DNA of 64,000 nucleotides from Actinomycetes bacterium. GTDB lineage: Bacteria > Actinomycetota > Acidimicrobiia > Acidimicrobiales > Ilumatobacteraceae. The notes beneath the pieces were generated by a model. That model was not told the DNA's origin, made no database searches, and saw only the letters and a program-made list of their open reading frames with translations. The position numbers were made by a program, and so were the translations under genes. The stretch lies in NCBI GenBank assembly GCA_025359865.1, contig JANYDH010000189.1, positions 1 to 64,000 on the forward strand, read 5' to 3'. Of this stretch, positions 1 through 64,000 are shown in pieces (position 1 is the first letter of the stretch; the number at the start of each line of letters is the position of its first letter).

Positions 1-347
1 ATCGTCACCTTCGTCACAGGCCTAGTGCCGAGCGTCGGCTGGATGTTGCGCCGATACACCAACTCGTAGCCGCGGACGGTGTTTGGCGAGCGGCCCTTGC
101 GCTGCAGCTCGACGATCCAGTCAGCGAACAAATCGTCGACCGTCGCCCGCGACCCGGTGTGCCGGCCCTTGGTCACCTCGACGATGAGCTCTGCTCGCGC
201 CTTCTTGGCATCGCGTAGATTCCCGCGAAAGGTACGGCTGACCTGACGTGGCTTGCCAGTGACCGGATCACGGCCGGCCTGGACCACGACCTCCCAGACG
301 TCGGGCGCTCGCTCCCGCATCCCTGGAGCACTTCGCAGCTTGGCCAT
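1..347 (-). CDS. tyrosine site-specific integrase, N-terminal part (runs off left edge)
   Basis: Reading leftward from an ATG at 347, the frame stays open to the window edge for about 115 residues. It begins MAKLRSAPGMRERAP and passes through WEVVVQAGRDPVTGKPRQ, which is the AP2-like arm-binding domain of phage-type integrases. It then enters the SAM-like core-binding domain (TVDDLFADWIVELQRKG, then SPNTVRGYE, then NIQPTLGTRPV). The catalytic R-H-R-Y half lies outside the window. The gene sits about 100 bp from the 3' end of a tRNA gene and is transcribed away from it, the usual layout for an element integrated in a tRNA. A TACGTT box six bases before the ATG could be a -10 for a leaderless message. 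Whether the gene is intact cannot be judged from here. Confidence 0.85.
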   Translation of the reverse strand, partial: MAKLRSAPGMRERAPDVWEVVVQAGRDPVTGKPRQVSRTFRGNLRDAKKARAELIVEVTKGRHTGSRATVDDLFADWIVELQRKGRSPNTVRGYELVYRRNIQPTLGTRPVTKVT

Positions 348-447
348 GCGACAAACGTACGTCAAAAACTTGGATTTGTCTTGGAATTCCTGGATTGGGG
401 TCTCAGGCAACTGCCGGAAACTGCGAATCATCCCAGCTAGACCTATG
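348..447. other. integrase-tRNA intergenic segment, candidate attL arm
   Basis: These 100 bp between the integrase start and the tRNA 3' end are visibly richer in A and T than their surroundings. They carry three phased direct repeats, TGGATT at 371, TGGAATT at 382 and TGGATT at 391, spaced about one helical turn apart. Such phased repeats next to an integrase gene are typical of arm-type integrase or excisionase binding sites. The crossover site itself would be expected in the 3' end of the tRNA (448 to about 472). Its partner at the far end of the element is outside the window, so the att assignment is an inference. Confidence 0.45.
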
Positions 448-520
448 TGGGGCGGGTGGGTATCGAACCCACGACCGAGGGATTATGAGTCCCCTGCTCT
501 CACCACTGAGCTACCGCCCC
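448..520 (-). tRNA. tRNA with CAU anticodon, probably tRNA-Ile2
   Basis: On the minus strand a 73-nt cloverleaf can be drawn. The acceptor is GGGGCGG paired with CCGCCCC and discriminator A. The D arm contains TAGCTCAGTGGTGAGAGC, the anticodon loop is CTCATAA on a GGGGA/TCCCT stem, and the T arm contains GGTTCGATACC. The anticodon is CAT. The D-arm and anticodon-stem sequence resembles bacterial tRNA-Ile2, read as isoleucine after lysidine modification, more than elongator or initiator Met; that choice is an inference. CCA is not encoded. An integrase gene faces the 3' end, so this tRNA is probably an integration site. Confidence 0.9.
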
Positions 521-554
521 GAACTGCATCTTGCATGATGTGCTGAATATGCGA

Positions 555-577
555 ACGGCCCGCACGAGGCGGGCCGT
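555..577 (-). terminator. hairpin downstream of tRNA-Asn
   Basis: A perfect 9-bp inverted repeat, ACGGCCCGC and GCGGGCCGT, is separated by 5 nt. It lies ten bases past the 3' end of tRNA-Asn on the minus strand and is followed by a modestly T-rich stretch. It probably ends the tRNA-Asn transcript or marks a processing site. There is no strong U-run, so efficient intrinsic termination is not certain. Confidence 0.55.
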
Positions 578-587
578 CCACAACTTG

Positions 588-660
588 CTCCGAGAGCAGG
601 GCTCGAACCTGCGACCCGCTGATTAACAGTCAGCTGCTCTGCCAACTGAGCTACCTCGGA
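588..660 (-). tRNA. tRNA-Asn (GUU)
   Basis: A 73-nt minus-strand cloverleaf. The acceptor is TCCGAGG paired with TCTCGGA (one G-T pair) and discriminator G. The D arm contains TAGCTCAGTTGGCAGAGC, the anticodon loop is CTGTTAA with anticodon GTT, and the T arm contains GGTTCGAGCCC. CCA is not encoded. It lies 57 bp downstream of the rpoD stop codon on the same strand and could be partly read through from the dnaG-rpoD transcript. Confidence 0.95.
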
Positions 661-717
661 AGGCAGACGAGACGTTAGCGGCTCGGACCCCGCTGCCACC
701 ACCTCGTTACCGGGGGT

Positions 718-2064
718 TCACTCGGCCTCTAAGAACTCCTTCAGTTTTTGGCTGCGCATCGGATGACGCAGCTTGGCCAAGGTCTTTGCCTCGATCTGGC
801 GGATGCGCTCACGAGTGACGCCGAACTCACGGCCGACATCTTCGAGCGTCTTGGCCTGACCATCGTCGAGCCCGAACCTCATCCGGACGATCTCTTGCTC
901 TCGTTCCGACAGCTCTCCAAGTGCCTGCTCGACGGCCTCGACGAGCATCGTCTTGGTCGCCACATCGGCTGGTGCGTCGACGGAGAGATCCTCGATGAAG
1001 TCGGCCAGGCTGCTGTCGTCTTCCTCACCGAGTGGTGAATCGAGTGACAATGGGTCTTGGCTAATGCGCAGGATCTCTCGGACGCGATCGGGCGGCAGCC
1101 CAACACGTTCGGTCAACTCATCGAGCGTTGGCTCACGCTCCAACTGTTGGTGCATCTGACGCTGTGTGCGCAGCACCCGGTTCATGCTTTCGACCATGTG
1201 TACCGGAATGCGAATGGTGCGAGCCTGATCCGCGATGGAACGAGTGATCGCCTGCCGGATCCACCATGTTGCGTACGTAGAAAACTTGAAACCCTTGGTG
1301 TAGTCGAACTTGTCGACCGCTCGCATCAAGCCGAGGTTGCCCTCTTGGATGAGATCGAGGAACTGCATGCCACGCAACGTGTATCGCTTGGCAATGCTGA
1401 CCACGAGCCGCAGGTTGGCCTGGATAAGTTCGCTCTTGGCGCGTTGACCGGCAGTGACCGAGCGCATGAGGCGGCGCTGTTCGATGGGATCAAGGTCGGG
1501 GCGATCCAACTCGGCCGCGGCAATGTTGCCTTCGTCGATCGCTTGCGCAAGTTGGCGTTCATCGTGTGCGGAAAGCAATTCCACACGGCCGATCTCCTTG
1601 AGGTACATCCGCACCGTGTCGGAGGTGCCTCCGGTATCGACGCCACGCTCCCCCGCGCGTCCCAGGCGACCCCGCCTACGCCGATCAAGCAGGCCCTCCG
1701 CGTCTTCGACCTGCTGATCCAATTCATCGGCCGTGAGAGCAGCTCCGTGCGCGCCGACGCCGACCGCGGCGTCGAGTCGCCCAGGCGGCGTGTCATCAGC
1801 CTGATCGTCGATTGGGTCGTCGATTGCATCATCGAGTATGTCGTCGAGTGCGTCATCGATGCGGATCTGATGAGATTCGAGTTCGGCATGCATGGCCACC
1901 AACACGTCGCCGTTCAACTCGACTCGCTTCAATACCAGCGCAATCTCGTCGGCATGGAGGACCCCTCGTGCGCGACCGCGCCGAACCAGGGCCTCCCATT
2001 CGATCGGATCAACTCCTTCGATCGGGAACATGCCCCCTGAGACCTGCACACCCCCGTCGGTCAC
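718..2064 (-). CDS. rpoD: primary RNA polymerase sigma factor (sigma-70, RpoD/SigA type)
   Basis: The 448-residue protein has all the hallmarks of a group 1 sigma factor. Region 1.2 contains [11 protein letters not shown], region 2 contains [12 protein letters not shown] and [17 protein letters not shown] and [14 protein letters not shown], region 3 follows, and region 4 contains [12 protein letters not shown] and the helix-turn-helix [20 protein letters not shown]. The N-terminus holds an acidic tract of DD repeats (about residues 68-91), like the acidic 1.1 region of actinobacterial SigA. The GTG start at 2064 overlaps the dnaG stop (GTGA), which indicates translational coupling in a macromolecular-synthesis operon. 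An in-frame ATG at codon 12 is an alternative start. Confidence 0.95.
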
Positions 2065-3806
2065 TCACGCTCCTCATTGTGTCGGTCGAGCCACCCTAGC
2101 AACACCTCTGCCGCGTCAACGGCTGTGGCGGGATCGTCGAGCGCCTCGAGTTGCAAGCGAGCATCGATATCGACGCGGATCGCGTCCGGGTCGGTGACGC
2201 GCACACGCCGTGCGAGTTCACGTCGAACGGCCGCAGCGATGAGGTTGCAGGCCTCCGGAAAAGGGTCTGCATCAAAATCGGCAACAGCAGCACGTTCGAG
2301 CATCTCGCGGGCCTCCGGGTCGGCGAGTTCGATCGCAACCGGGATCGAGCCATTGGCTTGCGCTATGGCGAGGAACGCCCGGCGTGCCACCTCGTCGACA
2401 AAGAGCGGCTCGATCAACCACGCTGCGATGGCATCCCAGCGCTGCAACAGCAGCGCCACGGCGACGTACTCGGCGTTCTCGGACGACCCAACATGGCGCC
2501 GCTGCGCCACCCTGATCACGGGGCGCGAACCCCCTCGCTGAGCGACGGCCATCAGATCATTGACCGGTAGTCCAACCCGCAGCGCTACCTCTCCGGCGTA
2601 CAACTTGCGGACGTCGACGTTGGGATGCTCGTTGACCACTGCCATCGCATCCTGTGCGGCTCGGGCCTTGTCCTCCGGTGTGCGCAACGCACGTCCGGCC
2701 CACACCCGCTGGAGCCGAAAGCCGAGAAACGGAAGTGCGTCGTCAACAGCGACGCGCAGCGCACCGGGGTCGCTCACACTGATCTCGCCAGGGTCTTTCC
2801 CATCGGGGAACCGGGCGACGCTGACCTGTACCTGATACTTGTCCTCCCACTCGTAGAACTTGGCGGCGGCACCTTGACCAGCGCTGTCGGCATCGAAGGC
2901 CAGCACCACCCGGTTGGCGAAACGCTTCATCATTCGGACGTGTTCTTCGGTCAGGGCTGTTCCGCACGTGGCCACGGCTCGCTTAAGACCGGCACGATGA
3001 AATCCGATCACATCGGTATAGCCCTCACACACGATGATCTGGTCGGATGCGACCACGTCGGCTTTTGCCCAGTTCAATCCGTACAGCGTCTTCGACTTCG
3101 CGTAGATGGGTGTCTCAGACGAGTTCTTGTACTTCGCCGGATCGCTGGACCCCGGCAACACCCGGCCACCGAAGGCAACCGGATCGCCAGTGTCGTTGTA
3201 GATCGGGAACATCACCCGAGCCCGAAACGCGTCTTGAACACGGTTGGCCTTGTTCGTAAAGGCAAGGCCGATCTCGCGCATGATGTCGACCGAAATCCCG
3301 AGATCACGACTCATTGCATCCCAGTCGTCGGGTGCCCATCCAAGCCGGAACGCCCTGGCCGTGTCACCGGCCAGACCGCGTTGGCGAAGGTAGTCACGTG
3401 CCGGGCGCGCGTCGGCGGAGTGGAGCAGACGCTCGTGGTACCAATCAACCGCGCGGCCCATCGCCTCGATCTGCTTCTTACGGTGCAGGCGGTCGCGCCC
3501 TTCGCCACCTGTGGTGTAACGCAGTTGGATGCCGGCCTTGGCGGCTAGGTGCTCGACGGCCGCGACAAAATCGACGTGTTCGATCTCCTGGATGAACTTG
3601 AAGACGTCACCCGAAGCCTGGCATCCGAAACAGTGATAGCGGCCGGTCTCGTCACGCACGTTGAACGACGGCGTAGCCTCGCCATGGAACGGGCACAATC
3701 CCTTCCAGCTCCGCCCGACACGTTTGAGTGCGACGTACTGTTGGATGACATCGGCGATGGAGACGGTCTCCCGCAGACGCTCGAGATCCTCGTCGACGAT
3801 GGCCAC
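2061..3806 (-). CDS. dnaG: DNA primase DnaG
   Basis: A 581-residue primase. The N-terminal CHC2 zinc-binding domain shows [11 protein letters not shown] and [11 protein letters not shown] (about residues 38-65). It is followed by the DnaG catalytic core and a Toprim domain with [17 protein letters not shown] and [17 protein letters not shown]. The C-terminal part would be the DnaB-interacting region. The start is GTG at 3806, 24 bp downstream of the terC stop. The 3' end overlaps rpoD by four bases. It makes RNA primers at the replication fork. Confidence 0.96.
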
Positions 3807-3830
3807 CAGGCAGAGAGTACCGCGCCGCGC

Positions 3831-4841
3831 CTAACGTTCCTGAGGTGGCGGCGGCACTTCAGGCGTGTCGCTCGGGGGTTCGGACAGATCCGAACCTCGC
3901 GTTCGCTGTAGCGAGAATGCAACGGAAGCCGCTAGTACGAGGGCGATCACCAGCAACGACACGGTCGTGTCAATGTGGTACCAGCGACTGATGATCATCT
4001 TGGTGCCGACGAACGCCAGGATGACCGCAAGGCCCTGCTGCAACGCGCTGAACCTCGCGTGCATATCGGCAAGCAGGAAATACAGCGATCGCAGGCCCAT
4101 GATCGCGAACGCGTTCGAAGTGAACACGATGAACTGCTCTTTACTCACCGCCAATACTGCGGGAACCGAATCGACAGCGAACAACACATCGGTGGCCTCG
4201 ACCATGAGTAACACTGCAAACAACGGGGTCGCCCACCGGCGCCCATCGATGCTCGTGAACAGTTTCTGGCCGTCAAGCTCGTCGGTGGTCGGCACCACGC
4301 GGCGGATCCACCGGTAGAAACGGCCCTGGGTCGGATCGCTGTCTTCGTCGCCATTCGAAAGCAGCTTGGCAGAGGTGTACAGCAGGAATGCACCGAAAAC
4401 GAACAACGTCGCCTCGAACCGTTGAACGAGGGCAACACCCGCAAAGATGAACCCGCCACGGAGCACGAGTGCACCGAACACACCCCAGAACAGCACCCGA
4501 TGCTGGTATTTCGGCGGCACTTTGAAGTAGGTCAGAATCAACGCCCACACGAAGACGTTGTCGATCGACAGGCTGTACTCGATCAGCCAGCCAGAGAACC
4601 ACTCTCCACCGGCGGCACCGCCGAAACCGACGAGCACAATCAGTCCGAATGCAACGCCAACCAGCGCCCAGGCGACCGTCTCGATCGCCGCCCGTTTCGC
4701 CGATGGTGCATGGGGGCGACGGTGCAGTACGAGAATGTCAACCAACAACAGCGCGAAAATCGCCCCGAGCGCGGCCAGCCACATCCACGATTTGATGTCG
4801 AGGTCAACGAAACCTGTGCCTCGACCGATCAACGTGAACAT
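3831..4841 (-). CDS. TerC family integral membrane protein
   Basis: A 336-residue multi-spanning membrane protein of the TerC/Alx family (metal homeostasis, often Mn, or tellurite resistance). Features seen are the intramembrane acidic motifs SLSIDNVFVWALI and EATDVLFAVDSVPA, with AIMGLRSLYFLLA near the last helices and a proline-rich cytoplasmic tail. I chose the ATG at 4841 (MFTLIGRG) although the frame stays open for 64 more codons upstream. That extension has no membrane character and would lie inside the AIM24 gene. No good Shine-Dalgarno is visible, so coupling to AIM24, 22 bp upstream, is likely. The exact substrate cannot be told from sequence. Confidence 0.9.
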   Translation of the reverse strand: MFTLIGRGTGFVDLDIKSWMWLAALGAIFALLLVDILVLHRRPHAPSAKRAAIETVAWALVGVAFGLIVLVGFGGAAGGEWFSGWLIEYSLSIDNVFVWALILTYFKVPPKYQHRVLFWGVFGALVLRGGFIFAGVALVQRFEATLFVFGAFLLYTSAKLLSNGDEDSDPTQGRFYRWIRRVVPTTDELDGQKLFTSIDGRRWATPLFAVLLMVEATDVLFAVDSVPAVLAVSKEQFIVFTSNAFAIMGLRSLYFLLADMHARFSALQQGLAVILAFVGTKMIISRWYHIDTTVSLLVIALVLAASVAFSLQRTRGSDLSEPPSDTPEVPPPPQER

Positions 4842-4863
4842 GGAGGCTCGCCGTGGCACGGCC

Positions 4864-5580
4864 TCAACTGCGACCGAAACCGAAACCGCTGGAGCCGCCA
4901 CCACTCGTTGGTACGAAGCTGAGGATCCAGCTCTGCAACTCGGACGGATTGCGCGTTTGGGTCCAGACCCGACCCGGCCCGGTGAAGTCGAACACCAAAC
5001 CTTCGCCACTCTTGAAGCTCTGCACCAGGCCACCGCCGCTGGCCTTGCGGATGATCATCTGCACACCCTCGTCATACGCCACCATGTGGCCTGTATCGAC
5101 GGTGATGCTCTGCCCAGCCTCGAGGTTCCACGCTTCGAGCGCACCGTAGCAACCGAATATGACCTTGCCTTGGCCATCGGCACGAAGGATGAAACCCCCC
5201 TCGCCGCCGAACATGTTCTTGAAGCCACCCCACTGAGTATCGATCGATACGTTGACGTCGTTGGCCATCCATGAACCCTTTTGGATGAACAATGCCCGAC
5301 CGGGTGCGATGTCGAGCATCGTCACGTCGCCAGGAAGTCGCGCGGCCACGTCTACAAAGCCACCTTGAGCGGGCGCCGTGTAGGTGCTGACGAAAAAACT
5401 CTCGCCTCCGAGTGCTGCACGCTTGAGCGACTTCATGATGCCGCCCTCGGCCTTGGCCTGAAGCGTGACGCCGGGTGACATCATCATCATTGCGCCACCC
5501 TCGACCCGCACCGGCTCGTTGGGAGCGAGCGTAAGACGGGCAACACCAAAGGCCGGGCCTTGGCGAACTGTGACTTCCAT
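4864..5580 (-). CDS. AIM24 family protein
   Basis: A 238-residue protein of the AIM24 family (PF01987-type, beta-rich, function unclear in bacteria). It shows the family's glycine-rich pattern: VEGGAMMMMSPGV, AALGGESFFVSTYTA and FKNMFGGEGGFILRA. The C-terminus is Gly/Ser-rich (PTSGGGSSGFGFGRS). The start at 5580 is supported by a strong ribosome binding site, AGGAGG, seven bases before the ATG. The open frame continues upstream into ppdK but that part is shadow sequence. It lies between ppdK and terC with gaps of 26 and 22 bp, so co-transcription is likely. Confidence 0.88.
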   Translation of the reverse strand: MEVTVRQGPAFGVARLTLAPNEPVRVEGGAMMMMSPGVTLQAKAEGGIMKSLKRAALGGESFFVSTYTAPAQGGFVDVAARLPGDVTMLDIAPGRALFIQKGSWMANDVNVSIDTQWGGFKNMFGGEGGFILRADGQGKVIFGCYGALEAWNLEAGQSITVDTGHMVAYDEGVQMIIRKASGGGLVQSFKSGEGLVFDFTGPGRVWTQTRNPSELQSWILSFVPTSGGGSSGFGFGRS

Positions 5581-5606
5581 ATTGGTTCCTCCTGTGTCGG
5601 GGTGGA

Positions 5607-8297
5607 TTACTTGGTGTCGGTCCTGGACTTGCCGGTCGAGTGGCTGATGACCGCTTGCGCAGCAGCGAGGCGGGCAATCGGCACACGGAACGGGCTGCAA
5701 CTGACGTAGTCGAGGCCTGCCTCGTAGAACAGGTTGATGCTCTCCGGATCGCCGCCATGCTCGCCGCACACACCCAGCTTGAGACCGGGTTTGGTCGCAC
5801 GGCCGCGTTGCGCTCCTAACTTCACCAATTCGCCGACGCCGCCGACATCGATGGTTTCGAACGGGTTGCGTGGGAGAAGACCCTGCTCAAGGTACGCAGG
5901 CATCATTCGGCTCTCGACGTCGTCGCGGCTGAAGCCGAACGTCATCTGGGTAAGGTCGTTCGTACCGAAGCTGAAGAAGTCGGCCTCTTCGGCGATCTCA
6001 TCGGCACGAATCGCTGCACGTGGCGTCTCGATCATGGTCCCGATGGTGACGTTCGGCTTCTTCTTGAGACCCTTGACCGCAAGGTCGATCTCCGTTTGCA
6101 CCCATCCCCGCGCGAGCGCGAGTTCCTCACGGGTAACCGTGAGGGGGATCATCACTTCGACGATCGGCTTCTTGCCCTTCGCTCGCAACGTCGCGGCTGC
6201 AGCCATGAGCGCCTTCACTTGCATCGCATAGAGGCCGGGCTTGACGACCCCAAGGCGCACGCCGCGGGTTCCGATCATCGGGTTGTGTTCGGCCCACTCT
6301 TCTGCAGCTTTCAACTCGGCCAGCTCACGCTTTGTGAGCCCAGTCTTGGCCTCTTTGACCCGAAGTTCTTGCACGGACGGGAGGAACTCGTGGAGCGGCG
6401 GGTCGAGCAGCCGAACGGTGACCGGCAGCCCATCCATCGCTTCGAGGATCTCTTCGAAGTCGGCCTGTTGCACCTTGCGCAGGTTTTCGAGCGCAGCTGC
6501 CTCTTCCGCCTCGGTATTCGCCAGGATCATCTCGCGCACAACCGGCAGGCGGTCTGGGGCGAGGAACATGTGCTCGGTACGGCACAGCCCGATGCCCTCG
6601 GCGCCGAGGTTGCGGGCGTTGGTGGCATCTTCGCCGGTGTCTGCGTTGGCGCGCACGCCGAGCTTGCCCTTGCGGACGACGTCGGCCCACTTGAGGATGA
6701 TGTCGAACTCGGCAGGCGGTTTGGCCGCCTCGAGCTTCATTTCACCGAGGATCACCTCGCCGGTGGTTCCGTCGAGGCTGATGATGTCGCCCTCGTTGAC
6801 GACGACGGTGCCGACGGTGAACTTCTTACCGTCGATCTTGACCGATTCGGCACCGACGATTGCAGGTGTTCCCCAGCCGCGTGCGACCACGGCAGCATGG
6901 CTGACGAGTCCACCTCGCGCGGTGAGGATTCCCTGGCTGACCATCATCCCGTGGACATCTTCCGGGCTGGTCTCGCTGCGAACCAGGATGACCTTCTCGC
7001 CGCGCTCTTCGGCATCGACTGCATCGTCGGCGGTGAAATACACCTTGCCGACGGCCGCGCCGGGCGACGCCGCCAAACCCTTGGCCAGTACCTTGCCTTT
7101 GCCCGCGAACTGGGGGTGCAACACCTGGTCGAGATGCTCGGCAGCCACACGCATGATGGCTTCTTCGCGGGTGATCTTCCACGATGTACGGTCGGGGCCC
7201 CTGGTGCCCTTGGTCATGTCGACAGCCATGCGCAGTGCCGCTGCACCGGTGCGCTTGCCGACACGGGTTTGCAGCATCCACAACTTGCCCTGCTCGATGG
7301 TGAACTCGGTATCGCACATGTCGCGATAGTGCGACTCGAGACGGCGGAACACATCGAGTAGTTCGCGCTTGATCTCGGGAAAGTGCTTTCCCATGTGGTC
7401 GAGATCTTCGGTGTTGCGAATGCCAGCCACCACGTCTTCGCCCTGGGCGTTGATGAGGAAGTCGCCGTAGGGCACGTTCTCACCAGTGGCAGCGTTACGG
7501 GTAAAGCCGACGCCCGTGCCCGAGTTGGCGTCACGGTTGCCGAACACCATCGCCTGCACATTGACCGCTGTGCCGAGGTCGTGACCGATCTTCTCGCGAA
7601 CTCGGTACGCAATCGCGCGAGCGCCATTCCAGCTGCTGAACACCGCCTCGATCGCGCCACGAAGCTGATCACGAGGCTTTTGCGGGAACGGCTTGCCGGT
7701 CTCTTTCTGGACGACGGCGAGGTAGTGATCGGCCAACGTGCGCAGTGCTTCGGCGCTCAACTCGGCATCGGTCTTGACGCCGGCGCGCTCTCTAGCGGCC
7801 TCGAGTGGATGCTCGAACAGTGCGCCTTCGATACCGAGCACAATGCGGCCGTACATCGCGATGAAACGCCGGTACGAATCGTACGCGAACCGCTCGTCGG
7901 AGGTGACGTGCGCAAGGCCCTTCACGCTCTCGCTGTTCAGACCGAGGTTGAGAACCGTGTCCATCATCCCGGGCATGGAGAACTTGGCGCCCGAGCGCAC
8001 GCTGACGAGCAACGGATCGAACGGGTCGCCGAGTTTGCGCCCCATCGACTTTTCAAGCTGGAAAACGTGCTTGGCGATCTCTTCGTCGAGCTCGACTGGC
8101 CATCCACCTTCGAGGTACGCGCGACACGCGTCGGTCGAGATGGTAAACCCGGGCGGAACCGGGAGCTTCAACACGCTTGTCATCTCGGCGAGGTTCGCCC
8201 CCTTGCCACCGAGGAGGTCTTTGTACTCCATCGGAGGACGACGATGCTTGTGGGAGAACGAATAGACGTAGGGCACGATGCAGGAGTCTACGAGCAT
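5607..8297 (-). CDS. ppdK: pyruvate, phosphate dikinase
   Basis: An 896-residue enzyme interconverting pyruvate + ATP + Pi and phosphoenolpyruvate + AMP + PPi. The N-terminal nucleotide-binding domain has LLGGKGANLAEM and PVPPGFTIS. The swivelling phosphohistidine domain has TARGGLVSHAAVVARGWG with the catalytic His. The C-terminal PEP/pyruvate TIM barrel has IGLCRTEHMF, MIGTRGVRLG, FSFGTNDLTQMTFGFSRDD and GVCGEHGGD. I chose the ATG at 8297; residues before MEYKDLLGG are variable, so a slightly later start is possible. It is the first gene of the ppdK-AIM24-terC-dnaG-rpoD cluster and diverges from an M50 protease gene. Confidence 0.95.
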   Translation of the reverse strand: MLVDSCIVPYVYSFSHKHRRPPMEYKDLLGGKGANLAEMTSVLKLPVPPGFTISTDACRAYLEGGWPVELDEEIAKHVFQLEKSMGRKLGDPFDPLLVSVRSGAKFSMPGMMDTVLNLGLNSESVKGLAHVTSDERFAYDSYRRFIAMYGRIVLGIEGALFEHPLEAARERAGVKTDAELSAEALRTLADHYLAVVQKETGKPFPQKPRDQLRGAIEAVFSSWNGARAIAYRVREKIGHDLGTAVNVQAMVFGNRDANSGTGVGFTRNAATGENVPYGDFLINAQGEDVVAGIRNTEDLDHMGKHFPEIKRELLDVFRRLESHYRDMCDTEFTIEQGKLWMLQTRVGKRTGAAALRMAVDMTKGTRGPDRTSWKITREEAIMRVAAEHLDQVLHPQFAGKGKVLAKGLAASPGAAVGKVYFTADDAVDAEERGEKVILVRSETSPEDVHGMMVSQGILTARGGLVSHAAVVARGWGTPAIVGAESVKIDGKKFTVGTVVVNEGDIISLDGTTGEVILGEMKLEAAKPPAEFDIILKWADVVRKGKLGVRANADTGEDATNARNLGAEGIGLCRTEHMFLAPDRLPVVREMILANTEAEEAAALENLRKVQQADFEEILEAMDGLPVTVRLLDPPLHEFLPSVQELRVKEAKTGLTKRELAELKAAEEWAEHNPMIGTRGVRLGVVKPGLYAMQVKALMAAAATLRAKGKKPIVEVMIPLTVTREELALARGWVQTEIDLAVKGLKKKPNVTIGTMIETPRAAIRADEIAEEADFFSFGTNDLTQMTFGFSRDDVESRMMPAYLEQGLLPRNPFETIDVGGVGELVKLGAQRGRATKPGLKLGVCGEHGGDPESINLFYEAGLDYVSCSPFRVPIARLAAAQAVISHSTGKSRTDTK

Positions 8298-8342
8298 CGT
8301 GCACGTCGGCGACGGTCCATCTGGGCATAGGCTCGACAGCTC
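8298..8342. promoter_or_regulatory. divergent promoter segment between ppdK and the M50 protease gene
   Basis: Only 45 bp separate the two divergent start codons, so both promoters must lie here or inside the opposite genes. On the plus strand a TAGGCT box sits nine bases before the ATG at 8343 and could act as a -10 for a nearly leaderless message. On the minus strand CCTATG is the only similar box. No convincing -35 elements are visible. Confidence 0.3.
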
Positions 8343-9557
8343 ATGGCAGGAAAGCCCGCGTTCCACCTGTTCGGGTTCCCGATCCACGTTCGGCCTGGTT
8401 TCTTGATGTTCATGGCGCTCGTCGTGTTCGCCAATGGGGGCGAGCTCGGGCTGTGGATCGCAGGCTCCGCTGCGGTGTTCACACTGCTCCACGAACTCGG
8501 CCACGCTTTTGCTGCGCGTGCCACCGGAGCCAGAGCCGAGATCGCCCTCGATTTTCTCGCCGGCTATGCCTCGTTCGTCCCCACCCGGCCCTTGAAGAGG
8601 TGGGAGCGGGCCGGGATTTCGATCGCTGGGCCCGCGACACAGATCATCATCAGCGTTGCTGTGCTGTCGATGATGGGTGTCAGCGCTACCGATGTCGACC
8701 TCGGCCGTGATGGGGCTGCTGCGCTCGCGATCTGGTGGACGGGGCCGGTGATGGGCTTGTTCAATCTCGTGCCAGTCCTACCGCTCGACGGCGGCCATAT
8801 CGTTCTCGCCGGCCTCGACGCGTTGCTGCCCGGGCGGTCACGAATGGTGATGCTGTGGTTCAGTCTCGGCGCCACCATTGCCGGCGCTGTGTACTTGTTC
8901 ACCGACTCCAGGTACCAGGGGTTCGCGTTCTTCGTGATCTTCCCGCTGATGTTCCAGTTGCAGATGCTGTCGGCTCGGCCCGGGCGAAAAACCAGTCGGA
9001 AGCCTTCGCTCGGCGCCAACGCGGAAGCCGCCGCCTGGCGCGATGACCAGGTTGTCGAGATGCCGGAGGGATTGCTGCCCTCACCTTGGTTTCGGGCTGC
9101 CCAACAACTCCGCCAAGGAGACCCCGACACCGCATGCCACGTACTGGTCGCCGACTTTGCCGACTCTGAGCCGCCGAACTGGTGGCCTCCCGACGATGCC
9201 CCGCCCGAGACGCTGCTGGCGCTCGTAGCGCTACTCCCCCGGCCACTGCCGCGAGGCCGGCCCTACAGCGAACTCGCGCTGGCACGAGTCCTGCAGCGTG
9301 TTGGTGACCACCGCGACGCTGCCAAGTATGCCGCTGAAGCCTTCGGCACCTCCCGGATCACCGCCCTTGCACTGGTGGTCGCGTCGTCGGCCGCTGTGCT
9401 GGGTGACAGCGACACTGCGATCAACTGGTTGCGGGCCGCCTACGACGCCGACACCGATCCCGACAGCCTCACCCTGTCGATGGACCAGGGCACCCAGTTC
9501 GACGGCTTGCGCGATGATCCACGTTTCGAAGAGCTGCGCCGTCGACTCGACGAATAG
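8343..9557 (+). CDS. M50 family (site-2-protease-like) membrane metalloprotease
   Basis: A 404-residue protein. The zinc-binding HELGH motif (about residues 50-54) lies in a hydrophobic segment, and a second conserved motif, NLVPVLPLDGGHI, supplies the third zinc ligand. These are the defining features of intramembrane M50 proteases. Further hydrophobic stretches follow up to about residue 200. The C-terminal half (from about residue 235) is soluble and helical with a repeat-like look (AAQQLRQGDPDTAC, ARVLQRVGDHRDAAKYAAEAF), perhaps TPR-like. The substrate is unknown. The gene stands alone, and a palindromic repeat follows its stop codon. Confidence 0.88.
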   Translation: MAGKPAFHLFGFPIHVRPGFLMFMALVVFANGGELGLWIAGSAAVFTLLHELGHAFAARATGARAEIALDFLAGYASFVPTRPLKRWERAGISIAGPATQIIISVAVLSMMGVSATDVDLGRDGAAALAIWWTGPVMGLFNLVPVLPLDGGHIVLAGLDALLPGRSRMVMLWFSLGATIAGAVYLFTDSRYQGFAFFVIFPLMFQLQMLSARPGRKTSRKPSLGANAEAAAWRDDQVVEMPEGLLPSPWFRAAQQLRQGDPDTACHVLVADFADSEPPNWWPPDDAPPETLLALVALLPRPLPRGRPYSELALARVLQRVGDHRDAAKYAAEAFGTSRITALALVVASSAAVLGDSDTAINWLRAAYDADTDPDSLTLSMDQGTQFDGLRDDPRFEELRRRLDE

Positions 9558-9572
9558 CTGGCCCGTTCAGGG

Positions 9573-9624
9573 CCGACGTTTGGCGTTGGGTTGTTGTCAA
9601 TGACAGCCAAACGCCAACAGTCGG
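9573..9624. repeat. stand-alone palindrome of the TTTGGCGTTGGG repeat family
   Basis: An imperfect inverted repeat starts CCGACGTTTGGCGTTGGG and ends CCAAACGCCAACAGTCGG, with GTTGTCAATGACA at the centre. Its arms match the terminal inverted repeats of the longer elements at 36766 and 45190. It lies 15 bp after the M50 gene stop and may also work as a terminator. See the findings on the repeat family. Confidence 0.75.
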
Positions 9625-9684
9625 AGGGTCGGATGGGTCGGGAGTCGGGGGGTTTCGTATCGGGATTCCACCACTATCGGCGGA

Positions 9685-10428
9685 TCAACTCGTCAGGGCG
9701 CTGCGCTTCACGTAGGCGAGCGCCCGCTGACCGGCGACCGACGTGACCGTGCCGATCACTTGACCCGCGCGCTTCAGTTCGTCGCCCGTGCTCGTACCGG
9801 CTTCTACGTCGACAACCTGGAGCAGACGCGGAGCCGTTGCGCCCCGACTGTCCATCCGCTCGACCAGCTCCTGACCCGGATAGCAGCCCTTGGTGAAGCT
9901 GACCGCTGCTTCGGTGATCCCGGTCTCGGCCGGAATGGTTTCGCCGGGAATGATCTCCGCGCCCATCGCCGGCCATCCGGCCTCGATGCGCGCCGCCTCG
10001 AGTTGCTCGACGGTGCCGACCGGAATGCCATCTGGCTCCAACACGTCGGGTCCGAGAAGGTCAGCTCCCGTACCCCACGCCACGAGCCCGTCGATCGTTG
10101 TGCCGCGAACTGCCACCGACCACCAGTCGAGCGGCTTGATCTCGGCCTTGACCCGAATCTTGAATCGTTGCAGGCGTGCTGCCAACACATCACCGAAGCC
10201 GGAATCGGTGTCCAACACGAACTCCTCCTCGCCGAGGCGCCAGACCCGGAGCAACACGTCGACTTTGCCGGTGGGCTGCAGCAAGAACGCCCACGTGCTT
10301 GCACCGACCGACAGCGTCCGTAGGTCCTGCGAAACCTGTGACTGAAGGTACGTAGCGGCATCGGGGCCGACAACGCGCACGGCATCGCGTTGAACACGAA
10401 CACAAAAAGCGCCAGATGGTGTGATCAT
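9685..10428 (-). CDS. ygfZ: YgfZ/GcvT-domain folate-binding protein
   Basis: A 247-residue protein of the YgfZ family, folate-dependent factors in Fe-S cluster assembly or repair related to GcvT. The signature KGCYPGQELVERMDSRG, with the family's conserved Cys, is near residue 180. The N-terminal part has SQVSQDLRTL and FLLQPTGKVDVLLRVW, as in other members. The start is the ATG at 10428 (MITPSGAFC). A much longer open frame upstream is antisense to the neighbouring membrane-protein gene and is not needed. It is divergent from that gene by 40 bp. Confidence 0.9.
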   Translation of the reverse strand: MITPSGAFCVRVQRDAVRVVGPDAATYLQSQVSQDLRTLSVGASTWAFLLQPTGKVDVLLRVWRLGEEEFVLDTDSGFGDVLAARLQRFKIRVKAEIKPLDWWSVAVRGTTIDGLVAWGTGADLLGPDVLEPDGIPVGTVEQLEAARIEAGWPAMGAEIIPGETIPAETGITEAAVSFTKGCYPGQELVERMDSRGATAPRLLQVVDVEAGTSTGDELKRAGQVIGTVTSVAGQRALAYVKRSALTS

Positions 10429-10468
10429 CACACCAGTCTGCCTGGCTGGTGTTGCAACGCAGTGCCCG

Positions 10469-11014
10469 ATGGCAGACTCTGGTGTGGCCGATGTTGAACT
10501 GATGGTGACGCGGGCTGCGGCTGCGATACGAACGATCCTCGGGCGCTTGGCCACCCTGGCCTTCGGACTCACTGCCCTTGCGGTAGTGGTGGGGGCTGCC
10601 ACGTATGCCACGGGGTTGTGGGTGTCCGACGGCCTGGTCTGGCCGATACTCGGCCTCGTGCTGTGCGTCCTCCCCGCCGCTATCGGCGCACGGGCCTGGC
10701 TCCGGGTGAAACGCACTCAAGCCCAGGCACCCGCAGCGCTACTCGATCTTCGTGCATTGATCTTCGACCGTCGATCACAAGGTGCGATGAACGCACTCAT
10801 CGATGTCGACACCCATCAACCCGTCATCGCCACCGTGCGCAGTTTGGCGGGAGTGAGCGCCGACCTCGAAGCGAGAGGCACTGACCGAGTCGCTCTCGCT
10901 CAAACGCTGCGCGCAGCCATGACCGTGCCGGGGTTGGCCGCGCTCACCGTCATCGGTGTCGTCCTTCTCGGCGCACTCGGCTCGATGATGCTGCTGATCG
11001 GCCTGCTCCGCTGA
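10469..11014 (+). CDS. small membrane protein of unknown function
   Basis: A 181-residue protein starting MADSGVADVELM. Two hydrophobic segments lie close together near the N-terminus (LATLAFGLTALAVVVGAA and VWPILGLVLCVLPAAI) and one at the C-terminus (LTVIGVVLLGALGSMMLLIGLL). A polar, mostly helical stretch of about 80 residues lies between them. An in-frame ATG 48 bases upstream would overlap the divergent ygfZ start and is less likely. I do not recognise the family. The gene converges with ppk2, and the tandem hairpin repeat separates them. Confidence 0.7.
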   Translation: MADSGVADVELMVTRAAAAIRTILGRLATLAFGLTALAVVVGAATYATGLWVSDGLVWPILGLVLCVLPAAIGARAWLRVKRTQAQAPAALLDLRALIFDRRSQGAMNALIDVDTHQPVIATVRSLAGVSADLEARGTDRVALAQTLRAAMTVPGLAALTVIGVVLLGALGSMMLLIGLLR

Positions 11015-11083
11015 GTTCCGCCCTCATCACCGCCGGTTCGCCCGCAACACTCTCCTCTGCAAACCGACGTCGTTCACGAGAGA

Positions 11084-11212
11084 GTCGCGTCGACTTTCCG
11101 TTGCAGGACAACGATAGGTCGACGCGGTTCCGGCCTCGGCGTCGTTTGCGAACGTGTCGCGTCGACTTTCCGTTGCAGGACAACGATATGTCGACGCGGT
11201 TCCGGCCTCGGC
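11084..11212. repeat. tandem pair of nested hairpins, 72-bp period
   Basis: Two 57-bp units (11084-11140 and 11156-11212) differ at a single base and start exactly 72 bp apart. Each contains outer arms CGCGTCGAC and GTCGACGCG (first copy 11086-11094 and 11118-11126). A second inner hairpin is CGTTG-CAGGA-CAACG, so each unit can fold into a long stem with an internal loop TTTC/GATA. The flanking 15-bp spacers are also alike. A GC-only run follows to about 11235. The pair lies between two convergent genes. Similar paired hairpins with the same period occur at 36934 and 45388. Confidence 0.8.
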
Positions 11213-11240
11213 GGGGCGGGGCGGGGCGCGGCGGGGATGT

Positions 11241-12098
11241 TCACACGATTCGGATGTCGTCGAGACCGGTCTCAGGTTCGGGAACCTTGGGGTCGAGGCG
11301 CTCGAGCGTGTACAGCAGAATCCGTGCCACAGCGAGGTTGCGGACCCAGTTGCGATCCGCCGGAACGACGTACCAGGGTGCCGCAGCCGTAGATGTCTGA
11401 CGGATTGCTTCTTCGTATGCCGCTTGGAACTGGAGCCACAACGTACGGTCGTCCAAGTCGCCAGCTCGGAACTTCCAACGTTTCTCCGGATCGTCGAGGC
11501 GATCTTGCAGGCGATCGGCCTGTTCCTGTTTCGACACGTGCAGAAAGCACTTCACCACGGTGGTGCCCTCGTCGCTCAGCATCTGTTCGAAGTCGCGGAT
11601 GTGGCCGTAACGGCGACGCCACTGCTTGGGCGGAACGAACTTCTTGACGCGCACTACCAGCACGTCTTCGTAGTGGCTGCGATTGAACACCCCAAGCTCA
11701 CCTTTGGCCGGGCAAGCGGCATGTACGCGCCAGAGATAATCGTGGGCAGCTTCTGGCCCTGCTGGTGCCTTGAAACTGGTGACCTGCACACCTGCGGGGT
11801 TCAACCCCGACAGGATGTGGCGAATCGTGCCGTCTTTACCAGCGGCATCCATCGCCTGGAGTACCAGAAGAACGCTTCGCTTCTGCTCCGCGTACAGCCG
11901 TTGCTGCAACAGGTCGATCTTCAGTCTTGTGTCGAGTAGCTCCGTCTCGGCTGATTCCTTGTGGAACCCGAGCGTCGCCTTGGTCGAACGGCCTTTCAGC
12001 CCAGGTGCATCGCCTGGCGAGACTCGGAGACCCGAAAGAAGCAATGCCGTCGAACGCGAAGTAGGTGAACTGCTCATGACATCACCGTAGTTCTTCAC
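11241..12098 (-). CDS. ppk2: polyphosphate kinase 2 family protein
   Basis: A 285-residue PPK2-type enzyme that transfers phosphate between polyphosphate and nucleotides. The Walker A-like motif MDAAGKDGTI lies near residue 82. The family lid and Walker B regions are seen as FNRSHYEDVLVVRV, RYGHIRDFEQML and CFLHVSKQEQADR, with KRWKFRAGDLDDR further on. The ATG at 12098 overlaps the stop of the preceding DUF5522 gene as ATGA, which supports this start over the ATG seven codons later. The preferred nucleotide (AMP, ADP) cannot be decided by eye. Confidence 0.92.
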   Translation of the reverse strand: MKNYGDVMSSSPTSRSTALLLSGLRVSPGDAPGLKGRSTKATLGFHKESAETELLDTRLKIDLLQQRLYAEQKRSVLLVLQAMDAAGKDGTIRHILSGLNPAGVQVTSFKAPAGPEAAHDYLWRVHAACPAKGELGVFNRSHYEDVLVVRVKKFVPPKQWRRRYGHIRDFEQMLSDEGTTVVKCFLHVSKQEQADRLQDRLDDPEKRWKFRAGDLDDRTLWLQFQAAYEEAIRQTSTAAAPWYVVPADRNWVRNLAVARILLYTLERLDPKVPEPETGLDDIRIV

Positions 12099-12265
12099 AT
12101 GGCCGGCTCATCGCCCGCCGCGCCCACGAACGGACAGTGTCGGCAACCGCTCTCGCAGCAGTACCCGCGAGACGCTAGAAAAACTGCCGTGAAAACTGCG
12201 TACCCCGAGCGCGGGTCGCGATAGCTCGGCATCGCCGTGGCCACGGCTGACGCGTGATGTGCCAT
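12095..12265 (-). CDS. DUF5522 small cysteine-rich protein
   Basis: A 56-residue protein from the ATG at 12265 carrying the DUF5522-type signature: YRDPRSGYAVFTAVFL followed by RGYCCESGCRHCPF. The four closely spaced cysteines and a histidine suggest metal or Fe-S binding. The function is unknown. The gene ends inside the ppk2 start codon (ATGA overlap), so the two are probably translated together. The open frame continues 74 codons upstream but nothing there resembles the family. It is divergent from the peptide ABC transporter operon. Confidence 0.8.
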   Translation of the reverse strand: MAHHASAVATAMPSYRDPRSGYAVFTAVFLASRGYCCESGCRHCPFVGAAGDEPAM

Positions 12266-12474
12266 GATCGAGACGTACAACGGATGCCGCGTGGCCAGCC
12301 GGCTGGAATGAGGCGAATCGACGTACCCGGCTCGAACGTTCCACATTGGCTGGACCATATCGACGCCGATGTTGGCTTGTGCCGCGCAGTTCTGGCTAAG
12401 GTGCGATTGCCACGTGTGATGGGGGTCACAGCTCACATGCGTTTGCACTCGACACAAAACAAGGGGGAGAACGG
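12266..12474. promoter_or_regulatory. divergent upstream region of DUF5522-ppk2 and the peptide transporter operon
   Basis: A 209-bp region with no gene. The transporter side ends with a purine-rich ribosome binding site, AAGGGGGAG, six bases before the GTG start at 12475. CACGTGTGATGGGGGTCACA lies further upstream and could hold an operator, but no well-defined promoter boxes stand out. Confidence 0.4.
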
Positions 12475-14373
12475 GTGACATCACCACAACGATCGTCCAA
12501 CCGCCGAACAGGGCGCTGGCTCATTGCAGCCACCGTCACACTCGGGCTAGTCGCTGGCGCGTGCAGCAAGAAAGACGACGCCAAGACTTCTGACACGGCC
12601 AAGCCGGCTGCCACCACGATTGCACCAGCTGACACCAAGGCACCTGCCGACACGGCAGCAACCGCCGACACAGCGGCAACCGCCGGCACCGAAGCGCCCG
12701 CCGACACCGAAGCACCCGTCGTCACCGAACCGGTCCTCACCCCGGTTTCCGGAGGCAGTCTGGTGGTCGCCGGCGAGGCCGAGGTAGCCAACCCATGGAC
12801 ACCGACCGCTATGCAGTGCGATTCGTACTGCCAACAGCGGGCCCGCGCCTTCTTCGACCCGATTGCAGCCCTCGGCAGCGACTTCAAGGTACACCCGTAC
12901 CTCGCCGAATCGATCACGCCGAACGCCGACTTCAGCGAGTGGACCATCGCGGTGCGCGATGGCATCTCGTTCACCGACGGTACGCCGGTCAACGCCGACG
13001 CGTTGATGCGCAACCTGCAAGACACTGGTGGCGGACTCCTCGTCGGCAAGGCACTCGTCGATCTGGCCAAAGAGGCTGACCCTGGTGGCGCCAAGAACGC
13101 CGACGGCACGCCGAAGATTGTCTTCAAGATGACCAAGGCCGACGACTTGACGTTCACGATGTACACCGGAAAAAATGGTGACCCCACCAAGCCGATCTCG
13201 TGGCCGGGCTTCGACCAGTACCTCACCGGCCAATTCGGCCTGATTGCGTCGCCAGCGTGGCTAGATGCCGTGGCCGCCGACCCGGGCAAGGCCGTTGCGC
13301 CAATCGGGTCCGGCCCATTCACCGTGCAGAGCTACGCCCCCCGCGATGCCCTTGTGGTGGTCCGCAACCCGAACTACTGGCAGAAGGATGCCGACGGCGT
13401 GCAGTTGCCGTACCTCGACAAGATCACGTTCAAGGTCATCGAGGACAGCCAAACCGCGCAGCAGGCACTCGAGAGCGGAAACATCGACATCTTCTCCGAC
13501 TCGAACGCCAACGTCATTGCAGCGCTTCGCGACGAGGCAGACCAGTTCCCGATGTCCGAGCAGAACACGTTCGTCGAGACCAACTACCTGCTCATCGACA
13601 ACGCTAAAGCTGGCCCGACATCTGACCGCCGGGTGCGTTGTGCTCTCTCGATGGCGATCGATCGTCAGGAACTGATCGATCTCACCGGTGGTGGCATTCT
13701 GCAGGTCGCCAACGGGGTTTTCTCACCGGGCCAAGAGGGCTACCTCGAAGACAATGGATTCTCGACCGATCAGGACATCGCAGGCGCTCAGGCGCTCATC
13801 GATGAGTACAAGGCCGAGACAGGTGCAACGAGCGTGGCAATCACGTACGGCCACACGGCCGACCGCACCGGTGACCAGGTTGCAGAACTACTGAAGGGCT
13901 ACTGGGCCCAGATCGGCGTCGATACAAAGATCGACGTCGTTCCGCAGGATCAGTTCATCACGAACGCGCTGTTCGGAGTCGAGTCGTTCTTCATCTACGG
14001 ATGGCGCCAGCACGCCGGCGTCTACGTCGACTCGCAGAACTTCTGGTGGAACTCCGCATCGGGCTTCGCCGATGGTGCACTCACCCTGAATTTCTCCCAC
14101 ATCAACGATCCGTTGGTCGACGAGCAACTCTCGATCGCCCGTAGCGATCCCGACGAGGCCAACCGCAAGGCAGCCGCCGAGGCAATCAACCGGCAGTTCG
14201 CTAAGCAGTGCTATCAGATCCCCACGTCGTGGACACTGTGGGGTACCGCCCATGCCCCGAAGGTAATGGGCCTCGGCGCGACGATCCTTCCCGACGGTGC
14301 ACCCGCTGCCGACGGCGCTGGCTTCTCCGGCCAGTTCTGGATGAACAACATGTGGATCAATCCTGACGCCTGA
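12475..14373 (+). CDS. ABC transporter substrate-binding lipoprotein, family 5 (peptide/nickel type)
   Basis: A 632-residue extracytoplasmic binding protein. The signal peptide has a basic start (NRRTGR), a hydrophobic core (WLIAATVTLGLVAG) and a lipidation Cys at about residue 30 (AGACSKKD). An Ala/Thr/Asp-rich linker with TADTAAT-like repeats then tethers the domain. Family 5 features include NPWTPTAMQCDSYCQQRA near the N-terminus, VRDGISFTDGTPVNADAL, GSGPFTVQSYAPRDALVVVRNPNYW and RRVRCALSMAIDRQELI. The GTG start at 12475 has a strong ribosome binding site. It is the first gene of the five-gene importer and probably the most expressed, given the hairpin that follows it. Confidence 0.93.
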   Translation: MTSPQRSSNRRTGRWLIAATVTLGLVAGACSKKDDAKTSDTAKPAATTIAPADTKAPADTAATADTAATAGTEAPADTEAPVVTEPVLTPVSGGSLVVAGEAEVANPWTPTAMQCDSYCQQRARAFFDPIAALGSDFKVHPYLAESITPNADFSEWTIAVRDGISFTDGTPVNADALMRNLQDTGGGLLVGKALVDLAKEADPGGAKNADGTPKIVFKMTKADDLTFTMYTGKNGDPTKPISWPGFDQYLTGQFGLIASPAWLDAVAADPGKAVAPIGSGPFTVQSYAPRDALVVVRNPNYWQKDADGVQLPYLDKITFKVIEDSQTAQQALESGNIDIFSDSNANVIAALRDEADQFPMSEQNTFVETNYLLIDNAKAGPTSDRRVRCALSMAIDRQELIDLTGGGILQVANGVFSPGQEGYLEDNGFSTDQDIAGAQALIDEYKAETGATSVAITYGHTADRTGDQVAELLKGYWAQIGVDTKIDVVPQDQFITNALFGVESFFIYGWRQHAGVYVDSQNFWWNSASGFADGALTLNFSHINDPLVDEQLSIARSDPDEANRKAAAEAINRQFAKQCYQIPTSWTLWGTAHAPKVMGLGATILPDGAPAADGAGFSGQFWMNNMWINPDA

Positions 14374-14386
14374 TCCCGACCAGTAG

Positions 14387-14428
14387 CAGTGTGGGGGCGA
14401 GTTGCACCAGCGACTCTCCCCCACACTG
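14387..14428 (+). terminator. strong hairpin after the binding-protein gene (attenuator or mRNA stabiliser)
   Basis: An 11-bp perfect stem (CAGTGTGGGGG with CCCCCACACTG) continues after a one-base mismatch with GAGT/ACTC, and a 10-nt loop closes it. No U-run follows. Such hairpins between a binding-protein gene and its permease genes usually protect the upstream mRNA and lower downstream expression. Partial termination is also possible. Confidence 0.7.
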
Positions 14429-14508
14429 GCTTCACATCTTCAGTTCGGTTCCTGCGCTCGGTTCACACTGCGAGCGCTCTCTCGTCTCTCTCACTCCGCG
14501 AGGTATGC

Positions 14509-15477
14509 GTGCGCTACTTCCTCCAACGATTCAGCCAATTCCTGATCGTGTTCTTCCTTGTCACCTTCGGGGTGATGGTGCTCATGCGCGCCGGCCTGAA
14601 CGCGCCGGGTGATCCCGCTCGAACCATGCTCGGCGGTACCGCCAGCCAACAACAGATCGACACGATCACGGCGCGGTACCACCTCGACAGCAACATTCTG
14701 GGCCAATATTGGTTCTGGTTGAAAGGCATGGTGTGGGAAGGCGACTTCGGCTACTCGGTTCAACAGAACCTGTCGGTCGTTGACTACATGCGCCCCACGA
14801 TCCTTACCACGCTGTTCCTCGGGGTGTATTCGTTGGTCTGGGCACTGATCATCGCCGTACCGCTTGCCGTCTATCAGGCATACAAGCGCGACTCGTTCCT
14901 CGACAAGAGCGGCAACTTCTTTTCGTTCTTCTTCATCTCGGTGCCCGCTCTCGTGTTCGCACCATTCATCATCTACATCTTCGTCACCAAGCTCGACTGG
15001 TTCCCCCGCATCGGAGAGAAGATCTATCCGTGGGACGATCTGGGAGCGCACTTCAAGAACTTCTTCCTCCCGGTCGTGGTTTTGGCGGTACCGCTTTCAG
15101 CGATCTTCGTCCGACTGCTGCGGGCCGACATGGTCGCCACATTGCAAAGCGACTTCATCACACTTGCCAGCGCGAAGGGTGTGCCACCGGGTCGAACGCT
15201 GTGGACCCATGCACTGCGCAACTCACTGTTTTCGCTGCTCACCAGCGTCGGCGTCAATCTCGGTGGATTGGTCGGTGGCGCGTTGATCGTCGAGCAGTAC
15301 TTCAACATGAAGGGGATGGGGTTTCTGCTCGTGAGCACGATCCTGTCGAAGGACCTGTTCGTGGTGCAATCGCTCTCAGCGATCCTGGTCGCCACCGTCG
15401 TCCTCGCCAACCTCGGCATCGATTTGATGTATGCCGTGATCGACCCTCGTATTCGCCACGCCAGAGCACTGAGTTGA
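14509..15477 (+). CDS. ABC transporter permease, DppB/OppB type
   Basis: A 322-residue permease with the N-terminal helix YFLQRFSQFLIVFFLVTFGVM and about six hydrophobic segments. The binding-protein-dependent transport signature is DFITLASAKGVPPGRTLWTHALRNSL. NPGDPA-like sequence after the first helix (LNAPGDPARTMLGG) is typical of DppB. I chose the GTG at 14509 (VRYFLQRF), preceded by GAGG. The frame is open for 40 more codons, but those would run through the hairpin and lack family similarity. It pairs with the next permease to form the channel. Confidence 0.92.
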   Translation: MRYFLQRFSQFLIVFFLVTFGVMVLMRAGLNAPGDPARTMLGGTASQQQIDTITARYHLDSNILGQYWFWLKGMVWEGDFGYSVQQNLSVVDYMRPTILTTLFLGVYSLVWALIIAVPLAVYQAYKRDSFLDKSGNFFSFFFISVPALVFAPFIIYIFVTKLDWFPRIGEKIYPWDDLGAHFKNFFLPVVVLAVPLSAIFVRLLRADMVATLQSDFITLASAKGVPPGRTLWTHALRNSLFSLLTSVGVNLGGLVGGALIVEQYFNMKGMGFLLVSTILSKDLFVVQSLSAILVATVVLANLGIDLMYAVIDPRIRHARALS

Positions 15478-15487
15478 GGACGCAGCC

Positions 15488-16426
15488 GTGAGCATTGACC
15501 TGGAAGAGCCAACCGCAACCGCCTCCGAGGCACCCACGACGCTGGTCGTGACGAAGAAGCCGTTCAAGATGCCTCGTCTCGGCTGGATATTCGGCACGAT
15601 CTGGCTCGTCACACTGAGTTTTTGTGCACTGTTTGCCGGTCAGTTGCCGTTCATTCGCGAGTACAGCGCGAAGGTGAAGGTAAACGGTCGCGCAAAGTCG
15701 TACGGATGGGGTCCCGGTTGGAACGCATGGTTCGGTACTGACAAGAGCAGCTTCGATGTGTTTGCCAGGTGCATCTACGGTGCTCGGGTTACCTTGCTCG
15801 TGGGTGTCGGCGCCACTGCGTTAGGTCTTTTCCTTGGCGGCATCCTCGGAATTCTCGGTGGCTACTACCGTGGTCGGATCGACCGGGTTACGTCGATCTT
15901 CGTCGACTGCCTCCTTGCTCTACCGCCTCTACTGCTGGCCCTGCTCCTGATCTACCGCCTCGACGATCTCGAGATTCAAATCTGGTTCTGGAAGGTCACT
16001 CGCCCATGGGAGATCACCATCACGCTCGGCATCTTGGCGATTGCTCCGCTAGCTCGCATCGTCAGGGCTCAGACCATTTCGCTGCGTGAACGGGAGTTCG
16101 TACTCGCAGCACGCAGCCTTGGTGCCAAGAACGGGCGGATCATCTTTCGCGAGGTGCTTCCCAACGTGGTGCCGACAATGCTCACCGTGGCCTTCACCGG
16201 CCTCGGCATCCTTATTGCCGCCGAGGGTGCGTTGGCGTTCCTCGGTCTCGGCGTGGAAAGTCCGCAGACGTGGGGCAAGATGATCAACGCTGGTCGCGAC
16301 GATCTGGCCAAGGCCTGGTGGGCAACGCTGTTTCCGTGTCTGTTCCTGCTCTTGAGCGTGGTTTCCTTCAACTTGATCGGTGACCAGATGGCTAGGCGCT
16401 TCGACATCCGCGAGGCAGCAATATGA
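15488..16426 (+). CDS. ABC transporter permease, DppC/OppC type
   Basis: A 312-residue permease with a cytoplasmic N-terminal tail and a first helix at about residues 37-55. A periplasmic loop ending WNAWFGTDKSSFDVF follows; the GTDxxGRDV-like motif of DppC is recognisable though degenerate. Several further helices follow. The EAA signature is REFVLAARSLGAKNGRIIFREVLPNV. The GTG start at 15488 lies ten bases after the previous stop, and the 3' end overlaps the first ATPase gene by ATGA. It forms the second half of the channel. Confidence 0.92.
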   Translation: MSIDLEEPTATASEAPTTLVVTKKPFKMPRLGWIFGTIWLVTLSFCALFAGQLPFIREYSAKVKVNGRAKSYGWGPGWNAWFGTDKSSFDVFARCIYGARVTLLVGVGATALGLFLGGILGILGGYYRGRIDRVTSIFVDCLLALPPLLLALLLIYRLDDLEIQIWFWKVTRPWEITITLGILAIAPLARIVRAQTISLREREFVLAARSLGAKNGRIIFREVLPNVVPTMLTVAFTGLGILIAAEGALAFLGLGVESPQTWGKMINAGRDDLAKAWWATLFPCLFLLLSVVSFNLIGDQMARRFDIREAAI

Positions 16427-17493
16427 GCGATCTCATCCAAGCATCCGCTCGCGATCTCAGCGGACCACTCATCGAACTCACCGATGTCAAGACCCACTTC
16501 AAGACGGCGCGCGGTCTGGTGCGAGCCGTCGACGGAGTGAGCTTCACGCTCGAGCGCGGCAAGTCGCTCGGCATCGTCGGTGAGAGCGGTTCGGGCAAGA
16601 CGGTGCTGTCACGCAGCATCATGGGCCTGCTGCCGCCAAAGGCAGCTGTGCGCCATGGCAGCATCAAGTTCGAAGGTAGAGAGATTCTGGGGCTGTCACG
16701 CTCTCAGATGCGCGGCATCTGGGGTAGCGAGATGGCGATGATCTTCCAAGATCCGATGACGTCGCTCAATCCGGTGATGAAGATCGGGCGCCAGATCGCG
16801 GAACCGCTGCGGATTCATCTCAATATGGCACGCAGCGATGCATGGGCCACGGCCGAACGACTGCTGACCGACGTACGAATCCCCGAGGCGGCGCGTCGGC
16901 TCAATCAGTATCCGCATGAACTGAGCGGCGGCATGCGCCAACGCGTGATGATTGCCATCGCGCTCGCCTGCGGCCCGACGGTGCTCTTTGCCGATGAGCC
17001 CACCACCGCGCTCGACGTGACCGTCCAGGCCCAGATTCTCGACCTGCTGGGTGAGCAACGACGGGATCGCAACATGTCGCTGATCCTCGTCACCCACGAC
17101 CTTGGCGTCGTGGCCGGTCATACGGACGAGATTGCAGTGATGTATGGCGGCAAACTGGTCGAAAAGGCGCCCACACGGTCGTTGTTCGCCAACATGAAGA
17201 TGCCGTACACAGAAGCGCTGCTACAGAGCATCCCGAAACTCACCGACCCCAGCCACACGCGACTCAGTGTGATCAACGGTCGCCCCCCCGACTTGGTCAA
17301 CCCACCTGTCGGTTGTCGATTTGCGGCGCGGTGTCTGTACACACAGCAGCGCTGCCGTGAAGAAGAGCCGCCGCTCGTGGTCACCCCCGAAGACCCCGAG
17401 CATTCATACGCGTGCTGGTACCCGGTAGGTTCGCCTGCCTACTTCGAAGCCAAGGCCCGCATCCCATCCAATTCCACAGTCGAGGTTCTGTAA
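16423..17493 (+). CDS. oligopeptide/dipeptide ABC transporter ATPase, DppD type
   Basis: A 356-residue ATPase. Walker A is [11 protein letters not shown], the Q-loop lies in [12 protein letters not shown], the signature is [13 protein letters not shown], Walker B is [12 protein letters not shown] and the H-switch is LVTHDLG. The C-terminal oligopeptide/HPY extension has the cysteine-containing [15 protein letters not shown]. Its start overlaps the dppC-like stop (ATGA) and its stop overlaps the next ATPase start (TAATG), so the operon is translationally coupled. Confidence 0.95.
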
Positions 17494-18506
17494 TGGCAGG
17501 CACCGGTAAAGCACACCTGCGCGACAGCCCCGATGTGCTGCTCCGAGTCGATGACCTAGTAGTCGAGTTCCCCGTCGGCCGCACGGGGTTGAAGGTGCAT
17601 GCCGTGAGCGGCATCAGCCTCGACGTGTTACGTGGCGAGACCTTGGGTTTGGTCGGCGAGAGTGGTTGCGGCAAGAGCACCACCGGGCGGGCGATCATGC
17701 AGTTGCCCCGTCCCACGAGTGGATCGGTGTTGTTCGAAAACAAACAACTCACCGAGATGAGCGGCGACACGATGCGTGAGGCACGCACGCGGATGCAGAT
17801 GATCTTCCAAGACCCGATCTCATCATTGAATCCGCGACGCAAGGTGCGCGACATCGTGCTTGAGCCGCTCAGCATCTGGAAGCGTGGATCGAAGAAGGAG
17901 CAGGGCGAGCGAGTTGACACGCTGTTGGAAGAAGTCGGTATCGACCCTGCCCGCGCTGCCGAAAGCCAACCGCACCAGTTTTCCGGCGGACAGTGTCAGC
18001 GCATTTCGATCGCACGCTCATTGGTGCTCGACCCCACGTTGATCATCTGCGACGAGCCGGTGAGCGCGCTCGACGTCAGCGTGCAGGCTCAGGTGCTCAA
18101 CCTGTTAGAAGACCTCAAGGCCAAACACGGCCTCACCCTGATCTTCATCGCCCATGACCTTGCCGTGGTGAAGAACATCAGTGACCGTATCGCCGTGATG
18201 TATCTCGGCAAGATTTGCGAAGTTGCGCCGTCCGACCTGCTCTACGCGCATCCGGCGCACCACTACACGTCGGTCTTGGTCGACTCGATTCCGGTACCAG
18301 ACCCAGAGATTGCGGCCACCAAGACGGCGATCGAGGGCGAGCCACCGTCACCGGTGCTGCCGCCGCCAGGTTGCCGTTTCAACCCTCGCTGCCCTGCGGC
18401 TCAAGATATCTGCCGCAGCGAAGAGCCGCAGATCCGCGAGATCGAGCCCGAGCACTTCGTGGCCTGTCACTTCCCCACGTTCACCCCGGTCTCGATCAGC
18501 GTCTGA
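17493..18506 (+). CDS. oligopeptide/dipeptide ABC transporter ATPase, DppF type
   Basis: A 337-residue ATPase. Walker A is GESGCGKSTTGR, the Q-loop lies in MIFQDPISSLNP, the signature is FSGGQCQRISIARSL, Walker B is LIICDEPVSALD and the H-switch is FIAHDLAVV. The C-terminal cysteine motif is GCRFNPRCPAAQDIC. I chose the ATG at 17493, which shares bases with the previous stop; 27 codons of open frame upstream lie within the preceding gene. It is the last gene of the importer operon and converges with an enoyl-CoA hydratase gene after a 16-bp gap. Confidence 0.95.
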   Translation: MAGTGKAHLRDSPDVLLRVDDLVVEFPVGRTGLKVHAVSGISLDVLRGETLGLVGESGCGKSTTGRAIMQLPRPTSGSVLFENKQLTEMSGDTMREARTRMQMIFQDPISSLNPRRKVRDIVLEPLSIWKRGSKKEQGERVDTLLEEVGIDPARAAESQPHQFSGGQCQRISIARSLVLDPTLIICDEPVSALDVSVQAQVLNLLEDLKAKHGLTLIFIAHDLAVVKNISDRIAVMYLGKICEVAPSDLLYAHPAHHYTSVLVDSIPVPDPEIAATKTAIEGEPPSPVLPPPGCRFNPRCPAAQDICRSEEPQIREIEPEHFVACHFPTFTPVSISV

Positions 18507-18522
18507 AGGGCGAGCACCTGCA

Positions 18523-19326
18523 TTACGAGTTGGTGTAGTCGGGCGGCCGCCGTTCCAGGAAGGCGGCCATCGCCTCACGATGGTCCGCAGTGGCACTGGC
18601 CATGATCTGCTGTCGATTCTCCATGTCAATCGCTGCCTGCATCCCCGGGATCTCGAGCGCGCTCCACATCCCCTCCTTGGTGAGTGCGACCCCGAACGGT
18701 GCGTTGAGCATCACCTGATGGGCCTTGGCCATGGCGCAGTCGATGAGCGCGTGGTCATCGACCAGATCGACCACCAGACCGATCCGGTACGCCTCCTCAG
18801 CATCGAACACACGGCCGGTGAGCATCAGTTCCTGAGCCCGAGATGCTCCGACCAAACGAGGCAAAAGCCAACTGGTGCCGATGTCGCACGCCGACAACCC
18901 GATGCGAATGAAGGCCGCGTTGAAACGCGCCGACCGCGCCGCCAGACGGATGTCGCTTCCGAGCACCAATGCGAACCCACCGCCAGCAGCGGGGCCATTG
19001 ACCGCAGCGATGACCGGCTGCGGAAGGGAGCGAAGCTTGGGGATCAACGAGGCGATGTGCTTCTGCGTCGCGAAACCTGCCTGTGTACGGCCAAGGTGTG
19101 CACTGTGCGGGGCGGCTCCGTATCCCCCGAGATCGAGTCCGGCGCAGAAGCCTCTGCCCGCACCGGTGAGGATCACCACCCGCACCGCAGGATCGACAGC
19201 AATCTCATCGAGGTGCTCATGAAGCGACTGCACCAGTTCACTCGTCATCGCATTCAACTTCTCGGGTCGGTTGAGGGTGAGTAGTGCTACACCGGCGCCG
19301 GATTCTGAGCGTTCGATCACAGTCAT
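18523..19326 (-). CDS. enoyl-CoA hydratase/isomerase family protein
   Basis: A 267-residue crotonase-fold protein. The start MTVIERSE leads to LNRPEKLNAMTSELV, then the oxyanion-hole segments GRGFCAGLDL and NGPAAGGGFALVLGSDIRLAA, and the later RIGLSACDIGTSWLLPRLVG. The Asp in ACDIG takes the place often held by a catalytic Glu, so it may be an isomerase or a special hydratase. It lies alone between the importer operon and the glycosylase gene, with only 32 bp to the divergent glycosylase start. Substrate unknown. Confidence 0.9.
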   Translation of the reverse strand: MTVIERSESGAGVALLTLNRPEKLNAMTSELVQSLHEHLDEIAVDPAVRVVILTGAGRGFCAGLDLGGYGAAPHSAHLGRTQAGFATQKHIASLIPKLRSLPQPVIAAVNGPAAGGGFALVLGSDIRLAARSARFNAAFIRIGLSACDIGTSWLLPRLVGASRAQELMLTGRVFDAEEAYRIGLVVDLVDDHALIDCAMAKAHQVMLNAPFGVALTKEGMWSALEIPGMQAAIDMENRQQIMASATADHREAMAAFLERRPPDYTNS

Positions 19327-19358
19327 GTCGCCATCGTTACCGTTCGCGCACGGCGAGC

Positions 19359-20342
19359 ATGCAGTGGGCGTTGCGCGTCACACCCCTCGGCTACGTTGCA
19401 GATGTGCTCTCCGCTACCTTCCCGGCCAGTACCGGTACTCCGACCGACTCCCCGACCAGCGCAGCCGGGCCCCCTGCGGTGTTGCGGAGCATCCTCGGTC
19501 CGCTGCGCTACGGAGGAAGTGACCCCACTACGCGCCTCAGCCCTACCGAGTTCATCCGGGCCACACTGACCCCTGACGGCCCCGGCACGGTCCGCCTGGT
19601 CTGGTCCGACGGCGTAGTCCGTTCGCAGGCCTGGGGTGCAGGTGCCGAGTGGTTGCTCGGTTCGGTGCCGCGTCTGCTCGGCGACCTGGATCAACCGTAC
19701 GAATTTCACGACGCCCACCCGGCCATCATGCGCGCCCAGCATCAACATCGCGGGCTGCGCCTTGGCGCTAGCGGCGATCTCTACCACGAACTGCTGCCCA
19801 CTATCCTCGGCCAGCGAATCACCGCAGGCGAGGCCATCGCCCAGTGGCACCGTCTGTGTATGCAGCTCGGCGACATCGCACCTGGCCCGTTCGACGGGCT
19901 GCGGTTACCGCCGGCACCCGTTCGACTGGCGGAAACACCGCTGTGGTGGTTCCATCCGCTTGGCATCGAACGTAAACGCGCGGTGCCACTCATCGAGGTC
20001 GCACGACATGCCGACAAGTGTTGGCGATGGGCGGCTTCCGGCAGCGCAGCGGCGGCACAGTCGATGGCACTGCTGCGCGGGGTAGGTGAATGGACCATCG
20101 GGTGCACGCTCGCCACGGCACTCGGCGAACCCGATGCCGTGGCGGTAGGCGACTTCCATCTGAAGAACATGGTTGCCTACGCCCTGGCCGGCGAACCACG
20201 GGCCACCGACGAGCGGATGCTCGACCTTCTCGAGCCCTATCGAGGTCAACGCGGTCGGGTCGTCCGCCTGCTTCAAATGCATGGTCCCAGCGCCCCGAAG
20301 TTCGGCCCGCGCCAACGGGTGTTGCCGATGCGCCAGTGGTGA
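19359..20342 (+). CDS. AlkA-like DNA glycosylase (HhH-GPD superfamily)
   Basis: A 327-residue protein, probably removing alkylated bases such as 3-methyladenine. The helix-hairpin-helix and catalytic segment is LLRGVGEWTIGCTLATA followed by VAVGDFHLKNMV, in which the Asp corresponds to the catalytic residue. Upstream, ELLPTILGQRITAGEA matches the glycosylase helix region. A stretch up to about residue 110 (LSPTEFIRATLTPDG, RLVWSDG) looks like the AlkA N-terminal domain. The start is the ATG at 19359. The frame extends 25 codons further into the divergent hydratase gene, which is unlikely to be real. Confidence 0.87.
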   Translation: MQWALRVTPLGYVADVLSATFPASTGTPTDSPTSAAGPPAVLRSILGPLRYGGSDPTTRLSPTEFIRATLTPDGPGTVRLVWSDGVVRSQAWGAGAEWLLGSVPRLLGDLDQPYEFHDAHPAIMRAQHQHRGLRLGASGDLYHELLPTILGQRITAGEAIAQWHRLCMQLGDIAPGPFDGLRLPPAPVRLAETPLWWFHPLGIERKRAVPLIEVARHADKCWRWAASGSAAAAQSMALLRGVGEWTIGCTLATALGEPDAVAVGDFHLKNMVAYALAGEPRATDERMLDLLEPYRGQRGRVVRLLQMHGPSAPKFGPRQRVLPMRQW

Positions 20343-20383
20343 CCGCAGACTCCGCAACCCATCGTGTTAGCGTCGATGCGCTC

Positions 20384-21580
20384 ATGACCGCCACAGAGAC
20401 CAACACCCAGACCCTCACCGTGGTGGCTGCCCGTTCTTGGAGCTCGTTGCTCCGCCGTGCGGGCATTGCCTTCGTCATGTCGCGGTTGTGTGTCTTCGCG
20501 GGTGCTGCCGTAGTGGCCGCCCAACAAGTGGTTCAACAACGCGAAGCGACTGACTTCCAGCGACCGAAGAACGCGATCAGCCTGATCGTCAAGGTACTCA
20601 CGTCGTGGGACGGGGCGTGGTACTTCCGCATCATCCGAGACGGCTATCCGAAGGTCATTCCTCCACACGTCACATTCAGCGTTCCCGAGGCCCGCGCTGC
20701 GTTCTTCCCGGTGTTTCCGCTGCTCGCCCGCGGATTCGACTTCATCCTCCCCGGCGGCGATGTACTCGCTGCGATCATCCTCAACACGATGCTCGGCGCC
20801 GTGGCGATCTACCTCATCGGTTTGCTCACCCGCGACATCTTCGGTGACCGCATTGCCTACCGGGCGATGGTGATCATGGCGTTCTTTCCCGGCAGTTTCG
20901 TGCTCACCTTCACGTATTCCGAGGCTGCGTTGATCGCCATTTCGGCGGGCTGTCTGCTGATGCTGCAACGAGAGCGATGGCTCCTCGCCGGCATTCTGGC
21001 CGCGCTGGGTACCGCCACGCGCCCCAACGGTGTTGCGCTCTGCGCGGCATGCGCCGTTGCCGCATTCTTGGCGATTCGCAACGACCGCCGCTGGTCGTCG
21101 CTGATCGCACCAATCCTGTCGCCGATCGGGTTGATCGCGTTCCAGAGTTACCTTCGTGTGCGCACTGGCGAATGGGCCTGGATTCGCGTCCAGCGCGAAG
21201 CATGGGACGAAGGCACAAGCTTCGGGCTCACTGCATTACGGCGAACCGCCGATGCCTTCATTCATCCCCTGTCATCTCCCACAGACATCATCACCGCGGT
21301 GTCGTTCCTGGCGATGATCGCGCTGGTCGTGGTGATGTGGAAGAAGCGATTGCCGTGGCCACTCGTCGCGTTCACTGCCATTGTGCTCGCGCTGATGGTG
21401 CTGCCCACCACCGTCACCGCGCGACCGCGCTTTCTGTATACGGCCTTTCCGGCATTCATCTCGCTTGCCGCATGGTGGCCGGAGGAGCACGAAGAAGGGT
21501 GGGGGGCCACCATCGCAATGTGCAGTGCCGGACTGGTCGCCATTACCGGTCTGTACGGCGTCCTCGGCGCCATCCCGTGA
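20384..21580 (+). CDS. PIG-V-like mannosyltransferase family membrane protein (GT-C)
   Basis: A 398-residue multi-spanning protein. The luminal motif SWDGAWYFRIIRDGYP after the first helix and TATRPNG later are characteristic of PIG-V-like GT-C mannosyltransferases, which use polyprenyl-phosphate mannose. About eight to ten hydrophobic segments follow. The ATG at 20384 gives a sensible N-terminus; nearly 100 further open codons upstream overlap the glycosylase gene in another frame. Its stop overlaps the next start as GTGA. It heads the envelope-glycan cluster and probably works with the AftD-like protein. Confidence 0.82.
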   Translation: MTATETNTQTLTVVAARSWSSLLRRAGIAFVMSRLCVFAGAAVVAAQQVVQQREATDFQRPKNAISLIVKVLTSWDGAWYFRIIRDGYPKVIPPHVTFSVPEARAAFFPVFPLLARGFDFILPGGDVLAAIILNTMLGAVAIYLIGLLTRDIFGDRIAYRAMVIMAFFPGSFVLTFTYSEAALIAISAGCLLMLQRERWLLAGILAALGTATRPNGVALCAACAVAAFLAIRNDRRWSSLIAPILSPIGLIAFQSYLRVRTGEWAWIRVQREAWDEGTSFGLTALRRTADAFIHPLSSPTDIITAVSFLAMIALVVVMWKKRLPWPLVAFTAIVLALMVLPTTVTARPRFLYTAFPAFISLAAWWPEEHEEGWGATIAMCSAGLVAITGLYGVLGAIP

Positions 21581-24500
21581 ACGAACGCGGTCGCCGCACC
21601 ACGCCCCGATCGCTTCCCCGTCACGCCGGGTTGGGTATCTGGCTGCTCGCGGCACTCGCCTACCTCCCCTCGTTGAGGTCGGCACCGGGGAAGATGCCAA
21701 CCGACACCAAGCTGTACCTGTACTTGAATCCAGGTCGGCTCATCGCCGACGCGCCGTTTAGTTGGGATACGCGACAGTTCGCAGGCTGGGTTCCGCACCA
21801 GACCATTGCCTACCTCTGGCCATCCGGCCCGTGGTTCTGGGTCTTCGACAAGTTGGGCATACCCGACTGGGTTGCCCACCGACTGTGGATCGCAACCCTG
21901 CTGTTCCTCGGTGGGCTCGGCGTACGGTGGGCGGCCAAACACCTTGGTCTCAGCACCACGGCTGCGGTGACCGCCGCTGTCGTCTACCAACTCTCGCCGT
22001 ACATCTTGCCGTACATTTCGCGCACCTCGGTAATGCTGCTGCCGTGGGCCGCTGTGGGGTGGTTGGTCGGACTCACCATCCGTGCGTGTGGTCGAACCCG
22101 ATGGCGCGATGCTGCACTGTTTGCGCTGGTGGTGCTCACCGTCGGGGCTGTCAACGCCACAGCCATCGCGCTCATTGCACCAGCGCCGATTCTCTGGCTC
22201 GTGCACGCAGTCTGGCAACGCACCATCAACTGGCGAACGGCGATCGCAACGGCGCTCAAACTGGGGGGCTTGTCGCTGCTGGTCTCACTGTGGTGGATCG
22301 CGATGCTGCTGGTACAGGGCAAGCACGGTGCCGACGTTCTGTCGTTCTCCGAGACCCTCGACGCGGTCTCACTCACGTCCACCGGAACCGAGACATTGCG
22401 CGGGTTGGGGTACTGGTTGTTCTATGTGCGCGATCCATTCGCGTTCACGACGTCTGCGTCATTCGACTACATGACATCTGGCAGGGTGATCGTTGCCGGG
22501 TACGCGCTGCTCGTCATCGGGTTGGCAGGTATTGCCATCACCCGCTGGTCGCAGCGTCGATACGCGGCACTTCTGGTGTTTTCCGGCATCGTACTTGCCG
22601 TCGGCGTGCACCCGATCGCGAACCCGTCACCGCTGATGGGGCCGGTGAAAGATTCGGCGCTCGGGCTGGCAATCCGTAGCAGTACTCGCGCCATTCCGGT
22701 GTTCAACTTCGGGATTGCACTCGGTATCGGGGCGTTGGTCACGGCGCTCGGCGCCACGCGCTCGCGGATGAGGATGGTTGCGCCGGCTGTGGTGACGCTG
22801 ATCGCCGTTGTCAATCTGCCTGCGCTGCACGCTGGAGGCCTCGTCGACCCTGCACTCGTGCGCGACCAAGACGTACCGGCTGCGTGGCAGCAGGCGGCCG
22901 CACAGCTCGACTCCACGTCCAGCGAGTACCGCGTGATGCAGTTGCCCGGCAGCGAGTTCGGGGCATTCCGGTGGGGATACACGGTCGACCCACCCCTGCC
23001 GGGCCTGACCGACAAGCCGCTCGTCACCCGTGATCTGCTGCCACTCGGAAGCCCGGGCGCGATGGACCTGCTCTATGCACTCGACAATCGAGTGCAGAAC
23101 GGCACGCTCGAACCAGCTGCCGTGGCACCTGTCGTCAGGCTGCTCGGAGTCGACACCATCTGGGTCGCCAACGACCTCGCGTTTGACCGGTTCCGAACAC
23201 CGCGGCCCGAGGTGATCTCCGACTTCTTCCATCAGCGGCCGAACGGGCTCGGAGACCCTGTTGCCTACGGCACACCGCAGATCAATGTGCCGGTCATCGG
23301 GATGGTCGACGAGCAGCAACTCAGCGACCCGCGGCTCGGTACCCCGCTGCCGCCGGTCGAGTTGGTCCCGGTCAAAGATCCGCAGTCGATCATTCGGGCC
23401 AGTGCCGACGTCGTCGTACTCGCCGGCAGCGGCGATGGCATGGTCGACGCAGCAGCAGCCGGGTTGATCCACGGCAATGAAGCAGTGCTCTATGCGGCCG
23501 ACCTCTCAGCCCGACAATTGGCCGATCTGGCACCGGGTACCCGTGTGATCGTGACCGACTCCAACCGTGACCGTGCCGCCCAGTGGCGTGGCTCACAAGA
23601 CGTCAGCGGGTTCACCGAAACGGGCGGCGACGGGGCCGATGTCACCCGACTCGATCAGGCCGACCAACGACTTGCGGTGTTTTCCGCCCAGACCGGTAAC
23701 GGACTGACCGGCGGAAACCAAACCACAGCGGCCCTCGATGGGGGCCTGACGGTACGCGCCACCGCATACGGTGAGCCGTTCGCCTACCGACCCGAGTACC
23801 GACCGACGATGGCGGTCGACGGCGACCAATCCACGGCATGGGTCGTCGGGATCCGCGGTGACCCCGTCGGCGAGTCGATCGAATTGTCCACCACCGATGG
23901 ATCACTCTCACTCGTGCAGGTTCAGGACCGATTCGCCAATCGTCAGATCACTGCAGTGCACATCGACCAGCCCGGCGAACCGGCTCAGGCAGTCGTGCTC
24001 GATGACACGTCGTTGACCACCCCGGGCCAGCAGATTGCCGTAGTGGCCGCCAAGCCGGTCACTATCGTGATCGACCGGGTCTCGCCCCGGGCGGCCGGCG
24101 CCGACTCCGGCCCGTCGGGCGTCGGGTTTGCCGAACTCGGTCCGGTCGCTGTGGAGACGGTACGTCCGCCGGGCGACGCGCTGGCCGCGGTGACCGCCGA
24201 GACGCCGCTCGACATCGTGCTTACACGCGACCGAGTACGCGCTACAAATCGCTGGCGCAGTGACCCAGAGCCAGCCCTGCTTCGAGAGTTCTCGTTGCCG
24301 GTCGACCTGACGCTCCGCCCGACCATCACCCTGCGACTCGACCAGCGCGCCGACGACGTCACCCTCAACGCGCTCACGGGCACGACCGGGGTGGCCATCG
24401 CAGATCGGAGGCTGGCCGGTGTACCGGCGGCCGGCGGCCAGAGCGCGATCGACGCAGATCCGGCAAGCCAGTGGGTCACACCATTCGGTCAGGCCATCGG

Positions 24501-25797
24501 GGCGACGCTTGACATACCACTCATGGCCGGCACCGTCGCAGATCAGTTCACGATGGTTCAGCCCAACGACGCGCTGCATTCGCAGATCACAGAGGTTCGG
24601 CTGCAGATCGGAGAGGTCGATGTCGTTGTCGCCGTGCCAGACGCCGATGCCACTGGTCGCAGCCTGGTCACGTTCCCGCGGGCGACGGGCGACCACCTGA
24701 CCCTCACCATCACCGCCGTCGAGGCGCGCCCCACGACCGACCGTCGGTACGGCGAAATCGTCGCCCTCCCAACCGCCATCGCCGAAGTTGAGGGTTTGCC
24801 GGTGGCTCCGGTTCTCATCACCTCGGCCTCGACGAACTGCCGAACGGATCTACTCGCCGTCGATGGCAGCCCGCTCGGCGTGCACCTCACGGTCGACGAC
24901 ATCGCGAGTTTGGTCTCCGGCGAAGCCATCGACGTGACGACATGCGCCACCGACAACCAGATCGTCCTCACGCGCGGCATCCACCGGATCGTCGCCGTGC
25001 CCGGCCTGCGGACCGGCGTCGATATCGACCGCATCGTGTTGCGTTCGAGTGCCGCTCCGCCAGCAGATAGTAACGGCGGGGGTGTTGCCAGCGCAGGTCG
25101 ACCGACGGTCACCGTCGTGCGCAGCCGAACCGAACGTACTGCCACGGTCTCGGCATGTCCGACTGGGTGCTGGCTCATACTCGGTGAAGGCTTCAATCCG
25201 GCGTGGGCGGCGGATGTCGTCTCGGGCAGTGGCGCCGGCAGCGGCCTCGGCGCGCCAACCCAGATCAGCGGCGGATTCAACGGCTGGTGGCTGCCTCCGA
25301 GTGGTGCTCCGCGAGTCATCTCGATGGTCTGGACCCCGCAATCGTCACTGGACATCGCGTTGCTCCTCGCCGCGTTCGGGGTGATTGCCTGCATCATTTT
25401 GGCCGTTGTGGATCGCAGCGGGCGTGCGGCTTTGGCCACCCCGGACGCACCGCGATTTGCCGACGTCCGAAGCCCGGTTTCCCGGCGGTCAGCACTGCTC
25501 GGAGCAGTGGCATTGGTAGCGCTCAGCAGCTTGGTCATTGCGCCGTTCTGGTCTGTCATCGCCTTGGTGCCTGCAGTGTTGATGGCAACCCTGACCCGTG
25601 TCCGGCTTGTCGCCGTGTCGGCAGCGGTGTTGGCCGGCGTTGTCGGGCTGATCGTTGCTCAACGCGAACGGTCGCAGCATTTCTTCGCCAATGCCGGCTG
25701 GCCCGGGAAGTTCGAAGATCTACATCGGCTCGCTGTGTTCGTGGTGGTGTTGCTGGTCAGCGCGTGCCTGTTCGACGGCGAGCGATCCGACGCCTGA
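21577..25797 (+). CDS. aftD: AftD-like alpha-(1->3)-arabinofuranosyltransferase
   Basis: A 1406-residue protein, close to the roughly 1400 residues of mycobacterial AftD. The N-terminal GT-C part has the family's first loop, PTDTKLYLYLNPGR then FSWDTRQFAGWVPHQ then GPWFWVFDKLG, and about ten helices up to residue 400. A long exported region follows, with segments resembling discoidin/F5-8C carbohydrate-binding domains (YRPTMAVDGDQSTAWVVG near residue 750, SAIDADPASQWVTP near 965). The end has GFNPAWAADV, a Gly-rich stretch and closing helices. The GTG start at 21577 overlaps the previous stop. In mycobacteria AftD branches arabinan; the acceptor here is unknown. Its last 78 bases overlap the convergent gene. 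Confidence 0.88.
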   Translation: MNERGRRTTPRSLPRHAGLGIWLLAALAYLPSLRSAPGKMPTDTKLYLYLNPGRLIADAPFSWDTRQFAGWVPHQTIAYLWPSGPWFWVFDKLGIPDWVAHRLWIATLLFLGGLGVRWAAKHLGLSTTAAVTAAVVYQLSPYILPYISRTSVMLLPWAAVGWLVGLTIRACGRTRWRDAALFALVVLTVGAVNATAIALIAPAPILWLVHAVWQRTINWRTAIATALKLGGLSLLVSLWWIAMLLVQGKHGADVLSFSETLDAVSLTSTGTETLRGLGYWLFYVRDPFAFTTSASFDYMTSGRVIVAGYALLVIGLAGIAITRWSQRRYAALLVFSGIVLAVGVHPIANPSPLMGPVKDSALGLAIRSSTRAIPVFNFGIALGIGALVTALGATRSRMRMVAPAVVTLIAVVNLPALHAGGLVDPALVRDQDVPAAWQQAAAQLDSTSSEYRVMQLPGSEFGAFRWGYTVDPPLPGLTDKPLVTRDLLPLGSPGAMDLLYALDNRVQNGTLEPAAVAPVVRLLGVDTIWVANDLAFDRFRTPRPEVISDFFHQRPNGLGDPVAYGTPQINVPVIGMVDEQQLSDPRLGTPLPPVELVPVKDPQSIIRASADVVVLAGSGDGMVDAAAAGLIHGNEAVLYAADLSARQLADLAPGTRVIVTDSNRDRAAQWRGSQDVSGFTETGGDGADVTRLDQADQRLAVFSAQTGNGLTGGNQTTAALDGGLTVRATAYGEPFAYRPEYRPTMAVDGDQSTAWVVGIRGDPVGESIELSTTDGSLSLVQVQDRFANRQITAVHIDQPGEPAQAVVLDDTSLTTPGQQIAVVAAKPVTIVIDRVSPRAAGADSGPSGVGFAELGPVAVETVRPPGDALAAVTAETPLDIVLTRDRVRATNRWRSDPEPALLREFSLPVDLTLRPTITLRLDQRADDVTLNALTGTTGVAIADRRLAGVPAAGGQSAIDADPASQWVTPFGQAIGATLDIPLMAGTVADQFTMVQPNDALHSQITEVRLQIGEVDVVVAVPDADATGRSLVTFPRATGDHLTLTITAVEARPTTDRRYGEIVALPTAIAEVEGLPVAPVLITSASTNCRTDLLAVDGSPLGVHLTVDDIASLVSGEAIDVTTCATDNQIVLTRGIHRIVAVPGLRTGVDIDRIVLRSSAAPPADSNGGGVASAGRPTVTVVRSRTERTATVSACPTGCWLILGEGFNPAWAADVVSGSGAGSGLGAPTQISGGFNGWWLPPSGAPRVISMVWTPQSSLDIALLLAAFGVIACIILAVVDRSGRAALATPDAPRFADVRSPVSRRSALLGAVALVALSSLVIAPFWSVIALVPAVLMATLTRVRLVAVSAAVLAGVVGLIVAQRERSQHFFANAGWPGKFEDLHRLAVFVVVLLVSACLFDGERSDA

Positions 25798-27093
25798 ATG
25801 TGGGCAGATAGCGTCGGTACCGACGGGCTGTGGGCGCCAGCCAGACAGAGCGACGGCGGCCGCCACCACCACCACCGTCTCCATCGACGAGCGGATGCGG
25901 TGTCCGCCGTAGAACAACACCGTCGTGATCCCCACCCCTGCGACCGGTAACAACAGCAACATCCGAACACGCCCTCGCACGCGCCACAAGCCGAACATTG
26001 CGCACGGCGCGAGTAGCCACCAGCTGACGATTCCGGCCCACGACGCCCACGCGTAGCGCTCCTCACCGGTGTCTTGGTGGACGAGATCGGAAAGCCCGGC
26101 CAAGTCGAGCGTTCGAGCCATCCGGGCAGTGATCACCTTGGGCAGCTCTGACTTGTGTGCGCGCGCATAGGCGATGGCAAGCGACCGTTGGCGTTGCGAC
26201 CGTACGGAGGGTTCTTCGTCGGCCGAGTACAGCGGATCGTTGACAACGCATGCCAGTGACCAGCCGCCCACCTCGCGACCGTCGAACGTAGCATCGCAAT
26301 AGCTGCCAAGCAGGGTGGTGCCATCGTTCGTCGTGAGTGTGACGGGTCGCTCGAACCGGGCAAGGTTGAAGCCCACCCACGGCAGCAACACCACCGAAAT
26401 GCCAAGCGCAACCAGCGCGGCGCTGCCGAATCGACGGGCCAGGCGGGGTTGCGGTAGCGAACCCACCAGCACGACCAGCCCAGCGGCCATGATCATGAGT
26501 TCACTGCGTGCCAGCACGGCGAGGCCGGCCGACGCCCCGCACGCTGTGAGCCGTGCTGGTCTCGGCGCTGGTCTCGGCGCTGGTCTCGGCACTGCTCTCG
26601 GCACTGCCACCGGCGCTGCTGTCAACACACGTAGCGCCAGTAGCAACGTCACACCGACGGCGAGCACGCTGACCGACTCGGACATGACGAGACCGTCATT
26701 CATCCACATGTTCGGGTACAGCGCGGCGATCCATGCTGCCAGTACGGCGGCACGGTCGTTGGCCACCATCCGAGCAACTCTGGCCAGCACCACGATCGTC
26801 GCGATGCCGCACAACACGGTCACTAGTCGTTGCCAAGGCACCGGCTGAGACACCCAACTGACCGACGCCATCAGGACCTGCGTCAGTGGACCGTGCTCGG
26901 CGCCGGGACGATCCACAAAGATCTCGCGAAACAGCGTGCCATGCGCAAGTTGCGTCGCCTGGGCGGAGTAGTACAGCGAATCGTTCAGGAGTAGCGACTG
27001 GTGCCGTTTGTCCACCACGAGAACGCCGATCCGCCACGCTGCACCGACCGCAACCGCGGTGCCGACGCTGAACAACCGCCGTATGCGCCACAC
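25720..27093 (-). CDS. GT39-like GT-C glycosyltransferase, membrane protein
   Basis: A 457-residue membrane protein from a GTG at 27093. Its first periplasmic loop, NDSLYYSAQATQLAHG followed by FVDRPGAEHGPLTQVLM, has the acidic and D/E-x pattern of PMT/ArnT-type GT-C enzymes. It has about ten helices and ends in a His/Glu-rich tail. A run of Pro/Arg/Ala repeats near residues 165-180 comes from a 12-bp tandem repeat. The 3' end overlaps the end of aftD by 78 bp on the opposite strand, so either the AftD tail or this tail may be variable. It probably adds a sugar to the same envelope glycan. Confidence 0.78.
   Translation of the reverse strand: MWRIRRLFSVGTAVAVGAAWRIGVLVVDKRHQSLLLNDSLYYSAQATQLAHGTLFREIFVDRPGAEHGPLTQVLMASVSWVSQPVPWQRLVTVLCGIATIVVLARVARMVANDRAAVLAAWIAALYPNMWMNDGLVMSESVSVLAVGVTLLLALRVLTAAPVAVPRAVPRPAPRPAPRPARLTACGASAGLAVLARSELMIMAAGLVVLVGSLPQPRLARRFGSAALVALGISVVLLPWVGFNLARFERPVTLTTNDGTTLLGSYCDATFDGREVGGWSLACVVNDPLYSADEEPSVRSQRQRSLAIAYARAHKSELPKVITARMARTLDLAGLSDLVHQDTGEERYAWASWAGIVSWWLLAPCAMFGLWRVRGRVRMLLLLPVAGVGITTVLFYGGHRIRSSMETVVVVAAAVALSGWRPQPVGTDAICPHSGVGSLAVEQARADQQHHHEHSEPM
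26555..26602. repeat. 12-bp tandem repeat inside the GT-C gene
   Basis: Four consecutive copies of GCTGGTCTCGGC-like units, the last with changes, encode the Pro-Arg-Pro-Ala run of the GT39-like protein. The unit is a multiple of three, so slippage would change the length of a loop and not the frame. Confidence 0.8.
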
Positions 27094-27137
27094 TCGGGAG
27101 CCCGGGTCGGAGCCTTGTTCGGTAATGTCATCTCCTT

Positions 27138-27866
27138 ATGTCGTCGAACGAGCCGCGCCCGTGTCTATCGGTGGTGGTGCCGTGCTACAACGAGCAGTCG
27201 ACCATTCTTGCACTGCTTGGCCGTGTCCGTGCGTCCCCGTGGGTTGCCGAGGTGATCGTGGTCGACGACGGCTCTACCGACGACAGTCGCCGGCTGCTCG
27301 CCACGGTGGATGACGGTTCTGTGCGGATCATCCACCAACCGCACAACATGGGCAAAGGTGCGGCATTGCGCACCGGGATCAGTCTCGCCACGTCCGACTA
27401 TGTCGTGGTGCAAGACGCCGACCTGGAGTACAGCCCCGAGGAGTACGGCGTGCTCCTCGAACCGCTCGAATCAGGCGTGGCCGATGTCGTGTTCGGCTCA
27501 CGGTTCTTGAGCGGCCGGCCGCACCGCGTGCTGTACTTCTGGCACTCGCTCGGCAACAAACTGCTCACGCTGCTGTCGAACATGTTCACCGATCTCAACC
27601 TGACCGACATGGAGACCTGCTACAAAATGTTCCGGCGCGAGATCGTGCAGGGGATCACGATCGAAGAGGACCGGTTCGGTTTCGAACCGGAGATCACCGC
27701 CAAGGTTGCCCGGGGCCAGCACCGCATCTACGAGGTAGGCATCACCTACGACGGGCGCACCTACGCCGATGGCAAGAAGATCGGATGGCGCGACGGCCTG
27801 CGCGCCTTGCAATGCATTGTCCGCTACTCGCCCATCGGCGAGCGGCTCAGGTGCCGGGGTCGGTGA
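27138..27866 (+). CDS. family 2 glycosyltransferase, polyprenyl-phosphate sugar synthase type
   Basis: A 242-residue cytoplasmic GT2 enzyme. The N-terminal LSVVVPCYNEQSTI, the DDGSTDDS metal/nucleotide motif, GKGAALRTGI and the VVQDADLEYSPEEY acidic motif match dolichyl/polyprenyl-phosphate mannose or glucose synthases. The tail, ITYDGRTYADGKKIGWRDG, is also typical. There is no membrane anchor. It would supply lipid-linked sugar donors to the GT-C enzymes around it. The ATG at 27138 is preceded at ten bases by TAATGT, a possible -10. The next gene follows after one base. Confidence 0.9.
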   Translation: MSSNEPRPCLSVVVPCYNEQSTILALLGRVRASPWVAEVIVVDDGSTDDSRRLLATVDDGSVRIIHQPHNMGKGAALRTGISLATSDYVVVQDADLEYSPEEYGVLLEPLESGVADVVFGSRFLSGRPHRVLYFWHSLGNKLLTLLSNMFTDLNLTDMETCYKMFRREIVQGITIEEDRFGFEPEITAKVARGQHRIYEVGITYDGRTYADGKKIGWRDGLRALQCIVRYSPIGERLRCRGR

Positions 27867-27867
27867 C

Positions 27868-29964
27868 GTGAGCGAAGCCCGAGCGCCACATTGGCCTGCG
27901 CTCGATGGCCTGCGCGGCGCGGCCGTGGCGGCGGTGGTCGCCTTCCACCTGGGTCGATTGTCGGGAGGATTTCTCGGCGTCGACCTGTTCTTTGCATTGT
28001 CCGGCTACCTCATCACCACCCTGATCGTCGGTGAAGCGGCGCATACCGGAGCGCTGGATCTACGCGCGTTCTGGGGCCGTCGATTCAGAAGGCTGCTACC
28101 GGCGGTGATGGTGATGATAGTCGTCGTGCTGGGCTGGCTCGCCCGGTGGGGTACACCTGCAGAGCAAGCCGTCGCCCGCACCGACGGACAATGGGCGCTG
28201 CCGTACATGGCCAACTGGCACCTCATCGCTGCATCGCGTGACTACTGGGCTGCGGCCACCACGGCTTCGGTGTTCCAGCATCTGTGGAGCCTCGCAATCG
28301 AGGAGCAGTTCTACTTGGTGTGGCCGCTCATCGCGTGGTTGTGCTTGCGACGCCCACGCGGCGAACGCACACTTGCCCTCGTCGCTGGCGTCGGGGCCTT
28401 TGCGTCGGTGGCGGCACTCATTGCCATGTACGACGCCACCGCCCCCACCCGGGTCTACTTCGGTACCGACACCCGTGCGTTTGCTTTGCTGTTCGGGGCG
28501 CTGTTTGCACTCGGCCCCGTTCGTCGTCGGTTGACGACCCAAGTTGCCGGCCGGCCCCGCTCGTACCGCGTTCTCAGCGTGGCGCTTGCCGTGGCGCTGC
28601 TCTCGGCCTGGGCCCTCGGCGGCCACGTGGTCGATGCACTGCTCTCGGGTGGGTTGGTGGTGCATTCGCTGGCCGCCGCAATGTTGGTGGCGTTGCTCGC
28701 CACGATCCACCCCGCGGCGAGCCCGGTGGCGTGGCTGTTGTCTCAGCGCTGGCTGGTGTGGCTCGGAGAACGGTCATACGGGATCTATCTCTGGCATTGG
28801 CCTGTTATCGCGATTGCCGGTACTCACCTCCACAACGTGAACGGGGTCGCGCGTGACGGCCTACTCGTCGCCGTCACCCTCGCGCTCGCCACCGTGTCGT
28901 ATACCGTGATCGAGCAGCCGATCCGTCGTCGCCAAGGGTGGGCGGCATCGCCGACGAGGTCGTCGCGTAGGGCGACGGTAGCCACCATGGTCCTTGCCGC
29001 GGTGGCGGTCGGTGTCGTGGCAGCGGTATCCGACGGACGCGGCCAGATCACGGCATTCGACGCGGCGAGCATTTCCCCTATCGCGGCCACCCCCGCGACG
29101 ACCTCAACGAATTCGACTACCACTACGACTACCACTGCCACTGCCACTACCACTGCCACTACCACTGCCACTACCACTGCCACGACCACCCCAACTGCCC
29201 CACCGCGATCGCCCGCACGAGCAGGTGCACCCCCGGCCAGGCTGCCTTACGGGCTGCCGACGACGTCCACCGAGACGAAAGCACCGCGGCCGACAGTCCA
29301 CAGGATCCTCTGGATCGGCGACTCGGTGGCGGCTGACGAGGCGCCCGCTGTCGGCGTTGCGCTCACCTCGGCGGGTGCCGAGTTCGTCGATGGATCGTTT
29401 GCCGCACGCAGGTTGGTGACCTCGGACGGCATCGACGCCGCAGCGCTGTACCCGCCGATGGTCCATGACGCGGCCGCCGACCTGGTGGTAGTGCAACTCT
29501 CTTTGTGGGATTCACCGTTTCCCATCGAGCAGCAGCGCGCTGCGTTCACCTGGTTCAGCAACCTGATCCGCGCCACAGGCGCCCAGTTGCTGTTTGTCAC
29601 GCCGGCAGCAGTGCGCGCCGACCTGGTCGACCCAGGCCTCGCACGCCAGATCGTCATCGTCGGTGATCTCGTCGCTGCGGATCCACAGGGTATTGCGCTA
29701 CTCGACACCCGCCCGGTTTGGGGCGATCAGGCGATAGCCGACCTGGACGGCGATGGCGCCCCAGACCGTAAGCCAGACCTCGTGCATGTCTGCCCACAGG
29801 GGGCAGCGCGGTTCGCTGCCTGGTTGGTCGACGAACTGGTGACGCGCTACGACGGACTCGCGCCGGTCTTTCCCGGGGCATGGGCGGCGGGGCCGTGGAC
29901 CACCGACGCCCGATATGACAACCCCGTCGGCGCATGCGCGGCTCTGCCACCGCGCGAGGGCTAA
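27868..29964 (+). CDS. acyltransferase-3 membrane protein with SGNH-like C-terminal domain
   Basis: A 698-residue two-part protein. The N-terminal acyltransferase-3 domain has about ten helices with LDGLRGAAVAAVVAFH, LFFALSGYLITTL, FWGRRFRRLLPAV, SLAIEEQFYLVWP and YGIYLWHWPV. A Thr-rich linker (about residues 417-445) leads to an exported SGNH-type domain with IGDSVAADEAP and, near the end, LVHVCPQGAARFA. Such AT3-SGNH fusions acylate exported glycans. The GTG start at 27868 follows the previous stop by one base. The frame is open earlier, but that part overlaps the GT2 gene. Confidence 0.9.
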   Translation: MSEARAPHWPALDGLRGAAVAAVVAFHLGRLSGGFLGVDLFFALSGYLITTLIVGEAAHTGALDLRAFWGRRFRRLLPAVMVMIVVVLGWLARWGTPAEQAVARTDGQWALPYMANWHLIAASRDYWAAATTASVFQHLWSLAIEEQFYLVWPLIAWLCLRRPRGERTLALVAGVGAFASVAALIAMYDATAPTRVYFGTDTRAFALLFGALFALGPVRRRLTTQVAGRPRSYRVLSVALAVALLSAWALGGHVVDALLSGGLVVHSLAAAMLVALLATIHPAASPVAWLLSQRWLVWLGERSYGIYLWHWPVIAIAGTHLHNVNGVARDGLLVAVTLALATVSYTVIEQPIRRRQGWAASPTRSSRRATVATMVLAAVAVGVVAAVSDGRGQITAFDAASISPIAATPATTSTNSTTTTTTTATATTTATTTATTTATTTPTAPPRSPARAGAPPARLPYGLPTTSTETKAPRPTVHRILWIGDSVAADEAPAVGVALTSAGAEFVDGSFAARRLVTSDGIDAAALYPPMVHDAAADLVVVQLSLWDSPFPIEQQRAAFTWFSNLIRATGAQLLFVTPAAVRADLVDPGLARQIVIVGDLVAADPQGIALLDTRPVWGDQAIADLDGDGAPDRKPDLVHVCPQGAARFAAWLVDELVTRYDGLAPVFPGAWAAGPWTTDARYDNPVGACAALPPREG
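29115..29190. repeat. ACC/ACT-rich tandem repeat encoding a Thr linker
   Basis: A low-complexity run of CCACTACCACTG-type units encodes the Thr/Ala linker between the membrane and SGNH domains of the acyltransferase. Slippage in multiples of three would vary linker length without breaking the frame. Confidence 0.75.
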
Positions 29965-29974
29965 CTTGCGCCCG

Positions 29975-31111
29975 GTGACGGACCAGCACAGGCTCCGGTA
30001 TGAACGGTCGCTCGATGGCCTTCGGGCGATCTCGGTGCTCGGCGTGGTGTTGTTCCACGCGTGCGCGACATCATCGCTCGGCACATGGTTTCGCGGTGGC
30101 GGACTTGGCGTCTCGGTGTTCTTCACCCTGAGCGGATTCCTGATCACGACGCTACTTGTCGGCGAAGTCGACCAGTATGGCTCGCCAGATCTGCGGCGAT
30201 TCTGGGGACGTCGGATCAGACGACTCGCCCCCGCTGCGCTCGTCGTCGTGCTTGGCGTCCTGCTACTCAGCACCACCAGTTGGCTCGCCGTCCACCGTAG
30301 CGATGCCGTCGCAGCAATCTGGAGCTTCACGAATTGGCACGTGATCGTCTCCGGCGAGGATCAACTGCTACAGACAATCGTCGGACCGCTCGGCCCGACA
30401 TGGTCACTTGCTGTCGAAGAACAGTTCTATGTCGTGCTCGCGCTCCTCGTTGCGCTGGCAGCACGTTCGTCGCGACCGAGCCGGACGCTCACCATGGTCT
30501 TCATCGCGATGATCGCGCTGTCGATCACACTCGCCAACATCGTGTCGGACTGGAGTCCCCGGTTGGAGTTCGGCACCGATGTTCGCGCCGCAGAGCTCGC
30601 CGTCGGTGGCCTGCTGGCCATCTGCGTACGCCGATGGGGGCACCGGATACCGGCGAACCGGCGCCGGCTCGACGTCGCGGCCGCCTTCGGGCTGATCACA
30701 TTGGTCGTGCTGTTCCTCAGCGCGGACTACTCGCCGCGGTGGCTACTGCGTGGCGGCTTCAGCGTTGTCGCCCTCCTCAGCGCGACCGTCATCCTCGGTG
30801 CCCTCGCCCATGGCGCCACGGCCGGCGCACTCTCATCCCGGCCGCTTGTGGTGCTCGGTAGGGCCAGCTACTCGGTGTATCTGGTGCATTGGCCGGTCAT
30901 CTTGATACTCACTGCAGACCGGGTCGGTCTGGGTGGCTGGAGTTTGGTCGCCATCAAGGTCGCCGCAGCGCTCGCGATTGCGGTCGTACTCCACCTCGTG
31001 ATCGAGCAACCGTTACGCACCGTCACGTCAATGTCGCTGACGCGCACACTCACGATCTGGCTCACGTGTTCGGCCGCGGTCACACTCTTGGCATTGGCCA
31101 TTGCCGGGTGA
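29975..31111 (+). CDS. acyltransferase-3 family membrane protein
   Basis: A 378-residue protein of the acyltransferase-3 (OafA-like) family. The motifs are SLDGLRAISVLGVVLFHA, VFFTLSGFLITTLL, FWGRRIRRLAPAA, SLAVEEQFYVVLA and YSVYLVHWPVI, with about ten helices. Unlike its neighbour it has no C-terminal SGNH part. I prefer the GTG at 29975 (VTDQHRLRYERS); a TTG three codons earlier is possible. The two adjacent acyltransferases are paralogues sharing the same motif order, so they may be an old tandem duplication with different acceptors or acyl groups. Confidence 0.9.
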   Translation: MTDQHRLRYERSLDGLRAISVLGVVLFHACATSSLGTWFRGGGLGVSVFFTLSGFLITTLLVGEVDQYGSPDLRRFWGRRIRRLAPAALVVVLGVLLLSTTSWLAVHRSDAVAAIWSFTNWHVIVSGEDQLLQTIVGPLGPTWSLAVEEQFYVVLALLVALAARSSRPSRTLTMVFIAMIALSITLANIVSDWSPRLEFGTDVRAAELAVGGLLAICVRRWGHRIPANRRRLDVAAAFGLITLVVLFLSADYSPRWLLRGGFSVVALLSATVILGALAHGATAGALSSRPLVVLGRASYSVYLVHWPVILILTADRVGLGGWSLVAIKVAAALAIAVVLHLVIEQPLRTVTSMSLTRTLTIWLTCSAAVTLLALAIAG

Positions 31112-31117
31112 CCTGAG

Positions 31118-31921
31118 GTGCCAGTGCTGAACGACATGCTCCATGCTTCGGGCCTACAGCTAGTGTTTTGGCCGGTGAACGCCGTGCCCTCATCCCAGGC
31201 AGAGCCGACGCCGCTCGAGCGTCAGCAGATCCTCGTCGCCGGGCCTCGACAACAGACGTTTTGGCACCGCGTACGCTTCGAACTCGTCGCGAAGTTGGCA
31301 GGCAATGCCGGATCGAACGTACTGCTCGACATCGGTGCCGGTGCGGGTCTGCTCGGGGACTGGATGGTCGAGCATCGACCGGGTATCGGCTACCGATTCG
31401 AAGAACTGTCATCGGTACTCGACGCCCAACTCGCGCGGCGCTTCGGCGATGCGCGTCGGTCGACACCCGGTGAACCGATCAACGCAGACACCACCGTCGC
31501 GCTTCTCGATGTGCTCGAACACATCGAGGACGACCGGGCGGCCCTGCACCAGATCCGTACACGCATGGCACCCGGCAGTCGACTTGTCATCACCGTTCCA
31601 GCACTCCAGTGGGCATATTCGTCGTGGGACACCGAACTCGGCCATTTCCGCCGATACTCGCAGCGCGGACTACGACGACTCGTCACCGAGGTCGGCCTGC
31701 ACGTCGAGAGCACGGCGTACCTGTTCCCCGAGTTGCTGCCACTGCTCCCGCTTCGAAAGCTCCGCCGGGCACCACGCGACCACGTCGACTTCCCGCAACT
31801 CTCCCCGGTCGTGTCTCGCGTCGGCTACCGAATCAGTACGACGACCACCATGCTGCGGCGTCTGTGGCCGTGTGGCACATCGGTCATGCTTACCGCCACA
31901 GCCCCGTACCCACATGACTGA
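31118..31921 (+). CDS. class I SAM-dependent methyltransferase
   Basis: A 267-residue protein. Motif I is VLLDIGAGAGLLGDWM. TTVALLDVLEHIEDD is motif II and MAPGSRLVITVPALQWAYSSWD is motif III. GHFRRYSQRGLRRLV is a pattern common in methyltransferases of polysaccharide and lipid clusters. The start is GTG at 31118, six bases after the preceding stop. The 3' end overlaps the next GT2 gene by eight bases. Its acceptor is unknown, perhaps a sugar or polyprenyl-linked intermediate of the same cluster. Confidence 0.85.
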   Translation: MPVLNDMLHASGLQLVFWPVNAVPSSQAEPTPLERQQILVAGPRQQTFWHRVRFELVAKLAGNAGSNVLLDIGAGAGLLGDWMVEHRPGIGYRFEELSSVLDAQLARRFGDARRSTPGEPINADTTVALLDVLEHIEDDRAALHQIRTRMAPGSRLVITVPALQWAYSSWDTELGHFRRYSQRGLRRLVTEVGLHVESTAYLFPELLPLLPLRKLRRAPRDHVDFPQLSPVVSRVGYRISTTTTMLRRLWPCGTSVMLTATAPYPHD

Positions 31922-32888
31922 CGCCCACATGGCTGACGCGGCCTCCACGCTTCGCGATGCGCCCACCCTGTGGGTGGTCAGTCCGATGTTGCACGACACC
32001 AAATCGCTCATCCGACTGCGCACCGAGACCGCAACGGCGTGCGCTGGCGCTGGCATCATGTGGCCGATTCGTCACCTGGTCGTCGACGACTCTGCCGGCA
32101 CCGACCATGACATCGTGTGTCTCGCTCCGCTCGACAATGTCGAGATCCTCACCCCGCCATTCAATCTCGGACACCAACGCGCGATCGTGTTCGGCCTTCG
32201 TCACCTTGCTGCGCGTCTCGGCCCCGACGACATCGTGGTGACCATGGATTCCGACGGCGAAGACCAGCCGGACGATGTGCCGAGATTAGTGGCAGCGCTC
32301 GAAGCCGAACAGGTTCCGCTCGCGCTCGCGCTGCGTACGAAACGGTCAGAACCCTTCCGCTTCCGGATGATGTACCTCGCGTTCCGACTGCTGTTCAGAG
32401 TGATGACCGGCACCACGGTGAAGTCCGGCAACTTCGCTGCGCAACGCGCACCCTCGTTGCAGGCGACGATCGACCATCCCAGTTTTGATCTGTGCTATTC
32501 GTCCACACTGCTCGCTCTTCGCCGACCGACCGCGTCGGTACCATGCGCACGCGGTCACCGATTCGCCGGTGTATCGAGGATGAACTCGTATGCGCTCGTG
32601 GCGCACGGCATGCGAATGCTTCTGCCGTTCTCGGAACGGATTGCAGTGCGAATGATGGTGGTAGCCGCCGCGATGTTCACCACAATGAGCACGTACCTCG
32701 TGCTGCTCGGCCTTGGCGTGTTCGGCGAACGGCCGGGCGCCACGGCGATCACCCCGCTGGTCGCGATCGTCGCGGTGTTCCTGGCCAGCTTCATGGGGTT
32801 CGTCGTGCTGTTCTCGAGCTTCGCGCAGTCGTCGGCCATTGCGATGAAGGGAATTGGCGTGCCCGCCCCAACCGGTCAGGGGTCGTGA
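31914..32888 (+). CDS. family 2 glycosyltransferase with C-terminal membrane helices
   Basis: A 324-residue GT2 protein. The N-terminal LWVVSPMLHD is followed by HLVVDDSAGTDHD, FNLGHQRAIVFGLRHL and the VVTMDSDGEDQPDDV acidic motif, as in DPM1/Arn-type enzymes. Two hydrophobic segments near the C-terminus (MMVVAAAMFTTMSTYLVLLGLG and LVAIVAVFLASFMGFVVLFSS) anchor it. I chose the ATG at 31914; a second ATG five codons later is equally possible. Its stop overlaps the next start as GTGA. The frame is open much further upstream through the methyltransferase gene, which is shadow. Confidence 0.82.
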   Translation: MTDAHMADAASTLRDAPTLWVVSPMLHDTKSLIRLRTETATACAGAGIMWPIRHLVVDDSAGTDHDIVCLAPLDNVEILTPPFNLGHQRAIVFGLRHLAARLGPDDIVVTMDSDGEDQPDDVPRLVAALEAEQVPLALALRTKRSEPFRFRMMYLAFRLLFRVMTGTTVKSGNFAAQRAPSLQATIDHPSFDLCYSSTLLALRRPTASVPCARGHRFAGVSRMNSYALVAHGMRMLLPFSERIAVRMMVVAAAMFTTMSTYLVLLGLGVFGERPGATAITPLVAIVAVFLASFMGFVVLFSSFAQSSAIAMKGIGVPAPTGQGS

Positions 32889-34885
32889 ACCACACCGAAC
32901 CGTCCGTCTCGCAACCGCAGGAGCCGGGCCCCGGTCGTGCTGTTCGAGCGGTGATCATCGCGATCGTCGTGCTGCCGATCGTGGCGGCCGTCGCGCGCGC
33001 TCTCGTCCACCACTGGTTCCCCATCGGCGACGACGCGCTCCTGTACATCCGTGCCAGGGACGTGTTCACCGCACATCACCCGTTGCTCGGTTCGTGGACG
33101 TCGGCATCGCTCAGCATCGGTGTCGACGTCAACAACCCCGGTCCGATCTATGCCGACCTAGTGGCACCGTTTGCACACGTTTTCAGTGCCGGCCCGGGCG
33201 CTGCACTTGGGGTGGGCACCATCAACATTGCTGCCGTCATCGGCATCTCCGTGGCGTCTCGTCACATCGGTGGTTGGTCGATGCAGCGCTGGTTCCTGCT
33301 GGCATCGGCGGCGTTGTGCTGGACGATGGGCAGCGAACTGCTCTTCGACATCTGGCAGGCCCACGCGCTGTTGCTCACGTTCCTGCTCTATCTCGTTTTG
33401 CTGATCGGACTGTCCCAGGGACGCTCGCGTTGTGTCCCCTGGGCGGTCGCCATCGCATCACTACTGGTGCAAACGCACATCAGCTACGTGTACATCCTGG
33501 CCACACTCACCCCGGTGGCCTTGCTGCTGTCCTGGCACGATCGACATCGGCTCACACGGGCTGGCGTGATCAGCGGCCTTCGGTCGCGCACCGGGGTCGT
33601 GTCGGCCGCCGTACTGATCCTGCTTTGGTCGCAGCCGGTCATCGAGCAACTGTTCGGTGAAGGCCAAGGCAACCTGGCACGACTTGCGACCAACTCAGGG
33701 GGTGGTGACCTCACCGTCGGGGCACGCAACGCGACCAAGATCGTTGCCGCACTGATCGCACTTCCACCCTGGTGGCTGCGCAGCGGCTTTTCGACTACCG
33801 TCCCGATCACGCGACTCACGGACAGCCCGGACGGCCCACAGTTGGTGATCCAGGGTCTTCCCAACGGCATCCTCGCCGGATTCGCTCTCGTCGCGCTCGT
33901 CGGTCTGCTCGTCCTGGTTGCGGTGGCGTGTCGACGCATCGGAGCCACGATCCAATCGAATGCGTGCGCACTTGCTGCGTCGGGCGTCGTGCTTGCGGTC
34001 GGATGCCTCGCCGTGCTCACCGTCGGCAGGGTTGGGCTCGCACCACATCACGTTCGTTGGATCTGGACGTTGTCGGTCTTCACCCACATCGTGCTGATCT
34101 GGAGCGCGCTCACGGTTGCCGTCCACTACGTTGGCCGACCGCTCTGGCGGCGAATCGCCACGCCGGCAATCCTTGTCGCCACCACCGCATTCTCGGCGGC
34201 CAACGTGCCGTATTTCGCGCAGCAGGAGGGGCCGGTGGCGTTCTACGGTTCGATGGCAGCTCTGCGCGAGATCTTCCGCCAGCTCGAACCGCTGCGGGCC
34301 GAAGCGCCCATTGTGTACAACACCTCCAACCTGCGTGTGTTCGAGCCGTACAGCTCGGCGGTGATGATGCGACTGCAAGAACTCGGGATCGAGTTTCGGG
34401 TCACCGACCCGGTCATGGTCCGTCAGCTCGGCAACGGTCGCAAGGCGAGCGGTGACGAGACCACGTCGATCATGCAACTGGAAGGCTCCGACGCACTGCT
34501 GTACGACGGCCCGGGCTGTCGGTTCGCAATCGCCGACGGCGTATCAGACTCGGAGGCAGCCGTTGCCTCCAACGCAGCAGAGTTGCTCACCGCGGGGCTG
34601 ATCGACGGCTTGGTCACGGTCGACCCGTCGATGCTCTCAGCCGATGAGCAGACCCGGTACGCCGCTGCAGGCACCGGCGACGTTGTGGTAGCCCGAAGGC
34701 TGGTCTACGAAGGCTTCGTGCAGCGGTGGACCGACGCCGGTGCTGCGGACATCGCTCCTACGTTGGTCGATCAACTGGCCAAGGCTGGGGGCGTTGCCAA
34801 CAACGCAGCGATCCGCTCCACATTCGATGCGATTGACGACTGGGTGGTCTCCACGTACGCACTCGTCGCCACCAGTTTCTGCTGA
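32885..34885 (+). CDS. large membrane protein, probably GT-C-like
   Basis: A 666-residue protein from a GTG at 32885. After a first helix (VIIAIVVLPIVAAVARAL) there is a loop WFPIGDDALLYIRARDVF with adjacent acidic residues, reminiscent of the catalytic first loop of GT-C transferases. About ten more helices follow to residue 440. The rest (from PYFAQQEG) is an exported soluble domain. I do not recognise a specific family. It is last in the envelope cluster and coupled to the GT2 gene, so it may be the transferase using that enzyme's product. The stop codon lies inside the palindrome at 34882. Confidence 0.72.
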   Translation: MNHTEPSVSQPQEPGPGRAVRAVIIAIVVLPIVAAVARALVHHWFPIGDDALLYIRARDVFTAHHPLLGSWTSASLSIGVDVNNPGPIYADLVAPFAHVFSAGPGAALGVGTINIAAVIGISVASRHIGGWSMQRWFLLASAALCWTMGSELLFDIWQAHALLLTFLLYLVLLIGLSQGRSRCVPWAVAIASLLVQTHISYVYILATLTPVALLLSWHDRHRLTRAGVISGLRSRTGVVSAAVLILLWSQPVIEQLFGEGQGNLARLATNSGGGDLTVGARNATKIVAALIALPPWWLRSGFSTTVPITRLTDSPDGPQLVIQGLPNGILAGFALVALVGLLVLVAVACRRIGATIQSNACALAASGVVLAVGCLAVLTVGRVGLAPHHVRWIWTLSVFTHIVLIWSALTVAVHYVGRPLWRRIATPAILVATTAFSAANVPYFAQQEGPVAFYGSMAALREIFRQLEPLRAEAPIVYNTSNLRVFEPYSSAVMMRLQELGIEFRVTDPVMVRQLGNGRKASGDETTSIMQLEGSDALLYDGPGCRFAIADGVSDSEAAVASNAAELLTAGLIDGLVTVDPSMLSADEQTRYAAAGTGDVVVARRLVYEGFVQRWTDAGAADIAPTLVDQLAKAGGVANNAAIRSTFDAIDDWVVSTYALVATSFC

Positions 34886-34933
34886 CTTTTGGCGTTGGGC
34901 TGTCATTGACAGCAGCCCAACGCCAAAAGTCAG
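34882..34933. repeat. near-perfect 52-bp palindrome of the TTTGGCGTTGGG family
   Basis: Two 21-bp arms (34882-34902 and 34913-34933) are perfect reverse complements beginning CTGACTTTTGGCGTTGGG. The ten bases between them can themselves fold with the neighbouring CTG into CTGTCA-T-TGACAG. The palindrome contains the stop codon of the upstream gene and ends ten bases before the candidate vapB operator. The arms match the ends of the elements at 36766 and 45190. It could act as a bidirectional terminator. Confidence 0.85.
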
Positions 34934-34942
34934 CCAATTCTT

Positions 34943-34979
34943 CGAGATATACTCGGCCGTAACGATATATACTGGGCAA
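34943..34979 (+). promoter_or_regulatory. vapBC promoter and candidate operator
   Basis: CGAGATATACTCG (34943-34955) is a small palindrome with arms CGAG/CTCG. A second GATATATACT follows at 34964-34973. TATACT (34968-34973) is a good -10 placed six bases before the GTG start at 34980, which suggests a leaderless vapB message. The paired GATATA motifs are natural sites for autoregulation by the VapBC complex. No clear -35 is visible. Confidence 0.5.
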
Positions 34980-35174
34980 GTGAGCAAACACCTCATCGAC
35001 GTTGATGACCATGCGCTCAGCGCTGCTCGCGCCGAGCTCGGCACCACCACGATCAAGGACACTGTCAACGAAGCGCTCCGGCGGGCAACGAGCGAGCGTT
35101 CCAAACGCGTCCACCGGGCTCTCGATGTGTTGGCCGGAGCCGATCTCGAGGACCGGGAGCAGGCGTGGCGCTAA
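34980..35174 (+). CDS. vapB: VapB-type antitoxin
   Basis: A 64-residue protein starting (GTG) MSKHLIDVDDHALSAARAELG, followed by TTTIKDTVNEALRRAT. This is the short beta-strand plus helix pattern of Arc/VapB-type DNA-binding antitoxins. The C-terminal half is charged and helical and would wrap the toxin. It overlaps vapC by ten bases. It should neutralise the PIN-domain RNase and repress its own promoter at the GATATA motifs upstream. Confidence 0.88.
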   Translation: MSKHLIDVDDHALSAARAELGTTTIKDTVNEALRRATSERSKRVHRALDVLAGADLEDREQAWR

Positions 35175-35578
35175 GCCATCTGGTAGACACAAGCGTGCTG
35201 ACCCGCCTGGGCCGCCCGAGCATTCGTGACGTGATCGAGCCGATGGCACGGGCAGGGCAACTCGCTCGCCCCGGGATCTGCGACCTGGAGATTGGCTATT
35301 CCGCCCGCAACGCTGATGAGTGGGATCGCCTCCTCGGTGCGTTGGACGCCTTCGACGCTGTCGAGACGAACGCAGCTCATGTCGCCCGCGCCATGCAGGT
35401 GCAGCGAATGCTGGCGGCGCGAAGCCAACGTGGACGCAAGCTCGCCGATCTGCTCGTGGCCGCTGCCGCCGAAGCGCTCAACCTGACGGTGCTCCACTAC
35501 GACGCCGACTTCGAGCACATCAGCGCGGTCACCGGCCAAGCGCACCAATGGGTCGTACCAGCAGGCACTATCGACTGA
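35165..35578 (+). CDS. vapC: VapC-type PIN-domain toxin ribonuclease
   Basis: A 137-residue PIN protein with the acidic catalytic set visible: D8 in LVDTSVLTRL, E42 in ICDLEIGYSA, D95 in RKLADLLVA and D113/D115 in LHYDADFEHI. Nothing suggests inactivation. The start is GTG at 35165 within the end of vapB. VapC toxins cut specific tRNAs or rRNA; the target here is unknown. The pair sits right after the palindrome at 34882 and before the oxidoreductase gene. Confidence 0.92.
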   Translation: MALSHLVDTSVLTRLGRPSIRDVIEPMARAGQLARPGICDLEIGYSARNADEWDRLLGALDAFDAVETNAAHVARAMQVQRMLAARSQRGRKLADLLVAAAAEALNLTVLHYDADFEHISAVTGQAHQWVVPAGTID

Positions 35579-35689
35579 CCTCATCACGGGTCAACACCGT
35601 CGATCAGTCGGTGGCGGCCTCAGCCGACTAGCTTCGCGACGATCATCGAGGCCCAGGCACGCGCCGGGCGACAATGCGAAGGGGACGAC

Positions 35690-36709
35690 ATGAAGGTCGA
35701 CGGAGGCATCGGAACGGACCTGCACAAGGTGGCAGCAGCAGCGAAGGAGGTCGAGGCATCCGGCTACACAGGTGCTTGGACCGCAGAGACGTCGCACGAC
35801 CCGTTCCTACCGCTGCTACTCGCAGCCGAGCACACCGAGACGCTCGAGCTCGGCACGTCGATCGCCGTCGCGTTCGCGCGCAACCCGATGACGCTGGCCA
35901 ACATCGGGTGGGATCTGCAGAGTTTTTCCAAAGGCAGATTCATCCTTGGGCTCGGCAGCCAGATCAAGCCGCACATCACCAAGCGGTTCAGTATGGAATG
36001 GAGCCACCCGGCGCCGCGGATGCGTGAGATGATCCTGGCCATCCGCGCAATCTGGGACACGTGGGAAAATGGCACGCCACTCGCCTTCCGTGGCGACTAC
36101 TACACCCACACCCTGATGACGCCGTTCTTCGCCCCTGACCCAGCCGACCTTGCCGGATTCGGTGTGCCGAAGATCTTCCTTGCGGGCGTCGGCGAACTGA
36201 TGACCGAGGTTGCGGGCGAAGTGTGCGACGGTTTCTTGTGCCACGGCTTCACCACCGAGAAGTACCTGCGCGAGGTCACCATTCCGGCTCTGGCCCGCGG
36301 CAGGGCGAAGGCTGGCAAGACGATGGAAGGTTTCGAGATCGTCGGTCCGTCGTTCGTCGTCACCGGCAACAACGAAAGTGAACTCGCCGCCGCGGCCACC
36401 GGCACGCGTCAGCAAATCGCGTTCTACGGATCGACTCCCGCCTACAAAGGCGTGCTCGAGATCCACGGGTGGGGCGGATTGCAAGAGGAACTCAATGCTC
36501 TCTCCAAGCGCGGCGACTGGGTCGAGATGGGCAAGCTCATCGATGACGAGATCCTCAACACGTTCGCCGTCGTCGGTGAGCCCGAAACCATTGCCTCCGA
36601 ACTGCACCGCCGGTACGGAGACGTGATCCAGCGAATCAGCTTCTATGCGCCGTACAAGAGCGACCCCGACCGTTGGCGCAAGGTACTCGCCGACCTCACC
36701 GCGGCCTAA
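35690..36709 (+). CDS. F420-dependent LLM-class oxidoreductase, MSMEG_2256-like (TIGR03617 type)
   Basis: A 339-residue luciferase-like TIM-barrel protein. MKVDGGIGTDLHKVA, YTGAWTAETSHDPFLPL, LELGTSIAVAFARNP and GRFILGLGSQIKPHI are close to the actinobacterial MSMEG_2256 group of probable F420-dependent enzymes. A good ribosome binding site (AAGGGGAC) precedes the ATG. The substrate is unknown. It lies alone; a second, distantly related LLM enzyme follows after the repeat element at 36766. Confidence 0.88.
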   Translation: MKVDGGIGTDLHKVAAAAKEVEASGYTGAWTAETSHDPFLPLLLAAEHTETLELGTSIAVAFARNPMTLANIGWDLQSFSKGRFILGLGSQIKPHITKRFSMEWSHPAPRMREMILAIRAIWDTWENGTPLAFRGDYYTHTLMTPFFAPDPADLAGFGVPKIFLAGVGELMTEVAGEVCDGFLCHGFTTEKYLREVTIPALARGRAKAGKTMEGFEIVGPSFVVTGNNESELAAAATGTRQQIAFYGSTPAYKGVLEIHGWGGLQEELNALSKRGDWVEMGKLIDDEILNTFAVVGEPETIASELHRRYGDVIQRISFYAPYKSDPDRWRKVLADLTAA

Positions 36710-36765
36710 CATCTGGTCGGGTCCTTGATGTGGGCAACGAAGGCGAGGGTGAGGCGAAGCCGTTC

Positions 36766-37230
36766 GACCTTTGGCGGTGGGTTGTCATTGACAGGTTGTC
36801 GCAAAGTGCGGGTGAGGTTGACGGTACCCGATCCCGATCCCGATCCCGGCCGTGCTGTCGCGCTGCAGCGTGAACGTTCGTTGCGTGACAGGCGGGCGTG
36901 GTGGAAGTCTGCACCAGCGCCCACGACGGCTGTGCGGGCAGGATCGCGTCGACTTTCATGTCGCCAGCCCCGATAACTCGACGCGACTCCTTCCGGAAAG
37001 CCGTAGCGGGCAGGATCGCGTCGAGTTTCAGGTCGCCAGCGCCGATAACTCGACACGACTCGGCACCGCAACAACGGGTTGGTCCGGCGGGCGGGCTGTG
37101 AGTCGATGACGTCGCACCGGCTTGTGCGGCACAAGCACGAGTTCAGCAACGACCATGACACCGGTGCCAACAACACGACCAGACGGCCAATCTCACCCGC
37201 CACACCCCACCCGCAACTTGCGACAGCCTG
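36766..37230 (+). mobile_element. non-autonomous repeat element, copy A
   Basis: The left end GACCTTTGGCGGTGGG continues into TTGTCATTGACAGG and TTGTCGCAA. The right end CGCAACTTGCGACAGCCTG is the inverted counterpart but stops there, so the last 25 or so bases of the right repeat are missing. Inside are two hairpin units (36934-36990 and 37006-37061) starting 72 bp apart, with arms TCGCGTCGA and TCGACGCGA in the first. GATCCC tandem repeats lie near 36828. The whole element aligns end to end with the reverse complement of the copy at 45190. Short open frames inside have no protein-like features. No transposase is encoded. Confidence 0.75.
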
Positions 37231-37337
37231 CGAAATCCAGGAGTTGTTCACAAGGCTTGGTCGCGGCTTCGGTCCAAAATGGATCAGCAATGCGCCGGTC
37301 CGCCGGAACGGCACCGACACTGGCAGACTCGGCAACC

Positions 37338-38216
37338 ATGAGCACACGTCTGGCAGGTACTGGCATCTGGAGTGGCATGTTGCGGTACGGCGACCCGGGC
37401 CAGATCGCGGCGGCTGCCACCGAACTGGAAGCGCTTGGATACTCCGCATTGTGGATTCCCGACGTCGGTGGTGACCTGTTCGGTCCGCTTGCGAGCTTGC
37501 TCGCAGCAACGACCACAGCGACGATCGCAACCGGCATCCTCAATGTCTGGATGCACACGCCCGAGGAGACGGCTACGGAACACACGCGCCTCACGGCCGA
37601 GCACGGACCGCGCTTCCTGTGCGGCATCGGCATCAGCCACCGTCCGTTCATCGACCACGTGAACGCACCCGGCACCTACCAGAGACCGGTGGAGACGATG
37701 GCGAGCTACCTCGATGGGCTCGATGCCGCACCCACGCCGCTCGCTGCCGGCAATCGACTCATCGCTGCACTCGGCCCGAAGATGCTCGAACTCGCCCGCA
37801 CCCGGACCGCCGGCACACACCCGTATCTGGTGACGCCGGAACTCACCGCCAAGGCGCGCGCTGGCATCGGACCGGATGGTCTGGTGGCCAGCGAATTGGG
37901 TGTCGTCCTCGAAACCGATCCCACCCGGGCACGGGAGATCGCCCGGTTGCATCTTCGGACGTACCTCGGGTTGCCGAACTACTCGAACAACTGGAAGCGG
38001 CAGGGCTTCACCGACGATGACATCGCCGATGGTGGCAGTGACTGGCTCGTCGACGCTCTCGTCGCCTGGGGTGACGAGGCGGCCATCGTCGCCCGGGTGC
38101 AGGAGCACCGCGACGCGGGCGCCGACCACGTGTGTGTCCAGGTGCTCACCAGCGACCCGACGGCGTTGCCGGTCGACGAATGGCGAGTGTTGGCGCCAGC
38201 GCTGGTGACGGCGTGA
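37338..38216 (+). CDS. F420-dependent LLM-class oxidoreductase, MSMEG_4141-like (TIGR03620 type)
   Basis: A 292-residue luciferase-like protein. TGIWSGMLRYGDPGQ, LEALGYSALWIPDVGGDLFG, TIATGILNVWMHTPEE and RFLCGIGISHRPFID fit the MSMEG_4141 group of probable F420-dependent enzymes. The start is the ATG at 37338. The open frame extends 72 codons upstream, into the end of repeat element A, and that part should not be annotated. No good ribosome binding site is visible. Its promoter may lie in or next to element A. Confidence 0.87.
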   Translation: MSTRLAGTGIWSGMLRYGDPGQIAAAATELEALGYSALWIPDVGGDLFGPLASLLAATTTATIATGILNVWMHTPEETATEHTRLTAEHGPRFLCGIGISHRPFIDHVNAPGTYQRPVETMASYLDGLDAAPTPLAAGNRLIAALGPKMLELARTRTAGTHPYLVTPELTAKARAGIGPDGLVASELGVVLETDPTRAREIARLHLRTYLGLPNYSNNWKRQGFTDDDIADGGSDWLVDALVAWGDEAAIVARVQEHRDAGADHVCVQVLTSDPTALPVDEWRVLAPALVTA

Positions 38217-38312
38217 TCACCGACCTGATCCGGACGCAGCGATGCCCAGAACTGCTCCCAGTCGAACGTTGCCGTAGACGCCTCTGACTCGGTCAAGTCG
38301 TGGTTGTGGGGG
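38217..38312. other. gene-free segment upstream of the antitoxin remnant
   Basis: Between the LLM gene stop and the ParD-like remnant I see no convincing gene. A short minus-strand frame starting TTG near 38296 (TESEASTATFDWEQFW) stays open into the LLM gene. It resembles nothing I recognise and may be part of the decayed toxin-antitoxin locus. Confidence 0.3.
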
Positions 38313-38470
38313 TCACGCGTCAGTGCCGAACGCCTGGACGCGGAGCGAGAGGATCAGGTCTTCGGTGACCACTCGTCCGTCGCCGGATCCGAGTCCGTCG
38401 GCGATCAAATCGCGCCACGAACTCGAGCCACGATGTACTCACGCAACGATTCCGGCAGGGCAACGCTCAT
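38313..38470 (-). pseudogene. decayed ParD-like antitoxin
   Basis: From an ATG at 38470 the minus strand reads MSVALPESLREYIVARVRG, the start of a ParD/CopG-type antitoxin, and hits a stop (TGA) after 21 codons. In the neighbouring frame the sequence then resumes as WRDLIADGLGSGDGRV and EDLILSLRVQAFG, like a ParD C-terminus, ending at 38313. The middle helix (the usual SEYVRELI region) is missing. A frameshift plus a short internal deletion therefore broke the gene. No ParE-like toxin is visible beside it. Confidence 0.45.
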
Positions 38471-38624
38471 CGTGTTGCGACTCACAAGCCCAGTATGCAA
38501 GTGCTATCAACAGTTGTCACCTTGCTGAACGACTCCCGCAACCCGATCGATTCTTCGGCGGCGCTGAGAACGGTCTCGTTTCGCGGACTGGCCCAGTTGT
38601 CACACCCGTGGTGTACAAACAGGT
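38471..38624. other. upstream region of the helicase gene
   Basis: 154 bp without a gene. TTGTCACACC followed by GTGTACAAAC lies just before the helicase start but the spacing does not fit a standard promoter. I see no LexA-type operator. Confidence 0.3.
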
Positions 38625-41516
38625 GTGGCCATTTCATGTGTGTACTGCGGCGGCAGCCATGCCGACCCAACAGGAGTCCGGGCGTGCTGGCAGCGCACCG
38701 AGGCGGGCGACGACCGACTACCGGCTGCATCCACTGCTGCTCCCTCAGCGGCCGCGCCGATCATGGCCGTCGATGTCCACCATGAACCCTTCCAGCTGGA
38801 GACCCTGGCGATCGCAGCTCATCCGTTCGGCCGTACCCTCGTCATCCGTCCAGGGCAACAACGTCCGGCTCAGTGGGACTGCGCCGCTCGGCGCCCGATC
38901 ACCATGGCCGACTTGGTCGATCCGGAATCCGCCATCGCCGAACTGCGTACCGAGGCCGAGCAGCGACGGTCGATCATCATCGAACTCGACGCCGACGTTG
39001 CGGCGATTTTGGCGACCGCGCAAACAACGCACGAAGCCCCTTCCACCCTCGGCCCGCACTTTGAGTTTCTGATGTCCACCCTTGCGCATCTGGTGTTCTC
39101 CAACGCGATCGATGCCACGGGTCCATGTGCGATCGACTGGCCAGTGCGCCGCCGGGCGCTTGAACTCGGCGCATCGCCGGTAACAGACGGCCGGGGCGAT
39201 GTCGTGTTGCCCGACGGCACCCGCGTCTGGCTCGACTGCGGTCCCATTCGTTTCACACCTCCTATCGCCGGCGTCGCCGTGCTACACCGCGTCGTGGTGG
39301 AGCACGGTTCACTCACACCGTTCGGCTCCAACGACACCAGCGCCGACTTGGCGCCCGACCAACTGGCAGCAGTGATGCACGAGGGTGGGGCGGCGCGCAT
39401 CATCGCCCCGGCCGGAGCCGGCAAGACCCGCGTGCTCACCGAACGTGCCCGCCATCTCTTGCACCACTGGCACGTGCCCGCCGGTGCCGTCTGCCTGGTG
39501 GCGTTCAACAAGCGCGCTCAAGAAGAGATGCAGGCGCGCACGACCGATCTTCGCGGGCTCCAGGTGCGCACGCTCAATGCCATTGCGCTTGCCATTGTCA
39601 ACGGCAGTGCGCCGTTCGCCCGGCAAGAGCGGCGCTTTCAGACCATCGACGAAGGCGAGGTGCGGCGGATCATCGGCAGACTGGTGGCCTTCCCGCGCAA
39701 GCGCAATGCCGACCCCGTGGCCACCTGGATCGAAGCGTTGTCGATCGCCCGATTGGGTCTTCGCTCAGCCGACGATGTCGAGGCGATGTACCAGGGCGAA
39801 GTCGACGGATTTGCCGACGTGCTGCCCCGATACCGCCATGAGCTCGACCGCGCCAAACAACTCGACTTCGATGAACAGATCCAACGCGCGATCGAGGTAC
39901 TGCTCACCGACCACACCGCTCGAGTCGCGGCCCAGCGGGCATGTCGGATCATGCTGGTCGACGAGTTTCAAGACCTCACGCCTGCGCATGTGTTGCTCGT
40001 ACGGCTGCTCGCCGGCCCCGACGGCGCAGTGTTCGGTGTTGGCGACGATGACCAGACGATCTACGGCTACAACGGGGCCGACCCCGGCTGGCTGATCGAG
40101 TTCGAGCGGCTCTTTCCGGGTGCCGGCGATCATCCTCTCGAGGTCAACTACCGCTGCCCGAGCGACGTCGTGGCCGCTGCGGCCACGCTGCTTTCTCACA
40201 ACACCCGACGGGTTCCGAAGCACATCCGGGCGGATCACGCCCAACTCGGCCTGACTGTCGAACCGACTGGCAGCGCAGTCGCGACCACCCTGCGAATCGT
40301 TCGTGATGCGGTGCAGTCGGCGATACCCACGAGCGACATTGCCGTGCTCACGCGTGTCAACTCGCTCTTGGCGCCGGTGCAGGTCGGGCTCGCGCAGATG
40401 GGCGTCGCCACCACCGGTGGGGTGGGGCGCGAGTTCATCGAGCGCACTGCGGTCAGGGCTGCGCTCGCCTGGTTGCGGCTGGCCATCACCGACGAACAAC
40501 TCGATGCCGACGACTTGGCCGAGGCGCTTCGCCGCCCCTCACGCCCGATGCATCCCAACATCGCCAAGTGGGTCGCCGAGCAACGTTCGGTCGAAGGCCT
40601 ACGTCGCCTGGCGGGACGAATCACAACTGAGCGCGACGCTCAGCGGGTCGGCGAGTTCACCGACGACATCGAACGGCTGCAACGCATGGCGCGAAGCCAT
40701 GGCACCACTGCAGGCATGTTGGGCGCGCTGCGCGATTCGATCGGTCTGGCCACCAGCATCGCATCACTCGACACCCATCGCCGTGGGATGAACCGGGCCG
40801 CACAGAACGACGACCTCACCGCCATCGCTCAACTTGCCGAGTTGCAACCCGATCCACGATTGTTCGAGGGGTGGCTACGGCAATGGGTCAGCGGTTCCTG
40901 GCAAGCGGGAGGCGTCACGCTCGCCACCGTGCACCGGGTGAAGGGCCAGGAATGGCCGCTGGTGATCGTCCATCAGGCCGACGACGACCAGTTTCCACAT
41001 CGCCTGGCCGACGACATAGAAGAGGAACGCCGCGTGTTCCACGTGGCGATCACCCGCTCCGCCGCCCGACTGCACATCGTCGCCGACGGCACTCCCTCAC
41101 CGTTCATCGCCAACCTCACGAACGAACCGACCAGTCGCCGCCAAGCGACCACCGCATCCGTCACCGGCGCCACCGCCAAAGACACGCCCACCGCCAAAGA
41201 CACGCGAACCGGCGGAGTTTCGAGCGCGCGTGCCACTGCGGCCCCGAAGCAGTCACCGGGGGCCAAGCCGAACCGCGAGCTCACCGGAGCACAGTCGGTG
41301 CTGTTCGAACGACTTCGATCGCTGCGCCGTGAACTGGCTGCCGGCAAGCCTGCCTACACGGTCTTCCCCGATTCCGTGCTCTACGACATTGCGGTCGAAT
41401 GCCCCACCACCTTGGCCGTGCTCGGCCGTATCAAAGGCATCGGTCCGAGCAGACTCGACCAGTACGGATCCGCAGTGCTGGCCGTGGTCGAGGAGGCCGC
41501 GCCCACCAGTACCTGA
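38625..41516 (+). CDS. UvrD/PcrA-type superfamily 1 DNA helicase with N-terminal Cys motif and HRDC-like C-terminus
   Basis: A 963-residue protein. Helicase motifs in order are APAGAGKTRV (Walker A, 261-270), LVDEFQD (444-450), GVGDDDQTIYGYNG (about 471-484), NYRCPSDVVAAA, TLATVHRVKGQEW and EEERRVFHVAITR. The first 250 residues are not helicase. They open with CVYCGG, then H12 and C21, a possible zinc-binding knuckle, followed by an unassigned region. The last 80 residues (LFERLRSLRREL, YTVFPDSVLYDIA, LGRIKGIGPSRLDQYG) resemble an HRDC domain. The GTG start at 38625 keeps the Cys motif. It is likely a 3'-5' helicase in repair or recombination. Confidence 0.88.
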   Translation: MAISCVYCGGSHADPTGVRACWQRTEAGDDRLPAASTAAPSAAAPIMAVDVHHEPFQLETLAIAAHPFGRTLVIRPGQQRPAQWDCAARRPITMADLVDPESAIAELRTEAEQRRSIIIELDADVAAILATAQTTHEAPSTLGPHFEFLMSTLAHLVFSNAIDATGPCAIDWPVRRRALELGASPVTDGRGDVVLPDGTRVWLDCGPIRFTPPIAGVAVLHRVVVEHGSLTPFGSNDTSADLAPDQLAAVMHEGGAARIIAPAGAGKTRVLTERARHLLHHWHVPAGAVCLVAFNKRAQEEMQARTTDLRGLQVRTLNAIALAIVNGSAPFARQERRFQTIDEGEVRRIIGRLVAFPRKRNADPVATWIEALSIARLGLRSADDVEAMYQGEVDGFADVLPRYRHELDRAKQLDFDEQIQRAIEVLLTDHTARVAAQRACRIMLVDEFQDLTPAHVLLVRLLAGPDGAVFGVGDDDQTIYGYNGADPGWLIEFERLFPGAGDHPLEVNYRCPSDVVAAAATLLSHNTRRVPKHIRADHAQLGLTVEPTGSAVATTLRIVRDAVQSAIPTSDIAVLTRVNSLLAPVQVGLAQMGVATTGGVGREFIERTAVRAALAWLRLAITDEQLDADDLAEALRRPSRPMHPNIAKWVAEQRSVEGLRRLAGRITTERDAQRVGEFTDDIERLQRMARSHGTTAGMLGALRDSIGLATSIASLDTHRRGMNRAAQNDDLTAIAQLAELQPDPRLFEGWLRQWVSGSWQAGGVTLATVHRVKGQEWPLVIVHQADDDQFPHRLADDIEEERRVFHVAITRSAARLHIVADGTPSPFIANLTNEPTSRRQATTASVTGATAKDTPTAKDTRTGGVSSARATAAPKQSPGAKPNRELTGAQSVLFERLRSLRRELAAGKPAYTVFPDSVLYDIAVECPTTLAVLGRIKGIGPSRLDQYGSAVLAVVEEAAPTST

Positions 41517-41536
41517 GAAGCGACAAGACTGACCGC

Positions 41537-42508
41537 ATGAACCACCACCTTGCGCCGCTCAGTATGATCGTGGCGATGACGATCCTCGCCGCGTGCGGCA
41601 GTGATTCGGCGAGCAGTGCCACCAGCATCACCGCCAGCTCCACCGCCACAACCACGCCGACGGCCGCTTCGACCCTTGCGCCGAGCACCACCGGCACACT
41701 GCCAACGTTGCCATCCGATTTGCCGCCCACCACTGAGGTGCCGTCGCCCACGTTGTCGCCGACCACAGCTCCACCCGTCACCGTTATGCCTGCGGTAACC
41801 GAGGCACCGCCCACAACCAGCCCTCCAGCTACTGAACCATCAACTACAGAGCCTCCAACAACGGTGTCGACACCCGGTAGCACGGTCCCCGGCGTTGGTT
41901 GCGCGGGGCCAACTTCGGTTCCGTCGGCTGCTACGAACGTCACCACGATCAGCGGTGACATCGACGGTGATACACATCCGGACACCGTCACCTCGTACTC
42001 GCTCGACGGAACCCCCCACGTTCATGTCACGTTGTTCACTGGTGGTAACAGCGACATCGAAGTCCCAATCGGCTTCGCCGACAGTGTGTCGATCAGCTTC
42101 GAAGACATCGACCATTCCGCGGGCGCAGAAGTTCCCCCGCCGGTCGCCGTGCTCGCGATCGGTGCAGGCAACGCCGGGAGCGCGTTCGCAGCATTCCTCA
42201 CTTTGACCCCGCAGTACTGCATCGCACAGTGGAGCCTCAATGGCCAGCCGTACTCCATCCGTATCTCGCAACAGGGTCCGTATACCGGTCTCGTCTGCGA
42301 TGGCGCTGCAGGCCACATCTTCTATTCGGTGGTCGAGGCGAATCAGCAGCCAGACACGAGTTGGCTCGCCACCTCGTCAGTGCTCACGCACAACTTCACC
42401 ACGGCGGTGCTCACCGCACAGCCATCGCAGACCGTCGCCGACAGCCCGAGCATCCCCCACGACTTCGGTGACATCGTGAACTGCGGCCACGCGCCGTTGT
42501 TCCCCTGA
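41537..42508 (+). CDS. secreted lipoprotein with Thr/Pro-rich linker, function unknown
   Basis: A 323-residue protein. The signal peptide MNHHLAPLSMIVAMTI leads to the lipobox LAAC (Cys at about residue 20). A Ser/Thr/Pro-rich linker of about 100 residues follows. The C-terminal domain has DIDGDTHPDTVTSYSLDG, an FG-GAP/VCBS-like calcium-binding pattern, and four cysteines. The ATG at 41537 lies 20 bp after the helicase stop. It is an exported, membrane-anchored protein; no enzymatic motif was recognised. Confidence 0.75.
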   Translation: MNHHLAPLSMIVAMTILAACGSDSASSATSITASSTATTTPTAASTLAPSTTGTLPTLPSDLPPTTEVPSPTLSPTTAPPVTVMPAVTEAPPTTSPPATEPSTTEPPTTVSTPGSTVPGVGCAGPTSVPSAATNVTTISGDIDGDTHPDTVTSYSLDGTPHVHVTLFTGGNSDIEVPIGFADSVSISFEDIDHSAGAEVPPPVAVLAIGAGNAGSAFAAFLTLTPQYCIAQWSLNGQPYSIRISQQGPYTGLVCDGAAGHIFYSVVEANQQPDTSWLATSSVLTHNFTTAVLTAQPSQTVADSPSIPHDFGDIVNCGHAPLFP

Positions 42509-42536
42509 CATCACCGATGACACGACCGAGTCGATA

Positions 42537-43589
<1,053 letters not shown>

Positions 43590-43645
43590 TCTGCCATCGT
43601 GTCACTTCCGGCTGTGACTGGGCGAGTGATCGGAGCGGGAGCGAA

Positions 43646-44098
43646 TCAAACTCGCTCGACCCGCGCCGCCCAACACCCTCTGGTCGCGTTGTGTACGTGC
43701 AGCTGCCGACTCGCCGGATCGCTCAGAAACCGTTCGATGGTGACAAGCAGGTCAGAGCCCGCGATGACTGCCGCATCGACCATCATCTCGTGCTCGTCGA
43801 AGGCTCTCACCGATAGCTGTCGTCCGGTCAATTGCGTCGGAAGTTCGGCTGAACTGCGATGAGCAACACATGGCACGCGATGGAGGAAGATCGGGCTTGC
43901 CGATCGATATGATGACTCGGTCGCAAACGGATCGTGCGAGACGAGGATCAGTTCCTCTCCGATCTTGGCGTCACACAGGCATTGTCGGCATGGATACCCC
44001 GGGTACTCATCTGCGACATAGACCGGGCCGCCACGGCGGCGCAACTCGTCGGCGATAGACGGGTCGATAGCAATGACGACGAACTCGGCGGTGGACAT
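43646..44098 (-). CDS. DUF1203 family protein
   Basis: A 150-residue protein with the DUF1203 pattern: YPCRQCLCDAKIGEELILV, SHDPF and SPIFLHRVPC, with conserved cysteines C37 and C40 in the CRQC motif. The C-terminal half contains DEHEMMVDAAVIAG. The function of the family is unknown. It follows the deacetylase in the same direction with a 56-bp gap and may be co-transcribed ahead of it. The ATG at 44098 is the only reasonable start. Confidence 0.82.
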   Translation of the reverse strand: MSTAEFVVIAIDPSIADELRRRGGPVYVADEYPGYPCRQCLCDAKIGEELILVSHDPFATESSYRSASPIFLHRVPCVAHRSSAELPTQLTGRQLSVRAFDEHEMMVDAAVIAGSDLLVTIERFLSDPASRQLHVHNATRGCWAARVERV

Positions 44099-44230
44099 GT
44101 CGCCCAGTGTGCTCCGCTGATGGCCGTCGCACTAGCGGGCTTCGGACACGGCGTAGGGATTGAGAGCGGGCATTCGGCTTTCCGCACGGGGTGACTCAAT
44201 CACGTGCACATCCAAGCCCCGCGACCGAGG

Positions 44231-44545
44231 TCAATCGAGTTCGAGGACGAGTCGCAGTCCATCGTTGAGGGCTACGAGTTCTTCGTGTGTCACGCGCCCA
44301 ACGAATTCGCCGAGTCGTTCGGGCACGACGGCTGACGTCTGCTCGATCAAAACATGAGTCTGTTCATCGTTGATCGTGATCGTCGGACGAAAGATTCGTG
44401 GTGGTGCAGACCGGGATGTGGGCGCCACGAGCACGGTCGACAGCATCAAATCATCGGACTGCACGATGACGGCGTAGCGACCCCCCTGCTGCTCACCTCC
44501 TCGCGCTCCACGCGCCGCTCGGAGTCGATGGATGTCACCATGCAC
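44231..44545 (-). CDS. mazF: MazF/PemK-type toxin endoribonuclease
   Basis: A 104-residue protein from a GTG at 44545 (VHGDIHRLRA). The MazF/PemK signature is seen as GEQQGGRYAVIVQSDD, STVLVAPTSRSA and THVLIEQTSAVVPERLGEFVGRVT, so it should be a sequence-specific mRNA interferase. The frame continues 19 codons upstream into the antitoxin gene but that part is shadow. It overlaps the antitoxin gene by 11 bases. The protein looks intact. Confidence 0.88.
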   Translation of the reverse strand: MHGDIHRLRAARGARGGEQQGGRYAVIVQSDDLMLSTVLVAPTSRSAPPRIFRPTITINDEQTHVLIEQTSAVVPERLGEFVGRVTHEELVALNDGLRLVLELD

Positions 44546-44771
44546 GCAGCTCGTCCATCTCCGAGAGCACCGTGCGGCTTTCAGCGAGGTCGTCTTCGTC
44601 ATGCATCAGGGCCAGCGATTCGATGTGCATTTGCTCGCGTCGACGGAGCCGCACGGCGTCGACGAGTGCCTGACGAATGGCGTCTGACGCGCTCGATCCG
44701 CTGGCCATCAGTTCAGCGAGGGCTCGTTCGGAGCGCTCGTCGGTACGAAAGTTGGTACCGGCATACGACAA
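44535..44771 (-). CDS. antitoxin partner of MazF (ribbon-helix-helix-like)
   Basis: A 78-residue protein starting at TTG 44771. FRTDERSERALAELM, SASDAIRQALVDAVRL and a charged C-terminal tail ending EMDELRAW fit a ribbon-helix-helix antitoxin. No in-frame ATG exists upstream, and the next (codon 22) would remove the DNA-binding strand, so the TTG start is preferred. Two copies of CATACGAC (44762-44769 and 44773-44780) flank the start and may be operator half-sites for autoregulation. Confidence 0.75.
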   Translation of the reverse strand: MSYAGTNFRTDERSERALAELMASGSSASDAIRQALVDAVRLRRREQMHIESLALMHDEDDLAESRTVLSEMDELRAW

Positions 44772-44860
44772 CCATACGACGTGAGGTAAGACACTTCAAC
44801 CACGTGACACGGTACGAATCAGCCGGACAACTGAGCACCACTGATACGACGGAATTCCCC

Positions 44861-45189
44861 GACGTTTGGCGTTGGGCTGTCATGGACAAGCTGTCGCAAA
44901 ATGTGGTTACGGTGTGGCGGCACCCCGTCCCGACCTCGCTGATGTGAGTGGTGTGGCGAGCTCGACACGTGGAGGCACGTGTGCCTACGTAGCGACACGT
45001 GCCTCCACGTGTCGCCGCGATCAGCGATTCGAACTCGCCACGGCGCAGACCCGGTCCCCAGCTGACTTCCTCTCAGCCGCGCGTGCCACCACCTCAGCCC
45101 GCCGAGCGACAGCCACGGGCGAAGTGACGAACACAACGCGCGAAAATGCCATCTCGTTCTGCACTTCGCGAATCCACGTCGCACCACCC
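44861..45189. repeat. partial repeat element, copy C (one end, different interior)
   Basis: It begins GACGTTTGGCGTTGGG and continues into CTGTCATGGACAAG and CTGTCGCAAAA, matching the left ends of copies A and B. Its interior is unrelated and no matching right end is seen before copy B starts at 45190, so copy B may have inserted into or replaced its end. A very strong palindrome lies at 44963-45014. No credible gene is present in this part. Confidence 0.6.
44963..45014. repeat. 20-bp perfect inverted repeat with CACGTG motifs
   Basis: Arms CGACACGTGGAGGCACGTGT (44963-44982) and its exact reverse complement (44995-45014) are separated by 12 bases that contain TACGTA. The arms hold ACACGTG-type sub-palindromes. 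It is one of the most stable hairpins in the window. It may be a protein-binding site, a fold of the repeat element, or a terminator between divergent mazEF and the region to the right. Confidence 0.85.
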
Positions 45190-45689
45190 GATCTTTGGCG
45201 TTGGGCTGCTGCCAACAGGCTGTCGCACAATGCTGTGTGGTGGTGTCGCGGGTGAGGTTGGCCGTCTGGTCGTGTTGTCGGCAACAGTGTCATGGTCGTT
45301 GCTGAACTCATGGTCGTGCCGCAAAAGTCGGCTCAACATCGGCGACTGACAGCCCGCCCGCCGGGCCTACCCGTTGTTGCGCTGCCAAGTCGCGTCGAGT
45401 TATCCGGGCTGGCGACATGAAAGTCGACGCGATCCTGCCCGCAACGCCTTTCCGGGAGGAGTCGCGTCGAGTTATCGGGGCTGGCGACATGAAACTCGAC
45501 GCGATCCTGCCCGCACAGCCGTCGTGGTCACTGATGCAGACTTCCACCACACGCGACTGTCATGCAACGAACGTTCACGCTGCAGCGCGACCGCACGACC
45601 GGGATCGGGACCCGGATCGGGACCCGGTACCGACACACTCCATCCGCAAGTTGCGACAACCTGTTGACAACAACCCAACGCCAAAGGTC
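45190..45689 (-). mobile_element. non-autonomous repeat element, copy B
   Basis: A 500-bp element with both ends intact. The left end is GATCTTTGGCGTTGGG, then CTGCTGCCAACAGG and CTGTCGCA. The right end, read inward on the minus strand, is GACCTTTGGCGTTGGG, then TTGTTGTCAACAGG and TTGTCGCAA. These are terminal inverted repeats of about 38 bp. Two internal hairpin units (from 45388 and 45460) are again 72 bp apart, and a GATCGGGACCCG repeat lies near 45600. It aligns along its length with copy A in the opposite orientation. No clear target duplication was seen. It lies 111 bp before the amidase start. Confidence 0.8.
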
Positions 45690-45799
45690 AGCCATCAACG
45701 GTGAGCGCCAGCGGTGGGGTAGCTTTCGCGCACCACTACGTCGAGCGATCGTGCGGCAATTCGATCGATCTACCCATTGCGACTCGAAGGACGAACCTG

Positions 45800-47215
45800 A
45801 TGACCACCTCCGATCTGTTCCACCTGTCGGCAATCGACGCGCTCGCCCGCTTCCGTAGCAAGGATTTATCGCCGGTGGAGCTGCTCGACGCGCTGATCGA
45901 ACGGATCGAGGCGCACGAGCCGACAATCAACGCGGTCTGTGATCGCCGCTACGACGAGGCGCGTCGAGAAGCAGAAGCCTCCGCCTCGCGCTACGCCGGC
46001 AACGGCAACGCAGCACGGCCGCTCGAGGGGCTGCCGGTGGCGGCGAAGGAAGAACAGCCGATGGCCGGGCGTGTGAACTCGTTCGGCTCGTTGATCTATG
46101 CCCACAACGTGGCCACCGAATCCCATCCCGTGATCGAACGAATCCAAGATGCCGGTGGCATCGTTCACATTCGCACCACCACGCCCGAGTTCAGTTGTGC
46201 CGGATTCACCCACAGCCGCATCTGGGGCGTCACCCGCAACCCGTGGAACACTGACTACACGCCGGGTGGATCTTCTGGTGGTTCCGGCGCAGCCTTGGCT
46301 GCCGGATATGCGCCGCTTGCCACTGGTTCCGACATCGGTGGGTCGATCCGCATCCCTGCATCGTTCTGCGGGGTAGTGGGATTCAAAGCACCGTTCGGCC
46401 GTGTGCCCGCAATGCCACCTTTCAACCTCGATCAGTACTGTCACGACGGCGTGATGGCGCGAACTGTGGCCGACTGCGCATTGCTGACGAACGCCATCAC
46501 GGGCAGGCACCCACACGACATCGCCTCGCTCCCCGACCCCCCGCAACTGCCTCTCGGCGCAGACTCGATCAGCGGCATGCGGATTGCGCTGTGCATGCGC
46601 CTCGGCGATTTCCCGCTCGAACCGGAGATCGAGGCCAACACTCGACGCTCGGCAGCAGCGCTCCAGGCTGCGGGAGCGACTGTTGTCGAGGTCGAATTGC
46701 CGTGGACGATGGAGGCGATCTACGCCGCAGCGCAGGCTCACTTCGGCACGATCTTCGGACCATCGGTGGGTGCCGAACTCGCGGACAACGCCAACCTGCT
46801 CACCACCTATGCACGGGCGTTTGCCCAGAACTTGTTGTCGTCGAAGTTGGGGTTCGTCGAAGGATTGACCCTCGAAGGCCAGATCTACCGCCCGCTCGGC
46901 GAACTGTTGAACGAGTTCGACGCGTTGATCTGTCCCACGATGGGGTCGCGAGGCTTCCCTGTCGGCGAGGACTACGTGAGCACCACGTGCACCGTCAACG
47001 ACGTGCCGCTTGCGAACTACATCCTCGGCGCGTTCACACTTCCGTTCAACATCGCCAGCCGTTGTCCCGTGATCTCGGTACCGTCAGGCGTGGCCGACAA
47101 CGCAGTGCCGACCGGCGTGCAGATCGTCGGGCGCACCTACGACGACGTCACGACGTTCCGTATCGCCCACGCCCTAGAAGCGGCAACCGGAGGCTTCGCT
47201 CATCCGGTGATGTGA
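45800..47215 (+). CDS. amidase signature family protein
   Basis: A 471-residue amidase. The catalytic triad regions are Lys in GLPVAAKEEQ, the serine-rich GGSSGGSGAALAAG and the nucleophile region GSDIGGSIRIPASFCG. ALICPTMGSRGFP and later conserved segments follow. The ATG at 45800 is preceded by AAGGA at a good distance. The frame is open 33 codons further, into the end of copy B, which is not credible. The substrate (amide, amino-acid amide) is unknown. Its promoter must lie in the 110 bp after the repeat element or in the element. Confidence 0.92.
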   Translation: MTTSDLFHLSAIDALARFRSKDLSPVELLDALIERIEAHEPTINAVCDRRYDEARREAEASASRYAGNGNAARPLEGLPVAAKEEQPMAGRVNSFGSLIYAHNVATESHPVIERIQDAGGIVHIRTTTPEFSCAGFTHSRIWGVTRNPWNTDYTPGGSSGGSGAALAAGYAPLATGSDIGGSIRIPASFCGVVGFKAPFGRVPAMPPFNLDQYCHDGVMARTVADCALLTNAITGRHPHDIASLPDPPQLPLGADSISGMRIALCMRLGDFPLEPEIEANTRRSAAALQAAGATVVEVELPWTMEAIYAAAQAHFGTIFGPSVGAELADNANLLTTYARAFAQNLLSSKLGFVEGLTLEGQIYRPLGELLNEFDALICPTMGSRGFPVGEDYVSTTCTVNDVPLANYILGAFTLPFNIASRCPVISVPSGVADNAVPTGVQIVGRTYDDVTTFRIAHALEAATGGFAHPVM

Positions 47216-47242
47216 GGCCCTTGGCCCGACGCGCTACGAACG

Positions 47243-48343
47243 CTACGAGGATGCACCGGAGTAACGGCGCAGACCACGAGACCACACCCACCGACTCAAC
47301 AGCCCGAGCACGACGGAACTCACAACGGCGATGGCCACGGTGCCGATGGTCAACCGGTTGGTGGCCGCCTCGGCTGGCACGGTAACTGCAAAGCCGATCG
47401 GCACCAGGAACGTCAAGCCAAATCGCATCCATCGCGGGTACACCCCGACGGGGTACTGGCCGGAACGAAACAGACCCTGGAACAGTTCTTGGATCTCGCC
47501 CACACGGAGGAGCGCGTCGGTTTCGTCGCTGAGTTGTACCAGCGCGACGATCAACACCACCATGCCCGCAATGATGTCGACGCCCTGCCAGATCTGCACC
47601 TGGCGAATGCTCACAAGCGTTTGTGCATCCGCAGGTTTCGTGAGGGCATAGTCGAGCGTGCCGCGTTGGATGCCCTCAACGAGTCGCTCCATGTTCGGTT
47701 GCACGATCATCCGCAGGATGCCGCCCACCATTGTGAACACACCCATCACGGCCAGCAACTCCGGTCGGCTCCAGCCCGCAAGCTCAGTGGTGCGACCGAA
47801 AACAACAGCGAGCCCAATGAGCCCAGCGCCGAGCGTGATCGATGACCGCAGCAGTTGCATGAAGACGTTCGCCCGGTACGTGGGGTCGAGCGTCGGGCGG
47901 AATGCAACAGACAGCACGACCGCGATGGGAACCCGCAGCACGATCACGATCACCTTCCATCCGGCAAACGATCCGAGGTCGTAGTGGACTGGTCGAAGCA
48001 GGTGGCCAGACAGTTCGCCCTCGCGGATCCTCGTTTCCCAACCGAGCGGCGTAAAGACGATGTTCATGTTGCGAACGAGGGTCCACACGATGAAGTAGGC
48101 AGCGAACGTTCCGGCGGTGTACCCCTCCACAGCGCCCCCGTTGGACGTGGCGATGGTGCGCCAGACAACGAGGTAGATCGTTGGCTCGACGACCATCCCG
48201 ATCATGAAGAAGTAGTTCGACGCTCGGTACTGGAACTGGGTCTGCATCGAGGTCTTGATCAACGCGACGTACAGCGCGAACATTGAACGAATCCGTCCGT
48301 CTCGAACAGGCGCCTGCATCGCGGTCGTGTCACTCATCATCAC
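47243..48343 (-). CDS. ABC-2 type permease that looks like a fusion of two permeases
   Basis: A 366-residue frame from the GTG at 48343 (ATGs follow at codons 2 and 3). The first part, about residues 20-150 (TQFQYRASNYFFM, TIREGELSGHLLRPVHYDL-like sequence), matches the first permease of the ATPase-permease-permease exporters with DUF990-type subunits. From YRANVFMQLL onward (AGWSRPELLAVMG, RGTLDYALTKPADAQ, YPVGVYPRWMRF, TVPAEAATNRL) it matches the second permease without its beginning. The simplest reading is a deletion that joined two adjacent genes in frame. With its ATPase broken, it is probably not functional. Confidence 0.75.
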   Translation of the reverse strand: MMMSDTTAMQAPVRDGRIRSMFALYVALIKTSMQTQFQYRASNYFFMIGMVVEPTIYLVVWRTIATSNGGAVEGYTAGTFAAYFIVWTLVRNMNIVFTPLGWETRIREGELSGHLLRPVHYDLGSFAGWKVIVIVLRVPIAVVLSVAFRPTLDPTYRANVFMQLLRSSITLGAGLIGLAVVFGRTTELAGWSRPELLAVMGVFTMVGGILRMIVQPNMERLVEGIQRGTLDYALTKPADAQTLVSIRQVQIWQGVDIIAGMVVLIVALVQLSDETDALLRVGEIQELFQGLFRSGQYPVGVYPRWMRFGLTFLVPIGFAVTVPAEAATNRLTIGTVAIAVVSSVVLGLLSRWVWSRGLRRYSGASS

Positions 48344-49192
48344 CTACCGATGTGGTCGCGTTGATAGCGGTACCCGTGGCGAAGACCTTCTCGATCACAT
48401 CGTCGATCGGGGGTCCTTGATGGTGAGATCGCTCACCGAATGATCGGCCAGCGGACGCGCCGTGATGTCCGCCACTTCATCGCGTGGCACGTGCAGCGAC
48501 GCGGTGTCACCATCGGTCGACACGACCTCTCCGTACCTTGACAGGTCCAGAACTGCTCGATCACCGATGTCGAATCGGACGATGATGGTCTTGGTCGCTG
48601 CGAACTCGACCGACAGCGCCGACAGCGCCGACAGGTTGCCATCGAACAGCACCGCAGGACGGTGCAGGAGTGATCCGGCGATCTCCATCTTCATCCGCTC
48701 ACCGAGCGACAGGTTCCGCACCGGCGCGTTGCCAAGCCCGCCGATGTCGAGCAGTTCGATCAGTTCATCACGCATTGCGACGAACTCACCTCGCGGGATC
48801 CGGTAGATAGCACGATTCAGTTCGAACGAATCGAGAGCGGGAAGATCCCATTGCAACTGGTTGCGGTTGCCCATCACGAGCGTCAGGCGGCCGAGCAGCG
48901 CCGCCTCCCTTCGGGATGGCAGATGCCCGAGCACCGTGGCCACTCCGCCGCTCGGCTGCAACAATCCCTACAGCATCTTCAGCGTCGCGGTCTTGCCTGC
49001 TCCGTTCGGCCCGAGAAAGCCAACGACTTCGCCCGGTGCAATGTCGAACGAGATATCGTCGTCGGCGCGAGCCTCGCGAGTCTTGCGGCGCACGAGGCTG
49101 CGCATCGATGCTTTCAGACCAGCATCGCGGACCGGTACTGCAAAAACCTTGGCCAGCTGGTCGACGTGGATACACGGGGCACCGGCGGTCAT
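48330..49192 (-). pseudogene. broken ABC-2 exporter ATPase
   Basis: The start at 49192 reads an ABC ATPase N-terminus with Walker [15 protein letters not shown]. It then meets an in-frame TAG at 48968-48970, and homologous sequence continues directly after it (LQPSGGVATVLGH, VMGNRNQLQWDLPALDSF, RNLSLGERMKMEIAGSLLHRP). At about 48644 the frame jumps from AVLF to DGNLSAL, so Walker B, D-loop and H-switch are absent. Near the end, a run of five G (48409-48413) appears to have lost one base: with six, the frame would read DPPIDDVIEKVFATG and finish at 48330, overlapping the permease start. Three lesions make it inactive. Confidence 0.85.
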
Positions 49193-49199
49193 GAGCTAC

Positions 49200-50957
49200 C
49201 TACCCTTGCCCTTGTGCTTGTCCCGCCTCGACCAGTTCGAGTTCCTCGCCCATATACAGCTCACGACATTTGGCGCGCTGCAGCTTGCCGCTGGAGGTCT
49301 TCGGCAAGGTGCCAGGGCGTACCAACATCACGTCACGCGGTGGCAACCCACAGACCTCGAGGGTGCGATGGTGGATGGCGTGACGCACGTCGTCAAGCGT
49401 GCGGGTGGCGTCGGCCATGCGGACTTCAGCGACGACGATGACGGTCTCTTTGCCCTTGTAGCCCTCCACGCCGAACGCGATGACGTTGCCGGCTCGCACT
49501 CCCTCGAGCGTGGCACACGCCCGTTCGATGTCTTCCGGAAACACGTTGCGCCCGCCGACGATGATGACGTCCTTGATCCGGCCACACAGGATCAGTTCGC
49601 CGTGAAGCAGATACGCAAGATCGCCTGTGCACAGCCACCCATCGCGAAAGAGCGCGTCGGTAGCATCCGGTCGCTTGTAGTACCCGGGCGTGACCGACGT
49701 TCCCCGGAGGAGCAACTCGCCGACATGGCGCTCCGGAAGCTCGCCGTAGGTCACGGGGTCGACGACCCTCATCTCCAGTCCGGGGACGGCCCAGCCGAGC
49801 AAAGGCAGCCGGCGCACATCGAGTTCCTCCTCGGCGTCAGCCAGTTCAAGTGGCTTCGCGATACCGTCGCGCTCGAGCACCTTGCGATCAACAGAATCGG
49901 TCACGAGACCGCGATGCCGCTTGGGGAAGGCTCCACCGATGGCCACCTCGGCCATACCGAACGCCGGGAACACACTGCCGGCCCGAAACCCGAACGGCTC
50001 GGCTGCTTCAACGAACGCCTCGACCGCTGCCGGGTCGACCGGTTCGGCTCCGCTGAGGGCAAGTGTGAGCGTGGACAGGTCGAGCCCTTCTGCACGTTTG
50101 AGGGCGCGGGTCGCGAGCACCCAGGCGAAGTTCGGGCCGGCGGTGGCTGTGCCTCGCCAGTCGCTGATCCACTGCATCCAATGCCCGGGCTTCGCCAGGA
50201 AGTCTTGCGGCGCCGCCTGAACCAGTTGCACGCCGCGAGTCATCGGGATCGAGAGAAAACCGACCAGGCCCATGTCGTGATACAGCGGCAGCCACGAGAC
50301 CATCACCTCATCGAGCGACAACTCGGCGGCGGCACACGAAGCATCGATATTGGCGCGTAGCACCCGGTCGGGAATCATCACCCCCTTCGGCTCGCTCGTC
50401 GAGCCGCTGGTGTACTGCAAGATGACGAGCCGCTCGGGATCGTTTGCAGGAAGCTCGAGTTTCGATGCACCTGGGTGGCCGGGGCCAGGTAGGACCGCCG
50501 CCATTGCTTCGATGGGCGGATCGCCTGGGGCCGATGTGTACAGCCCCGCCAGCATGTCGTCGATCAACACCAACTTCGCATCGCCATGGCGAATTCGTGA
50601 CCGGGTGCTCTCAATGAACACGTCGAGCGATCCCATTCGCATTGGCAGTGGCAGCACCATGCTCGCGACGCCGGCCAGCCAACATCCTTGGATGATGGTG
50701 ATCAACGGCCGACTGGTCGGCCCGAGAATGGCGACATGATCGCCCGGCACAAGACCACGTGCTTGTAACGCGGCACCGACCGCCCTGGCCTCGTCGTGAA
50801 TCTGCGCCCACGACACGAAGTCGTTGCCATCGGCGGGCGCAATCGACTGGCCGACAAATCGTACTCCCGTCGGCCGGTCGGCCGCGGTGATAAGGCGTTC
50901 GATGATCGACGATGATCCGCCGGAAGGACCGGTAGTCATCGGTTCGGTGACGGACAT
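49200..50957 (-). CDS. fatty-acyl-AMP ligase-like AMP-dependent synthetase
   Basis: A 585-residue adenylating enzyme. The P-loop is QYTSGSTSEPKGVM, followed by SWLPLYHDMGLVG, the adenine motif region GSVFPAFGMAEVAIGG and the hinge/A8 region CTGDLAYLLHGELILCGRIKDVIIVGGRNVFPEDIE. The C-terminal lysine motif is LPKTSSGKLQRAKC. The HDMGL form and overall arrangement fit the FAAL/FadD branch that activates fatty acids for polyketide or lipid assembly, but a CoA ligase is possible. The ATG at 50957 was chosen; the frame continues far upstream as antisense to leuS. It is divergent from leuS. Confidence 0.88.
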   Translation of the reverse strand: MSVTEPMTTGPSGGSSSIIERLITAADRPTGVRFVGQSIAPADGNDFVSWAQIHDEARAVGAALQARGLVPGDHVAILGPTSRPLITIIQGCWLAGVASMVLPLPMRMGSLDVFIESTRSRIRHGDAKLVLIDDMLAGLYTSAPGDPPIEAMAAVLPGPGHPGASKLELPANDPERLVILQYTSGSTSEPKGVMIPDRVLRANIDASCAAAELSLDEVMVSWLPLYHDMGLVGFLSIPMTRGVQLVQAAPQDFLAKPGHWMQWISDWRGTATAGPNFAWVLATRALKRAEGLDLSTLTLALSGAEPVDPAAVEAFVEAAEPFGFRAGSVFPAFGMAEVAIGGAFPKRHRGLVTDSVDRKVLERDGIAKPLELADAEEELDVRRLPLLGWAVPGLEMRVVDPVTYGELPERHVGELLLRGTSVTPGYYKRPDATDALFRDGWLCTGDLAYLLHGELILCGRIKDVIIVGGRNVFPEDIERACATLEGVRAGNVIAFGVEGYKGKETVIVVAEVRMADATRTLDDVRHAIHHRTLEVCGLPPRDVMLVRPGTLPKTSSGKLQRAKCRELYMGEELELVEAGQAQGQG

Positions 50958-50990
50958 GAAACAACACCGTACTGCCGGGGCCCCCGTCCG

Positions 50991-51005
50991 TAGAATCCCT
51001 GTGCG
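50991..51005 (+). promoter_or_regulatory. candidate -10 element of leuS
   Basis: TAGAAT at 50991-50996 lies nine bases before the leuS ATG. Transcription would begin close to the start codon, so the message may be leaderless or nearly so. There is no Shine-Dalgarno, and the upstream hexamer at -35 is weak. Confidence 0.4.
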
Positions 51006-53873
51006 ATGAACCAAGACTCCCCGACCACCCGTGCACCGGACCCCGACTCCGACTCCGATCAGCACCAGTACGCGCACCGGTACACGGGTGCGCTCGCCCA
51101 ACAGATTGAAGCCCGTTGGCAGGATTGGTGGGACGAACATCACACATTCGAGACTCCGAACCCCTCGGGGCCGCTGGCCGATGCCGAGCGTCTCGGCGAT
51201 CGTCCGAAGTTGTTCGTGCTCGACATGTTCCCCTACCCGAGCGGCACCGGTCTGCATGTCGGCCACCCGCTCGGGTTCATCGGCACCGATGTATACAGCC
51301 GGTTTCAACGGATGGCCGGCTACAACGTGCTGTACTCGATGGGCTTCGATGCGTTCGGGTTGCCGGCTGAGCAGTTCGCCGTGCAGACCGGCCAGCACCC
51401 GGCCATCACCACCGCCGAGAACGTAGTCAACATGCGCCGCCAACTCCGCCGCATCGGGCTCAGCCATGATCCGCGGCGCAGCATCGAGACCACCGACCCG
51501 GCGTACTACCGCTGGACCCAATGGATCTTCAGCCAGATCTTCAATGCCTGGTACGACACCGATACCCAGCGAGCCCGCCCGGTGGCCGATCTTGTCGCGC
51601 AGTTCGAGGCCGAAAGCCGCCCCACTCCCGACGGGCGTCCGTGGTCGGACTTGTCGTCGAATGAACGGGTGAGGATCATCGATGGATACCGGTTGGTGTA
51701 CATCAGCGAAGCGCCTGTCAACTGGTGTCCGGGTCTCGGCACCGTCGTCGCCAACGAGGAGGTTACCGCTGACGGACGAAGCGATCGCGGCAATTTCCCC
51801 GTGTTCAAACGGAACATGCGCCAGTGGATGATGCGCATCACCGCCTACGCCGACCGACTGATCGACGATCTCGACCTGCTCGACTGGACCGACTCGATCA
51901 AAGCCATGCAGCGCAACTGGATCGGTCGTAGCGAGGGTGCACGTGTGCGCTTCGCTTCGCCGGCGGGGCCGATCACGGTGTTCACGACGCGGCCCGACAC
52001 ATTGTTCGGCGCCTCGTTCATGGTGCTCGCTCCCGAGCATCCGTTGGTCGACACGCTCACCACCCCTGAGCAGCGACAGGCTGTGGCCGACTATCGGCGA
52101 ACCGCCTCCGCGAAGAGCGACGTCGCTCGCCAGGTCGTCGACAAGACCAAGACTGGCGTCTTCACAGGCAGCACAGCCACCAATCCGGTCAACGGCGAAC
52201 AGATCCCCGTGTGGGTGGCCGACTACGTGCTCATGGGGTATGGCACCGGAGCGATCATGGCGGTGCCATGTGGCGACGAGCGAGATTTCGAGTTCGCACG
52301 TCAGTTCGGCCTGCAGATCCCGGCCATCCAGCAGCCACCACCCGCATGGTTCGACGGCCACAGCATCGGTCCCAGCCTTGATACTCGGCACTGGCCCCAG
52401 GCGTTCGTCGGTGATGCCCCATACGTCAACAGCACCAACGGTCAACTCGACCTCAACGGCATCACCAACGTCGCCGCGGCCACACATCAGACCAATGACT
52501 GGCTCGTCGCCCACGGGCAGGGTGAACCAACCATCAACTACAAGCTGCGTGACTGGCTGTTCAGCCGGCAGCGCTACTGGGGCGAGCCGTTCCCGATCGT
52601 GTACGACGAGCACGGCAATCCACATACCCTTCCCGATGCGCTACTGCCATTGGAGCTTCCCCCGACCGACGACTTCGCGCCGCGCACGTTCGACCCCGAC
52701 GACGCTCAGTCCAATCCGGAAAGCCCGCTCGACCGTCTCGATTGGTGGGTCGATGTCGAACTCGATCTCGGCGACGGCCCGAAGCGGTACCGGCGCGATA
52801 CGAACGTAATGCCCCAATGGGCAGGCAGTTGTTGGTACGAACTGCGATACCTCGACCCAACCAACGAAGCATGCTTCGTCGACCGCGATGTCGAGCAGTA
52901 CTGGATGGGCCCTCAAGGCGATGGCCACCCCGGCGGCGTCGACCTCTACGTCGGGGGCGTCGAGCACGCCGTGCTTCACCTGCTGTACGCCCGCTTCTGG
53001 CACAAGGTACTGCACGATCTGGGGTACGTCAGCTCCATCGAGCCATATCACCGTTTGTTCAACCAGGGCTACATCCTGGCAGCCGCGTTCAAGGACGAAC
53101 GCGAGATCTATGTCGATGCGTTCGGCGTGGAGGAACGCGACGGACAGTTCTTCTACGAAGGCACCGCGGTGTCTCGCGAGTGGGGCAAGATGGGCAAGAG
53201 CCTCAAGAACGCGGTTTCGCCCGACGAGATCTACGACGCGTACGGGGCCGACACCCTGCGCCTCTATGAGATGGCGATGGGCCCGCTCGATGCCTCACGG
53301 CCGTGGGAAACCCGTGACGTGATCGGCATGTACCGATTCCTGCAGCGTGTGTGGCGCAATCTCGTGGACGAAGAGAGCGGCACCGTCCGGTCGGACCTAC
53401 CCGCACTCGACGATGCCACGAACCGAGCGTTGCACCGCACGATCGACGGTGTCCGTCGGGATATGGGCGACCTGAAGTTCAACACTGCAATCGCCAAGCT
53501 GATCGAACTGAACAACCACCTCACCAAGTTGGGAGGATGCCCCCGCGACATAGCCGAGCAGATGGCGCTGATGCTGTCTCCGTTGACCCCCCACATCGCC
53601 GAGGAACTCTGGCAACTGCTCGGCCACACCGACTCGATCACCTACGAACCGTTCCCGCAGGCCGATGCCGCCCTACTGATCGACGACACGATCCTCGTAC
53701 CAGTACAGGTCGACGGAAAGGTGCGGTCACGCATCACGGTCACCGCCGATGCCGACGACGACGCAGTCCGACAGGCTGCTCTTGCCGACCCCAAGGTGAT
53801 CATCGCACTCGGAAATTCGTCGCCACGCAAGGTGATCGTGGTCCCTGGTCGACTGGTGAACATCGTCACGTGA
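51006..53873 (+). CDS. leuS: leucyl-tRNA synthetase
   Basis: A 955-residue class I synthetase. The HIGH-type motif lies in [29 protein letters not shown] follows, and the editing domain contains [15 protein letters not shown] and [32 protein letters not shown] and [12 protein letters not shown] lie in the core. The KMSKS loop appears as KMGKS ([14 protein letters not shown], about residues 728-732). An anticodon-binding domain and C-terminal tRNA-binding domain finish the protein. It charges tRNA-Leu. It is divergent from the acyl-AMP ligase and followed after 36 bp by the thioredoxin-like gene. Confidence 0.97.
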
Positions 53874-53909
53874 TGGAACTCCGACAACCCGATCAGCGAC
53901 AATGATCAC

Positions 53910-54617
53910 GTGAACTCGCGCCAGGACTCCAAACCCGTCTCCACCGGATCGTCATCGTCCACGATCTGGATCATCGGTGGCATCGTCGCGCTCCTCGTCG
54001 TCGCCGCTGGAACCGTGGCGATCGTGTCATCGACCGACAACGCCGCCACGCCGACGTCGGTCACCGTTACCTCCGTGAACGACCAAGGCACCGTCGATAC
54101 GGTGGTGCTCAAACAGACTCAGCCCGTTCAGGTGGCCGGGGGTGGATTGCCCCCACTCGGCGACAGTACAGGTGCAGGCGACCCGGCGTTCGGCCAGCAG
54201 GCACCATCGCTAGTAGGCAAGTCGTTCGACGGCTCACCGGTCACCGTGTCACCCGGCAAGGCAACGCTCATCGTGTTCCTGGCCCATTGGTGCCCGCACT
54301 GCCAACGCGAAGTGCCGCGCTTGGTGTCGTGGTTCCAACTCGGCCAAGTGCCCACAGGGCTCGACGTCATCGGGGTCGCCACCGCCACCACGACCACCCG
54401 CGACAACTACCCTCCATCGGTGTGGCTGCAGCGTGAAACGTTCCCGTGGCCGATCTTGGCCGACAGCGACACGCAGACTGCGGCAACTGCGTTCGGACTC
54501 GACAGTTTTCCGTTCTTCGTGCTCGTCGATGCAACCGGCAAGGTCGTGCTCCGCCAAGCCGGTGAAGTCGAGACGGCCGACCTGACCGCCAAGATCAACG
54601 CCGCACTGGGCAATTGA
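53910..54617 (+). CDS. membrane-anchored thioredoxin/TlpA-like protein
   Basis: A 235-residue protein. One N-terminal helix (IWIIGGIVALLVVAAGTVAIV) anchors it and a linker leads to a thioredoxin fold with active site FLAHWCPHCQREVPR. The cis-Pro region is DSFPFFVLVDATGKVV, and AGEVETADLTAKI ends the fold. WCPHC suggests a thiol oxidoreductase outside the membrane. The GTG start at 53910 lies 36 bp after leuS. Confidence 0.87.
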   Translation: MNSRQDSKPVSTGSSSSTIWIIGGIVALLVVAAGTVAIVSSTDNAATPTSVTVTSVNDQGTVDTVVLKQTQPVQVAGGGLPPLGDSTGAGDPAFGQQAPSLVGKSFDGSPVTVSPGKATLIVFLAHWCPHCQREVPRLVSWFQLGQVPTGLDVIGVATATTTTRDNYPPSVWLQRETFPWPILADSDTQTAATAFGLDSFPFFVLVDATGKVVLRQAGEVETADLTAKINAALGN

Positions 54618-54759
54618 CAGCGAAACGGCTTGGTCGTCCAGAGCAGGAAGGCTGCACGCGGTCGGCCTCGATGCTCACGCCGAAGTCAACGTACTCCCAC
54701 CAACTTCTTACCAAGGGTTTCGCTGCGCCGACCGAGTTCGACGTCACAATTTCACTGGC

Positions 54760-56169
54760 ATGAACATTCGCATGGTGCTCACCAGACAGGGCCAGCGCGA
54801 ACGCGCTCGGGTCGAGCCAATCGATCCGCTGTTGAGGATCGTGGCACAACGAGCCGACCAGGACCTGGCAGATCTCGACGCGCCTTGCGATGACCTGCCA
54901 AGCGCCGGCAAACGACAACGAGGCAAACGACAACGCGCTCGGTGTGTGGCCCTGCGCCTTCTGCTCGTGGTGATGCTCCCCGTGATGTGGTCGTACGGGC
55001 GAGCGCTCACCGGGCCGGGTAGCGACAGCCTGCAAGCCCGCACCGTCGAATGGGCTCGCGACAACCACCTCGGCTGGGCAGTCGACCGCGCCGAGAAATG
55101 GTGGTTTGAAAATCATCAGGCCAAGGTGGGCGGCACCCCCGACTTGTCCGCCGGACCGGAGGTCATCTCGATCCCGTCCGGACCGGTAGCCGCCCCTGCA
55201 GCGACGCCCGCTACACCAGTCGTGCTCTCGAGCGCGCCACCGGTAGCGCCGCTGGGCCTCGGAGTTGACGTTGCGACCACACTTGGCACCGACCTCGCCA
55301 GTGTGCCAACGACCCTTGCAGATCTCCGTTCTGGCCACCTGCATCTGCCCGCAGCACTCGTTACGCCGGCCGCAGAACCCGTTGCCGGTGAAGGGCAATG
55401 GGCCCCTCTCGGCCCGAACGTAGGCGGCATCCCAGGCGCCTTCGTCACGTCGATCCGTCCTGATGCCGAACACACCTCGGTTCTCGACGCCGTCGTCTGG
55501 ATCGATCCCACGGTGTTCAGCCTGCGCCAATACCCGGGCACGAAGATTCCCGGGGCCCCATGGGACCGTCCGGACCATGTTGAAGCCGGCCGTCAGGCAG
55601 GTCTGGTGGCTGCCTTCGCCGGCGGCTTCCGGTTGCGAGACTCCAATGGCGGGATCATCATCGGGCACCGCACGTTGCAACAGATGCGGGACGGCGGAGC
55701 CACCTTGGCCATCGATGACAACGGGATGCCCAGCGTTGGCGCGTGGGGCGTCGACATCACCAACTCAGCCAACATCGACTCAGCCCGCCAAAGCCTCGAC
55801 CTCATCGTCATCGACGGCACACCCGTACCCGACCTGTCCACCGACGCCAACCGCAAATGGGGTTTCACGGGACCAGCAAACAAGACTGCGGTCTGGCGGT
55901 CCGGTGTCGGCGTCCGCGCCGATGGCGCCCTCGTCTGGGTCGGCGGAAACGGGTTTACCATCGAGACCCTGGCCGAAACCCTCGTCCGAGCCGGAGCGAT
56001 CCGAGGAATGCAACTCGAGATCAACCAGGAGTGGGTGCAGTTCAACACCTACGCCACAGGGGCCGACGGCCAGGTTCATGGTCAACGACTGATGAAGGGG
56101 ATGCAGCACACCGGTGACCGCTGGCTCACGGAAGACACTCGCGACTTCATCGCAGTGTTCACCCGCTAA
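54760..56169 (+). CDS. phosphodiester glycosidase (NAGPA-domain) exported protein
   Basis: A 469-residue protein. An unusual charged N-terminus of about 60 residues precedes one helix (LRLLLVVMLPVMWSYG), and an Ala/Pro linker leads to the C-terminal domain. That domain has AAFAGGFRLRDSNGGIIIG, LAIDDNGMPSVGAWG, GVGVRADGALVWVGG and MQLEINQEWVQFNTY, in keeping with the NAGPA/DUF2233 fold that cleaves sugar phosphodiesters. The ATG at 54760 is the first; a start nearer the helix is possible. The enzyme would act outside the cytoplasm. Confidence 0.75.
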   Translation: MNIRMVLTRQGQRERARVEPIDPLLRIVAQRADQDLADLDAPCDDLPSAGKRQRGKRQRARCVALRLLLVVMLPVMWSYGRALTGPGSDSLQARTVEWARDNHLGWAVDRAEKWWFENHQAKVGGTPDLSAGPEVISIPSGPVAAPAATPATPVVLSSAPPVAPLGLGVDVATTLGTDLASVPTTLADLRSGHLHLPAALVTPAAEPVAGEGQWAPLGPNVGGIPGAFVTSIRPDAEHTSVLDAVVWIDPTVFSLRQYPGTKIPGAPWDRPDHVEAGRQAGLVAAFAGGFRLRDSNGGIIIGHRTLQQMRDGGATLAIDDNGMPSVGAWGVDITNSANIDSARQSLDLIVIDGTPVPDLSTDANRKWGFTGPANKTAVWRSGVGVRADGALVWVGGNGFTIETLAETLVRAGAIRGMQLEINQEWVQFNTYATGADGQVHGQRLMKGMQHTGDRWLTEDTRDFIAVFTR

Positions 56170-56215
56170 ACCCAAACCGGTCATGTGTTCACGGCGAACG
56201 GGTAACGTCGCGGAC

Positions 56216-57070
56216 ATGAACGTGGACGTGGTCGACTTCGGCGCCAGTGATGCACCCGCGGCGTTCACTCGGTCGCTACGCGAAACCGGGTTCGCTGTCG
56301 TGATGAATCACCCGTTGCCACATGGACTAGTACAACAGATCTACGACGAATGGCAGGCGTTCTTCGAGACCGATGCCAAGTACGCCTACCGGTACAGCGA
56401 CGACAACCAGAACGGATACTTCGGTCCAGATGTGTCCGAGACGGCCAAAGGCAACACGGTCCGTGACCTCAAGGAGTTCTTTCATGTCTATCCGTGGGGG
56501 CGGTATCCGGCCGAGGTGAGCGATGCCGCGCTGCGGTACGCCGAGCAAGCGAAGGCCATCGCCTCCACATTGCTGGGCTGGGTGCAGGACAATACTCCTG
56601 CTGACATCGCCGCCCGATTCTCCCGACCATTGCCGCAGATGATGGACGGCAGCACCCGTACGTTGCTGCGGGTCCTGCACTACCCGCCACTGCATGGCGA
56701 TGAGCCAGCCGATGCGGTCCGCGCCGCAGCGCACGAAGACATCAACCTGCTCACCGTGCTACCGGCTTCGAACGAAGCAGGCCTACAGGTGCGCGATCTG
56801 GCTGGTGGCTGGCATGACGTGCCGTGCGATTTTGGCAGTTTGGCGGTCAACTGCGGTGACATGCTCGCGCTCGCCAGCGGCCACCATTATCCGTCGACGA
56901 CACACCGGGTATGCAATCCAACTGGCCCAGCTGCCCTACGGTCGCGTCTGTCGTTACCACTGTTCCTTCATCCATCCGACGATGTCGTCTTGGCCCAAGG
57001 CCGCACCGCGTTCTCGTTCCTGCAGGAGCGAATCGCAGAACTGCGCAGCCAGGATCTAAAACCGACCTAA
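56216..57070 (+). CDS. 2-oxoglutarate/Fe(II)-type oxygenase of the isopenicillin N synthase family
   Basis: A 284-residue protein. The iron triad is visible as H173 and D175 in AAHEDINLLTVLP and H230 in PSTTHRV. RSRLS (about 242-246) is the R-x-S motif that binds 2-oxoglutarate in this family. The N-terminal RETGFAVVMNHPLPHG is the usual DIOX_N feature. The ATG at 56216 was chosen; TAACGT seven bases before it could be a -10 for a leaderless message. The substrate is unknown. Confidence 0.88.
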   Translation: MNVDVVDFGASDAPAAFTRSLRETGFAVVMNHPLPHGLVQQIYDEWQAFFETDAKYAYRYSDDNQNGYFGPDVSETAKGNTVRDLKEFFHVYPWGRYPAEVSDAALRYAEQAKAIASTLLGWVQDNTPADIAARFSRPLPQMMDGSTRTLLRVLHYPPLHGDEPADAVRAAAHEDINLLTVLPASNEAGLQVRDLAGGWHDVPCDFGSLAVNCGDMLALASGHHYPSTTHRVCNPTGPAALRSRLSLPLFLHPSDDVVLAQGRTAFSFLQERIAELRSQDLKPT

Positions 57071-57080
57071 ACCCTACCTC

Positions 57081-57100
57081 AACCCCTATTCGCGGGGTTT
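57081..57100 (+). terminator. intrinsic terminator after the oxygenase gene
   Basis: AACCCC and GGGGTT form a 6-bp stem with a 7-nt loop, ending in TTT. It stands ten bases after the oxygenase stop and separates it from the chemotaxis operon. Confidence 0.6.
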
Positions 57101-57192
57101 GCTCCACTCGGCCCTGCGGATACAAGCATCTAGGTATCCCAATCGCACTATCCACGGCATGCAATCCAGACGATCGGCGCAGTGGGCTCCCA

Positions 57193-59769
57193 ATGGCTGG
57201 AGATGACGACGAATTCCTTTGGGAGTTCCTGGTCGAGAGCTACGAGAATCTCGACAACATCGATGCTCGGCTCGTCGCGTTGGAGTCCGCGCAAGACCCG
57301 GACAGCCTCGCAGCCATCTTCCGGTCGATGCACACGATCAAGGGCACGTCGGGCTTCTTCGGCTTTGCCCGGGTCGAACGACTCGGCCATGTCGCCGAGA
57401 ACCTGCTCGGCCGGATCCGCGACGGCGAACTGCTGCTCACCGAGGCCCGCGCTACAGCACTACTGGCTGCTACCGATGGCCTACGCGTGCTCTTCGCCGG
57501 TATCGAGGCAACGAGCAACGAGCCAGAGCACGATATCACCCCGGTGGTCGAGCGCCTTCAGCTACTCGCAGTCGACACGTGGGTCGCAGAGGCGGAAGCG
57601 GTGGAAGCTGTCACTGTCGCTCCTGTCGACGGGCCGCCGGTTGAGCAGCGCAAGGCCGCACGGCGGACGAAGAGGTCAGCCAACCCACCCGCGGCCGCAG
57701 GAAGCGAACGGCGAACTCGGACACGCCGGGTCGTCGATGCCGCGGCAGAGATCGCGGCTGCAGAGCTGGAACTCGTGTCCGTCTCGATCTCGTCGCCTCC
57801 GTCCGCGACGGCGACGCCTCCCCGGCATTCGGCCGTCGGCGCGAAAGAACGAATCGACAAAATCGAAAACCTCACCGGTGCGCTTCTGACTGCAGCGGGG
57901 GTACTCAGCGCTGACGATCTGGCGTTGGCATTGGCGCTACAAGGCGAAGGCGACCGGCGTCAACTCGGAGACATCTTGGTAGACAACGGGTGGGTCGAGC
58001 GCGCCGCGATCGACTCGGTGCTCACGTTGCAGCGCCAGTTGCGCGGTCAGGCCGAGCCCCGCCAACTCGAAGCCAGTCCGGCAGAGCCCCGTCCGGGAGA
58101 AGCCCGGCATGGCGAAACCCGCCAGGGCGAACCTCGACAGAATGCCGAAGACTCGACGATTCGTCTCGACGTGAGCGTCCTCGACGAGTTGATGAACCTT
58201 GTTGGCGAACTGGTACTTGCGCGTAACTCGCTCGTTCGTTCGATCAGCAACATCGACGACCGGTCGCTGCTTGCGGACTCGCAACGGATCGACCTGGTCA
58301 CGAGCGAGTTGCAAGCACGGGTGCTGCGCACCCGGATGCGGCCGATCCGTTCGGTGTGGGCAAAATTGCCACGGCTCGTGCGAGAGACCTCGATCGTGTG
58401 CGGCAAGAACGTGACGCTCGAACTCGAGGGAGAAGACACCGAACTCGACAAATCGGTCGTCGAGGCCATCAAGGACCCGATGACGCATTGCGTGCGTAAC
58501 GCCATCGACCACGGGCTCGAAACGCCAGAGCAACGCGTCGCCGCAGGAAAGTCACCTACGGGCACGTTGTACCTGAAGGCGAGCCACGACAACGGCCAGG
58601 TGATCATTGTCGTCCGCGATGACGGCAATGGCATCGATCCGGCTCGGATCAGGGCCAAGGCGATCGCCAAGGGTCTGATCAGCGAGGAGACCGCTGGCCG
58701 GATGCCCGACCGCGAGGTGTTGAACCTCGTCTTCGCACCCGGGTTCTCGACCGCCGAGCAGGTGACCGAAGTATCCGGTCGTGGTGTCGGCATGGACGTG
58801 GTCCGAACCAACGTCGAACGCATCGGTGGCACCGTCTCGGTCAGTTCGGTACTTGGTCAGGGCACGACGTTCACGTTTGCGATTCCTCTCACGCTCGCAA
58901 TCATCCCGGCGTTACTCGTCGGCATCGGGAGCCATCGCTACGCGATCCCGCAGACGTCGCTCGTCGAACTGGTCCGTTTGACCGGTGATGACGCTACTGA
59001 CCTGATCGAGGACATGCACGGCCTGGCGGTCTACCGGCTCCGTGGCCGACTGCTGCCGATCGTGAATGCAGCAACCGTGCTCCAGGTCGACAAGGCCCCG
59101 GAACGACCGGGCAAGAAGCGGCTACAGATCGCCGTCCTCCAGGTCGAAGGCGGTGCCTTCGGTCTGGTCGTCGACGAAGTGCACGGCACCGAGGAGATCG
59201 TGGTCAAACCGATCGGCGCGCACTACAGCGCGCTCGGATGTTTCGCCGGTGCCACCATCCTGGGCGATGGTGTCGTCTCGCTGATTCTCGACGTGCCCGG
59301 TATCGCCCATCGGGCCGATGTCGCCAACGTTCATGCGGTCGAGACTCCACACCACATGGTGGCTGACGAGCCGCCAGAGAGCGTGGATATGGCTCAATAC
59401 GTCATCGTCTGCCATGCAGATGGCACTCGGTTCGCGGTGCCGCTCGACCGCGTCGCCAGGTTGGAAAAGTTCGACCGCTCGACCGTCGAGGAGGTGAGCG
59501 GATCACATGTCGTGCAGTACCGCGGACGGCTGCTCCCTCTCACATCGATTGGCGGCTGGCATGACAACGCCACACGGCCCGTAGTCGCCGCGGTACTGAA
59601 CACGTCGCTCGGCGAGGTCGGCCTGGTAGTCGACCGCGTCCTCGATGTCGCCACGGGCGAGCGAGCGGCCGGAGGGTCGATCACCGTGGCCGACGCACGC
59701 GCAACCGAAGTCGTCGACGTCGAAGGCCTCATCAACTCATGTCGACATCTCCTCGAGGCGGTTTCCTGA
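57193..59769 (+). CDS. cheA: chemotaxis histidine kinase CheA with two CheW-like domains
   Basis: An 858-residue kinase. The Hpt domain has the phospho-acceptor H47 in [15 protein letters not shown]. About residues 215-315 form an insert with [20 protein letters not shown], like the MshEN/GSPII_E N-terminal fold, and a [10 protein letters not shown]-like repeat. The dimerisation domain begins [20 protein letters not shown]. The ATPase has [32 protein letters not shown] and [13 protein letters not shown] CheW-like domain follows, and a second one starts near [12 protein letters not shown]. The ATG at 57193 begins a coupled operon with two receptors and cheW. It phosphorylates CheY, not in the window. 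Confidence 0.92.
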
Positions 59770-61973
59770 TGACACAATCATCCATCCTGCTCCGAGTCAC
59801 CGCTTTCGGCGACCTTCTGGCCGCGCCGAGCCGTCATCTATTGAACCGACTGAGGCTGTCAGCGAAGTTCGCGTTAATCGCCGTTGTCGTCTTCGCCCCG
59901 CTGGCATTCGTCCTACAACGGTATGTGAGCTCGCAAAATGCGAGCGAGGAGTTCACGTCAATCGAACAGACCGGCATGCACTACGTGGTTCCGGCTTTCG
60001 CTCTCGAACAAGCGCTTGTCGCCGCCAGGAGCGCTGCGGTGGCCGGGGATGCGATCCCCGTTGCCGACGTTCGTGCAGCGAGCAGTGCGCTCGACGCGAT
60101 CGACACTGCGATCGGCGACTCGGTGAACGCAACTGACGCCTGGGCATCACTTCGGTCGCACGTCGAGTCGCTGCTCGGCGCTGCCCCGGCTACACCGCGC
60201 GATTCATACGAGGCATGGACCGTCCTCGTTGACGGATCGGCTGCGCTCATCGGTACTGCGGCCGACGGATCGAACCTGACCCTCGATCCGGACCTCAACT
60301 CGTTCTACGTCATGGACATCGCGACCACCAAGGCTCCTGCGTTGCTGGCCGCGATCAGCGGCAGGCGCGACTTGTCGGTGTTGGCACAGACGGACGAAAC
60401 CCGAGCCGCAATCGCTATTGCCGACGTCCGCATCGCCGATGCGGTTGGCGCCATCGATGGCGGCTTGGGTAAGTCGATCGGGGCCACATCTGACTCGGTC
60501 ATCGTGGATGATCTCACTGCGACGCGCATATCGATCGCTAGTGCGGCAACCAGTCTGGCTGACCCCGGAGGTGCTGCCAGACTGGTAGACGCGACGACGA
60601 ACACGGCAAGCGTGGCCACGCGCAATCTGCTGACATTCTTGCAGCGTCGTCACGACGGAATCGCCGGCGCTGCACGTCTCACTCTGATCGTCAGCGTGGT
60701 GGCCGCAACGCTCGCAATCTGGTTGTTCACTGGTTTCTTCCAATCGGTCAAGCGCGGCCTGCGCCGCGTCAGCGAGGTGCTGCACGCTGCGTCCGGCGGC
60801 GACCTGACGCTTCGGGCCGTTGTGAACTCTCGCGACGAGATCGGTGACATGAGTTCCGAACTCAATCACGCGCTCGACGAAATCGCTTCGGCGTTGAGCG
60901 CGGTCAGCCAGCGCGCATCTGCGGTAGTCGGGTCGGCTGCTTCACTCGACCGGGTCGGTGGAAGCTTGCAGGCCGACTCTGCCCGCGCCGTCTTCCACGC
61001 CGATGCGGTTGCCGACCTTGCCCAGGCCTTACAACTCGACACGGATCGTACGCTGGCGGAGGTGACGTCGGTCAGGGAGGTGCTCGGCGAAGTCGCTCAC
61101 GCCACGGGTCAACTCGACGAAGATATGCAGGCAGTATCCGCGGCCTCGGCGCAACTCGATGCCGCCGTGCGAGAGGTAGCTCGCGTAGCTGTGTCCACAC
61201 AGTTACGAGCCGACGACGCAGTACGCCAGGTCGGTGTCGCACATACGGTGGTCAAGGGCCTGACCACCAGTGCCGACGAGATCGGCGAAATCATCGAACT
61301 CATCCAAGACATTGCGGAGCAGACCAATCTGCTTGCTCTCAACGCCACCGTCGAGGCCGCGCGCGCCGGTGAAGCCGGTCGCAGCTTTGCGGTCGTGGCC
61401 AGCGAGGTGAAGAACCTCGCTAGTGCAACGACAGCGGCAACCGAGCGGATTCGTACAAGGGTTGCCGCGGTCCAACGCGGCAGTAGCGACGCAGCTCTCG
61501 CAATCGCCGAGATCGTCGCAGTGATCGACGGAATCAGCGAAGGTCAGATCACCGTGGCAGCCGCCGTCGAGGAGGAAGTTGCAATCTCCGGCGAGATCGA
61601 GCGGAGTGTGGCTCGGCAGGCATCGGGTGTCACCGACATCCGGATCTCGCTCAGCGCGATCGATGCCAGCCTCGACGAGGTCCGCAATGCAGCCGCCAGC
61701 GTGTCCACTACGGCCGGCCGCGCTGCCGAAGCCGGTGCAGAGATGGCCGTCACGGCACGCAACAACGCAGAGAACGCTCGCCACACCGGGGGCACGGCAT
61801 CTGAACTCAACGGCACGGCCACGGCCCTGCAGTCTGCGGTGGCGCGGTTCACCCTTGACGCTACCAATACCACGAATGCCACGAATACCACCAACACCAC
61901 CACCAACACCACCACCAACACCACCACGGCAGCCAACACGGGTGCCTTTGTCTCCACCGGGAGCCGCTCATGA
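59769..61973 (+). CDS. methyl-accepting chemotaxis protein 1
   Basis: A 734-residue receptor. The first helix is [18 protein letters not shown], then comes an extracytoplasmic sensor of about 260 residues, the second helix [21 protein letters not shown], a HAMP domain and a long coiled-coil signalling domain with the hairpin tip [21 protein letters not shown]. The end is an Asn/Thr repeat tail and a charged stub with no CheR/CheB-binding pentapeptide. The start ATG shares bases with the cheA stop (TGATG). Ten further codons upstream lie in the cheA gene and were left out. The ligand is unknown. Confidence 0.92.
61861..61930. repeat. ACCAAC/ACCACC tandem repeat encoding an Asn/Thr tail
   Basis: A low-complexity run of triplet-based repeats encodes alternating Asn and Thr near the C-terminus of the first chemoreceptor. 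Changes in copy number would alter tail length without breaking the frame. Confidence 0.75.
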
Positions 61974-63928
61974 ACGACAATACCCTCAGCCGGACCAGCC
62001 TTCTACGTGTCGGTGGTGTGCTCCTCGCCTTGATCCTGGGGGTCGGCATCGCCGGTTTCTACGGTCTTCGAACTGAGGCGGCGGCGACCAACGAACTCGA
62101 CACTAGCGGCAGGGTGGTCCGCCTTGTGGCCGACGCCGACATGTTCCACGATGGCATTCGCGCCGACGTCTCCGATGCCTACCGGGTCGTACAGACTGCG
62201 GCCAAGAGTGATGTTGCCGTGCAGGGCCAACAGGTGCTGGTCGCCACCGACGAGCACATCACCTCGTTGAGGACCGATCTGGCGGATGCTACCAAACTCG
62301 ACATGCCTGCTGCGGACTTGGCTGCGCTACGAACGGTGACGGCTCTCACCGAGGTGTATTTCGTGGCGGCGAAGACCGCCATCACCGCGATCATCACCGA
62401 TGTGACGACCAGCGCTGATGAGTTCACTGCGTTCTCTGCGGCGTTCGAAGAACTCCGCGTGTCACTCGATGCCTCCAACCAGACCGCCCACGCTCGCGGC
62501 GAAGCGGCAGCCAACGCAGCAAAGGACGACGCAAGCACCACGATGTGGATCTTGCTGATCACCACGGCTGTCGCTCTGACGGCGTTCCTGTGGGTGGGGT
62601 ACCGGTTCCTCAGGGTCGTCACCGGGTTCGCCGCGGTGCAGGTCGACAGCATGCGCACTGCGACAATGGTCGAGAACTCGCCGACCGGCATGGTGTACGC
62701 CGACAATGACGAGATTGTCCGCTACGTCAACCCTGCGTTCAGGGCGCTTGCCAACCGGCTGGGTTCCGACTTACCGGTTCGTGCCGACCAGATCATAGGG
62801 AGCCCGCTGTCGGCCTTTCACCGTGACCATTCGCACCAGCACCGGATCATCACGACCGCGTTGCCGCACGTCGCCGTGCTGCAGATCGGCAACGTACATG
62901 TTGAGTTGTTCGTTCAGTCCATGAAGGACAGCAACGGCACCAGGATCGGCACCATGACCGTCTGGGCCGACGTGACCGAGAGAATCAACAACAGCCGGCA
63001 TCAGGACGAGATGACCGCACGGATGGCGGCTGTATTCGCGGAGGTCAATTCAACTGCGACACAACTCGCCAGTGCCGCCGAGGAGTTCACATCGGTCAGC
63101 CGCACAATGTCGAACGCAGCCGAGAACGCCGCCTCACAGGCGGGCACCGTATCAACAGCAAGCGCGCAGTTGAGCAGCAACACCTCCAATGTGGCGCTCG
63201 GGATCAGTGAGATGCGCGAGAGCATCACCGAGATCAGCCGCAGCGCATCCGAAGCCAGCTCCGTTGCCAACGATGCATTGAATGCTGCTCAGCAGACTGG
63301 TGGGATCGTGGCTCGTCTTGGAGTGAGCAGCGCCGAGATCGGCAATGTGGTCGGGGTCATCTCGTCGATCGCTGAGCAGACCAACCTCCTTGCTCTGAAC
63401 GCGACCATCGAGGCGGCACGCGCCGGCGAACTCGGCAAGGGATTCGCCGTGGTCGCCAACGAAGTGAAGGAACTCGCTAACAGCACGGCAAAAGCGACCA
63501 GCGATATCCAGTCGAAGGTCGAGGCCATTCAGGCGCAAACCCGTGATGCCGTCGATGCGATCAACGGCATCGCCCAGGTGATTACCCAGATCACCGACGG
63601 CCAGATGAGGATCGCAGCCGCAGTCGAAGAGCAGTCGGCCACGTCCATCCAAATCGGTCGCGCTGTCGACGAAGCCGCTCAGGGAAGCGCCGAGATTGCC
63701 CAGGCGATCCACGGTGTGGCGGCGGGTGCCATGGACGTGGCCCGTGGCGCCGGCGACACCGAACGCGCGGCCGAGGAGCTTTCCCGCCTCGCTGCCTCGT
63801 TGCAGGATCTTGTCGGCGAAAGCACTGATTCAACGAACCTACCGATGTCCAACACGACATCTCCTGTGCAGCCCCGACGCACGGCATCGACTCGTCAGCC
63901 GGTTGGGGCTGGATCGAGCACCTGGTGA
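61970..63928 (+). CDS. methyl-accepting chemotaxis protein 2 with PAS-like domain
   Basis: A 652-residue receptor. The first helix is [19 protein letters not shown], the external sensor has about 160 residues, and the second helix is [19 protein letters not shown]. The cytoplasmic part has a PAS-like domain ([25 protein letters not shown]) in place of a plain HAMP, and then the signalling domain with tip [25 protein letters not shown]. The start overlaps the previous gene by ATGA. The PAS domain suggests internal sensing, such as redox or a ligand in the cytoplasm, which is an inference. Confidence 0.92.
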
Positions 63929-64000
63929 GCTCGTCTTCGAGGTCGGCAGACCTGACCATCACCCGTGTCGGTGGCCTACACGTCGGGTTTCGGCTCGACG
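63925..64000 (+). CDS. CheW-like coupling protein, N-terminal part (runs off right edge)
   Basis: A GTG at 63925, overlapping the stop of the second receptor as GTGA, opens a frame reading [25 protein letters not shown] to the window edge. The [12 protein letters not shown] stretch resembles the first strands of CheW domains. The position right after two receptors supports CheW, although only 25 residues are visible. Confidence 0.65.

What the first reader, a model, noticed from the sequence alone, without database searches (positions are those of the whole stretch)
36766..45689. Two ~0.5-kb non-autonomous elements with hairpin ends, in opposite orientation
Copies at 36766-37230 and 45190-45689 align end to end once one is reverse-complemented. 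Both start with GACCTTTGGCG or close variants followed by TTGTCA..TGACAGG and TTGTCGCAA. Copy B has both ends; copy A lacks the last part of its right end. They encode no transposase or credible protein, carry paired internal hairpins and sit between genes. This fits a MITE-like or REP-like family that must be mobilised in trans. Being inverted, the pair could also allow inversion of the 8 kb between them. I know of no described family with these ends.
Basis: partly seen in the sequence, partly recalled or inferred. Interest (0 to 1): 0.85.

Follow-up and report, generated by a model that had tools for sequence, protein, structure and literature searches.

The report
Jumping DNA nested in hairpin repeats
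The two copies belong to a large family of short, gene-less jumping DNA pieces, many of which have landed at the same point in the loop of a second, hairpin-forming repeat; what looked like the elements' own hairpin ends are halves of that split hairpin.

Summary
There are two repeats. (1) "S" is a palindrome of about 54 bp (23-bp stem, 8-nt loop in one window copy). Its arm motif TTTGGCGTTGGGYTGT hits 180+176 times in this 5-Mb MAG, against 3+1 for the reversed control. (2) "I" is a non-autonomous transposon (MITE) with inverted repeats CAGGCTGTCGCAAAATG (88+83 hits, control 0) and a 4-bp target duplication. I sits in the S loop (CA-TTGA-CA): 24 of 30 ends fetched by the I motif alone have the S arm outside. 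Of 8 innermost copies outside S, 4 have exact 4-bp duplications. An 89-bp MITE with the same ends occurs in three Actinomycetes MAGs, with exact duplications in 12 of 14 copies. The "GACCTTTGGCG" ends are thus split target. Copy A (36792-37230) is a whole I with an S half on one side only; copy B is part of a 777-bp I (44887-45663) in an S. Both motifs abound here and are absent, but for one near-match, from four congeners. Duplications inside S do not covary, and no transposase was found. Closest precedent: ISs that insert into REP palindromes.

The parts
36766..36791 (+). left half of a split S palindrome (arm + CATTGA) next to copy A
36792..37230 (-). copy A: complete I element, 439 bp, ends CAGGTTGTCGCAAAGTG / CAACTTGCGACAGCCTG; flanking 4-mers TTGA / CGAA do not match
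   Evidence: aligns to copy B in reverse orientation
36934..37061 (.). two 56-bp direct repeats at 72-bp spacing inside copy A
44861..44886 (+). left half of the S palindrome split by the 777-bp composite
44887..45663 (+). composite I element (Z body + inner S half + Y body), 777 bp, flanking 4-mers TGGA / TTGA (one mismatch)
   Evidence: similar composites at C194, C104, C136, C3
44887..45189 (+). Z body of the composite, with a hairpin of 26-bp arms at 44963-45014
45216..45663 (+). copy B proper: Y body, 448 bp, end to end
45388..45520 (.). two 61-bp direct repeats at 72-bp spacing inside copy B
45664..45689 (+). right half of the split S palindrome
34881..34934 (.). intact (empty) S palindrome: 23-bp stem, 8-nt loop CATTGACA; overlaps the stop codon of the ORF 32492-34885
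   Evidence: DNA fold -29.5 kcal/mol, z -11.1
9573..9624 (.). second intact (empty) S palindrome, less perfect
   Evidence: z -4.56

Best explanation
Two repeat families are nested. S is a short REP-like palindrome scattered through the genome. I is a MITE family (inverted repeats CAGGCTGTCGCAAAATG, 4-bp target duplication) moved in trans by a DDE-type transposase that was not found. I inserts preferentially at one point, the 4-bp TTGR (YCAA on the other strand) in the S loop, in either orientation, so S splits into two halves that mimic long inverted-repeat ends. One I variant (Z-W) itself carries an S, and an IS630-type MITE also carries an S; both produce further nesting. Shown: the inverted repeats, 4-bp duplications outside S, the constant insertion point, empty S sites, both orientations, abundance here and absence from sampled congeners. 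Inferred: the DDE mechanism, that the transposase itself prefers the S loop, and that copy A's mismatched flanks come from recombination or deletion.
For: Of 144 non-redundant I ends in the stretches held, 115 have the S arm outside, 110 of those at exactly 22 nt (sample enriched for S because many stretches were fetched by S motif). In the first 30 of 171 places returned by the I motif alone: 24 of 30. Empty S sites: 38 non-redundant in the stretches held, 18 exact ones in the whole genome. I outside S: 4 of 8 innermost pairs have exact 4-bp duplications (GAGA, AATA, TGTA, CCCA), and the 871-bp composite at C107 has CAGA/CAGA. Same ends on an 89-bp MITE of three other MAGs: exact 4-bp duplication in 12 of 14 copies; no S arm in the stretches around the nine TL1-3.bin48 copies nor in that genome (G080). 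Both orientations of I relative to S outside the five known flank classes: alpha side L 6 / R 8, beta side L 7 / R 8. S folds with TTGA at the loop centre.
Against: Within S the two flanking 4-mers do not covary: exact match 8 of 27, permutation mean 8.2, P 0.64, so the duplication inside S is not proved by pairing; 12 of 27 differ at one base, 7 at two or more. Some composites have two halves of the same S side (C194), which one clean insertion does not give. Of 8 pairs outside S, 4 lack exact duplications. No transposase with these ends was found, so trans-mobilisation is unshown.
Confidence: 0.82

Rival explanations
1. S plus I is one transposon with long (about 45-bp) inverted repeats, and S-only copies are internal-deletion remnants of it (deletion between the TTGACA repeats of the two ends).
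For: S looks like the product of a deletion between the TTGACA repeats (read by eye); flanking 4-mers inside S do not covary; composites of the 777-bp type have S arms at their outer boundaries.
Against: I copies without any S arm have exact 4-bp duplications right at the CAGG end; the same ends close an 89-bp MITE with 4-bp duplications in MAGs, one of which was checked and has no S arm; I orientation relative to the S sides is mixed outside the known flank classes.
Confidence: 0.1
2. I entered S only once or a few times, and S+I units then spread as a whole by the S mobilisation route or as passengers of the IS630-type MITE.
For: Near the IS630-type MITE flanks the orientation is nearly fixed: delta foot with beta side L 10, R 1; gamma foot with alpha side R 9, L 3 (a further 6 delta and 6 gamma ends are other or unassigned). 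Co-amplification therefore explains part of the copies.
Against: Outside the five flank classes both orientations and several bodies (L, R, Z ends) occur about equally on both S sides; empty S sites with the same flank families exist.
Confidence: 0.08
3. S is a GTAG-type REP spread by a RAYT (IS200/IS605-like) and I is a by-product.
For: Short palindrome, high copy number, asymmetric conserved feet.
Against: No Y1_Tnp (PF01797) match in the 96.6%-complete genome; no GTAG in the consensus feet.
Confidence: 0.05

Closest known systems
Insertion sequences that target REP palindromes: ISPsy8, ISRm22, ISPpu9, ISPpu10, ISPa11 (PMC1525189, abstract and Results section read; IS1397 and ISKpn1 seen only as titles in a reference list)
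   Same: fixed insertion point in a dispersed palindrome, at the symmetry axis for ISPsy8 and ISRm22; short target duplications (3 and 6 bp there); three of nine ISRm22 copies have imperfect duplications, attributed there to recombination
   Different: here the inserted element is a transposase-less MITE with its own ends and a 4-bp duplication, in an Actinomycetes-related MAG; a minority of copies lie outside the palindrome, whereas that paper reports all copies in REPs for those ISs
REPs, GTAG and CGTC super-families (PMC3733652, abstract and passages read)
   Same: short palindromes in high copy with conserved unpaired feet; some REPs are themselves nested in other palindromes
   Different: long stem (23 bp in one window copy), no GTAG in the consensus foot, no RAYT found; membership in the CGTC families was not tested beyond the feet
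Bacterial MITEs, e.g. QMITE2 whose GTAG palindrome is a target of IS1111 (passages of PMC10969869)
   Same: inverted repeats, target duplication, no transposase gene, many copies; a mobile element and a REP-like palindrome nested in one another
   Different: ends CAGGCTGTCGCAAAATG; here the MITE is the inserted part and the palindrome the target

Membership tests
MITE | terminal inverted repeats | tested here: met
   CAGGCTGTCGCAAAATG 88+83 hits vs 0 reversed control; 40 innermost non-redundant pairs
MITE | target site duplication | tested here: met
   4 of 8 innermost pairs outside S exact; 12 of 14 copies of the 89-bp relative; inside S inconclusive, 8 of 27 exact, no covariation
MITE | no transposase gene, small, multicopy | tested here: met
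   eight ORFs in or across the window copies without Pfam family; innermost lengths 244-554 bp, composites to 871 bp
MITE | shares ends with an autonomous element | tested here: inconclusive
   PF05598 0 hits; PF01609 3 hits in this genome, 37 in three other MAGs; 30 of these 40 loci scanned, none with these ends; other transposase families not searched
REP (GTAG type) / REPIN | short dispersed palindrome in high copy | tested here: met
REP (GTAG type) / REPIN | GTAG foot | tested here: not met
   consensus feet about GGCGAAAYCGCCCGACC and GGTCAGCCC
REP (GTAG type) / REPIN | RAYT transposase in the genome | tested here: not met
   PF01797: 0 matches; control rings in 5 of 14 genomes; the MAG is incomplete
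IS630-type MITE (class 2 flanks, side finding) | end shared with an IS630-type transposase gene | tested here: met
   MITE end ...CAACTTCTGCGGCGCAGCACTAG matches the end of the C134 gene; a 79-aa piece of that gene hits DDE_3 PF13358 at E 1.8e-6, 28.3 bits, just under the 28.6 cut-off
IS630-type MITE (class 2 flanks, side finding) | TA target duplication | not tested
   only the CTAG end was seen

The most novel reading that the evidence does not exclude
An undescribed transposase recognises an extruded hairpin loop as its preferred target, and REP-like palindromes serve as landing pads: a MITE and a palindrome family invaded one lineage together, and the MITE recruited the palindrome into its own body (Z-W), so that such a copy carries a new landing pad with it.
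Probability: 0.3. Interest if true: 0.65.

Novelty: new variant of a known kind. Interest (0 to 1): 0.5.

Why it matters
It gives a large natural set of insertions (115 S-side ends in the stretches held) for asking how a transposon finds a hairpin loop, with empty and filled sites in one genome and four congeners almost free of both motifs. It also warns that inverted-repeat ends read from a few copies can be a split palindromic target. At least eight contigs of this MAG end in or within a few bases of copies, so the repeats help to fragment the assembly.

Tried and rejected
Rejected: REP/RAYT; inversion between the copies (collinear in congeners); S as near-precise excision scars of a long-end element (my own reading; dropped, kept as a rival); integron attC-like sites (considered from the GTTRRRY-like arm, recalled, not tested by a call). 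Searched without success for an autonomous partner: end pairs up to 3.5 kb apart in the fetched stretches (none of transposon-gene size except pairs spanning several copies) and the ORFs of C50:14330-17346 (no transposase recognised by eye); PF05598 in this genome; PF01609 in this genome and three MAGs holding the 89-bp MITE (40 matches; 30 loci scanned for these ends, none). One IS in FK2.bin64 with ends CAGGGCTCCGGACATA, a 4-bp duplication and a PF21804 transposase was seen; its relation to I is unproved, and that protein has no match in the stretches of this genome that I held. One viral contig pair spaced 865 bp has no matching 4-mers and lies over contig ORFs that were not family-searched; taken as chance. 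Plasmid collection: no match to copy B; phage collection not searched. Empty sites of copies A and B in congeners could not be read: both lie where gene order differs (second luciferase-like gene at 37320-38206 and amidase at 45869-47160 lie on other contigs in congeners). Papers: no hit for the letters of the ends or arm nor for Acidimicrobiia with miniature inverted-repeat; listings seen only as titles and abstract starts; the library is open-access only.
Full report
Observation. The two stretches are copies of one another in opposite orientation (86%). Eight ORFs in or across them match no Pfam family, and Rfam finds only two tRNAs in the window. In the window's own genome (G000, a 4.99-Mb MAG in 219 contigs, 96.6% complete) the 500-bp query returns 86 match rows, with 40 of 283 first-look candidates scored. 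At least eight contigs end in or within a few bases of copies.

Two repeats, not one. Many occurrences face each other 8 nt apart and form a near-perfect palindrome, S: 18 places match it exactly in the whole genome, and 38 non-redundant ones at a looser cut-off lie in the stretches I held. The window has two intact S, 34881-34934 and 9573-9624. The first folds as DNA into a 23-bp stem with the loop CATTGACA (z -11.1; the second z -4.56) and overlaps the stop codon of the ORF 32492-34885. The second motif, CAGGCTGTCGCAAAATG, occurs 88+83 times with up to 2 mismatches, control 0.

Where the mobile element ends. Listing the CAGGCTGTCGCAAAATG-type ends with their outside showed that some have no S arm. 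Pairing the ends (innermost pairs) gives 40 non-redundant elements: 27 with S arms on both sides, 5 on one side, 8 on neither. Of the 8, 4 have exact 4-bp direct repeats (GAGA, AATA, TGTA, CCCA), 3 have two mismatches and 1 has three. Of the 5 one-sided ones none is exact. The 871-bp composite at C107, with no S arm outside, has an exact CAGA repeat; another composite of this kind, 794 bp at C58, has TTGA/TACA. The same 17-bp ends close an 89-bp MITE in three Actinomycetes MAGs (TL1-3.bin48, FK2.bin64, YF2.bin99), with exact 4-bp repeats in 12 of 14 copies, the other two differing at one base. The stretches around the nine TL1-3.bin48 copies hold no S arm, nor does that genome (G080). So the element, here called I, ends at CAGG and duplicates 4 bp.

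Insertion into S. Of 144 non-redundant I ends in the stretches held, 115 have the S arm outside, 110 of them at exactly 22 nt. That sample is enriched, since many stretches were fetched by the S motif; among the first 30 of 171 places returned by the I motif alone it is 24 of 30. The 4 bases next to I are TTGA, TTGG, TCAA or CCAA in 88 of 115, which is the centre of the S loop, CA-TTGA-CA. I lies in S in both orientations: outside the five recognised flank classes the alpha side of S carries the L end 6 times and the R end 8 times, the beta side L 7 and R 8. Near the IS630-type MITE flanks orientation is nearly fixed (delta/beta L 10, R 1; gamma/alpha R 9, L 3; 12 more ends are other or unassigned), so part of the copies spread as passengers. 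Against the reading: inside S the two 4-mers do not covary (exact in 8 of 27, permutation mean 8.2, P 0.64). Mutation, gene conversion and recombination among copies could erase the pairing, as proposed for ISRm22 copies with imperfect repeats (PMC1525189, Results). The duplication inside S is therefore inferred from I outside S, not shown directly.

Nesting. Window copy B is the right part of a 777-bp I (44887-45663) made of a Z body, half an inner S and the Y body, between two outer S halves with flanking TGGA/TTGA. Similar composites occur at C194, C104, C136 and C3; the one at C194 has two outer halves of the same S side, which a single insertion does not give. Class 1 copies have Z, then S or S+Y, then W, with I ends outermost where complete. 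Class 2 flanks end in ...GCAGCACTAG, the end of an IS630-like gene at C134 whose coding sequence lies in two frames (DDE_3 hit of a 79-aa piece just under the cut-off). Other copies hold remnants of an N-terminus of this kind. Of 30 loci returned with this end (37 matches in all), 26 have an S arm or a remnant of one directly at the inner side; the exceptions are three partial matches and the gene itself.

Copy A (36792-37230) is a whole I with an S half only on the left; its flanking 4-mers TTGA and CGAA differ. In G001, G002 and G003 the gene to its left and the helicase further right lie on one contig in the same order, while the gene immediately right of copy A lies on other contigs in G001, G002 and G004. 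Recombination between I copies or a deletion would explain the half S; this is inference.

Distribution. With up to 1 mismatch the S motif is 139+140 in this genome and 0 in four congeners; of 80 relatives only four have a hit, one each. The I motif with up to 2 mismatches is 88+83 here, 1, 0, 0 and 0 in the congeners, and 10+9 in G080, 18 of those 19 being the 89-bp MITE; scattered single or double hits occur in other relatives at about the rate of the reversed control. Both repeats therefore seem to have expanded in this species' lineage, with one genome per species seen.

Mechanism. Most likely I is moved in trans by a DDE transposase that makes 4-bp staggered cuts and prefers the S loop. 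The transposase was not found: no PF01797, no PF05598, three PF01609 matches here without these ends. Other families were not searched, and multicopy ISs are often lost from MAGs (general knowledge). How S itself spreads is unknown; its conserved feet are asymmetric and no RAYT was found.

Comparison. ISs that enter REP palindromes at a fixed point are known (PMC1525189). A MITE doing so with these ends was not seen in the listings. S is REP-like but fails the GTAG and RAYT features. The finding is a new variant of a known kind.

Noticed in passing
L201/L221 (G000 C134:145-1256); L008, L028, L182, L185: An IS630-like gene in two frames with CTAGTG... ends, and a family of short derivatives with the same end that carry the S palindrome, several at contig ends.
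   Followed up: partly
window 44963-45014: Hairpin with 26-bp arms, CGACACGTGGAGGCACGTGT..., inside the Z body, also in other Z copies.
   Followed up: partly
window 35165-35578: PIN-domain (VapC-like) gene about 230 bp right of the intact S palindrome at 34881-34934.
   Followed up: no
window 44231-44602: PemK/MazF-like toxin gene just left of the 777-bp composite, in a stretch (43.6-45.8 kb) without a match in the congener loci held.
   Followed up: no
L351 (FK2.bin64), 859-3278: IS of 2420 bp with perfect 16-bp ends CAGGGCTCCGGACATA, 4-bp duplication ACTC and a PF21804 transposase, lying next to the end of a second ORF (158-910); possible relative of the missing mobiliser.
   Followed up: partly
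G080, G199, G200 (TL1-3.bin48, FK2.bin64, YF2.bin99): 89-bp MITE with the same 17-bp ends in three MAGs; 14 copies seen.
   Followed up: partly
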